A stretch of DNA of 36,415 nucleotides from an uncultured Bacteroidia bacterium. Its GTDB lineage: Bacteria; Bacteroidota; Bacteroidia; Bacteroidales; UBA932. The stretch lies in assembly GCA_902762435.1 (NCBI GenBank), contig CACWOH010000030.1, forward strand, positions 1 through 36,415, in the 5' to 3' direction. This document shows, piece by piece, positions 1 through 36,415 of this stretch (its first letter is position 1; each line of letters begins with the position of its first letter). The notes beneath the pieces are model-generated. The model was given only the letters and a program-made list of their open reading frames with translations. It did no database searches and was not told the origin of the DNA. The position numbers and the translations under genes were made by a program.

Positions 1-99
1 CTCCCCCGCAGCGGCAAGGACATCCGGATGACGGACACGGACGGCGAAGTCACGCTCCTCAAGTGGGACGGCGCCCGGTTCAGCGTCACCAAGCCATGA
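1..99 (+). CDS. 3' end of an unrecognised gene (partial)
   Basis: The first 32 codons of frame 1 are open and end in TGA at 97-99. The fragment is hydrophilic, ends in FSVTKP, and is too short to assign to a family. The same frame continues after the TGA for 30 more codons (100-189) to a TAG at 190-192. Of those codons 27 end in G or C, and they read like protein (VTKHIERK, TYKNRTIVFG). The true C-terminus may therefore lie at 192, with the TGA being a nonsense mutation or a sequence error. The next start codon, of the DUF418 gene, is 20 nt past the TAG, so the two genes may be cotranscribed. Confidence 0.5.
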   Translation, partial: LPRSGKDIRMTDTDGEVTLLKWDGARFSVTKP

Positions 100-212
100 C
101 CGACGGAAAAGATCGTCCTGAGCCGGGCCGTGACCAAGCACATCGAGCGCAAGATCCTGACGTACAAGAACCGGACGATCGTATTCGGTTAGAGGGAAAT
201 CCCCCAACGATT

Positions 213-1367
213 ATGTATAAGACCCGAAAACTGGAGAACACGCGCATCGAAGTGGCGGATGCCCTGCGGGGCATCGCCGTGGTAGGCATCATCCTCTACC
301 ACGCCGTCGAACACTTCAATCTCGGAACGGCGAGCCGCGCCTCGCTTTCCCTGTCCATCGACCCCACCGTATTCAACGTCCTGACCGTCCTCCTTTCGGG
401 CAAGATGTACGGCATCTTCGCCCTGCTGTTCGGCCTGAGCTTCTTCATCATGCGGGACAACCAGGAGCAGAAAGGGAAGGATTTCTCCCTCCGCTTCGCC
501 TGGCGTATGGTGCTGCTTTTCGGCTTCGGCATCCTGAACCTGGTGTTCTATGACGGCGACATCCTGACCTTCTATGCGCTGCTGGGCCTGCTGATGATCC
601 CGGCCGGCTACCTCAGCACGCCCGTCCTGTGGGCGCTGACCCTCTTCCTGCTGATCCAGCCGCTGGAGATCTACAGCCTGGTTTCCGGCTGGAAACCGGA
701 CATTTCGGCCATGGGAAAACACTATATGGCGCTGATGAGGGCCCACGCAACGGGGACCTTCTGGGAATCCATGGTCGCCAACATGCAGCACGGCTTCGCC
801 GCCTCAGCCCTCTGGTTCGTCGCCAAGGGGCGTATCACGCAGACGCTCGGCCTCTTCTACCTGGGCCTTCTCTTCGGCCGCCACCGGCTTTTCTACAACG
901 AAGGGAACCACCTGAAGGTCTGGCGCATCGTGCTGGCCGTCTCCACGGTCCTGGTGACCGTCGGCGTCATCTTCGGCGCCGCCGGGGACGGGGACGTGCA
1001 TTTCGGGGAACTGGACGCACTGCTCCACCCGCTCTTCAACCTGGCCATCCTCCTCTTCATCGTATCCGGCGTCACGCTGCTCTGGTATGCCTTCGCCGGT
1101 TTTCGGAAAGGCCTTTCACATATCTGTTTCTTCGGAAGGATGTCCCTGACGAACTACCTGCTTTCGTCCGTCCTGGGCACCTGCATCCTTTACGGATGGG
1201 GCCTCGGGATGTACAAGGTGCTGGGAACCACCTGGTCGCTGCTGCTCGGGGCCGCCATCGTGGTGCTGCAGATCGTGCTCCTCTACCAGTGGTCCAAGAA
1301 GCACAAGCGCGGCCCGCTGGAAACCCTCTGGCGCCGCCTGACCTGGCTCGGAAAGCCCTCGGCCTAA
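213..1367 (+). CDS. DUF418-type multi-pass membrane protein
   Basis: A 384-residue polytopic inner-membrane protein. The start at 213 is chosen because it puts the family-like opening (RIEVADALRG, then a hydrophobic helix GIAVVGIILYH) near the N-terminus; the upstream in-frame codons are low-complexity and look non-coding. Several further hydrophobic segments follow (MYGIFALLFGLSFF, LLFGFGILNLVFY, FYALLGLLMIPAGY), with a C-terminal block (SLTNYLLSSVLGTCILYGWGLG) characteristic of DUF418 proteins. The family is thought to be transport-related, but no substrate is established and nothing here reveals one. The gene's stop overlaps the stop of the convergent DUF1460 gene. Family assignment is fairly secure; function is unknown. 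Confidence 0.85.
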   Translation: MYKTRKLENTRIEVADALRGIAVVGIILYHAVEHFNLGTASRASLSLSIDPTVFNVLTVLLSGKMYGIFALLFGLSFFIMRDNQEQKGKDFSLRFAWRMVLLFGFGILNLVFYDGDILTFYALLGLLMIPAGYLSTPVLWALTLFLLIQPLEIYSLVSGWKPDISAMGKHYMALMRAHATGTFWESMVANMQHGFAASALWFVAKGRITQTLGLFYLGLLFGRHRLFYNEGNHLKVWRIVLAVSTVLVTVGVIFGAAGDGDVHFGELDALLHPLFNLAILLFIVSGVTLLWYAFAGFRKGLSHICFFGRMSLTNYLLSSVLGTCILYGWGLGMYKVLGTTWSLLLGAAIVVLQIVLLYQWSKKHKRGPLETLWRRLTWLGKPSA

Positions 1368-2275
1368 TCGTCGTTCACGCGCAGCACGGTGACGCCCAGG
1401 ATGCGCCGGTTGGCCTGCAGGTAGGCCTCCAGCGTCCGGGGTTCCACAATGACCCGGCCGGCGGCCGAGGAGGCGTGGATGAAGCCGAGGCGGTCGCCGG
1501 GCTTCTCGCGGTACGCGATTACGACGTGCGAATAGTCCAGCCCCTCGATGGAGGTGGCGAAACAAAGGATATCTCCGCTGCGGATTCCGTCTTCCGCGGC
1601 GGAGAGTTTTTCTTTCGGGATATAATGGCGCGCACAGGCGTCCAGGCGCTCCTCCACAGCACGGATGCGGCGGAGGTTCTCCTTCGCTTCCGGCGAATCT
1701 CCGGCCAGGGGCGCATAGCTGCCCGGATGCTCCGACATATAACGGATCGGGCGCGGGTCGCGAACGCCGCCGAGGCTCTCGGTAAGATCCCGGAACAGAC
1801 CGTTTTCCACGCCCCTTGAAATCCACTCCGAAGTGTAGTGCAGCCGGGAGGGATATCCGTCCGGCACGCCGTCGCGGTAGCGGGAAAGGGCCACCTGCGC
1901 GGCCAGGTCCTCGAAGGTGGCGTCCGCGCCGAAGCGCTGCGCCGTCCGGACCAGGCCGAGGCAGTTCTCCGCAAAGAGGATGCAGTCAGTCTTGGTCAGG
2001 AAGATGCGCAGGCGCTCTTCCCGGCCCTCCTGCGTGCCGGACACGTAAGGCTGGCCCAGCATCTTCCGGGCGGCGCGGACCATCAGCTGCGGGCCGTCTT
2101 CGCGGTCCGCGGCGGCCGCAAGCTCTTCCAGGACGATCTTGCCCAGGGCGATGTCCTCGGCCCCCGACACATAAGGAACCGTCCCCGCGGACTGTGCGTG
2201 CAGCAGCGGGGCGGTCAGGAGCGCCAGGCCGAGCGCCAGGGCGCGGAGGCTATTTCCGGAGGATGCGGCGGACAT
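1364..2275 (-). CDS. Exported DUF1460 (NlpC/P60-like) cysteine peptidase or amidase
   Basis: A 303-residue protein with an N-terminal signal peptide (hydrophobic core ALALGLALL, then HAQSAG). The DUF1460 signature is visible: a catalytic Cys near residue 98 in KTDCILFAENCL, and a later His in DYSHVVIAYRE. Known DUF1460 proteins are papain-like enzymes that cleave peptidoglycan-derived or related amide bonds, so a periplasmic role is likely. The ATG at 2275 is preferred because it begins the signal peptide. It lies 26 nt inside the 3' end of the upstream esterase gene, suggesting translational coupling. It is the last gene of a three-gene leftward operon of exported proteins. Confidence 0.85.
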   Translation of the reverse strand: MSAASSGNSLRALALGLALLTAPLLHAQSAGTVPYVSGAEDIALGKIVLEELAAAADREDGPQLMVRAARKMLGQPYVSGTQEGREERLRIFLTKTDCILFAENCLGLVRTAQRFGADATFEDLAAQVALSRYRDGVPDGYPSRLHYTSEWISRGVENGLFRDLTESLGGVRDPRPIRYMSEHPGSYAPLAGDSPEAKENLRRIRAVEERLDACARHYIPKEKLSAAEDGIRSGDILCFATSIEGLDYSHVVIAYREKPGDRLGFIHASSAAGRVIVEPRTLEAYLQANRRILGVTVLRVNDD

Positions 2276-3047
2276 TGTCCTTGAGAAGCTGCACGGCAGG
2301 GTCAGCCATATTGCCGTGGTTGAAGCCCTGCAGTTCGTAGAGGGTGGCGTCGGGATGGCCGACCATCTGGAACAGGCGCCAGAAATAGGCGGTTTCCTCG
2401 TAACGGCCGTACAGCTCGAGGTTCCGGTCGCCGGAGATGATGACGATGGGCGGGGCGTCGGCACGGACATACGCGAGCGGGGCATATTCGTCAATCAGCG
2501 GCTGGAAAGGCGTCATCCCGATGGTCTGGCGGTGGGAGTAATGCGTCAGCACCTGCCCGCTGAACGGGATCAGGCCCGCCACGCGGTCGGCATCGACGCC
2601 GTATTTCGCCAGCCAGCGTTTGTCCAGGCCCACCATATCGATCAAGGTGGCACCGGCAGAGTGCCCGGAAAGGAAAATCTTCTCCGGGGAGCCGCCGTAG
2701 CGTGAGACGTTCTCGAAGGCCCAGGCCACGGCCGCCGCGGCGTCGTCGAAACAGTCGGCGATGGTCCCCTTCGGGATCAGCCGGTAGCCGGCGGAAACGA
2801 CCACGAAACCGCTCTCCTTGAGGTCGCGCGGCAAGGAAGTCTTGTCTCCGCTGGTCAGGCCGCCGCCGTGAAACCAGACCACCACGGGCAGGTCCTTCGC
2901 GCCTTCCGGCGCATAGACGTCCAGTTTGCAGCGCTCCACCCGGTAGGCGTCGTCCGAGGCGCTCACGAAGGGAATGTCCCGGGCCACCTGGGCCAGCGCC
3001 GTGCAGGCGCAGAGCACCAGCACGACGATGCAGGAAAAGCGTTTCAT
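2250..3047 (-). CDS. Exported alpha/beta-hydrolase (esterase-like)
   Basis: A 265-residue protein. The signal peptide (MKRFSCIVVLVLCACTALAQ) fixes the start at 3047. The mature part has the oxyanion motif HGGG (residues 60-63), the nucleophile elbow GHSAG (Ser130) and a late His in GFNHGN, so it is a probable active serine esterase of the hormone-sensitive-lipase/BD-FAE type. The natural substrate is not evident; carbohydrate O-acyl esters are plausible for an exported Bacteroidota enzyme. It starts 4 nt after the upstream lipoprotein's stop and overlaps the downstream DUF1460 gene by 26 nt, so the three are likely one transcript. Confidence 0.88.
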   Translation of the reverse strand: MKRFSCIVVLVLCACTALAQVARDIPFVSASDDAYRVERCKLDVYAPEGAKDLPVVVWFHGGGLTSGDKTSLPRDLKESGFVVVSAGYRLIPKGTIADCFDDAAAAVAWAFENVSRYGGSPEKIFLSGHSAGATLIDMVGLDKRWLAKYGVDADRVAGLIPFSGQVLTHYSHRQTIGMTPFQPLIDEYAPLAYVRADAPPIVIISGDRNLELYGRYEETAYFWRLFQMVGHPDATLYELQGFNHGNMADPAVQLLKDNVRRILRK

Positions 3048-3051
3048 GGCG

Positions 3052-3426
3052 CTATTCTCCCAGGTTCTTGAAGAAACCGCCGATCTCATCGAGCAGGCCG
3101 GGAAGTTCCTCGCCGATCTCCTGGATGGTGGCCGAGACGCTGTCCACACCCGCTTTCACGGCCGCCGTGGCGTACCGTCCGGTCGCGGAACGGAAGCGCT
3201 TGATCTCATCCTGGGTAAGCGAACCTTTCTTCTGCTTGTACTCCTGGTAGATCTTCTCGAATTTCTGGTTGGCCTTATCCCACTGGTCCTGCGAATAGGA
3301 ACTGCCGTTCTTTTCGACGGTGGCGGCCAGGGCCTCCATCCGGCCGGGGATGCTGAACATGTCGCAGGAAGTGGCGAGCAGCAACGCGCACAGCGCCACA
3401 AGCGTCAATGCAAGGATTCTTTTCAT
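3052..3426 (-). CDS. Small lipoprotein of unknown function
   Basis: A 124-residue protein beginning with a lipoprotein signal peptide (MKRILALTLVALCALLLATSC, lipidated Cys at residue 21). The rest is charged and probably helical (QKFEKIYQEYKQKKG), ending in an amphipathic segment (GLLDEIGGFFKNLGE). It resembles the small DUF6565-type lipoproteins of Bacteroidota, but I hold that match loosely. An ATG two codons upstream (3432) is an alternative start. A TATCTTTG -7 element lies at 3450-3443 on this strand. It is the first gene of the operon with the esterase and DUF1460 peptidase, pointing to an envelope role. Confidence 0.75.
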   Translation of the reverse strand: MKRILALTLVALCALLLATSCDMFSIPGRMEALAATVEKNGSSYSQDQWDKANQKFEKIYQEYKQKKGSLTQDEIKRFRSATGRYATAAVKAGVDSVSATIQEIGEELPGLLDEIGGFFKNLGE

Positions 3427-3436
3427 ACGCATATTG

Positions 3437-3467
3437 TTTGTACAAAGATAACAATTTTGTATATTTG
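3437..3467 (+). promoter_or_regulatory. Bacteroidota-type promoter for the 606-residue gene
   Basis: TTTG at 3437-3440, a 19-nt spacer and TATATTTG at 3460-3467 match the Bacteroidota housekeeping promoter pattern. The start codon it serves (3547) is 79 nt downstream. The opposing -7 element of the lipoprotein operon sits inside the spacer. Confidence 0.75.
3443..3450 (-). promoter_or_regulatory. -7 element for the lipoprotein/esterase/DUF1460 operon
   Basis: Read on the minus strand this is TATCTTTG, matching TAnnTTTG. It ends 10 nt before the ATG at 3432 and 16 nt before the ATG at 3426. I did not find a clear TTTG -33 element at the usual distance. Confidence 0.55.
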
Positions 3468-3546
3468 TCTGTTGAGGCTGCATAGAAAGTTCCTATTCTT
3501 ACCTTTTTGGTGATCTTACTTTCCGCAGTCTCTTTTTTTATCGACC

Positions 3547-5367
3547 ATGGATCCGATTCTCATACAGTTCTTCAAGGCCGCCGTTCCCGGCGCCCCGGCC
3601 GCGGCCGACCCCGCCAAGTTGCAGGCGGATGCGTTCAAATGCGGTTTCATCATCCATCCCGACCTGCTCAACACGGACCTGGAGGCGTTCATCGCCCGCC
3701 AGACGGCCAACCCGAACGCCACTTTCTACAAGCGCTGGGAGGACATGATGTCCAAGGACCGGATCGCCCTGCTGCTGGACCAGATCACCCACTATGCCTC
3801 CACGTACGGATCCGGCTACACGCAGCCGGGCAACGGGTACGTGCCCAACGACGGCGCCGAGGCGCCGGATTTCCGGGAATTGACCCTGATCGCACCCGTC
3901 AGCGAGGAAGAACTCTACGGGCGCTGCCTGAAACTGATCCGGAGCGGAGCGGCGCTCAAGGGCGAGACCGTGAAGGCCCTCTGCGGCGCCGTCACCGATT
4001 ATCTCGCCGGCCATCCGGACGAAGCGTTCGACATCGACTCCGTGCGCAACCGGGAGGCCCTCAGCATCCTCTGCAAAGCACTGGGCCGCCGGCCTTCCGC
4101 GCCCGTGGAACTGCTGCGCTACATCGTCTATGAAGCCACCGGGCAGACCCTGCTCATCCAGTCCGCGGACATGCTGGCCCTGGTCCGCGGGAATGCGGAA
4201 AAATTCGATTTCCGCCAGCTCTCGCAGGCAGAGCTGGATGCGCTCGCGAGCATCTTCTACCGGTTCAAGAACCTGCTGCTCGCCTTCCGCACGCAAGAGG
4301 ACTACGACCGGACACGCCGCGCTTTCGTGCAGAAGCCCTCGTGCAACCGGGCGGTGGTCAACCGCATCCGGCGCGCCGCCCCCCGGCTGCACGTCCCGAT
4401 GCGGAAAGGCTTCTGGGAAACGCTCCTCTCCGCTTCTGTGAGCGAGGAAGAACTGCGCGCCCGGCTCGGCGGCGTGTCCGCCTTCAAGCTGGTCACCCTG
4501 CTGCAGACCATCCGTGAGCGCCTGCTCACGAACCCCGGCGAGCCGGTGATGTACCTGGTCCGCAACGGCAGCGTATGGCTGCAGGACGCCCCGCAGCGGG
4601 AAGACCGCCGGGAATACCTGGAGATGCTGGAACGCGTGCTGCACGGGCGTCTCGTGGAAATCCTGTCCGCCAAGGCGTGCTCCGTGCGCTTCCCGGAGCA
4701 GCTGACCCTCGCCTGCCCCGCCTCGGAAAAGGCCTTCGTGGGCAACTTCCCCTTCGGCTCCTGCTACGCGATGAGCGACCACAATTTCTTCGGCATCTAC
4801 TGGCGGCAGGAGTGGGGCTGCCACGACTTCGACATCAGTTTCGTGGACTGGAGCGGCGCCAAGACCGGCTGGAACGCCGCCTACAACACCGGGCAGACCT
4901 TCTACTCCGGCGACATGACCGACGCGGACCCCGAGGCCAGCGAACTGATGTACTGCCGGGAGGGCTGCCCGGACGGCACCGTTTACTGCAGCCGCTTCAA
5001 CGGTCGGGAAGGCAGCCGCTTCCGCTTCTTCTTCGGGCGGCAGGACATCGCGGACGTCACGCTGAACTATATGGTGGACCCGAACGCCAAGGTGGTGGAC
5101 GAGGAACTGGTTTCCGACCGGCGCGAGAAGATGCTCGCCGTGGTCAGCGGGGGCTGGATCTTCCTGATGGACCTGGCCACCGGCCGGGGCCGCGTGTCGT
5201 CCGGCAGGGACGCCGGGCGCAAGGAGGCCGTCATCGCGCGCAAGGCACGCTGCTTCCTCTCCCTGCGGGAGCTGCTGCTGGAGGCCGGTTTCACGGAAAC
5301 GGCGGAGAATCCGCAGCTGGACCTGACGGATCTGAAGAAGGATACCCTGCTCGGGCTTTTCGCCTGA
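3547..5367 (+). CDS. Large protein of unknown function with a possible TerD-like C-terminal domain
   Basis: A 606-residue cytoplasmic-looking protein with no signal peptide and no membrane segment. I do not recognise the family with certainty. Residues 1-380 look helical and include a motif-like stretch at 188-206 (ELLRYIVYEATGQTLLI). Residues about 404-500 contain an acidic, aromatic pattern (DFDISFVDWSG, then YSGDMTDADPEASELMY) reminiscent of TerD-type calcium-binding domains and of the large MXAN_6230/SCO0854-like family, where D-x-D-x-S and SGD-x-T motifs occur. That resemblance is by eye. A full promoter lies 79 nt upstream. The gene stands alone and converges on the receiver/PPDK_N gene with only 4 nt between stops. 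Confidence 0.7.
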   Translation: MDPILIQFFKAAVPGAPAAADPAKLQADAFKCGFIIHPDLLNTDLEAFIARQTANPNATFYKRWEDMMSKDRIALLLDQITHYASTYGSGYTQPGNGYVPNDGAEAPDFRELTLIAPVSEEELYGRCLKLIRSGAALKGETVKALCGAVTDYLAGHPDEAFDIDSVRNREALSILCKALGRRPSAPVELLRYIVYEATGQTLLIQSADMLALVRGNAEKFDFRQLSQAELDALASIFYRFKNLLLAFRTQEDYDRTRRAFVQKPSCNRAVVNRIRRAAPRLHVPMRKGFWETLLSASVSEEELRARLGGVSAFKLVTLLQTIRERLLTNPGEPVMYLVRNGSVWLQDAPQREDRREYLEMLERVLHGRLVEILSAKACSVRFPEQLTLACPASEKAFVGNFPFGSCYAMSDHNFFGIYWRQEWGCHDFDISFVDWSGAKTGWNAAYNTGQTFYSGDMTDADPEASELMYCREGCPDGTVYCSRFNGREGSRFRFFFGRQDIADVTLNYMVDPNAKVVDEELVSDRREKMLAVVSGGWIFLMDLATGRGRVSSGRDAGRKEAVIARKARCFLSLRELLLEAGFTETAENPQLDLTDLKKDTLLGLFA

Positions 5368-5371
5368 ACCC

Positions 5372-8314
5372 TTACTTGATCAGGGCTTTCCCGGTGCGGC
5401 CGTCGATGCAGATCTGCAGCTCTTCCGGGAAACGCACCAGGCGCAGGAACTGCGTCTCGAACTCGGCGGGCATCGCGTCCAGCCGGGCCGCGTCGAAGCA
5501 CTCCCCCGCACGTGCGAAGGGATTCACGTTCACATACCCGGCGTTGAAGGAGGTCATGTTCTGGAAGAAATGCGTGCCCTGGCTGGGGTCCACCCGGAAA
5601 TGGTCCAGGCAGCACTCCACGATGGCGCGGGCCTCGGAAATGTCGCTCCACTGCACCGGTACGCCCAGCGTGGGGATACTGGAACCCCAGCGTCCGTACC
5701 CCACGAGAACATAATTACGGCCTTCGGCGCGCATCCGGTTGTTGAGTTCCCGGAGTTCGGCGGCCATCTGTCGCGTCTTCAGCGTATCGAAGCCCGACTC
5801 GCGCAGATACACGAAATCGCGCACCCCCTTGATCCAGCCCGGACCGATGGCGCTGCCGGAGGAGACGATGGCGCCGTCCGTATCCACGCCGCTCCAGTCC
5901 ACCTCGGCGCCCAGCCCGTCCGACGAGATGGGGCGCACCTGCAGGACATTGAAGATGGCGGGGCTGTCGGGACCGACGTCCAGGTTGGCCGCGAACTCAA
6001 TCTCCACGCCGCAGCGGACCTCCCGCTGCATGATGCCCAGCAGTTCATTCAGGATGTCCGCGAGCGGGAAGGTGTTGTATTTGAGGATATGGGCGAAGGT
6101 GACGAACTTCGGGCCCTGCGGGACCGGGGAATCCACCATCCGCATGTTCTCGTAGTCATAGGTGGAGACCACCTTGCCGAAAGTACGGAAAGACCCGCAG
6201 TCCGTGATCGGGATGCGTTCCAGGTTGATGGCGTCGTCCACCGATGTCTTGAACTTGTCCGGCTGGAGGTCCAGGGCGAACATCGCCTGCTGCGTCTCGC
6301 TCATCACCAACTCGGGCGTGGAGGTCTGCAGGACGTTGCGCGGATACTTCGGCGAGAAGCGCAGCACCTGGTCGCCGTCCACGACGGCCTTGCCCAGGCC
6401 GAAGGCGATCTTGGCCACGCCGTCTTCCGGCTTCTCGTAACCCAGCGGGTAGAAGTTTACCGAACGGGCCACGCCGGAGAAGGTCGGGAAGAAATACCCC
6501 CGGTCCTCGCTGCCGCAGATCTCCTGCAGGACGATGGACATCTTCTCCTCCGAGAGCACGTTGGCCGTGGCCGTGATGTACCCCCTGGAGGAGGCGAAAT
6601 ACACGGAGGCATAGACACTCTTGATGGCCTTGGACAGCAGGCGGAGCTGCTGGTCCTCGTTCTCCGTGTGCGGGATCATATAGGTTGAATACACACCCGC
6701 AAACGGCTGGTAATAAGAATCTTCCAGTTTTGATGACGAGCGCACCGCAAGGGGCTTCCGCACATTGCGGATGAACACGCGCAGGCCTTCGGTCAGCTCC
6801 TGCGGGAGCGTGGACGCCACGAATTCCGAAAGGATCTCGGCGTCCGACAGGTCCGAGTTGATCACGAACTTCAGACCGTTTTCCTGGATGAAGCGGTCGA
6901 AGTATTCGGTGGAGATCACGAGCGTGCGGGGCACCAGCACGCGCACGTCCTCCCAGTGGTCGTACAGGTCGTACTTCTGGAGGATGTGATTCAGGAAGGC
7001 CAGGCCGCGTGCCTTGCCGCCCATCGAGCCCGATCCGATGCGGGCGAACCAGATGGCGTCGTTGTAGGAGACGGGGTCGAAACTCGCCACCACGCCAAGC
7101 CCCTGGCTGATGCGGTAGTCGCGGATCATCCGCAGGTTCATCTCGCGCACCTCGGCCACGTCTTCTTCCGCGTGGATGTGGATCGGCCGGAAAAGGTCGC
7201 CGATCGAGAAGATTCCGCGACCGTAGAACCAGCGGGAGATGTAGTTCTTGTTCACCAGTTCGCGCAGGGCGCTGTCGGACATCCGGGCCATTACCTGTTC
7301 GAACTCGTACAGGTTGCGCGCCCGGGCGGTCACGCGTCCCGTCCGGGGATTGGTCACGATGAAGTCGCCGAAACCGAACTCGCGGCCGATGTATTCCGAG
7401 AGCTCCTGCGTGAGGGTCTTGGAGCGCTTGTGCACGAAACCTACCCCCAGCTGCGCGGCCACGGCGCGCATGCTCTCCTGCGAAGACTGCATCAGGAAGG
7501 GCATCGTCGGGTCTTCCTTCCGCACGAGGCGGCACAGGTCCACGCCGGCGTCGCTCTTCTCCGTCTCCGGCTTGTCGCCCCGGTGCAGGACGAAGCCGAT
7601 GTCGGAGATGATGCCCAGGATGTTGTAGCGGTACTTCCGGTAATACTCGAGGGCCTCGTCGTAGCACGTGGCCATCAGGATCTTGGGGCGCGCGCGCTTG
7701 CGGAGGAACTGCTGTTCCTCGTTGAGCGCGTCACGCACCGCCTCGCTGTTCTGCTGGAGCACCAGCTTGTACAGCAGGGGCAGGTAGGTTGAATAATAGC
7801 GCACGGAATCTTCCACCAAAAGGATGACGCGGGACCCCATCTCGAGGCAGTCATGCTCCGCGTTGAGTTTGTCCTCGAGCAGCTTGATGATGGCGATGAG
7901 CACGTCGGTGCTGTTGTTCCAGCAGAAGACGTAGTCGATGCCCTCGTGGTCGTGGTCCGAAATCTTCTGATAGATCTCCCGGGAGAAGGCGCTCAGCAGG
8001 ACAATCGGCGTGTCGGGCACCATCTGCTTGACCTGCCTGGCGAATCCGAACACATCCAGTTTCCCGACGTTGTACATCGTGATGATGAGGTCGAACCCTT
8101 CGTCCTTGCCGAGGATCTCGATGGCTTCCAGGGTGGACTCGGCCCGCACGATGGAGGGCGGGTTGCTCAGGTTGAGCTCGGCGTACTCCTGGGTGATCTG
8201 GGCCTCGATGTGGCCGTCCTCCTCGAGGGAGAAGCTGTCATAGTTGTTACAAACCAGGAGGATTCGGCGAATCCTCCTGGCCATCAATTTGGTATAATCC
8301 GTGTTGTTGCTCAT
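5372..8314 (-). CDS. Two receiver-like domains fused to a PEP-synthase-type ATP-grasp domain
   Basis: A 980-residue protein. Residues about 17-150 form a degenerate receiver-like domain: the expected acidic pocket is replaced (NNYDS, IITMYN). Residues about 162-310 form a second receiver with the pocket kept (E168/D169, probable phospho-acceptor D238 in SDIGF, K296). From about 427 (GSGSMGGKARGLAFL) to about 810 it resembles the PPDK_N nucleotide-binding domain of PEP synthase. The swivelling phospho-histidine domain and the TIM barrel of PEP synthase are not apparent, so true PEP synthesis is unlikely despite common annotation. It starts 6 nt after the gdhA stop and is surely cotranscribed. 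A nitrogen/carbon-linked regulatory kinase or sensor is an inference. Confidence 0.85.
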   Translation of the reverse strand: MSNNTDYTKLMARRIRRILLVCNNYDSFSLEEDGHIEAQITQEYAELNLSNPPSIVRAESTLEAIEILGKDEGFDLIITMYNVGKLDVFGFARQVKQMVPDTPIVLLSAFSREIYQKISDHDHEGIDYVFCWNNSTDVLIAIIKLLEDKLNAEHDCLEMGSRVILLVEDSVRYYSTYLPLLYKLVLQQNSEAVRDALNEEQQFLRKRARPKILMATCYDEALEYYRKYRYNILGIISDIGFVLHRGDKPETEKSDAGVDLCRLVRKEDPTMPFLMQSSQESMRAVAAQLGVGFVHKRSKTLTQELSEYIGREFGFGDFIVTNPRTGRVTARARNLYEFEQVMARMSDSALRELVNKNYISRWFYGRGIFSIGDLFRPIHIHAEEDVAEVREMNLRMIRDYRISQGLGVVASFDPVSYNDAIWFARIGSGSMGGKARGLAFLNHILQKYDLYDHWEDVRVLVPRTLVISTEYFDRFIQENGLKFVINSDLSDAEILSEFVASTLPQELTEGLRVFIRNVRKPLAVRSSSKLEDSYYQPFAGVYSTYMIPHTENEDQQLRLLSKAIKSVYASVYFASSRGYITATANVLSEEKMSIVLQEICGSEDRGYFFPTFSGVARSVNFYPLGYEKPEDGVAKIAFGLGKAVVDGDQVLRFSPKYPRNVLQTSTPELVMSETQQAMFALDLQPDKFKTSVDDAINLERIPITDCGSFRTFGKVVSTYDYENMRMVDSPVPQGPKFVTFAHILKYNTFPLADILNELLGIMQREVRCGVEIEFAANLDVGPDSPAIFNVLQVRPISSDGLGAEVDWSGVDTDGAIVSSGSAIGPGWIKGVRDFVYLRESGFDTLKTRQMAAELRELNNRMRAEGRNYVLVGYGRWGSSIPTLGVPVQWSDISEARAIVECCLDHFRVDPSQGTHFFQNMTSFNAGYVNVNPFARAGECFDAARLDAMPAEFETQFLRLVRFPEELQICIDGRTGKALIK

Positions 8315-8320
8315 ACAGTC

Positions 8321-9676
8321 CTAGACCAGTCCCTGGTCCACCATCGCGTTGGCCACCTTGATGAAGCCGGCGATGTTGGCACCCTTGACATAGTTGATGT
8401 ATCCGTCCTCCTCGGTGCCGTACTTGATACAGGCAGCGTGGATGTCGGACATGATCCGGTGCAGGTGCTCGTCCACTTCCTCGGCGGTCCACTTCTGGCG
8501 GATGGAGTTCTGGGTCATCTCCAGGCCGGAGGTCGCCACGCCGCCGGCGTTGGACGCCTTGCCCGGCGAGTAGAGCATCTTCTTCTCCTGGAAGATGGCG
8601 ATGGCTTCCGGGGTGGAAGGCATGTTCGCGCCTTCGACCACGCACCAGCAGCCGCCCTTCACCAGGTTCTCCGCATCGGCCTTCTCGATCTCGTTCTGCG
8701 TGGCGCAAGGGAGCGCGATGTCGCAGGGGATGCGCCAGGGGCGCTCGCCCGGGAAGTACTGGGCCTGGGGATACTTGTTCACATATTCCTTGATACGTCC
8801 ACGACGGATGTTCTTGAGTTCGAGCACGAACTTGAGCTTCTCCTCATCCAGTCCTTCAGGATCGTAGATGAAGCCGTCGGAGTCGGACAGGGTCACGACC
8901 TTGGCACCCAGGCGCATCGCCTTCTGGGAGGCGTACTGGGCCACGTTGCCAGCGCCGGAAACGACGACGGTCTTGCCTTCGAAGCTCTCCCCGCGGGTGG
9001 CGAGCATTTCCTGGGCGAAGTAGCAGACGCCGTAGCCGGTGGCTTCCGTGCGGAGACGGCTGCCGCCCCAGGCGACGCCCTTGCCGGTCAGCGTGCCAGT
9101 GAACTCGTCACGGAGGCGCTTGTACTGGCCGAACATGAAGCCGATCTCGCGGCCGCCCACGCCGATGTCACCGGCGGGTACGTCGGTGTCGGCGCCGATG
9201 TAGCGCTGCAGTTCGGTCATGAAGCTCTGGCAGAAACGCATCACCTCTGCGTCGGACTTGCCGCGCGGGCTGAAGTCGGAGCCGCCCTTGCCGCCGCCCA
9301 TCGGGAGGGTCGTCAGGGAGTTCTTGAAGGTCTGCTCGAAGGCGAGGAACTTCAGGATGCTGAGGTTGACGCTCGCGTGGAAACGGATGCCGCCCTTGTA
9401 GGGACCCAGGGCGCTGTTCATCTGCACGCGGTAGCCGCGGTTGATGTGGATCTCACCTTTGTCGTCGGTCCAGGGAACGCGGAACATGATGACCCGCTCC
9501 GGTTCGACCATCCGTTCAAGGATCTTGAGATCCATCAGGTAAGGGTAAGAGGTGACATAAGGTGCTACACTTTCCACCACCTCCCGGACAGCCTGGTGGA
9601 ACTCCTTCTCACCAGGGTTGCGTGCAACCAGTTCATCCATGAACCGGTCCACGTAATTCTGAGTAAATTTGTCCAT
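8321..9676 (-). CDS. gdhA: Glutamate dehydrogenase (hexameric type)
   Basis: A 451-residue enzyme interconverting glutamate with 2-oxoglutarate plus ammonium. Length and motifs fit the hexameric family: the substrate lysines in GPYKGGIRF and PMGGGKGG, the catalytic Asp in PAGDIGVGGRE, and a Rossmann motif (VSGAGNVAQYA) for NAD(P). Cofactor preference cannot be read safely; NADP is common for this subgroup. The start at 9676 (MDKFTQ) is the natural N-terminus. It heads an operon with the receiver/PPDK_N gene and has a TATATTTG -7 element 26 nt upstream. Confidence 0.96.
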   Translation of the reverse strand: MDKFTQNYVDRFMDELVARNPGEKEFHQAVREVVESVAPYVTSYPYLMDLKILERMVEPERVIMFRVPWTDDKGEIHINRGYRVQMNSALGPYKGGIRFHASVNLSILKFLAFEQTFKNSLTTLPMGGGKGGSDFSPRGKSDAEVMRFCQSFMTELQRYIGADTDVPAGDIGVGGREIGFMFGQYKRLRDEFTGTLTGKGVAWGGSRLRTEATGYGVCYFAQEMLATRGESFEGKTVVVSGAGNVAQYASQKAMRLGAKVVTLSDSDGFIYDPEGLDEEKLKFVLELKNIRRGRIKEYVNKYPQAQYFPGERPWRIPCDIALPCATQNEIEKADAENLVKGGCWCVVEGANMPSTPEAIAIFQEKKMLYSPGKASNAGGVATSGLEMTQNSIRQKWTAEEVDEHLHRIMSDIHAACIKYGTEEDGYINYVKGANIAGFIKVANAMVDQGLV

Positions 9677-9702
9677 ATTGAGGGATAATAACTAACCGGA
9701 CT

Positions 9703-9710
9703 CAAATATA
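9703..9710 (-). promoter_or_regulatory. -7 element of the gdhA operon
   Basis: On the minus strand this reads TATATTTG, matching TAnnTTTG, and ends 26 nt before the gdhA ATG. No convincing TTTG -33 element is visible at the standard distance. Confidence 0.55.
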
Positions 9711-10223
9711 TATATTTTTCCCCGAAACTTAGAGCACTTTTTTTCGTTTTTTTCACCGACGCGCCGCGAAACAGCTCCGGCAGGCTTGCCTTCACAATCC
9801 ATTTACGGCAACCGCTCCGGCAGCGGCAGCTGCAGGCATCCGGGCTGACGTCGGGAAAGGGCGGGGCTTTCCCTCCTGACCGCTCCGGACACCTTGCACT
9901 GCCGCCTGCCGGTACAGTCTGGCGCAGGACAGCAGGCAGGTTGCCTGTTATTGATAGAAGTCGGCACCAGCCGACCGGCGCGGTCCCGGGACTTTTGGGA
10001 AGCAAAAGTCGGAAAGGGACTTGAGCGACGCAGGGGTATGGGGCGGCTTAGCCCCACAGGAATTGATGACAAAATGTCTTGATTTTCAAGTGATTACGGG
10101 AGAAATCGAGACATTTTGGCGCAAAAAGGCAGGTGGTCCGCGAGTTGCACGTTTGTAAGGCGTCCCCCGGTCGGGACAAGGTTAAAATGTTAAACGTCTT
10201 TAAAAATGATAGGAGATTTGATT
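9711..10223. other. Long intergenic region between gdhA and hsp20
   Basis: About 500 nt without a convincing gene. Short open frames exist on both strands but have no recognisable product. The left part (9770-9900) is GC-rich with repeated GCTCCGG words. The middle and right hold a run of perfect inverted repeats, listed separately. The last 80 nt become AT-rich before hsp20, with a direct repeat of GTTAAA at about 10181-10194. I see no TAnnTTTG box placed for hsp20. Confidence 0.6.
9960..10117. other. Cluster of four stem-loops (possible structured RNA or intergenic repeat)
   Basis: Four inverted repeats follow one another. GTCGGC/GCCGAC lies at 9960-9975 with a 4-nt loop. GACTTTTG/CAAAAGTC lies at 9990-10010 with a 5-nt loop. 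TGGGGC/GCCCCA lies at 10039-10056. A 15-bp stem pairs 10071-10085 with 10103-10117, with one wobble and a 17-nt loop. None is followed by a clear U-run on either strand, so simple terminators are unlikely. Strand and function are unknown; a noncoding RNA, an hsp20 leader element or a dispersed repeat are all possible. Confidence 0.4.
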
Positions 10224-10655
10224 ATGTATCCCGTTAAAAGAAACCAGGCTTGGATTCCGAGCATTTTCGGTGACCTGTTCGACGATTTCGCAGTAATGCC
10301 TGCAAAGCAGTTTGCCTCCCCTGCCGTCAACATCAAGGAGACCGACAAGGACTTCCAGATCGAGATCGCAGCCCCCGGCATGACCAAGGACGACTTCGCC
10401 ATCCGCGTGGACAACGACGAAGAACTGGTGATCGCGCTGGAAAAGAAGCACGAGAACAAGGAAGAGAAGAAAGGCGAGAACTACCTCCGCCGCGAATTCT
10501 CCTACTCCTCTTACCACCAGGCATTCACGCTGCCGGAGAACATCGACGTGGAAGCCATCAAGGCCAACATGACCAACGGCGTGCTGGGCATCGTCCTCCC
10601 GAAGAAGACCCCCGAGAAGCAGATTCCCGCTTCGCGCCACATCGCCATCGAGTAA
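10224..10655 (+). CDS. Small heat-shock protein, Hsp20/alpha-crystallin family
   Basis: A 143-residue ATP-independent chaperone that holds unfolding proteins. The alpha-crystallin domain spans about residues 35-130 (AAPGMTKDDFAI; LRREFSYSSYHQAFTLPENID), with the conserved G-x-L in NGVLGIVLPKK near the end. The ATG at 10224 is preferred over an in-frame ATG at 10206 because an AGGAG lies 8 nt upstream at 10211-10215, a rare clear Shine-Dalgarno site in this window, and because the product then starts like other Bacteroidota Hsp20 proteins. It is monocistronic, with a strong terminator just after the stop. Confidence 0.95.
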   Translation: MYPVKRNQAWIPSIFGDLFDDFAVMPAKQFASPAVNIKETDKDFQIEIAAPGMTKDDFAIRVDNDEELVIALEKKHENKEEKKGENYLRREFSYSSYHQAFTLPENIDVEAIKANMTNGVLGIVLPKKTPEKQIPASRHIAIE

Positions 10656-10672
10656 GCCCGGACAACCCCCGG

Positions 10673-10706
10673 AAAAGGTCCTGCGGATCCCCCGCGGGGC
10701 CTTTTT
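10673..10706 (+). terminator. Rho-independent terminator after hsp20
   Basis: A 10-bp GC-rich stem pairs 10677-10686 with 10692-10701 (two G-U pairs, 5-nt loop). It is flanked by AAAA at 10673-10676 and a T-run at 10702-10706. Confidence 0.88.
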
Positions 10707-10762
10707 CATTTCCGGCTGTACACATCGGATGATAAAGGGCCCCGGGATAATGGATTATTTTC

Positions 10763-10770
10763 TAACTTTG
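10763..10770 (+). promoter_or_regulatory. -7 element of the ThrE-like exporter gene
   Basis: TAACTTTG ends only 4 nt before the ATG at 10775, implying a leaderless or nearly leaderless transcript. A -33 TTTG is not evident. Confidence 0.55.
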
Positions 10771-10774
10771 CAGC

Positions 10775-12076
10775 ATGGAAGGACAAGAACAGGACGTGCA
10801 TCTGTCGGAAGTGCTGGAAGTGGCTGCGGAAGCGGGCCATATCCTGCTGGAGAACGGCGCCGAGATTTCCCGCGTAGAGGACATCATGCTGCGTATCTCA
10901 TCCCATTTCGGGGTGGATTCGGGCAATTTCTTCGTGCTCAGCAACGGCATCTTCACGACAGGCTCGGTAGACAAGGTCCGCTCCTCGGGCGGACAGACGG
11001 AAACCTATGCCAACGTGGAATTCATCCCGCTGCGCGGCATTCAGTTGTCGAAAGTGGTGGCGGTGAACCGCCTGAGTTACGATATCTCCTTCGGGCTCTG
11101 CACCCTGGAACAGGCGCGCGAACGGCTCCGCCTGATCCGGCAGGCACCGGGCAAGCCCGCCTGGGAACTCATCCTCGGGTCCGCCCTCGGGTCCGGCGGC
11201 TTCTGTGCGGTGTTCGGCGGCGGCTGGCTGGATTGCGCCGCAGCCTTCACGGTCGGCGCCCTGCTCTATGCCTTTATCCTCCTCGTCAGTTCCCGGTATC
11301 TTTCCAAGATCGTAGGCGGCATCTGCAATGCCTTGCTGGCCACGTTGTTATGCATCTTGTGCCATCGGATCGGTTTCGGTTCCAGCCTGAGCAACATCGT
11401 CATCGGCGCCATCATGCCGCTGATACCCGGCGTCCCTTTCGTGAACGGAGTCCGCGACCTGGCCAATTCGGATTATATCGCCGGCCTGACGCGCCTGACG
11501 GATGCGATGCTGGGTTTCGTATGCATCGCCCTGGGCGTCGCCCTCGGCTTCGTGCTGGACGGCTGGTTCTTCGGCGGAATGCTGAACCTGGAAGGGATGA
11601 GCGTCAGTCCGCAGACGGCTGCCCTGTTCACCCAGGCGGCGGCCGCCTTTGTCGCCACGCTGGCCTTCGCCGCCCTGTTCGGGGTGCCGCGGCCCCAGTA
11701 CCTGACCGTCGGCGTCATCGGAGCCGTCGGCTGGACGGCCTGCCTGCTGCTCACGCGCCTGGCGGGCTGCAGCCCCACCGTCGCGGTGATCCTTTCGTCG
11801 ATGCTGATCTGTGTCTGCAGCCGCGCGGCCGCCATCTGGCAGCGCTGTCCCGCACAGGTGTTCCTGCTCTGCGGCATCTTCAGCCTCGTGCCGGGCGCCG
11901 GTATCTTCTGGTTCACCTACCACCTGGTATCGGGCGAGTTCGCCCTGGCCTCCGCCAGCGGATTCGTCGCCATCAAAGCCGCCGTGGGCATCGTGCTCGG
12001 CATCATCCTGGCGATGGAACTGCCGCAATGGCTTTTCTCCGGGCGCCAGCCGGGCCCGCGGAAAGCCGTGCACTGA
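10775..12076 (+). CDS. ThrE-type threonine/serine exporter family protein
   Basis: A 433-residue inner-membrane protein combining both ThrE halves in one chain. The N-terminal DUF1212 region (ENGAEISRVEDIMLRI, FFVLSNGIFTT) is followed by its membrane segments (about 135-265), including the PLIPGVPFVNGVRDL motif typical of the family. A second membrane block (about 285-420) resembles the DUF3815/ThrE_2 part and carries a similar SLVPGAGIFWF motif. Characterised relatives export threonine and serine; the substrate here is inferred. It is transcribed alone and is convergent with mtnN. Confidence 0.88.
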   Translation: MEGQEQDVHLSEVLEVAAEAGHILLENGAEISRVEDIMLRISSHFGVDSGNFFVLSNGIFTTGSVDKVRSSGGQTETYANVEFIPLRGIQLSKVVAVNRLSYDISFGLCTLEQARERLRLIRQAPGKPAWELILGSALGSGGFCAVFGGGWLDCAAAFTVGALLYAFILLVSSRYLSKIVGGICNALLATLLCILCHRIGFGSSLSNIVIGAIMPLIPGVPFVNGVRDLANSDYIAGLTRLTDAMLGFVCIALGVALGFVLDGWFFGGMLNLEGMSVSPQTAALFTQAAAAFVATLAFAALFGVPRPQYLTVGVIGAVGWTACLLLTRLAGCSPTVAVILSSMLICVCSRAAAIWQRCPAQVFLLCGIFSLVPGAGIFWFTYHLVSGEFALASASGFVAIKAAVGIVLGIILAMELPQWLFSGRQPGPRKAVH

Positions 12077-12085
12077 TTCCGCTTT

Positions 12086-12709
12086 TTACAGTTTTTCCAG
12101 CAGATTCCTCAGGAAACTGAACGATCCGTCCGCGATCCGCTCCCAGAAATCGGTGTAGGCGGAATAGCGGTCCTCGCCGCCGCTGCGGGTGTCGCTGATG
12201 ATGCGGAAGCTCAGGAAGGGAACGCCGTAATGCAGGCACACCTGCGCGATGGAGGCGGACTCCATGTCACAGGCCAGGGCGTCCGGGTAGAGCGAACGGA
12301 TGTGCGTATCTTCCTCCACCGTACTGATGAACTGGTCGCCTGTGCAGATGAGCCCGCAGTGCAGGGGGCTGTCCGTCTGCAGGCCGAGGGCGGCGGCGAG
12401 CAGGGCCGGGTCCGCGTCGAAGCGCTGCGGCAGGCCCTGTACCTGGCCGCGGAGGTTGCCTTCGCCGCACCAGACGTCGTGATAGGCCGTCTGGGCGCCC
12501 AGGACGATGTCGCAGACGTTCACCGAAGGCGCCAGGCCGCCGGCGCAGCCGGAATTGATGATACAGTCGGGCCGGTCGCGGAGGATCATCTCCGTGGCCG
12601 TGCGGGCGGCGCCCACCTTACCGATGCCGGAGCGGACGACGTCCGTCACGCCGGAACGGCGCAGGGCTTCGTACTCCGTGTCCAAGGCGACGATCAATCC
12701 GGCCTTCAT
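12086..12709 (-). CDS. mtnN: 5'-methylthioadenosine/S-adenosylhomocysteine nucleosidase-like protein
   Basis: A 207-residue nucleoside-phosphorylase-fold enzyme. Motifs fit MTA/SAH nucleosidase: E12 in the N-terminal loop, GIGKVGAA, SGCAGG, AYHDVW, TGDQFI, the ribose-binding Glu in DMESASIAQ and the catalytic Asp in FRIISD. It would remove adenine from S-adenosylhomocysteine and methylthioadenosine in the cytoplasm, recycling by-products of SAM use. It is slightly shorter than the E. coli enzyme, and futalosine hydrolase is a less likely alternative. It starts 3 nt after the stop of the metallo-hydrolase gene and is probably cotranscribed with it. Confidence 0.88.
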   Translation of the reverse strand: MKAGLIVALDTEYEALRRSGVTDVVRSGIGKVGAARTATEMILRDRPDCIINSGCAGGLAPSVNVCDIVLGAQTAYHDVWCGEGNLRGQVQGLPQRFDADPALLAAALGLQTDSPLHCGLICTGDQFISTVEEDTHIRSLYPDALACDMESASIAQVCLHYGVPFLSFRIISDTRSGGEDRYSAYTDFWERIADGSFSFLRNLLEKL

Positions 12710-12712
12710 CGC

Positions 12713-13456
12713 CTATCGGAGTTCTTCAAAGAGCAGGACCTCGATGCCGGAGTCGTTGGAATCCAGCACGTTCTTGATCTCCTGCATGTTGGTGTCGGAG
12801 AGGTGGTAGGGCACCAGGACCTTCGGCCGGAGGGTCATCGCCGCTTCGATGCACTGGGTGGTGGTCATTGTGTAGGGCTGGTTGGCGGAGAGGAACGCCA
12901 CGTCGAGGGGACCGAAGGAGGCCATCTCGTCGATGTCCTCCGTGTCACCGGACACATAGATGCGCAGGCCGTCGAAGTCGAGGATGTAGCCGTTGTCGCG
13001 GCCTTTGGGATGGAACTGGAGATGGTCCTCGGTGATGTTGTAGGCCGGGACGGCCACGATGCCCACGGAGCCGACCTTCAGCGTGTCGCCGTTGGAGACG
13101 GCCTCGCCATGGCCCAGCTTGGCCTGCGAGGAGGGGTTGAGGATCACGCGGGTTTCCGGCTTGGAAAGCGCGGCGATGGCGTCAGGATCGAGGTGGTCGC
13201 CGTGCTCGTGGGTGACCAGGATGAGGTCCGCCTTGGGGAAAGAGGAGTAGTCAATGGTGTTCTGTCCCATTTTGGCGACGGGGTCCACCTGGATATTGAA
13301 GCCCTTGTAGCTGAGGGCGATGGAGCCGTGATGGATCATATAAACCTGGACTTTGCCGCCGGTGGGCGTAGTGAACTCCTCGACGGGGAACGGGGATTTG
13401 GCGCCGCAGGTGGAAATGGCTGCCGCTGCCAGCAGGACGGATAATAACTTGGTCAT
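12713..13456 (-). CDS. Exported metallo-beta-lactamase-fold hydrolase
   Basis: A 247-residue protein with an N-terminal signal sequence (LLSVLLAAAAISTC). The Cys could be lipidated, but Thr at -1 is not a standard lipobox. The metal-binding motif THEHGDH (residues 82-88) is intact, and further ligands are suggested by the Asp in VSGDTED and the His in VPYHLSD. The compact architecture is like UPF0173 and other generic MBL-fold hydrolases; the substrate is unknown. An imperfect -7 box (TATCTTCG, 13485-13478 on this strand) precedes it by 21 nt. It pairs with mtnN, although one product is exported and the other cytoplasmic. Confidence 0.85.
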   Translation of the reverse strand: MTKLLSVLLAAAAISTCGAKSPFPVEEFTTPTGGKVQVYMIHHGSIALSYKGFNIQVDPVAKMGQNTIDYSSFPKADLILVTHEHGDHLDPDAIAALSKPETRVILNPSSQAKLGHGEAVSNGDTLKVGSVGIVAVPAYNITEDHLQFHPKGRDNGYILDFDGLRIYVSGDTEDIDEMASFGPLDVAFLSANQPYTMTTTQCIEAAMTLRPKVLVPYHLSDTNMQEIKNVLDSNDSGIEVLLFEELR

Positions 13457-13496
13457 AACTTCAGTTCTAGTGGAAAACGAAGATACGGAAAATATT

Positions 13497-13504
13497 TATA
13501 TTTG
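13497..13504 (+). promoter_or_regulatory. -7 element of the NhaC-type antiporter gene
   Basis: TATATTTG matches TAnnTTTG and lies 21 nt before the GTG chosen as start (13526). No good -33 TTTG is seen. Confidence 0.5.
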
Positions 13505-13525
13505 TGCCTGCGAAGTTGCAAAAAA

Positions 13526-14797
13526 GTGAAAAGTAGCGTGTCCCGGGGCCTGGTGGCCATCAGTCCGCTGGCGGTGTTCCTGCTGGTGTATCTCGTTTCG
13601 TCCCTGGTGGCGGGCGACTTCTACAAGGTGCCTGTCTCCGCCGCGTTCCTGCTGGCGGGCGTGTATGGCGTGGCGGTGGCCCGCGGGCCGATACCGGAGC
13701 GCCTGGCGGCCTTCTCCCGCGGCGCGGGGCATCCCAACGTGCTGCTGATGATCTGGATCTTCCTGCTGGCGGGCGCCTTCGCGCAGACGGCGCGGAGCAT
13801 CGGGGCCGTGGACGCCACCGTGTCGCTGATGCTCTCCGCCGTGCCGCCCCGCTGGCTGCTCGCCGGCCTCTTCGTGACCGCCTGCTTCATCTCGATGGCA
13901 ATGGGCACCAGCGTCGGCACGATCGTGGCCCTGGTCCCCATCGGAACGGGCATCGCCGCCCAGTGCGGCATTCCGGCGCCCTATATGGCCGCCGTAGTCG
14001 TGGGCGGCTCTTTCTTCGGCGACAACCTTTCCTTCATCTCAGACACCACCATCGCCTCCACGCGGGCGGCGGGCTGCGAGATGCGCGACAAGTTCCGCGC
14101 GAACCTGCGCATCGTCCTGCCGGCCTTCCTGGCCGTGACGGTCATTTATTTCATCCGGGGCGGCCGGGTGGAGGAAGCACCGTTCACCACCACCGCCGCG
14201 TGGTACTGCGCGCTGCCGTACCTGCTGATCATCGTGCTGGCCCTGTGCGGGCTGAACGTGACCCTGGTGCTCTCCGCCGGCATCGCCGCCGCGGCGCTCA
14301 TCGGTTTCCTGTCGGGCAGCCTGGACTGGACGGGCTGGCTGGGCGCGGTCGGAGAAGGGGTGGCCGGGATGTCGGACCTGATCATCGTGACCCTGCTCGC
14401 CGGCGGACTGCTGGAACTGATCCGCTCCGGAGGCGGCCTGGACCTGATCATCAATGCCCTGTCGCGGGGCATCCGCGGCAAGCGCGGCGCCGAGGCGGCC
14501 ATCGCCGGCATCGTGAGCCTGGCGAACCTGTGCACGGCCAACAACACCGTGGCGATCATCACCACCGGCGGCATCGCCCACGATATTTCGCAGCGTTTCG
14601 GCGTGTCGCCGAAGAAGACGGCCAGCCTGCTGGACACCTTCTCCTGCCTGGTGCAGGGGCTGATCCCCTACGGGGCGCAGCTGCTGATGGCCTCCGGCCT
14701 GGCCGCCATCTCCCCCGCCGCCATCATCCCCTACCTGTATTATCCCTTCCTGATGGGCCTCTGCGCCGTTGTTTCCATCGTCTTCGACCGGAAATAG
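13526..14797 (+). CDS. NhaC-family Na+/H+ antiporter
   Basis: A 423-residue polytopic membrane protein. I place the start at the GTG 13526, giving MKSSVSRGLVAISPLAVFLL; a TTG at 13502 overlaps the -7 box and is unlikely. Family signatures include SMAMGTSVGTIVALVPIG, GGSFFGDNLSFISDTTIAST (a key charged segment of NhaC-type carriers) and ANLCTANNTVAIITTGG. Relatives exchange sodium for protons, sometimes coupled to organic acids, so pH or sodium homeostasis is the simplest role. About 10-11 hydrophobic segments are visible. The next gene has its own -7 box. Confidence 0.88.
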   Translation: MKSSVSRGLVAISPLAVFLLVYLVSSLVAGDFYKVPVSAAFLLAGVYGVAVARGPIPERLAAFSRGAGHPNVLLMIWIFLLAGAFAQTARSIGAVDATVSLMLSAVPPRWLLAGLFVTACFISMAMGTSVGTIVALVPIGTGIAAQCGIPAPYMAAVVVGGSFFGDNLSFISDTTIASTRAAGCEMRDKFRANLRIVLPAFLAVTVIYFIRGGRVEEAPFTTTAAWYCALPYLLIIVLALCGLNVTLVLSAGIAAAALIGFLSGSLDWTGWLGAVGEGVAGMSDLIIVTLLAGGLLELIRSGGGLDLIINALSRGIRGKRGAEAAIAGIVSLANLCTANNTVAIITTGGIAHDISQRFGVSPKKTASLLDTFSCLVQGLIPYGAQLLMASGLAAISPAAIIPYLYYPFLMGLCAVVSIVFDRK

Positions 14798-14841
14798 CTT
14801 CCGGCGGACCGGCCGGCCGTGCACAAGGTCTAAAAAATGAT

Positions 14842-14849
14842 TATTTTTG
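14842..14849 (+). promoter_or_regulatory. -7 element of the GNAT / GH2 / kinase-AAA+ unit
   Basis: TATTTTTG matches TAnnTTTG and ends 7 nt before the ATG at 14857, implying a very short 5' leader. Confidence 0.5.
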
Positions 14850-14856
14850 TAAAGAG

Positions 14857-15357
14857 ATGGAGATCCGCAAAGCAACCCGCGACGACCTGCCCGCGCTGCG
14901 GGAGGTATTCGCCGCCGCAAAAAGCATCATGCGCGCCGACGGCAACCCCACCCAGTGGGCCGGCGCTTACCCCGACGACGAGGCCGTCCTGCGGGACATC
15001 GCCGGCGGCTGGGGGCACGTCTGCCTGGACGGGCCGGAGCGCGTGGCCGGCTATTTCGCGATGATCCCCTCCCCGGAGCCCACTTACGCCCGCATCTACG
15101 CGGGCGCCTGGCTGGAGGACACCCTCCCCTACCTGGTCATCCACCGGATCGCCAGCCTGCCGGACGTCCACGGCGTCTTCGCCGCCCTCGTCGGGTACGC
15201 CTCGGCCGCCTGCGGCAACATCCGCATCGACACCCACCGCGACAACCGGATCATGCAGCACAACCTGCTCAAGCACGGTTTTTCCTATTGCGGCATCATC
15301 TACCTCCTCAACGGCGACGAACGCCTCGCCTATCAACGCATCCTCCCGACCCTATGA
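14857..15357 (+). CDS. GNAT-family N-acetyltransferase
   Basis: A 166-residue protein beginning MEIRKATRDDLPALREVF, the usual beta1-alpha1 opening of GNAT enzymes. A conserved late segment (IRIDTHRDNRIMQHNLLKHGFSYCG) corresponds to the C-terminal GNAT strands, where the Asn and the GF motif line the acetyl-CoA site. The central R/Q-x-x-G-x-G/A loop is not clearly recognisable. Substrate unknown. The ATG lies 7 nt after a -7 box. Its TGA overlaps the ATG of the GH2 gene (ATGA), so the two are translationally coupled. Confidence 0.85.
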   Translation: MEIRKATRDDLPALREVFAAAKSIMRADGNPTQWAGAYPDDEAVLRDIAGGWGHVCLDGPERVAGYFAMIPSPEPTYARIYAGAWLEDTLPYLVIHRIASLPDVHGVFAALVGYASAACGNIRIDTHRDNRIMQHNLLKHGFSYCGIIYLLNGDERLAYQRILPTL

Positions 15358-17056
15358 AACGCATCGCCATATACACCCTGCTGACCCTGCTGGCCTTCCC
15401 GGCAGCGGCAGTTCCTGCCATCCACAACGTGGACGGAAGGACCACCGTGTCCCTGGACGGGACCTGGAACGCCATTGTGGACCCCTATGAGAACGGCTAC
15501 TACAACTACCGGATGCAGCCGATGCCCACTCCCTCCACCTTCTTCGCCGACAGGCATTTCTACGAGAACCCCACGCGCCTGATCGAGTACGACTTCGACG
15601 CGGCGGGCACGCTCGAGGTGCCGGGCGACTGGAACACCCAGCGCGAGAAGCTCTACTACTATGAGGGCACCGTCTGGTACCGCCGTCTGTTCGATGCGGC
15701 ACCGCAGCCCGGCCGGCGCTACTTCATCCACTTCGACGGGGCCAACTACGAGACCATCGCCGGCCTGAACGGCCGTATCGTCGGCAAGCACGTGGGCGGC
15801 TTCACCGCCTTCGACTTCGAGGTTACGGAGCAGCTGAAGGAAGGACGCAACTCGCTGGTAGTCAAGGTAGACAACAAGCGCCATGCGGACGGTGTCCCCA
15901 CCGTCAACACCGACTGGTGGAACTACGGCGGCATCACCCGCAGCGTGCAGCTGGTGGACGTACCCGAGACCTTCATCCGGGACTATGCCATCCGCCTGAC
16001 ACCGGGCCGCGACGCCGTGGAAGGCTGGGTGCAGCTGGACGGCAGCCGGGCCTCGCAGGAGGTCCGCGTGGAGATTCCCGGACTGAAGATGAGCGCCGCC
16101 GTGCGCACCGGTGGGGACGGGCGGGCGGACTTCCGCATCGTCATCCCCCGCCGTTCCGGCATCCGCTTCTGGTGCCCCGAAGACCCTGTGCTGTACGAGT
16201 TCGTCCTGACTTCCGAAACGGACCGCGTGAGCGACCGGGTGGGCCTGAGGACCGTGGAAACGCAGGGCAGCAAGATCCTGCTGAACGGGAAGGAAATCTT
16301 CCTGCGGGGCATCTCCATCCACGACGAACGGCCGGGCGAGCCGGCGGGCCGCACCTTCAGCGACGCGCACGCCCGCACCACCCTGGGCTGGGCGAAGGAA
16401 CTGGGCTGCAACTTCGTACGCCTGGCTCACTACCCGCACAACGAACGCATGGTCCGGATGGCGGACGAAACGGGCATGCTGGTGTGGTCGGAGATCCCGG
16501 TGTACTGGACCATCGACTGGAGCAGCGCCGACACCTACGCCAACACTTCCTGGGCCGCCTGATCGCCCGGACGCGCGCACAGGATCCCACCCGCCTGGTG
16601 TCCGCCGCGATGGAGAAGGACGAGACCGCCCCCGGGCAGCTGACCCTCGTGGACGAGCTGATGTACCTCACCGACCTGCTGAGTTTCAATCAGTACGTGG
16701 GCTGGTACGACGGCGACGTCGAGAAATGCGACCGCGTGCAGTGGACCTTCCCGGTGGACAAGCCGGTGATCCTTTCGGAACTGGGCGGCGGTGCGAAATA
16801 CGGCCGCCACGGCAGCCCCGACGAACGCTTTACGGAAGAATACCTCGTGCGCCTGTACGAGGCCAACATCCGCATGATGAAGAACATCCCCGGCCTGGCG
16901 GGCTGCACGCCCTGGATCCTCAAGGATTTCCGCTCGCCGCGACGCGCCCTGGAAGGCATCCAGGACGACTTCAACCGCAAGGGCCTCGTGTCCGAAAAGG
17001 GCGAAAAGAAAGACGCCTTCTACACGCTTCAGCACTGGTACCAGTCTCTCCAATAG
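15354..17056 (+). pseudogene. Exported GH2 beta-glucuronidase/galactosidase-like gene with an internal frame-breaking deletion
   Basis: The first part (15354-16562, 402 codons) has a signal peptide (IAIYTLLTLLAFPAAAVPA), the sugar-binding and immunoglobulin-like domains (DTDWWNYGGI; WCPEDPVLYEF) and the start of the TIM barrel (GISIHDERPG; FVRLAHYPHN; GMLVWSEIPVYW). It then stops at TGA 16560-16562. From about 16547 a different frame carries the rest (FLGRLIARTRAQDPTRLVSAA) to the stop at 17056, including the probable nucleophile Glu (ILSELGGG, codon 16778-16780). Compared with GH2 family structure, the stretch that should carry the acid/base Asn-Glu (usually WS-x-x-NE) is missing between the two. 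A deletion of roughly 35-40 codons and out of frame is inferred. Two truncated peptides at best are expected, neither catalytic. Confidence 0.85.
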
Positions 17057-17068
17057 ACATAACCGCCC

Positions 17069-18808
17069 ATGATCCGCTTGCCTGACAATACCGTTTTCGG
17101 CGAATACACCGTGCACCGCTTCATCAAGGCGGGCCTGTACAACGACAGCTACATCGTGAAGAACGCCGCCGGCGTCCCCTTTTTCCTGAAGTTCTACGAC
17201 CTGGCGAACATGCCGGACAAGATGCTCCGGGAAGGGTTGGTGGAGGAGATCGTCTTCTGCCAGATCATCTCCCACCCCAACATCATCCGCCACGTCGGGA
17301 ACGGCTCCGGCAAGATCAACGGGCGGGATTTCCAGTATCTGGTCACGAAGTTCTTCAACGGCTCGCTCCTGTCGGAACTCCTCCGCAAGGGCAGGACCTT
17401 CTCCGTACAGGAGGCCAAGTCCATCCTCATCCCGGTCCTCGAGGGGCTCGTGTACCTGCATAATGAACTGCACCTGAACCACAACGACCTCACCCCGCGC
17501 AACATCCTGCTGGAATCCGGGCCGGACGGCGTCCTGACGCCGAAGATCATCGACCTCGGACACATGCACGAGGACGTGGACGGCGCCGTGCCCTTCCCGA
17601 CGGAGGACCTCAACCTGTTCTATGTAGCCCCGGAGGCCCTGAAAGGGACTTTTACCGCCAAGAGCGACGTCTTCTCCGTGTGCGCCATCCTCTACACGCT
17701 GCTTTACGGCAAGGCGCCCTGGCACTGCCACATCGGCGCGCACGACTCGTTCTATTCGCGCAAGATCAGCGTCGGGCGGGCCCGCGAGGCCGCGCTGGAG
17801 TTCCCGAAAGGCGGACCGGCCGACCCGGCGATGGACGCCATCCTGGAAGCCGGCCTGAACCCCGACCCCGCGCAGCGGCCGGACGCCTCCGTGCTGCTGT
17901 CCCTGCTGTCGGAGGACTTCCAGCCCGGAGAGATCAGCCTGCGGGAGGCGACCGCCCCGGCGGACCAGCCGCAGGAAGCCGAGAAGCCCCGGGAGGACCA
18001 GGTCCGGCTGCAGGCCCGCAGGAACCGGCCCGGGCAGGGCGGATTCGCCGACGTGGCCGGCATGGAAGGGCTCAAGCAGGAGCTGCTCCAGCGGGTGATC
18101 TGGGTGCTGCAGGACAAGGAAAAGGCCGCCCGGTACCGCCTGCTCCCGCCCAACGGGATGCTGCTCTACGGCCCGCCGGGCTGCGGCAAGACCTTCTTTG
18201 CCAAGAAGTTTGCCGAGGAATCGGGCTTCAACTACTACCTGGTGAACGGTTCCGACCTGGGCAGCACCTACATCCACGGCACGCAGGGCAAGATCGCTGA
18301 CCTGTTCCAGAAGGCCGAGATGAACGCGCCGTCGGTCATCTGCTTCGACGAGTTCGACTCGTTCGTGCCCGCCCGCGGGTCCGATTCGGCCCGCAACCGC
18401 GCGGAAGAGGTGAACGAGTTCCTCTCGCAGCTGAACAACTGCGCCGAGCGGGGCGTGTTCGTGATCGGCACCACCAACCGCGTGGACATGATCGACCCGG
18501 CCGTGCTGCGCAAGGGGCGGATGGACCTGAAGTACGAGATTCCTGCTCCGGACGCCGAGACGCGCCGGGCGATGTTCGCCATCCACCTGAAGGGACGCCC
18601 TCTCTCGGACGATGTGGACCTGGACCGCCTGGCCCTGCTGTCCGACGGCTACGCCTCGTCCGACATCGCCTTCATCGTGAACGAGGCGGCGATGGTGGCG
18701 GCACTCGCCGACGAGTCCATCTCGCAGGAAATCCTGGAAAAGTCCATCAAGGGCAACCCCTCTTCCCTCTCGGCGCCCAAGCGGCCCCGGATCGGGTTTG
18801 ACAGCTGA
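17069..18808 (+). CDS. Ser/Thr protein kinase fused to an AAA+ ATPase
   Basis: A 579-residue two-domain protein without signal peptide or membrane segment. Residues about 10-285 form a eukaryotic-like kinase: ATP Lys41 (FFLKFYD), catalytic loop HNDLTPRNIL (Asp140, Asn145; Asn replaces the usual Arg), DLG instead of DFG (Asp162) and an APE motif at 187-189. A charged linker (290-325) leads to an AAA+ module: Walker A GPPGCGKT (368-375), Walker B VICFDEFD (423-430), sensor-1 TTN (468-470), and LRKGRMD with arginine-finger candidates. The AAA+ part is closest in look to the FtsH/Cdc48/proteasomal group. All key residues appear present. The substrate is unknown. It lies 12 nt after the broken GH2 gene and ends at a terminator. 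Confidence 0.9.
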   Translation: MIRLPDNTVFGEYTVHRFIKAGLYNDSYIVKNAAGVPFFLKFYDLANMPDKMLREGLVEEIVFCQIISHPNIIRHVGNGSGKINGRDFQYLVTKFFNGSLLSELLRKGRTFSVQEAKSILIPVLEGLVYLHNELHLNHNDLTPRNILLESGPDGVLTPKIIDLGHMHEDVDGAVPFPTEDLNLFYVAPEALKGTFTAKSDVFSVCAILYTLLYGKAPWHCHIGAHDSFYSRKISVGRAREAALEFPKGGPADPAMDAILEAGLNPDPAQRPDASVLLSLLSEDFQPGEISLREATAPADQPQEAEKPREDQVRLQARRNRPGQGGFADVAGMEGLKQELLQRVIWVLQDKEKAARYRLLPPNGMLLYGPPGCGKTFFAKKFAEESGFNYYLVNGSDLGSTYIHGTQGKIADLFQKAEMNAPSVICFDEFDSFVPARGSDSARNRAEEVNEFLSQLNNCAERGVFVIGTTNRVDMIDPAVLRKGRMDLKYEIPAPDAETRRAMFAIHLKGRPLSDDVDLDRLALLSDGYASSDIAFIVNEAAMVAALADESISQEILEKSIKGNPSSLSAPKRPRIGFDS

Positions 18809-18855
18809 ACGGGCTGAAAAGGGTTCCGTTCCGGGACATATTCCATCGGTTAGAC

Positions 18856-18889
18856 TTCGCAGAGCATTCCAAGCTCTGCGAAATTTTTT
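18856..18889 (+). terminator. Rho-independent terminator after the kinase-AAA+ gene
   Basis: A perfect 10-bp stem pairs 18856-18865 with 18873-18882 (7-nt loop) and is followed by a six-T run at 18884-18889. Confidence 0.92.
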
Positions 18890-18914
18890 GCAATTGGTTT
18901 TGAAAGATTTTCCA

Positions 18915-18945
18915 TTTGATTCTATAATATATAGTAATCAATTTG
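18915..18945 (+). promoter_or_regulatory. Probable promoter of the 89-residue gene
   Basis: TTTG at 18915-18918, a 19-nt spacer and TCAATTTG at 18938-18945 (one mismatch to TAnnTTTG) are placed 6 nt before the ATG at 18952, in an AT-rich stretch. Confidence 0.4.
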
Positions 18946-18951
18946 AAAGAT

Positions 18952-19221
18952 ATGCAAACAATCAAGAAATTCCAGTTCGGCCGCCTTTATGCCGCCCCCA
19001 AATCCACTAAGATTTACGAACTCCTCCATCGGGACGGCCATTTCCTTACCTTCCGGGTCAGAAATCCCAAAACCCGGGATTCCTGGAAGCAGCGCTCCAC
19101 TTCCACCTACAAAGCTGATGCTTCCGGGGCCTTTGAAGAAGTTCTATTCTCCGACGGGGTCCGCCTCCGCTCGGACAACTGCCGTCCGGTGCCGGAAACG
19201 GCCCGCCCGAGCGCTGCATAA
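18952..19221 (+). CDS. Small basic protein of unknown function
   Basis: An 89-residue open frame between the terminator of the kinase-AAA+ gene and the his promoter. I do not recognise a family. It is rich in Lys/Arg and aromatic residues in the first half (FGRLYAAPKSTKIYELLHRDG; VRNPKTRDSWKQRS). A cytosolic nucleic-acid-binding or domesticated fragment is imaginable but unsupported. Codons in the first half are less GC-rich than in neighbouring genes, which can mean a young, transferred or weakly expressed gene. The start is chosen for its distance to the promoter-like element; an alternative ATG lies at 18943. Confidence 0.5.
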   Translation: MQTIKKFQFGRLYAAPKSTKIYELLHRDGHFLTFRVRNPKTRDSWKQRSTSTYKADASGAFEEVLFSDGVRLRSDNCRPVPETARPSAA

Positions 19222-19236
19222 ATATGGCCGCTGAGA

Positions 19237-19267
19237 TTTGCTTTTTTGGAAATAATGGATAACTTTG
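19237..19267 (+). promoter_or_regulatory. his operon promoter
   Basis: TTTG at 19237-19240, a 19-nt spacer and TAACTTTG at 19260-19267 match the Bacteroidota consensus exactly. Transcription should start at about 19272-19275, at or just before the leader-peptide ATG (19276), so the his mRNA probably begins with almost no untranslated leader. Confidence 0.85.
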
Positions 19268-19275
19268 CAAAACGT

Positions 19276-19317
19276 ATGACTATGAGCACCGCATACCACC
19301 ATCACCACCGAGCCTGA
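19276..19317 (+). CDS. hisL: his operon leader peptide (MTMSTAYHHHHRA)
   Basis: A 13-codon open frame with four consecutive His codons (19297-19308), followed by Arg-Ala and TGA at 19315-19317. It lies between the his promoter and hisG and precedes a terminator hairpin, the arrangement of a classical ribosome-mediated attenuator. A second ATG at 19282 is in frame and could be the real start. Stalling at the His codons when charged His-tRNA is scarce would cover the 5' strand of the first competing helix. The name follows the enterobacterial leader by function, not by homology. Confidence 0.9.
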   Translation: MTMSTAYHHHHRA

Positions 19318-19392
19318 AGTGTCCGGTAGGTCGGTGCGTATGTGCGTGACGCGATAGCGAGGCTTGCCGGTGTGTCCGGCAAGCCTTTTTTT
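19306..19392 (+). promoter_or_regulatory. his attenuator: alternative antiterminator and terminator helices
   Basis: Three mutually exclusive pairings can be drawn. The 1:2 helix joins 19306-19311 to 19331-19336, plus 19313-19315 to 19328-19330. The antiterminator joins 19323-19332 to 19361-19370 (10 bp, three G-U). The terminator joins 19360-19370 to 19376-19386 (11 bp, 5-nt loop), followed by U residues to 19392. A ribosome stalled on the His codons blocks the 1:2 helix and favours the antiterminator. A ribosome at the stop codon covers the antiterminator's 5' arm and favours termination. hisG begins 23 nt after the U-run. Confidence 0.88.
19360..19392 (+). terminator. Attenuator terminator hairpin upstream of hisG
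   Basis: A perfect 11-bp GC-rich stem (AGGCTTGCCGG with its complement), TGTGT loop and a run of T through 19392. Confidence 0.93.
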
Positions 19393-19414
19393 GTGAAAGT
19401 TAGTAGTAAAAGAT

Positions 19415-20266
19415 ATGTTAAGATTAGCCATCCAATCCAAGGGCCGCCTCAACGAGGAGAGCACCGCCTTGCTGCGCGAGATCGGAATCGACATCGACGA
19501 TTCGCGCCGGAAGTTTCTGGCCCAGGCGCCGAACTTCCCCCTGGAAGTCCTCTATATGCGCGACGACGACATTCCGCAGGTCGTGTCCAGCGGCACCGCC
19601 GGACTGGGCATCGTGGGCCTGAACGAGGTCGAGGAGCGCGGCTTCGACGTCAAGGTCGAGAAGAAACTCGGCTTCGGCGGCTGCCGCATCTCCCTGGCCG
19701 TTCCCAAGGCCGTGGACTATGACGGTCCGCAGTGGTTCCAGGGCAAGCGCATCGCCACCTCCTACCCCGGCATCCTGAAGCGCTGGCTGCAGGAGCAGGG
19801 CATCGAGGCCCGCATCGAGGTGATCACCGGTTCGGTGGAAATCGCCCCGGCAGCCGACATCGCCGACGCCATCTTCGACATCGTCTCCTCCGGCGGGACG
19901 CTGGTTTCCAACGGATTGCGAGAGGTCGAGCAGGTCTTTTTCTCCGAGGCGGTGCTGATTTCGTCCGGACAGCTGTCCGCCGAAGAGCAGGCCACGCTGG
20001 ACGAGATTCTATTCCGCATCGACTCCGCGATGGTGAGCCGCCGCAAGAAATACATCCTGATGAACCTGCCGGAAGCCTCCGTGGAGGAGGCCTGCCGGAT
20101 CCTTCCCGCGATGCGCAGCCCGACCGTGATGCCGCTCGCCGCCAAGGGCTGGTGCTCGATGCACTCCGTGGTGGACGAGGCGGACCTCTGGGACAAGATC
20201 CGCCAGCTCAAGGCCATTGGCGCCGAGGGCATCCTGGTACTCAACATCGACAAAATCATTCCGTAA
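19415..20266 (+). CDS. hisG: ATP phosphoribosyltransferase, long form
   Basis: A 283-residue enzyme that joins ATP and PRPP to give phosphoribosyl-ATP, the first and committed step of histidine synthesis. The N-terminal catalytic part begins MLRLAIQSKGRL and contains the ATP-PRT pattern GTAGLGIVGLNEV. The C-terminal about 75 residues match the HisG_C regulatory domain (PTVMPLAAKGWCSMHSVV), so this is the long, homohexameric form that binds histidine directly and needs no HisZ. Feedback inhibition would act alongside the attenuator upstream. It is the first structural gene of the operon; hisD follows 3 nt after its stop. Confidence 0.97.
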   Translation: MLRLAIQSKGRLNEESTALLREIGIDIDDSRRKFLAQAPNFPLEVLYMRDDDIPQVVSSGTAGLGIVGLNEVEERGFDVKVEKKLGFGGCRISLAVPKAVDYDGPQWFQGKRIATSYPGILKRWLQEQGIEARIEVITGSVEIAPAADIADAIFDIVSSGGTLVSNGLREVEQVFFSEAVLISSGQLSAEEQATLDEILFRIDSAMVSRRKKYILMNLPEASVEEACRILPAMRSPTVMPLAAKGWCSMHSVVDEADLWDKIRQLKAIGAEGILVLNIDKIIP

Positions 20267-20269
20267 ACC

Positions 20270-21553
20270 ATGCTGGAAGTTTTCTTCAACCCTCCCCGGG
20301 AACAGTGGGAAGCGCTCTGCCGCCGGCCGTCTTCCGAGAATCCGGCCGTCCGGGAACGCGTACAGGACATCCTGCGCCGCGTGCGCGAGCAGGGCGACGA
20401 GGCCCTGCGGGCGCTCTCGCTGGAGATTGACAAGCGTCCGCTCGACGCCATCGAGGTGAACGCCGACGAGATCCGCGAAGCTTCGGAAAGCGTCAGCGAG
20501 CCGGTCCGGCGGGCCATCGCGGCTGCGGAAGAGACCATCCGCGCCTTCCACGAGGCCCAGCGGCCGCAAGAGATCTGCGTGCTGACCGCCCCGGGCGTGC
20601 GCTGCATCCAGCGCCCCGTTCCCATCGAACGGGTGGGCCTGTACATCCCCGGCGGCACCGCCCCCCTCTTTTCCACCGTGCTGATGCTCGCCGTCCCGGC
20701 GGCCATCGCCCAATGTCCCGAAGTGGTGCTCTGCACCCCGGCGGGCAAGGACGGGAAGGTGAATCCGGAAGTGCTTTACAGCGCCGCGTACTGCGGGGTG
20801 AAGCGCATCTTCAAGCTCGGCGGGGCGCAGGCCGTGGCCGCCATGGCCTACGGCACGCAGAGCGTCCCGAAGGTGGACAAGATCTTCGGCCCGGGCAACC
20901 AGTACGTCACCACCGCCAAGCAGCTGCTCTCCGCCGGCACCGTCGCCATCGATATGCCGGCAGGGCCGTCCGAGGTAATGGTCGTTACGGACGGTTCGTC
21001 CCCCGCCTCCTTCGTCGCGGCGGACCTGCTTTCGCAGGCCGAACACGGCCCGGACAGCCAGGTGATGCTGGTCTGCGGGGACACCGCGACCGCCGAATCC
21101 GTCCGCGCCGAGGTGGAGCGGCAGGCACGGCAGCTGCCCCGCGCAGATTTCGTCCGGCAGGCACTGGACAAGAGCCGCTGCGTCGTTTTCCCCGACACGG
21201 AAGACCGGATCGCCTTCGCGAACGCCTATGCCGCCGAGCACCTCATCCTCGCGGTGCGGGAGCCCTGGAGTTTTTCCGCCCGGATCACCGCCGCGGGCAG
21301 CGTGTTCATCGGCGCCTGGACGCCCGAGAGCGCCGGCGACTACGCCTCCGGTACCAACCACACCCTGCCCACCTGCGGATGGGCCCGTTCGTTCAGCGGG
21401 GTGAACCTGGACAGCTACTACCGCAAGATGACCCTCCAGGAACTCACGCCCGAAGGCCTGCGCGGACTCTCACAGACCATCGTCACGATGGCGGAAGCGG
21501 AAGGGCTGCAGGCCCACGCCAACGCCATAAAAATCCGCCTGTCCGATGAATAG
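20270..21553 (+). CDS. hisD: Histidinol dehydrogenase
   Basis: A 427-residue zinc- and NAD-dependent enzyme for the last two oxidations, histidinol to histidine. Visible motifs are the [11 protein letters not shown] segment, [25 protein letters not shown] with Gln-His metal and substrate ligands, the catalytic Glu-His in AYAAEHLIL, and the GTNHTLPT motif near the end. Length and order are normal for the family. Its 3' end overlaps hisC by 8 nt, favouring coupled translation. Confidence 0.97.
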
Positions 21554-22592
21554 CATAGAATCCCTGGTCCGGCCCAACATCCGCGCCCTGTGCCCCTACA
21601 GCACCGCGCGGGATGAATACGAGGGGAAACTCGGCATCTTCCTGGATGCCAACGAGAGCCCCTACCCCACCGGCTGGAACCGCTACCCGGACCCGCACCA
21701 GAAGGCGCTCAAGGAGCAGGTCGCCGCGCTGAAAGGCGTACCGGCGGAATGCATCTTCCTCGGCAACGGCAGCGACGAGGCCATCGACCTGTGCTTCCGC
21801 ATCTTCTGCACCCCGGGCGAAGACAACGCCATCGCGATCGCTCCCAGCTACGGGATGTATGCGGTGGCTGCCGACATCAACGACATCGGAATGCGCCAGG
21901 TGCCGCTGGGAACGGATTTCTCCCTCCCTGCCGAGGAACTGCTTGCCGCCGCCGACGCGCACACCAAGCTGCTTTTCCTGTGCAGCCCCAACAACCCGTC
22001 GGGCAACGCTTTCGAGCCCGCGGAGCTGGAGGCGCTGATCCGCCGCTTCCCCGGCATCGTGGTGGTGGACGAGGCGTACGCGGACTTCAGCGCGAAGGGC
22101 AGCCTGCGGGAGCGCCTGCCGGAACTGCCCAACCTGATCATCTTCCAGACGCTCTCCAAGGCCTACGGACTGGCCGGCCTGCGCCTTGGGATGGCCTTCG
22201 CAAGCTCCTATATCATCCGGCTGATGTCGATGGTAAAATACCCCTACAACATCAACCAGTCCACGCAGGAGCTCGTGTCCCGCGCCCTGCAGACCCCGAT
22301 CGCGGACCGCGTGGAGGAAACCGTGGCCCAGCGCGCCCGCGTGGCGGCGGCCCTGCCCGCCTTCCGCTGCGTGAAGCGCGTTTACCCCAGCGACGCCAAT
22401 TTCCTGCTGGTGCAGGTGGACGACGCCGACACGCTGTACACGCACCTTCTCGCCGACGGCATCATCGTGCGCAACCGCAGCCGGGTTCCGGGCTGCGCGG
22501 GCTGCCTGCGGATCACGATCGGCCTCCCGTCCGAAAACGACCAACTGCTACAATCCCTCTCCGCATATGAAAAAGGCGATATTCATCGATAG
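21546..22592 (+). CDS. hisC: Histidinol-phosphate aminotransferase
   Basis: A 348-residue class I/II PLP aminotransferase that converts imidazole-acetol phosphate and glutamate to histidinol phosphate. The [18 protein letters not shown] opening is characteristic of HisC. Cofactor contacts are seen in [18 protein letters not shown] and the PLP Lys in [14 protein letters not shown]. It overlaps hisD by 8 nt and hisB by 26 nt, so its last codons are also the start of hisB in another frame. Confidence 0.96.
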
Positions 22593-23625
22593 GGACGGCA
22601 CGCTGCTGCGCGAGCCTTCCGACGAGCAGATCGATGCGCTCGAAAAAGTGGAATTCGTGCCCGGCGCCATCAGCGGCCTGAAGGCCCTGACGGGCCTGGG
22701 TTACGAACTGGTGATGGCCTCCAACCAGGACGGCCTGGGCACCCCGGCCTTCCCGGAAGAGACCTTCTGGCCGGCCCAGAATCTGCTGCTGCGCACCCTG
22801 GAAGGCGAAGGCGTCGTGTTCGACGACATCCTCATCGATCCCTCCTTCCCGGAGGACAACTCCCCCAACCGCAAGCCCGGAACGGGAATGTTCGGCAAGT
22901 ACCTGGACGGCTCTTACGACCTCGCTGCCAGCTGGGTGATCGGCGACCGGGAAACCGACCGCCGGCTCGCTGAAAACCTCGGCGCGAAGGCGCTGCTGGT
23001 GGGCGAGCTGGACTGGGCGCAGATCGCGGAAACCATCCGCAGTAGCGAGCGCTGCGCCGAGGTGGCCCGCAAGACCGCGGAGACCGACATTTACGTGCGC
23101 GTGGACCTGGACGGCAAAGGGCCGTCCGGGGTGGACACCGGGCTGAAGTTCTTCGACCATATGCTTTCCCAGCTTCCTCACCACGGTGGCATTTCCCTGG
23201 AAATCAAGTGCAAAGGCGACCTGGAGGTGGACGAGCACCACACGATGGAGGACGTAGGCATCGCCCTCGGGGATGCCCTCCGGCAGGCCCTGGGCGACAA
23301 GCGGGGCACGGAACGCTACGGCTTCGCCCTGCCCATGGACGAGAGCCGCGCCATCGTGCTGCTGGACTTCGGCGGCCGGAGCGAACTGGTCTGGGACGTG
23401 CCGTTCACGCGCGAATACGTGGGCGACGTGCCCACCGAGATGTTCAAGCACTTCTTCAAGTCGCTCTCCGACGCGATGAAGGCCAACCTGTACGTGCAGG
23501 CCCGCGGGGAGAACAACCACCACCTCGCGGAAGCCGTCTTCAAGGCCTTCGCCCGCAGCCTGAAACAGGCCGTGCGGCGCGACGTCTTTTCCTATGACCT
23601 TCCCTCCAGCAAAGGACTGCTATGA
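22567..23625 (+). CDS. hisB: Bifunctional histidinol-phosphatase / imidazoleglycerol-phosphate dehydratase
   Basis: A 352-residue fusion catalysing two non-consecutive steps. Residues 1-160 are a HAD phosphatase (FIDRDGTLL with nucleophile and acid Asp; [22 protein letters not shown]) for histidinol phosphate. Residues about 165-352 are the dehydratase, with the metal-binding His clusters in [31 protein letters not shown] and [14 protein letters not shown]. The two-domain form is shared with Enterobacteria and Bacteroidota. It overlaps hisC by 26 nt and hisH by 4 nt (ATGA). Confidence 0.97.
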
Positions 23626-24209
23626 TCGCGATCATTGACTACGACGCCGGCAACATCCGTTCGGTCGGCAACGCCCTGCAGCGGCTGGGCGCGGAATATG
23701 AGTTGACCGCCGATCCCGCCCGCATCCTCGCGGCGGACAAAGTCATCCTGCCCGGCGTGGGCAACGCGGCCGAAGCGATGGCGCACCTGCGGGAACGCGG
23801 GCTGTGCGAACTGATCCGGAGCCTGCGGCGCCCCGTGCTGGGCATCTGCGTAGGCATGCAGCTGATGTGCCGCGACTCCGAAGAGGGGCCGACGCAGGCG
23901 CTGGGTATTTTCGATGCCCACGTGCGCCGCTTCACCGAGACCCCGGACGCCAAGGTCCCGCATATGGGCTGGAACGCCCTGGGCAACCTGGACAGCAAGC
24001 TGTTCAAGGGACTGGAAGGCGGGGCCTACGTTTATTTCGTGCACTCGTACTACCCCGGACTCTGTCCCGACACGGTCGCGACCTGCCGCCACGGAGACCG
24101 CCTGTTCAGCGCGGCGCTCAAGTACGAGAATTTCTACGGTACGCAGTTCCACCCCGAGAAGAGCGGCTCCGTGGGAGCGGCGATCCTCCGAAATTTCCTT
24201 GCCCTATGA
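23622..24209 (+). CDS. hisH: Imidazole glycerol phosphate synthase, glutaminase subunit
   Basis: A 195-residue class I glutamine amidotransferase that supplies ammonia to HisF. The triad is visible: Cys in GICVGMQLM, and His and Glu in [11 protein letters not shown]. The N-terminal [16 protein letters not shown] and the [10 protein letters not shown] oxyanion region are typical. ATGA overlaps with both hisB and hisA keep the subunits' translation linked, although its partner hisF is two genes downstream. Confidence 0.97.
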
Positions 24210-24949
24210 TACGGATCATCCCTGCCATCGACCTGATCGACGGCCGTTGCGTGCGCCTGACGCGCGGCGACTATCTGCAGAAGAAAGTGTACGACGGCTC
24301 CCCAGCCGACGTGGCGCGCAGCTACGCCGACTGCGGCGTGGAGCGCATCCACCTGGTGGACCTGGACGGCGCCAAGACCGGCTCACCGAAGAGCCTGCGC
24401 ACCCTCGAGGCCATCGCTTCGGCGGTGTCCTGCGAACTCGAATGGGGCGGCGGACTCGCCGACGACGAAGCGCTGAAGGGCGCCTTCAATGCCGGTGCCA
24501 CGCACGCCGTCATCGGCAGCGTCGCGGCCCGGAAGCCGGATCTGTTCGAGTCCTGGCTGTCGAAGTACGGCGCCCGGATGATCCTCGGCGCCGACGTGCG
24601 CGACGGCCGGATCGCCATCTCGGGCTGGCTGGACTCCTCTCCGCTGGGCGTCGAGGACCTCGTGACCCGTTTCCTGCCCCTTGGGCTGCAGGAGTGCATC
24701 GTTACCGAGATTTCCCGGGACGGCATGCTGCAAGGTCCCGCCGCGGCGCTCTACGTGCGCCTGCAACGGAATTTCCCCACCCTGTCCTTCACCGTCAGCG
24801 GCGGCATTTCCGGGATGGACGACATCCGTATGCTGGACGCGCTGAAACTGAAGAAAGTCATCGTGGGCAAAGCCATCTACGAAAACCGTATCAGCTTAAA
24901 TGACATAGCCTCATGGTCGCAAAGCGCATCATCCCCTGCCTCGATGTAA
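24206..24949 (+). CDS. hisA: ProFAR isomerase (HisA)
   Basis: A 247-residue beta/alpha-barrel enzyme performing the Amadori rearrangement of ProFAR to PRFAR. The start at 24206 is fixed by the family opening [18 protein letters not shown]; longer in-frame extensions upstream lie within hisH and are not real. Catalytic Asp residues appear in IPAIDL (Asp8) and GADVRDGR. Phosphate-binding glycines are in WGGGL and TVSGGIS. The last 37 nt overlap hisF, giving HisA a C-terminal tail rich in Ser and Ala. Confidence 0.96.
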   Translation: MIRIIPAIDLIDGRCVRLTRGDYLQKKVYDGSPADVARSYADCGVERIHLVDLDGAKTGSPKSLRTLEAIASAVSCELEWGGGLADDEALKGAFNAGATHAVIGSVAARKPDLFESWLSKYGARMILGADVRDGRIAISGWLDSSPLGVEDLVTRFLPLGLQECIVTEISRDGMLQGPAAALYVRLQRNFPTLSFTVSGGISGMDDIRMLDALKLKKVIVGKAIYENRISLNDIASWSQSASSPASM

Positions 24950-25668
24950 AGGACGGCCAGGTCGTCAAGGGCATCAATTTCGAGGGGCTCCGCGAAGTCG
25001 GGGACGCCGTCGGAATGGGCATACAGTACGCCCGTGACGGCGCCGACGAACTGGTTTACCTGGACATCAGCGCCACCCAGGAAGGGCGCCGCACGTTCGC
25101 GGCCCTGGTGGAGCGCATCGCCCTCGGGATCGACATCCCCTTCACCGTAGGCGGCGGGATCGGTTCCGTCGAGGACGCCGCGCGCCTGCTCGACGCCGGT
25201 GCCGACAAGATTTCGGTTAACAGCGCCGCCATCAAGGATCCGTCCCTGATCGGACGCATCGCCGCCAAGTACGGCAGCCAGTTCGTCGTGGTGGCCATCG
25301 ATGCCAAGTGCATCGAGGGCCGCTGGACCTGCACCACGCACGGCGGCAAGCGCCTGACCGACGTGGAACTGTTCTCCTGGGCCCGCGAGGCGCAGGAACG
25401 CGGCGCCGGCGAAATCCTCTTCACCTCGATGGATCACGACGGCACCTGCGCCGGCTATGCCGATGCGGTCTATGCCCGCCTGGCGGACGAGCTCACGATT
25501 CCGGTCATCGCCTCGGGCGGCGCCGGCAGCATCGAGGACATCCGCCGCGTGCTCACCGAAGGGCGCGCCGACGCCGCACTCGCCGCCAGCATCTTCCACT
25601 ACGGGCAGATCCCCATCCCGGAATTGAAAAAAGCGTTAAAGGAGTCCGGAATAAACGTAAGAATATGA
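24913..25668 (+). CDS. hisF: Imidazole glycerol phosphate synthase, cyclase subunit
   Basis: A 251-residue beta/alpha-barrel partner of HisH. It closes the imidazole ring and releases AICAR for purine synthesis. The catalytic Asp residues are in CLDVKDGQVVKG (Asp11) and AIDAKC (about Asp130); phosphate sites are in TVGGGIGS and ASGGAGS. The start lies 37 nt inside hisA, and the stop overlaps the hisIE start (ATGA). Confidence 0.97.
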   Translation: MVAKRIIPCLDVKDGQVVKGINFEGLREVGDAVGMGIQYARDGADELVYLDISATQEGRRTFAALVERIALGIDIPFTVGGGIGSVEDAARLLDAGADKISVNSAAIKDPSLIGRIAAKYGSQFVVVAIDAKCIEGRWTCTTHGGKRLTDVELFSWAREAQERGAGEILFTSMDHDGTCAGYADAVYARLADELTIPVIASGGAGSIEDIRRVLTEGRADAALAASIFHYGQIPIPELKKALKESGINVRI

Positions 25669-26264
25669 AATTCAGCGATTTTAACTTAGACAAGACCGGC
25701 GACGGGCTGCTCCCGGTAATCATCCAGGACGCCACCACCCTGAAGGTGCTGATGCTGGGATATATGAACGAAGAAGCTTTCGGGAAGAGTGTGGAAACCG
25801 GTCTCGTGACCTTCTGGTCCCGCACCCGCCAGGCCCTCTGGACCAAGGGCGAGACCAGCGGAAACTACCTGCACGTCGTGGACATGTGGGCCGACTGCGA
25901 CGGCGACACCCTGCTCATCAAGGCGCGCCCCGACGGCCCCACCTGCCACCGCGGCACCACCGCCTGCTTCGACACGCCGGAGGACGAGGGATTCATCCGC
26001 ACCCTGCAGGCTGTCGTGGCCGACCGCCACGCCAGGATGCCGGAAGGATCCTATACCACCAAACTCTTCATCAAGGGGCCCAAGGCCATCGGCAAGAAGG
26101 TCATCGAAGAGGCCGGCGAAGCCGTCATCGAGGCCGTGGACGGCAAGCGCGACCGCTTCGTCTACGAGGCCTCGGACCTCATCTATCACCTGCTGGTCCT
26201 GCTGGAAAGCCAGGGCGTCAGCCCCGCCGAACTCGAGCACGAACTCGCCCTGCGGCACCGCTAG
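25665..26264 (+). CDS. hisIE: Phosphoribosyl-AMP cyclohydrolase / phosphoribosyl-ATP pyrophosphatase fusion
   Basis: A 199-residue bifunctional enzyme for steps two and three. The N-terminal HisI part has LMLGYMNEEAF, the metal-binding Asp cluster and Cys in DMWADCDGDTLLIKA, and the GPTCHRG motif. The C-terminal HisE part has IGKKVIEEAGEAVIEA, the MazG-like acidic motif that binds magnesium, and YEASDLIYHLLVLL. The start at 25665 overlaps the hisF stop. It is the last his gene; its TAG overlaps the TAG of the convergent PLP-lyase gene within the 4-nt palindrome CTAG. Confidence 0.96.
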   Translation: MKFSDFNLDKTGDGLLPVIIQDATTLKVLMLGYMNEEAFGKSVETGLVTFWSRTRQALWTKGETSGNYLHVVDMWADCDGDTLLIKARPDGPTCHRGTTACFDTPEDEGFIRTLQAVVADRHARMPEGSYTTKLFIKGPKAIGKKVIEEAGEAVIEAVDGKRDRFVYEASDLIYHLLVLLESQGVSPAELEHELALRHR

Positions 26265-27523
26265 AACGCAGCCTTGATCTGTGAAAGGGCGGCGCGCAGG
26301 ACACTGCGCGGGCAGCCGATGTTCAGGCGGACGAAACCCTCGCCGCCGACACCGTAGGAAGCGCCGTCGTTCAGGTACACCCCGGCATCGTCGCGGAAAC
26401 GCGACAGCAGTTCTTCCTGCCCCAGCCCCAGCGCACGGCAATCCAGCCATACCAGGAACGATGCCTCCGGCCGGATGGGCCGGATCCCCAGGTCGTTCTG
26501 CGCAAAGAATTCCATCACAAAGTCGATATTGCCCTGGATATATTCCTTCAGGGCCGGCAGCCAGCCGCTTTCTGATGTGTAGGCGGCAATCAGCGACACC
26601 AGGGTCGGAATGGAAGGTTCGTACAGTTTGGCGGCCTTCAGGGCGCCAAGATAGCGCTCGCGTTTTTCCGAATCCGGAATGACGCAGAAGGCGGTGCCGT
26701 ACAGACCGGCCAGATTGAATGCTTTGGTGGGGCCACCGAACATCAGGCCCACCCGCGCCGCGGCGTCGCCGGCACTGCAGAAAGGAACGTGCGTACGCCC
26801 CCAGAGCGCGAAGTCGGCGTGGATTTCGTCCGAGAACACCAGCACCCCGTGGCGCTCGCAGATTTCCGCGAGGTGCTCGAGGGTCTCCCGATCCCAGAGG
26901 ATGCCGCAGGGATTGTGGGGATTGCAGACCACCAGGACCTTGGTGCGGGCATCGAAAAGCCGCTCCAGCCCCTCAAAATCCATCCGGTAGCGCCCGTTGT
27001 CGAAGATCATCGGATTGTCCACCACCTCGCGGCCCAAACGCTCGGCGTAAAGCCGGAACTGGTCATAGACCGGCGGCTGGACGATCACCTTGTCGCCGGG
27101 CTGCGTGAAGGTCAGGAAAGCCTGGCTGATGGCCGTGATCACACCCGGGGCATAGCCGACCCACTCCCGCGGAATATCCCAGCCATGCTGCTTTCCTTCC
27201 CAGGCCCGGATGGCCTCGAAGAATTCTTCCGGTGTGGAGGTGTAGCCCAGGACGTCACGGTCCAGCCGCTCCCGAAGGGCCTTCCGGACGACTGGGTCCG
27301 TGCGGAAATCCATATCCGCGATCCACATCGCGAATTTACCCTCCCCCGCCCGTTCATACTTGAGGCTCCAGGTGCCGGAACGGTCCAGCACTTCGTCGAA
27401 ATCCCAGCCTTCGGGCCCATCCGGTTCCGCACAGGACGACAAAAGCGTGGTCACGGCCCCTACGGGCAGCAGCGAAGCAGCCCCCGCCGCCGCAATCCCT
27501 TTCAGGAATGATCTCCGTTTCAT
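26261..27523 (-). CDS. Tat-type lipoprotein, MalY/PatB-family PLP-dependent C-S lyase or aminotransferase
   Basis: A 420-residue protein. The start at 27523 gives MKRRSFLKGIAAAG, a twin-arginine signal, followed by a lipobox LLSSC (Cys31), so export in folded form and lipid anchoring are predicted. The rest is a fold-type I PLP enzyme of the MalY/PatB group: MWIADMDF, NPHNPCGILW, SDEIHADFALWG and the PLP Lys267 in GPTKAFNLAGLYG. Family members cleave cystathionine or cysteine conjugates, or act as aminotransferases; which applies cannot be told. A TATCTTTG box (27549-27542) is 18 nt upstream. It is convergent with the his operon, so a histidine role is unlikely. Confidence 0.88.
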   Translation of the reverse strand: MKRRSFLKGIAAAGAASLLPVGAVTTLLSSCAEPDGPEGWDFDEVLDRSGTWSLKYERAGEGKFAMWIADMDFRTDPVVRKALRERLDRDVLGYTSTPEEFFEAIRAWEGKQHGWDIPREWVGYAPGVITAISQAFLTFTQPGDKVIVQPPVYDQFRLYAERLGREVVDNPMIFDNGRYRMDFEGLERLFDARTKVLVVCNPHNPCGILWDRETLEHLAEICERHGVLVFSDEIHADFALWGRTHVPFCSAGDAAARVGLMFGGPTKAFNLAGLYGTAFCVIPDSEKRERYLGALKAAKLYEPSIPTLVSLIAAYTSESGWLPALKEYIQGNIDFVMEFFAQNDLGIRPIRPEASFLVWLDCRALGLGQEELLSRFRDDAGVYLNDGASYGVGGEGFVRLNIGCPRSVLRAALSQIKAAF

Positions 27524-27541
27524 AACAGACGCACTTTTACG

Positions 27542-27549
27542 CAAAGATA
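27542..27549 (-). promoter_or_regulatory. -7 element of the Tat-lipoprotein PLP enzyme gene
   Basis: On the minus strand this reads TATCTTTG and ends 18 nt before the ATG. A TTTG on the same strand (27575-27572) lies 22 nt further upstream, slightly beyond the usual spacing. Confidence 0.55.
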
Positions 27550-27590
27550 ATCAGCGGGATGGCTCATAGTCCAAAAATACGAAAAAAAGC

Positions 27591-27598
27591 TATATTTG
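27591..27598 (+). promoter_or_regulatory. -7 element of the small exported-protein gene
   Basis: TATATTTG ends 5 nt before the ATG at 27604, again implying a very short or absent 5' leader. Confidence 0.5.
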
Positions 27599-27603
27599 CA
27601 TCT

Positions 27604-28101
27604 ATGAAAAGATTTCTTGTATCAGCCATCCTGCTGCTGCTCGGCCTGGCGCTTTCGGCCCAGAGCCTCACCGGAAAATGGACCTTACCTGAATCGGATG
27701 TCGAGGAGGACCTGTCGATGACCGGCACGGAGGTGCTGGATCTGCGCGAAAACGGCAGTTTCGAGCATACGCTGGATGTCCAGATCGTGATGACGCTGGA
27801 CGAGGAAACGACATTTCACGTCTCGATGCTGATTTCGGCGCCCGGCAGCTGGACACGGGAAGGCGAGACGCTGACCCTGAAGCCTGTCCGGAACAAGGCC
27901 AAGGCGGAGATCGTGGACACGGATATGCCCGGCATCATCAAGACCCTGTTCGCCAATTCGATCAAGAACGAACTGCTCAAGGAACTCCGAAAACCCATCA
28001 CGGCCCGGATCGTTAGCGTGACAGAGGACAAACTCGTCCTCCTGGATCCGGACGAGAAGGATCCGGCGAATCAGTTATCCGAGTACACCCGGACGAAATA
28101 G
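27604..28101 (+). CDS. Small exported protein, lipocalin-like
   Basis: A 165-residue protein with a Sec signal peptide (MKRFLVSAILLLLGLALSAQ). The mature protein starts with LTGKW, the usual first strand of lipocalin-like domains, and alternates short strands with turn residues (FEHTLDVQIVMTLDEE, GSWTREGETLTL), consistent with a small beta-barrel. No enzyme motif is seen. Lipocalin-like periplasmic proteins are common and mostly uncharacterised in Bacteroidota. The start is chosen over an upstream in-frame ATG at 27559 because it begins the signal peptide. It converges with the membrane-protein gene. Confidence 0.72.
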   Translation: MKRFLVSAILLLLGLALSAQSLTGKWTLPESDVEEDLSMTGTEVLDLRENGSFEHTLDVQIVMTLDEETTFHVSMLISAPGSWTREGETLTLKPVRNKAKAEIVDTDMPGIIKTLFANSIKNELLKELRKPITARIVSVTEDKLVLLDPDEKDPANQLSEYTRTK

Positions 28102-28114
28102 AAGGATTACCCGA

Positions 28115-28780
28115 TTAAGATTCAGCCTCTTCCTCCCGGTCGTTCAGGAACGGGAAGGCCTCGCCCTTGACCAGCCAGGCGAAGCCGAACAGATGCAGGA
28201 GGACGATCTCGACGATCATCACGGTGAAACCGGGCGCGCCCAGCAGGCGCAGCAGCACAAAGGCGAGTTCCGTCACGATCATCCCGTAGCCGCAGATCCG
28301 GTAGATCCTGTTGCGGATCACCTTGCGGTCCGTCATCGTAGCGCCGGACTTGGTAAACTGGAAGATGCTGTTCAGGGCGATAAGCACGAAGAAAAGGGCC
28401 GCGCAGCCCAGGTGGAGATAGTTGGATATCTGCACAGGAACCTGGAAGAACCCCACCGGCGTGCCGTCCGGCACCCAGCTGACCTTGCAGGGGAAGAGCA
28501 CGATCCCGAGCCCCAGCAGGCCTGCGGCCGAGGTCAGCAGATTGTCCATGGAGTCATAGCCGATATAGGACACGAGCACGAGGCAGGCCGGCACGAGCAC
28601 GCCCACCAGGGCCGGGCTCTGGTAGTACGTAGCGGAAATGCTCCACCACCACTCGTCACTGGGGTGCTCCGCAATGCCGGCGGAGAACAGCGCCAGCCAC
28701 GGCAGGATGATCCCGAGCAGTCCGCACAGGTTGCGGATCCGCAGGTACATCCGTTCTTCTTTCGTCGATTTGAGTGTCAT
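28115..28780 (-). CDS. Multi-pass membrane protein of unknown function
   Basis: A 221-residue protein with about six hydrophobic segments (LCGLLGIILPWLALFSAG; LVGVLVPACLVLVSYIGY; AAGLLGLGIVLFPC; LHLGCAALFFVLIALN; YGMIVTELAFVLLRLLG; MIVEIVLLHLFGFAWLV). An aromatic, acidic loop (DEWWWSISATYYQSP) follows the first helix and would face outside. I do not recognise the family; no transport or enzyme motif stands out. A TATCTTTG -7 box (28816-28809 on this strand) lies 28 nt upstream, divergent from the thiamine operon. Confidence 0.7.
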   Translation of the reverse strand: MTLKSTKEERMYLRIRNLCGLLGIILPWLALFSAGIAEHPSDEWWWSISATYYQSPALVGVLVPACLVLVSYIGYDSMDNLLTSAAGLLGLGIVLFPCKVSWVPDGTPVGFFQVPVQISNYLHLGCAALFFVLIALNSIFQFTKSGATMTDRKVIRNRIYRICGYGMIVTELAFVLLRLLGAPGFTVMIVEIVLLHLFGFAWLVKGEAFPFLNDREEEAES

Positions 28781-28808
28781 GCGATGCTTTTTTTGCCAAG
28801 AAAGTATC

Positions 28809-28816
28809 CAAAGATA
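28809..28816 (-). promoter_or_regulatory. -7 element of the membrane-protein gene
   Basis: Read on the minus strand this is TATCTTTG, 28 nt before the ATG at 28780. On the plus strand a weaker box (TAACTTCG, 28830-28837) could serve the riboswitch transcript. Confidence 0.45.
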
Positions 28817-28841
28817 CGCTTTTTATCCGTAACTTCGCCCC

Positions 28842-28941
28842 CGGTTTGCAGATTGCAGGCCAAGGGGTGCTGAGGCCCGCGGGGCTGAGGCTGAGATGAT
28901 ACCCTCACACCTGATCGGGGTAATGCCCGCGTAGGAAACCG
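28842..28941 (+). promoter_or_regulatory. TPP (thiamine pyrophosphate) riboswitch
   Basis: The conserved THI-box core is complete: GGGGTGC at 28864-28870, the pyrimidine-sensing CTGAGATGATACCC, then ACCTGATC and GGTAATGCCCGCGTAGGAA. A possible P1 extension pairs 28842-28847 with 28936-28941. No terminator is seen between the aptamer and the receptor ATG at 28993. Only a weak A-U inverted repeat lies at 28960-28980, so control may be at translation initiation. By family knowledge, TPP binding turns the downstream genes off. Confidence 0.96.
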
Positions 28942-28992
28942 TTATCTTCCCATCCCCTTATTGTATAATTAATTTACAATTAAGGATTTACT

Positions 28993-31383
28993 ATGTTCAA
29001 ACGTCTTTTAAGCGCCGTCCTGCCCGCTTCGCTGCTGGCCGCCGGCGTGTTCCCGGCCGCCGCCCAGCAGCCGGATTCCCTGCAGGTGGAACAGTTGCAG
29101 GAGGTAGTCGTAGGTGCCGTGCGCGCCGCCAAAAACGCTCCTTTTGCCGTAGCCAACATCGACCGGAACGAACTGCAGGACTTCTCCACTTCCGGCATCG
29201 AACTGCCGATGCTCTTCGCCCGTACGCCGGGTATCCTGGGCTGGAGCGAGAACGGCGTGGGCACCGGCACATCCTATATGCGCATCCGCGGCGCCGGCGG
29301 CTCCCGCATCAACGTCACCCTGGACGGCGTGCCGCTCAACTCGCCGGAGGACCAGACGGTTTTCTGGGCGAACATGAACTCGTACGGCGCCCTGATGGGC
29401 AGCGTGCAGATCCAGCGCGGCGTGGGATCCTCCACCAACGGCGACGGCGCTTTCGGCGGCACCATCGCCCTCGGCACGAAAGCCCCTTCGCTGGTCCCGA
29501 CGGCCGAAATGAACGTATCCTTCGGCTCCTGGCTCACCCTGAACCTGGGCGCCAGCGCTTCCACGGGGCTGCTCTGGAACCACCTCGTCCTGGAAGGCGC
29601 CTATCATCAGACCAACACCGAAGGCTACCTGCACGGCACGGCCGGCCGCTCGGGCAGTTGGTACGGCGGGCTGAGCTGGCTGGGACGCGACTGGAAACTG
29701 TCCTATAAGATCGTGGGCAACTTCGAAAACACCGGCCAGGCCTGGAACGGGGTCACCGCCGGCACGGACGACCTGTCCATCATGGCCGGCACCTACGGTA
29801 ACCCGGACGGGATCCGGACGTATGCGGATATGGTCGCGGCCGGGCTCGGGCAATACAACTCCCTCTATGAGCGGCTGATCCTCGAGGACGCCATCGTTTT
29901 TCCGGACGCGGTCGGCCACACCGAGCGCTATAGAATGAGCGACGGCGCCTATTGGCCCCGCACCACGGACAATTTCTGGCAGACCCACCACATCCTGAAT
30001 TTCGCCTGGGACATCAATCCGTACTGGAAACTCTCCGTCAGCCCGCACTATACCCACGGCTACGGTTACTACGAGGAGTTCCGCTACCAGAACAAGATGA
30101 CCAAATACGGCATTGTCCCGATGTTCGGCGTCAAGCGGGGCGATGTCGTCCGCCAGAAGGGTATCCTGCAGGATGCGGCGGGCGTCGTGGCGAACACATC
30201 CTTCCGCAAAGCGGCCTGGGACGTGATCGGCGGCGTGTCCGTGCAACAGTTCAAGGGCAACCATTTCGGCTACCTGACCTATGCCGACCCCAACGTGCTC
30301 CAATGCCTGATGTGCATCAACTGTCCCATTTTTGACGAAAACGGGAAACTCCGGTATCAGTACTACGACTCCGACGCCGCCAAGACGGACGCCAGCGTTT
30401 TCCTGAAGGCCACCTACGCCCTGAACGACGCCTGGAGCATCTTCGGCGACGTGCAGTACCGCCACGTAAGCTATCGGACGAACGGTTACAACGACAAATA
30501 CTACGTGGATGACAACGGGAATCCCCAAAAGCACGTACTGGATGTGGACGTCAAGTACGATTTCCTGAATCCCAAGGCCGGCGTCAACTTCAGCCGCGGC
30601 GGCCACCGGGCCTACGCCTCCTTCGCAATGGCGCACCGCGAGCCGGAGCGCAACAACTTCACCGACAACGGCAAGTATCCCTTCCCGCGCGCCGAGCGCC
30701 TGCTGGACTGGGAAACGGGATACGAATGGTCCCAGCCGGGCCTGCAGGTGGGCGTGAACCTCTATTACATGCGCTACAGGGACCAGCTGGTGCAGACCGG
30801 CGAACTGAGCGACATCGGCGAAGCGCTGACCACCAACATCGCGGACTCCTACCGCCTGGGCTGGGAATCCTATGCCAGCTGGGACGTCACTTCCTGGCTG
30901 AACCTGTCGGGCAACTCCGCCCTCAGCCTGAACCGCCTGCTGGATTTTGACGAATACGTGGAGGACTGGGACAACGGCACCCGGAAGATCCACTATGACA
31001 ACGCCCCGCTCGCTTACTCCCCGGCCGTGATCCTGAACCGCTTCGTGACCGTGCACTCCGGCGGCTTCCAGGCCGTCTGGCACACCAACTTCATCAGCCG
31101 GATGTTCCTGGACAACACCGGCAACAAGGACCGTTCCCTGCCCGGCTACAGCCTTTCCGACCTGCGCCTGAACTATACGCTGAAACCGCGCAAGGTGCTG
31201 CGGGAAGCGGTCTTCGGCCTCGACTTCAACAACGTATTCTCCGCCCGCGTGGCGCAGAGCGGCTGGGTGTACAGCGCCATCTGCGACAGCTATGGCCACC
31301 CGGAAGACAATCGTTATTACCAGATCGGATTCATCCCCGTGGCTCCGCTTACCGTGCTGGGACACATCACCTTACGCTTCTAG
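28993..31383 (+). CDS. TonB-dependent outer-membrane receptor, probably for thiamine
   Basis: A 796-residue protein with a signal peptide (ending FPAAAQQ). A possible TonB box (LQEVVVGAV) is followed by a plug domain (residues about 40-150: MLFARTPGILGWSENGVGTG, YMRIRGAGGSRINVTLDGVPLN, GVGSSTNGDGAFGG). The remainder is a 22-strand-type barrel ending in GHITLRF with C-terminal Phe. There is no N-terminal carboxypeptidase-like domain of the SusC type. The TPP riboswitch just upstream and pnuT 6 nt after the stop make thiamine or a precursor the likely ligand, as with the thiamine receptors of Bacteroides. A cysteine-containing loop (LQCLMCINCPIF, codons near 30300) is unusual for this class. 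Confidence 0.92.
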   Translation: MFKRLLSAVLPASLLAAGVFPAAAQQPDSLQVEQLQEVVVGAVRAAKNAPFAVANIDRNELQDFSTSGIELPMLFARTPGILGWSENGVGTGTSYMRIRGAGGSRINVTLDGVPLNSPEDQTVFWANMNSYGALMGSVQIQRGVGSSTNGDGAFGGTIALGTKAPSLVPTAEMNVSFGSWLTLNLGASASTGLLWNHLVLEGAYHQTNTEGYLHGTAGRSGSWYGGLSWLGRDWKLSYKIVGNFENTGQAWNGVTAGTDDLSIMAGTYGNPDGIRTYADMVAAGLGQYNSLYERLILEDAIVFPDAVGHTERYRMSDGAYWPRTTDNFWQTHHILNFAWDINPYWKLSVSPHYTHGYGYYEEFRYQNKMTKYGIVPMFGVKRGDVVRQKGILQDAAGVVANTSFRKAAWDVIGGVSVQQFKGNHFGYLTYADPNVLQCLMCINCPIFDENGKLRYQYYDSDAAKTDASVFLKATYALNDAWSIFGDVQYRHVSYRTNGYNDKYYVDDNGNPQKHVLDVDVKYDFLNPKAGVNFSRGGHRAYASFAMAHREPERNNFTDNGKYPFPRAERLLDWETGYEWSQPGLQVGVNLYYMRYRDQLVQTGELSDIGEALTTNIADSYRLGWESYASWDVTSWLNLSGNSALSLNRLLDFDEYVEDWDNGTRKIHYDNAPLAYSPAVILNRFVTVHSGGFQAVWHTNFISRMFLDNTGNKDRSLPGYSLSDLRLNYTLKPRKVLREAVFGLDFNNVFSARVAQSGWVYSAICDSYGHPEDNRYYQIGFIPVAPLTVLGHITLRF

Positions 31384-31389
31384 ACGCTC

Positions 31390-31968
31390 ATGGATACGCT
31401 CCGTTTCCTGGACATCCTCGGATTCGTCGTCGGGCTGGTCTATCTCTGGCTCGAATATAAGGCGAGCATCTGGCTGTGGCTGGCGAGCATCATCATGCCG
31501 GCCATCGACATGGTGCTCTATTTCAAGGCGGGCCTGTACGCCGACTTCGGCATGGCCATCTACTACTGCCTGGCGGGCGTGTACGGTTACGCCGCCTGGA
31601 AATGGTTCAGGCATGACGGCTCGCAGCAGAAGGCCGAGCGGCCCGTGACCCGTTACAGGAAAGAACACATCCTGCCTTCGCTGCTGGCACTGGGCCTGCT
31701 GTGGTTCGGCATCTGGTGGATCCTGACGCACTGGACCAACTCCACCGTGCCTGTAGCCGACTCCTTCACCACCGCGCTGAGCATCGTGGCCCTCTGGGCC
31801 CTGGCGCAGAAGTATGCCGAGCAGTGGCTGCTCTGGCTGGTGGTGGACGTCGTGTGCTGCATTCTGTACGTGCGCAAAGGCATCCCGTTCAAGGCCGCCA
31901 TCTACGGCCTGTACACCGTCGTCGCGGTGTTCGGCTACCGGAAGTGGCTGAAGATGGCGCTCCAATAG
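31390..31968 (+). CDS. pnuT: PnuC-family transporter, thiamine type (PnuT)
   Basis: A 192-residue inner-membrane protein of the PnuC fold with about seven membrane segments and aromatic motifs in the translocation path (YLWLEYKASIWLWL; YYCLAGVYGYAAWKWF; LLWLVVDVVCCILYVRKG). PnuC relatives carry vitamins by facilitated diffusion coupled to cytosolic phosphorylation. The specificity is assigned from context: it follows the receptor by 6 nt under a TPP riboswitch, so thiamine is far more likely than nicotinamide riboside. The thiamine pyrophosphokinase gene that often comes next in Bacteroides is absent. Confidence 0.92.
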   Translation: MDTLRFLDILGFVVGLVYLWLEYKASIWLWLASIIMPAIDMVLYFKAGLYADFGMAIYYCLAGVYGYAAWKWFRHDGSQQKAERPVTRYRKEHILPSLLALGLLWFGIWWILTHWTNSTVPVADSFTTALSIVALWALAQKYAEQWLLWLVVDVVCCILYVRKGIPFKAAIYGLYTVVAVFGYRKWLKMALQ

Positions 31969-31979
31969 CGGTTTTTTGC

Positions 31980-31987
31980 TATTTTTG
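31980..31987 (+). promoter_or_regulatory. -7 element of the nagZ-like gene
   Basis: TATTTTTG ends 6 nt before the ATG at 31994. It suggests the gene is also transcribed independently of the thiamine operon. Confidence 0.45.
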
Positions 31988-31993
31988 TATGCT

Positions 31994-33064
31994 ATGGAGA
32001 AATCGGGCATACAACTGTCGCAAATGAGCCTGCGGGAAAAGGTCGGACAACTCTTCGTGGTCCGGCCGGAAGCGCTGGAACCCGCCATCCGCTATGCGGA
32101 GGATACGGAACTCCCACCCTACCGCCTGCAGGCGGTCAGCGATGGGATGCGCCGCCGGGCGGCGGACTATCCGGTAGGCGGAGTACTGCTGTTCGGGCAT
32201 AACATCCTGGACGAAAAGCAGTTGCACACATTTACCCGGGATCTTCGCGCCCTGCCGGGGGCTCCCCTGCTGTGCATCGACGAAGAAGGGGGCCGCGTGT
32301 CCCGCATCGCGGGCAATCCGGCCTTCGATGTCCCCGTGTACGAGAACATGGCCGCGGTGGGCGCATCCGGCGATCCCCGGCGTGCCTTCGAGGCAGGCAG
32401 CAGCATCGGCGCCTACCTGCACCGCTACGGGCTCGAAATCGACTTCGCCCCCGTCGCCGACGTCAATACCAATCCGCAGAACATCGTGATCGGGCCCCGC
32501 GCCTTCAGCGACGACCCCGCCGTGGCGGCCCCGATGGTCGCCGCGTTCGTCCGCGGGCTCGCCGAGGCCGGAGTCACCGGCTGCCTGAAGCATTTTCCCG
32601 GGCACGGCGACACCCGCACCGACACCCATTTCGGATTCGCGGCCACGTCCAAGGACTGGGCGCAGATGCTAGACTGCGAGATGCCCAGTTTCCGGGCTGG
32701 CATCGCTGCCGGCGTCCCGCTCGTGATGGCCGCCCACATCGCCGCACCCGCCGTGACGGGAGACGACCTCCCCGCCACGATGTCGCCCGTCCTGCTGCAG
32801 GACAAGCTCCGCGGCGAACTTGGATTCGACGGGCTCGTGGTCACCGACGCGCTGGAGATGCACGCCGTTTCCCGCCGTTTCGGCAACGCCGAGGCGGCCG
32901 TGCGCGCCCTGCTTGCCGGGGCCGACATCCTGCTGTGCCCGCAGAACCTGCAGGAGGCGTTCGACGGCGTGGTCCGCGCCGTGGAGGACGGCAGCGTGTC
33001 CCGGGAGCGGCTGGAGCGCAGCGTAAGCCGCATCCTGGCCTTGAAACGGAAAATCCGCAAATAA
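31994..33064 (+). CDS. nagZ: GH3 beta-N-acetylhexosaminidase (NagZ-like)
   Basis: A 356-residue single-domain family 3 glycosidase without signal peptide. Hallmarks are DEEGGRVSR (residues 97-104), the NagZ-specific catalytic loop KHFPGHGDTRTDTH (199-212), whose His-Asp pair acts as acid/base, and the nucleophile Asp285 in VVTDALEMHAV. Such enzymes release N-acetylglucosamine from muropeptides during cell-wall recycling in the cytoplasm. The ATG 31994 is preferred to an earlier in-frame TTG-type start because of the -7 box. It lies 25 nt after pnuT. Confidence 0.92.
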   Translation: MEKSGIQLSQMSLREKVGQLFVVRPEALEPAIRYAEDTELPPYRLQAVSDGMRRRAADYPVGGVLLFGHNILDEKQLHTFTRDLRALPGAPLLCIDEEGGRVSRIAGNPAFDVPVYENMAAVGASGDPRRAFEAGSSIGAYLHRYGLEIDFAPVADVNTNPQNIVIGPRAFSDDPAVAAPMVAAFVRGLAEAGVTGCLKHFPGHGDTRTDTHFGFAATSKDWAQMLDCEMPSFRAGIAAGVPLVMAAHIAAPAVTGDDLPATMSPVLLQDKLRGELGFDGLVVTDALEMHAVSRRFGNAEAAVRALLAGADILLCPQNLQEAFDGVVRAVEDGSVSRERLERSVSRILALKRKIRK

Positions 33065-33068
33065 TTGT

Positions 33069-33076
33069 TATATTTG
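33069..33076 (+). promoter_or_regulatory. -7 element of the CotH / alarmone operon
   Basis: TATATTTG ends 7 nt before the ATG at 33084 and 4 nt after the nagZ stop codon. No good -33 TTTG is found at 19-21 nt. Confidence 0.5.
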
Positions 33077-33083
33077 TGATTTG

Positions 33084-34562
33084 ATGAATCTTAAAGGCAA
33101 AATTACCATCTGTTTGCTGCTCCTCGCGGCTGTACTCTCCGGCTCTTGCAACAAGGAGCCTGTCCTGACGCCGGGCGACGTCCCCGTTCCGACCGTCCGG
33201 ATGGACGGTTATTATGCCGCCTTCGACGAGCAGGCCTCCACCTTCCTCGCGACCCTTCCCGCGGTGACCGATTTCTCGGCTATCCCCCTGCAGGTCAGCT
33301 CCGGTGCCGACCGGATCCTGATGGACGGGGAAGAGCTGCCCCGGGAGGGCATGACGCTGGACTTCCGGCAGCCCCGGTCGATCCGCGTCATCTTCGGCAA
33401 TACCTACCACGACTTCACCCTTTCCGCCCGGAACACGGGCCTGCCCGTCGTGCGGCTGAACACGCCCCGCCCGATAACCAGCAAGGAGGACTGGGTGGCC
33501 GGCGCCTCCCTGCGCATCGAGAACGCCGATGGCAGCCTGGACTACGAAGGCCCGACCAGCGTCCGCGGCCGCGGCAACTCCACCTGGAACTATCCCAAGA
33601 AACCCTACGCCATCAAACTGGACGAGAAAGCCGAGATCCTCGGCATGCCGTCCCACAAGCGCTGGGTCCTGCTGGCGAACTGGAAAGACCGTACCATCCT
33701 GCGCAACGACGCCGCCTTCTGGCTTTCCAAGCAATCCGGACTCGAGTACACCGTCCGCGGGCAGTTCGTCGAACTGGTCCTCAACGGAAAGCACGCAGGC
33801 AACTATTACCTCTGCGAGCAGATCAAGATCAACAAGAAACGGGTCAACGTGGAGGACGGCGGCTACCTGATCGAGATGGACACCTATTTCGACGAGGTCA
33901 ACCGCTTCCTGTCCGAGGAGTTCCTTCTGCCCTGGATGGTCAAGGAGCCCGACGAGGACGCGCTCTCTCCGGAGGCTTTCGCCGCCCTGAAGGAATGGGT
34001 GCGGAAACTGGAAGCCCTGCTGAAGGACGAGGACCGCGTGCTCGCCCACGAATATGAGTCGTGGATCGACGTGGACAGTGCCATCGACTACCTGCTCGTG
34101 GAAGAGCTGACCGCGAACCACGACTTCTACAACACCTGGCCCACCAACATGCCGCCGGGGCCCCATAGCACCTATCTGTATCTCCAGCCGGACGGCAAAC
34201 TTTTCACGGGTCCGGTCTGGGACTTCGACTACCACTCCTTCGTACCGGACCGCACGCATTTCTGGGCCGGCGCGGACAAGACCATGTACTACCCCGCCCT
34301 GCTGAAGGATCCCAAGTTCCGCGAGCGGCTCGTGGAACGCTGGGAGATGCAGAAGGACAGGTTCCGTCAACTCCCTGCCTATATCGACGGGATGGCGGAA
34401 TATCTCTCCCTCTCCCAGGCCGTCAACCAGGTGATGTGGCCGATCGACAACAAAGAGAACGGCGACGAGACCATGAGTTACAACGCCGCCGTGGAGCGCA
34501 TGAAAAAGGCCTTCACGGACAAATGGGAGTGGATGGACGCCAATATCCGAAATCTGAAGTAA
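33084..34562 (+). CDS. CotH-family lipoprotein (atypical kinase fold)
   Basis: A 492-residue lipoprotein: signal LLLLAAVLSGSC with lipid Cys22, then a short domain (about 35-130), then a CotH domain (about 140-450). CotH motifs are clear: VRGRGNSTWNYPKKPYAIKLD, RWVLLANWKDRTILRNDAAFWL, GNYYLCEQIKINKKRV and GPVWDFDYHSF, where the Asp residues would bind metal. CotH proteins are divergent kinases that phosphorylate spore-coat proteins in Bacillus; exported Bacteroidota members have unknown substrates. It is followed by the alarmone synthetase gene after 7 nt. Confidence 0.9.
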   Translation: MNLKGKITICLLLLAAVLSGSCNKEPVLTPGDVPVPTVRMDGYYAAFDEQASTFLATLPAVTDFSAIPLQVSSGADRILMDGEELPREGMTLDFRQPRSIRVIFGNTYHDFTLSARNTGLPVVRLNTPRPITSKEDWVAGASLRIENADGSLDYEGPTSVRGRGNSTWNYPKKPYAIKLDEKAEILGMPSHKRWVLLANWKDRTILRNDAAFWLSKQSGLEYTVRGQFVELVLNGKHAGNYYLCEQIKINKKRVNVEDGGYLIEMDTYFDEVNRFLSEEFLLPWMVKEPDEDALSPEAFAALKEWVRKLEALLKDEDRVLAHEYESWIDVDSAIDYLLVEELTANHDFYNTWPTNMPPGPHSTYLYLQPDGKLFTGPVWDFDYHSFVPDRTHFWAGADKTMYYPALLKDPKFRERLVERWEMQKDRFRQLPAYIDGMAEYLSLSQAVNQVMWPIDNKENGDETMSYNAAVERMKKAFTDKWEWMDANIRNLK

Positions 34563-34569
34563 CCCGCCT

Positions 34570-35631
34570 ATGACCGAATACAAACTGGACGCCCACTGCG
34601 TGGCCATCCTGGAAGAATACAGGACGCAGTTGCCTCTCTTCCAGCAGCAGGAGAAACTGATCGTCGAACGGATCCGGCAGGTACTTGACGAAGTGGGCCT
34701 GCTGGTCGCCGGGCTCGAATCGCGCGTGAAGGCGGAAGAGTCCCTCGCGGGGAAACTCGAGCTCAAAGGGGGCAAATACAAGAGCCTCGCCGACATCACG
34801 GACATCGTCGGCGTCCGCGTCATCACCTTCTACATCGATGACGTGGACAAGGTCGCGTCGGCCATCGAACGCCTGTTCGGGGTGGACTGGGACAATTCGG
34901 TGGACAAGCGGAAATCCGCCGACATCGACAGTTTCGGCTACCTCTCCCTGCACCTTATCTGCCAGATGCCCGACGCCCCCTACCGCTTCGAGATCCAGAT
35001 GCGTACGGTGCTCCAGCACGCCTGGGCCAACATGAACCACGACACCGGCTACAAGTCCGGCGTGGAAATCCCGAAACGGTACGTGCGCAACATGAGCCGG
35101 CTCGCCGGCATGCTGGAACTGGTGGACGAGCAGTTCAGCCAGATCCGCACGGAACTGACGGACTACCGCCGCCGGGTCCGCGCCCTGGTGGCGTCCGGAA
35201 ACCTGGACGAGGTCCCGATCGACACCGACACTTTCCGGAGTTTCCTGGAGATGGAGCCCTTCGCCCAGCTGAACCGCCGCATCGCCGCCATCAACCAGGC
35301 CGAAATCCAGGAGGTTTCGCTGATGGGTTTCCTCAAGGTTTTCGAGGACCTGGGATTCAAGACGCTGGGAGACATCAGCCGCCTCATTACCGACTACGGG
35401 GAATCCGCCTACCAGATCGCCTGCTACCAGATGGGCCTGACGGACCTGGACATCATTTCCTCCACCATCGGGCCGCAGAACCTGTGCTTCGCCTACATCC
35501 TCAAGAACGGCGGCGGCAAGCCCGGTATCAAACGTATGCTCGACACGCTGGGCGGCGAGAGCGAAAGCAACGCCGCGATGGCCGCCTTCGTCGCGGACCA
35601 GGCGAACGGAATGCCTTTTATGAACCAATGA
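34570..35631 (+). CDS. Small alarmone synthetase (RelA/SpoT synthetase domain protein)
   Basis: A 353-residue protein. The synthetase domain spans about 45-170: R52/K54, the Mg-binding Asp78 in DITDIVGVRVI, the substrate-stacking Tyr124 in SFGYLSLH, and Glu141/Gln143 in FEIQMRTVLQHAWANMNHD. No HD hydrolase, TGS or ACT domain is attached, so this is a stand-alone synthetase making (p)ppGpp or a related alarmone. The C-terminal 180 residues are helical and do not match a domain I know. The hydrolase gene starts 9 nt downstream. Whether it is a housekeeping synthetase or a toxic SAS cannot be told by eye. Confidence 0.88.
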   Translation: MTEYKLDAHCVAILEEYRTQLPLFQQQEKLIVERIRQVLDEVGLLVAGLESRVKAEESLAGKLELKGGKYKSLADITDIVGVRVITFYIDDVDKVASAIERLFGVDWDNSVDKRKSADIDSFGYLSLHLICQMPDAPYRFEIQMRTVLQHAWANMNHDTGYKSGVEIPKRYVRNMSRLAGMLELVDEQFSQIRTELTDYRRRVRALVASGNLDEVPIDTDTFRSFLEMEPFAQLNRRIAAINQAEIQEVSLMGFLKVFEDLGFKTLGDISRLITDYGESAYQIACYQMGLTDLDIISSTIGPQNLCFAYILKNGGGKPGIKRMLDTLGGESESNAAMAAFVADQANGMPFMNQ

Positions 35632-35640
35632 CACCCGCTT

Positions 35641-36174
35641 ATGGCGAACAAACCCCTCGATACCGAACTGCTTGACCGCGCCATCGTCTTCGCCGTCAAG
35701 GCCCACGCCGGAACGGAACGGCGCGGGAAAGGTTTCCCCTACATCGTACATCCGATGGAGGCGATGGAAATCGTCGCCACGATGACCGCCGACCAGGAAC
35801 TGCTCGCCGCGGCCGCCCTGCACGACACGGTCGAAGATACCGGCGTGACGGTGGAACAGATACGCGCCGGATTCGGCGACCGCATCGCTGGCATCGTCGC
35901 CGCCGAGACCGACCGCCTGCAGGACGGCGAGGACGAGCGGAACAGCTGGCGCGCGCGCAAACTGGCCGGCATCGAGCGCCTCCGGGGCGCCTCGCGCGAG
36001 GTCAAGATCGTGGCCCTCGGCGACAAGCTTTCCAACATGCGGGCCATCGCCCGCGATTATGCCCTGATCGGCGACAAGCTCTGGGAGGACGCCCTGCGCG
36101 AGCTCGACGACACCTTCGCCTTCCGCGAGTTCGAATCTCTTGTCAACCAGGTTTTCGGTCCGAAAGATGTCTGA
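35641..36174 (+). CDS. Small alarmone hydrolase (HD domain, MESH1/SpoT-type)
   Basis: A 177-residue single-domain protein. The SpoT-like HD hydrolase signature is intact: RRGKGFPYIVHP (metal His37), AALHDTVEDT (His61-Asp62, Glu65-Asp66) and LGDKLSNMR (Asp128). It should remove pyrophosphate from (p)ppGpp or hydrolyse a related alarmone. Placed 9 nt after the synthetase gene, it supplies the reverse activity, as in toxic SAS/antitoxin pairs where the hydrolase neutralises the synthetase. The last 8 nt overlap the next kinase gene. Confidence 0.9.
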   Translation: MANKPLDTELLDRAIVFAVKAHAGTERRGKGFPYIVHPMEAMEIVATMTADQELLAAAALHDTVEDTGVTVEQIRAGFGDRIAGIVAAETDRLQDGEDERNSWRARKLAGIERLRGASREVKIVALGDKLSNMRAIARDYALIGDKLWEDALRELDDTFAFREFESLVNQVFGPKDV

Positions 36175-36415
36175 AGCGATCAAAATATCCCTGAAGGACT
36201 ATGTCCTCTCCGGCGGCGGATTCAACGGTGAGAGTTATTTCCACCGCGACGACCCCACCGTGATGCTCAAGCTTTATTTTCCCGGGAAGATCCGGCAGCC
36301 GCTGGACGAGATGAACCTCTCCCGCAAGGTCTATGAGATGGGTATCCCCACGCCGGAACCCGGCGAATACGTGGTCACGGAAGACGGCCGCTACGGCATC
36401 CGCTTCCGCCGCATC
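36167..36415 (+). CDS. APH-like kinase, TIGR02172-type (3' end beyond the window)
   Basis: The first 83 codons are present. The sequence opens with ISLKDYVLSGGGFNGESYF, a nucleotide-binding loop, and has an ATP-binding Lys in VMLKLYF. MNLSRKVYEMGIPTPEPGEYV follows, the usual pattern of choline/aminoglycoside phosphotransferase-like proteins grouped as TIGR02172. The catalytic half lies outside the window, so activity cannot be judged. The start overlaps the hydrolase gene by 8 nt, indicating one operon with the alarmone genes. Confidence 0.75.
   Translation, partial: MSEAIKISLKDYVLSGGGFNGESYFHRDDPTVMLKLYFPGKIRQPLDEMNLSRKVYEMGIPTPEPGEYVVTEDGRYGIRFRRI

Follow-up and report, generated by a model that had tools for sequence, protein, structure and literature searches.

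The window, the whole stretch of 36,415 nucleotides that was analysed, contains the his operon hisG-hisD-hisC-hisB-hisH-hisA-hisF-hisIE on the forward strand (19415 to approximately 26264), preceded by a short region that holds a His-rich leader ORF, a candidate promoter, and several overlapping RNA arms (Table 1). An ORF just upstream of the his region (17069-18808, forward strand) encodes two recognisable domains, a protein kinase domain and, after it, one of the AAA ATPase type. No tRNA was detected in the window by ARAGORN, and no Rfam family matched it at gathering scores.

Table 1. Features of the his leader region and of the his operon in the window
Feature	Position	Strand	Basis or comment
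TTTG, candidate -33 promoter element	19237..19240	+	19 nt upstream of the -7 box
TAACTTTG, candidate -7 box of the Bacteroidota primary sigma factor	19260..19267	+	fits TAnnTTTG; aligned in relatives (alignment A1)
his leader peptide ORF MTMSTAYHHHHRA, 13 codons + TGA	19276..19317	+	sequence; predicted near-leaderless
Four consecutive His codons, predicted stall site	19297..19308	+	sequence
Arm 1, overlapping the last His codon and the leader end	19306..19315	+	pairing by the helix of the earlier note: 64.2% of cells
Arm 2, 5' half of the antiterminator	19323..19332	+	90.7% of cells paired to arm 3, 55 sequences
Arm 3, common to antiterminator and terminator	19359..19370	+	folding, covariation
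Arm 4, 3' half of the terminator stem	19376..19387	+	91.3% of cells paired
T run of the intrinsic terminator, seven T's	19386..19392	+	sequence
hisG (long form), first operon gene	19415..20266	+	PF01634, PF08029, TIGR00070
hisD	20270..21553	+	PF00815
hisC	21546..22592	+	TIGR01141
Bifunctional hisB	22567..23625	+	NF003937
hisH	23622..24209	+	PF00117; name inferred from operon position
hisA (approximate ends)	24206..24946	+	TIGR00007, 225 bits vs cut-off 228.95, inside ORF 23804-24949
hisF	24913..25668	+	TIGR00735
hisIE (approximate start)	25752..26264	+	PF01502, PF01503 inside ORF 25308-26264

The leader ORF begins with ATG at 19276, ends with TGA at 19317, and encodes HHHH, a cluster of end-product codons before hisG, through the consecutive codons CAC CAT CAC CAC. 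Its AUG begins only 8 nt after the TAACTTTG box; this box and the upstream TTTG were absent from the earlier note on this DNA. For the leader RNA (19274-19392) the folding energy is -53.7 kcal/mol, which none of 200 dinucleotide shuffles equalled (z = -4.54). Arm 1 can form nine pairs and a bulged G with 19328-19336 (the 1:2 helix), arm 2 can form ten pairs, three of them G.U, with 19361-19370 (the 2:3 helix, or antiterminator), and arm 3 can form 12 pairs with arm 4 around a 5-nt loop (the 3:4 helix), which with the adjoining T run makes an intrinsic terminator between the leader and the first structural gene, 27 nt from hisG. The earlier note had described a 13-codon leader with four His codons in a row and a 10-bp antiterminator; the former was borne out upstream of hisG, and the pairs of the latter are present, compete with the terminator, and covary in relatives. 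Its terminator with a U-run was likewise recovered and is strong, although with a stem of 12 pairs from 19359 rather than 11 bp from 19360, and its 1:2 helix can form in the window but proved weakly conserved.

At the gathering score the window was unmatched by the Rfam his leader of Proteobacteria. A lax Rfam search of 19180-19440 yielded five weak matches, with no his leader, T-box, or riboswitch among them; the match nearest in kind was Thr_leader (16.1 bits vs a gathering score of 55, E = 1).

Upstream regions of hisG were then compared across the phylum. HisG matches were found in 48 of 101 genomes of the window's genus (29 of 48 among its good-quality genomes), 144 of 295 genomes at the order level, and 252 of 296 at the phylum level; a HisG search of GTDB contigs gave 33 loci, mostly from uncultured Bacteroidales and many from ruminants. 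Loci were read for 71 of the 144 order-level genomes with HisG, mostly the better-scoring ones, and for 43 of the 252 phylum-level genomes, picked by score and spread. Removal of identical 150-nt upstream sequences reduced 152 loci to 145 distinct Bacteroidales loci, divided into a close set of 74 (L001-L063 and L093-L110; the window's genus together with near contigs of unchecked genus, with L055 and L062 carrying other names) and an order-level draw of 71 (L064-L092 and L111-L152; the same genus and the same family are represented in it by a single genome each).

A short ORF with at least three His in six codons was present upstream of hisG in 121 of the 145 distinct Bacteroidales loci (61/74 in the close set and 60/71 in the order-level draw). 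At least four His in six codons were found in 103/145 loci, compared to 0/145 on the opposite strand, and the next commonest clustered amino acid on the forward strand was Leu (19/145). The window's-genus genomes alone had at least three His in 40 of 48 loci and at least four in 35. Among other Bacteroidia, all 25 loci read had a leader with at least three His, 23 of them with at least four, and the control strand had at least three in none of the 25; in other classes the corresponding counts were 10, 7, and 1 of 18 loci. A terminator-like hairpin lay between leader and hisG in 115 of the 121 loci with a leader, but the scan is lax and a poor test alone, as it also scored in 13 of the 24 loci without a leader and, among control stretches taken upstream of leaders, in 47 of at most 121.

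By the rule of at least three His in six codons no His-rich leader was found in 24 of the 145 Bacteroidales loci, 13 of them from the close set of 74. Inspected by eye, L019 keeps the hairpins with only HH in RRHHRR, and L079 keeps the arms and the terminator with three spread His. In L015, L016, L049, L053, and L054, also read by eye, hisG has no leader and lies directly 3' of another gene, an arrangement suggestive of either loss of the attenuator or relocation of hisG.

Conservation of the helices was assessed in an alignment (A1) of 55 close-set sequences, from which L025, L060, and L106 had been removed by hand out of 58. The terminator was paired in 91.3% of cells and showed double-sided changes at 10 of its 12 pairs, and none of 500 shuffles was as high on either measure. 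The antiterminator was paired in 90.7% of cells (95.5% in its main 7-bp helix), and its pairing fell to 27-50% when the partner was slid by 1-3 columns. It contained 34 double-change cells compared to 10.7 in shuffles (0/500 as high), confined to 2 of the 10 pairs; in the number of double-change pairs and of pair types A1 gave no excess over shuffles (497/500 and 230/500 as good). The 1:2 helix of the earlier note was kept in 64.2% of cells, and RNAalifold proposed a slightly shifted 1:2 hairpin, with some double changes, that runs from the last His codon into the first part of the same arm 2.

One chain of positions through arms 1-2-3-4 (columns 84-101-160-171) reads GCGC in 23, ATAT in 4, and TATA in 2 of the 55 sequences, all three pairs being kept with differing letters in these 29. 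Three further sequences have AGCG, in which the 2:3 and 3:4 pairs are kept and the 1:2 pair is not. On a HisG tree of 39 A1 loci, seven changes of state are seen in the 2:3 pair at the chain position, and 38 of the loci have a standard pair there. For 54 loci of the order-level draw, pairing of arms 2 and 3 from the same locus averaged -10.15 kcal/mol, compared to -8.93 (sd 0.23) for permuted partners, with 0/5000 permutations as good. Across the 112 loci retained for the 2:3 analysis (from 115, after leaving out those with spacing above 60 nt), the duplex was within the best 5% of 200 shuffles in 67 and outside it in 45.

The antiterminator, which excludes the terminator, lies close to the leader stop: in the 112 loci the median distance to the start of arm 2 is 29 nt from the first His codon and 0 nt from the stop codon. 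In our ribosome model the RNA was masked as far as 12 nt beyond the first base of the A-site codon, the footprint assumed for a ribosome. Before arm 4 exists, the modelled probability that arm 3 pairs upstream averaged, over these 112 loci, 0.77 with the ribosome at the first His codon and 0.36 with the ribosome at the stop codon, compared to 0.54 and 0.47 when spacers were shuffled; for the window it was 0.90 whichever His codon the ribosome occupied, and 0.54 when it stood at the stop. In the full-length RNA at equilibrium, the terminator wins in the median locus in every ribosome state (0.93 to 0.95; median 0.93 with the ribosome at His), so that antitermination would have to be kinetic. 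Kinetic switching is usual for known attenuators.

The earlier note had read the element as a classical His-codon attenuator, and this reading is supported by the conserved and covarying parts, their spacing, and the ribosome-masking model. The His runs that it proposed to look for upstream of hisG in related Bacteroidales are kept in most of the loci, the terminator and the antiterminator covary in the 55 sequences of A1, and a modelled ribosome frees arm 2 when at His and masks it when at the stop codon, as had been claimed from the geometry. Loss of the His codons and of the alternative pairings in close relatives, which the note had named as evidence against itself, was not what we observed; His codons, antiterminator, and terminator are conserved, the 1:2 helix only weakly. 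The note's further suggestion, that the same logic evolved independently of the enterobacterial leader, goes further than these data, as leader peptides are too short for their descent to be followed.

The candidate promoter agrees with the Bacteroidota pattern of a -7 box TAnnTTTG with TTTG near -33 (PMC7366714, in extract). Promoter spacing was obtained from 87 of the 121 loci, the remaining 34 being without a strict box followed by the AUG. From the end of the strict box to the leader AUG, the close set had a median of 7 nt, with 6-8 nt in 33 of 42 loci, and 36 of the 42 had TTG in the matching -33 interval; the order-level draw had a median of 21 nt, with at most 10 nt in 2 of 45 loci. If the start site lies ~3-4 nt past the box, as the name -7 implies, the predicted 5' UTR would be ~2-5 nt. 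In B. thetaiotaomicron most mRNAs have a 5' UTR of 23 nt, and only ~3.7% of 5' UTRs are shorter than 10 nt (PMC7366714, in extract).

The idea that the 6-8 nt spacing is special to leader ORFs was rejected when 372,847 bases of the genome to which the window belongs were scanned and such spacing was also seen before ordinary open frames. The AUG lay within 0-9 nt of 26 of the 79 boxes preceding frames of at least 100 codons, and of 6 of the 27 boxes that also had TTG near -33, these frames being mechanical ORFs of at least 100 codons in G+C-rich DNA and not verified genes. Box-to-frame distances peaked at 5-9 nt (20/79) and 20-24 nt (13/79) on contigs C1, C8, C10, C28, and C30. The close spacing is therefore a trait of the genome rather than of attenuators, and the organism may have many near-leaderless mRNAs, with its attenuators following suit.

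A second element of this kind was found in the same genome, where a WWW leader (MIIRKAAYWWWRLLQLKPVVRG; contig C10, 26586-26654) lies upstream of trpB, which precedes a trpE-like gene. In this trp element (C10 26570-26740, L198) the box stands 8 nt before the AUG and the terminator 38 nt after the stop codon; the one computed antiterminator candidate is a weak duplex (-8.5 kcal/mol). A leader with at least two Trp in six codons was present in 15 of the 16 genus loci with a close TrpB that were read (L218-L233). A close TrpB match occurs in ~17 of the 101 genomes of the genus, the remainder being weak matches to distant relatives, and by these gene counts, together with those for HisG (48/101), amino-acid biosynthesis is patchy in the window's genus. 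A scan of 16% of the genome for a box, a short ORF, and a terminator recovered, besides the his and trp elements, a single weak case, and no pheA or ilvD attenuator was seen by eye in the upstream sequence looked at in this genome.

In three other Bacteroidales families (f64, f97, and f32), two full modules of His leader and terminator stand in series before hisG (3/5 genomes of f64, 7/8 parsed in f97, and one in f32; L181, L183, L185, L187-L190, L192-L194, and L152, with L191 unparsed). In none of the ten cases from f64 and f97 was a TAnnTTTG box found between the two stop codons, pointing to two switches that act in series; but a strict box preceded leader 1 in only four of the ten, so that a second promoter is also possible. 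The one precedent for tandem attenuators found is the Salmonella mgtCBR leader, in which two leader ORFs sense ATP and proline (PMC3641672, in extract). Both arrangements place two leader ORFs in one leader RNA, but the mgtCBR ORFs sense different signals, whereas the tandem his modules, which are not a property of the window, would both sense histidine.

We consider it very probable that the element in the window attenuates transcription of the his operon in the classical, ribosome-mediated way. At the level of sequence, the features of leader-peptide attenuation that were checked are present and conserved, the 1:2 helix only weakly so. In the predicted mechanism, transcription would start just past the TAACTTTG box, and a ribosome would load almost at the 5' end of the RNA, with hardly any 5' UTR before the AUG, and translate the leader. 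When charged His-tRNA is plentiful, the ribosome would reach the stop codon and cover arm 2, arms 3 and 4 would form the terminator, and transcription would stop near 19392. When His-tRNA is short, the ribosome would stall on the four His codons, and the free arm 2 would pair with arm 3 as it emerges, pre-empting the terminator and permitting transcription of hisGDCBHAFIE.

The short distance between terminator and hisG, and the fact that the lax scan also scored upstream of many leaders, are compatible with a terminator that simply ends an upstream transcription unit, with the His-rich ORF being incidental and hisG having its own promoter nearer to the gene. We regard this as very improbable, because the terminator is closely preceded by the -7 box and the leader, the other strand has no runs of at least four His in six codons, arms 2 and 3 covary, for which a plain terminator would have no need, and no TAnnTTTG was seen by eye between the terminator stem and hisG. 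The strong fold of the leader RNA would also suit a histidine- or tRNA-binding RNA of the riboswitch or T-box type that needs no ORF; to this we assign a still smaller chance, given the Rfam results, the retention of the His reading frame while the surrounding sequence varies, and the agreement of the repeated codon with the operon, as in WWW before trpB in the same genome.

Control by the same parts could instead be mainly translational or Rho-dependent, for example if leader translation shields the RNA from Rho. Four loci (L158, L165, L167, and L179) keep a His-rich leader without a U-run terminator visible by eye, so other outputs may exist in the phylum; in the window, however, a 12-bp stem is followed by a T run, and the terminator has the most double-change pairs among the three tested helices, which leaves this reading as improbable as the riboswitch or T-box one.

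In the his attenuator of E. coli and Salmonella, hisG follows a leader peptide with successive His codons, helices 1:2, 2:3, and 3:4 that are alternatives to one another, and an intrinsic terminator; the enterobacterial leader has seven His. The window shares this leader His run, the alternative 2:3 and 3:4 helices, a possible 1:2 helix, and the intrinsic terminator before hisG; it differs in having four His and a Bacteroidota-type promoter box that stands so close to the AUG. In mycobacteria, leaderless poly-Cys short ORFs act as attenuators. These resemble the leader of the window in that an ORF at or near the 5' end of the RNA serves as an amino-acid sensor, but they concern another amino acid and another phylum and are not known to have the hairpin set of the window. 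Lopatovskaya et al. reportedly dealt with attenuation in bacteria in 2010.

Within the phylum, a 2021 transcriptome study of Flavobacterium reported 'strong clues' in F. psychrophilum that leader-peptide attenuators precede its amino-acid operons, and described conserved elements without Rfam hits, among them a hisG 5' element common to F. psychrophilum and other Flavobacteriaceae (PMC9723704, in extract). That element belongs to the same phylum and the same gene as the one in the window, the likeness being one of gene and description. The loci that we presume, as a guess, to be of the Flavobacteriaceae kind, such as L168, have other arms (CCCGTCTGA...TCAGACGGG), and the promoter is much nearer the AUG around the window's genus. 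B. thetaiotaomicron has sORFs in long 5' UTRs that are reminiscent of attenuation leaders (PMC7366714, in extract). A survey of leader genes that includes Bacteroidetes names gamma-proteobacteria where hisG is discussed (PMC4833913, in extract), and a paper on the his genes of the superphylum has a single mention of attenuation, upstream of hisG in enterobacteria (PMC8305728, in extract). No description of a his attenuator in Bacteroidales was found in the open-access literature, subscription papers being mostly uncovered. His attenuation in Bacteroidota is partly described already, for Flavobacterium (PMC9723704, in extract), and is not wholly new. The predicted element is widespread in the phylum, and its distinctive feature is a leader predicted to be near-leaderless. 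The present comparison adds the 6-8 nt promoter spacing around the window's genus, the trp element of the same genome, and the tandem his modules of other families.

For leader-peptide attenuation to work, transcription and translation must be tightly coupled, and ribosomes must load efficiently on a very short ORF. Shine-Dalgarno sequences are said to be missing from Bacteroidetes mRNAs (PMC7366714, in extract), so the widespread switches make coupling and Shine-Dalgarno-free initiation testable in gut and environmental Bacteroidota. A joint reading, which we offer as possible but rather doubtful, is that amino-acid attenuation free of Shine-Dalgarno sequences is phylum-wide, that the near-leaderless AUG near the window's genus lets the pioneer ribosome load at the RNA exit and so keeps translation in step with transcription, and that other lineages stack two His attenuators under one promoter, which would sharpen the response. 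The attenuator family gives annotators a rule for unexplained 5' regions and points to natural variants, namely near-leaderless leaders and stacked attenuators for the same signal.

The four Bacteroidia loci without a U-run terminator by eye (L158, L165, L167, and L179) have His-rich leaders ending in HHFHHSS, which perhaps represent another way of reading a stalled ribosome. Two of them, L158 and L167, have a common conserved block after the leader.
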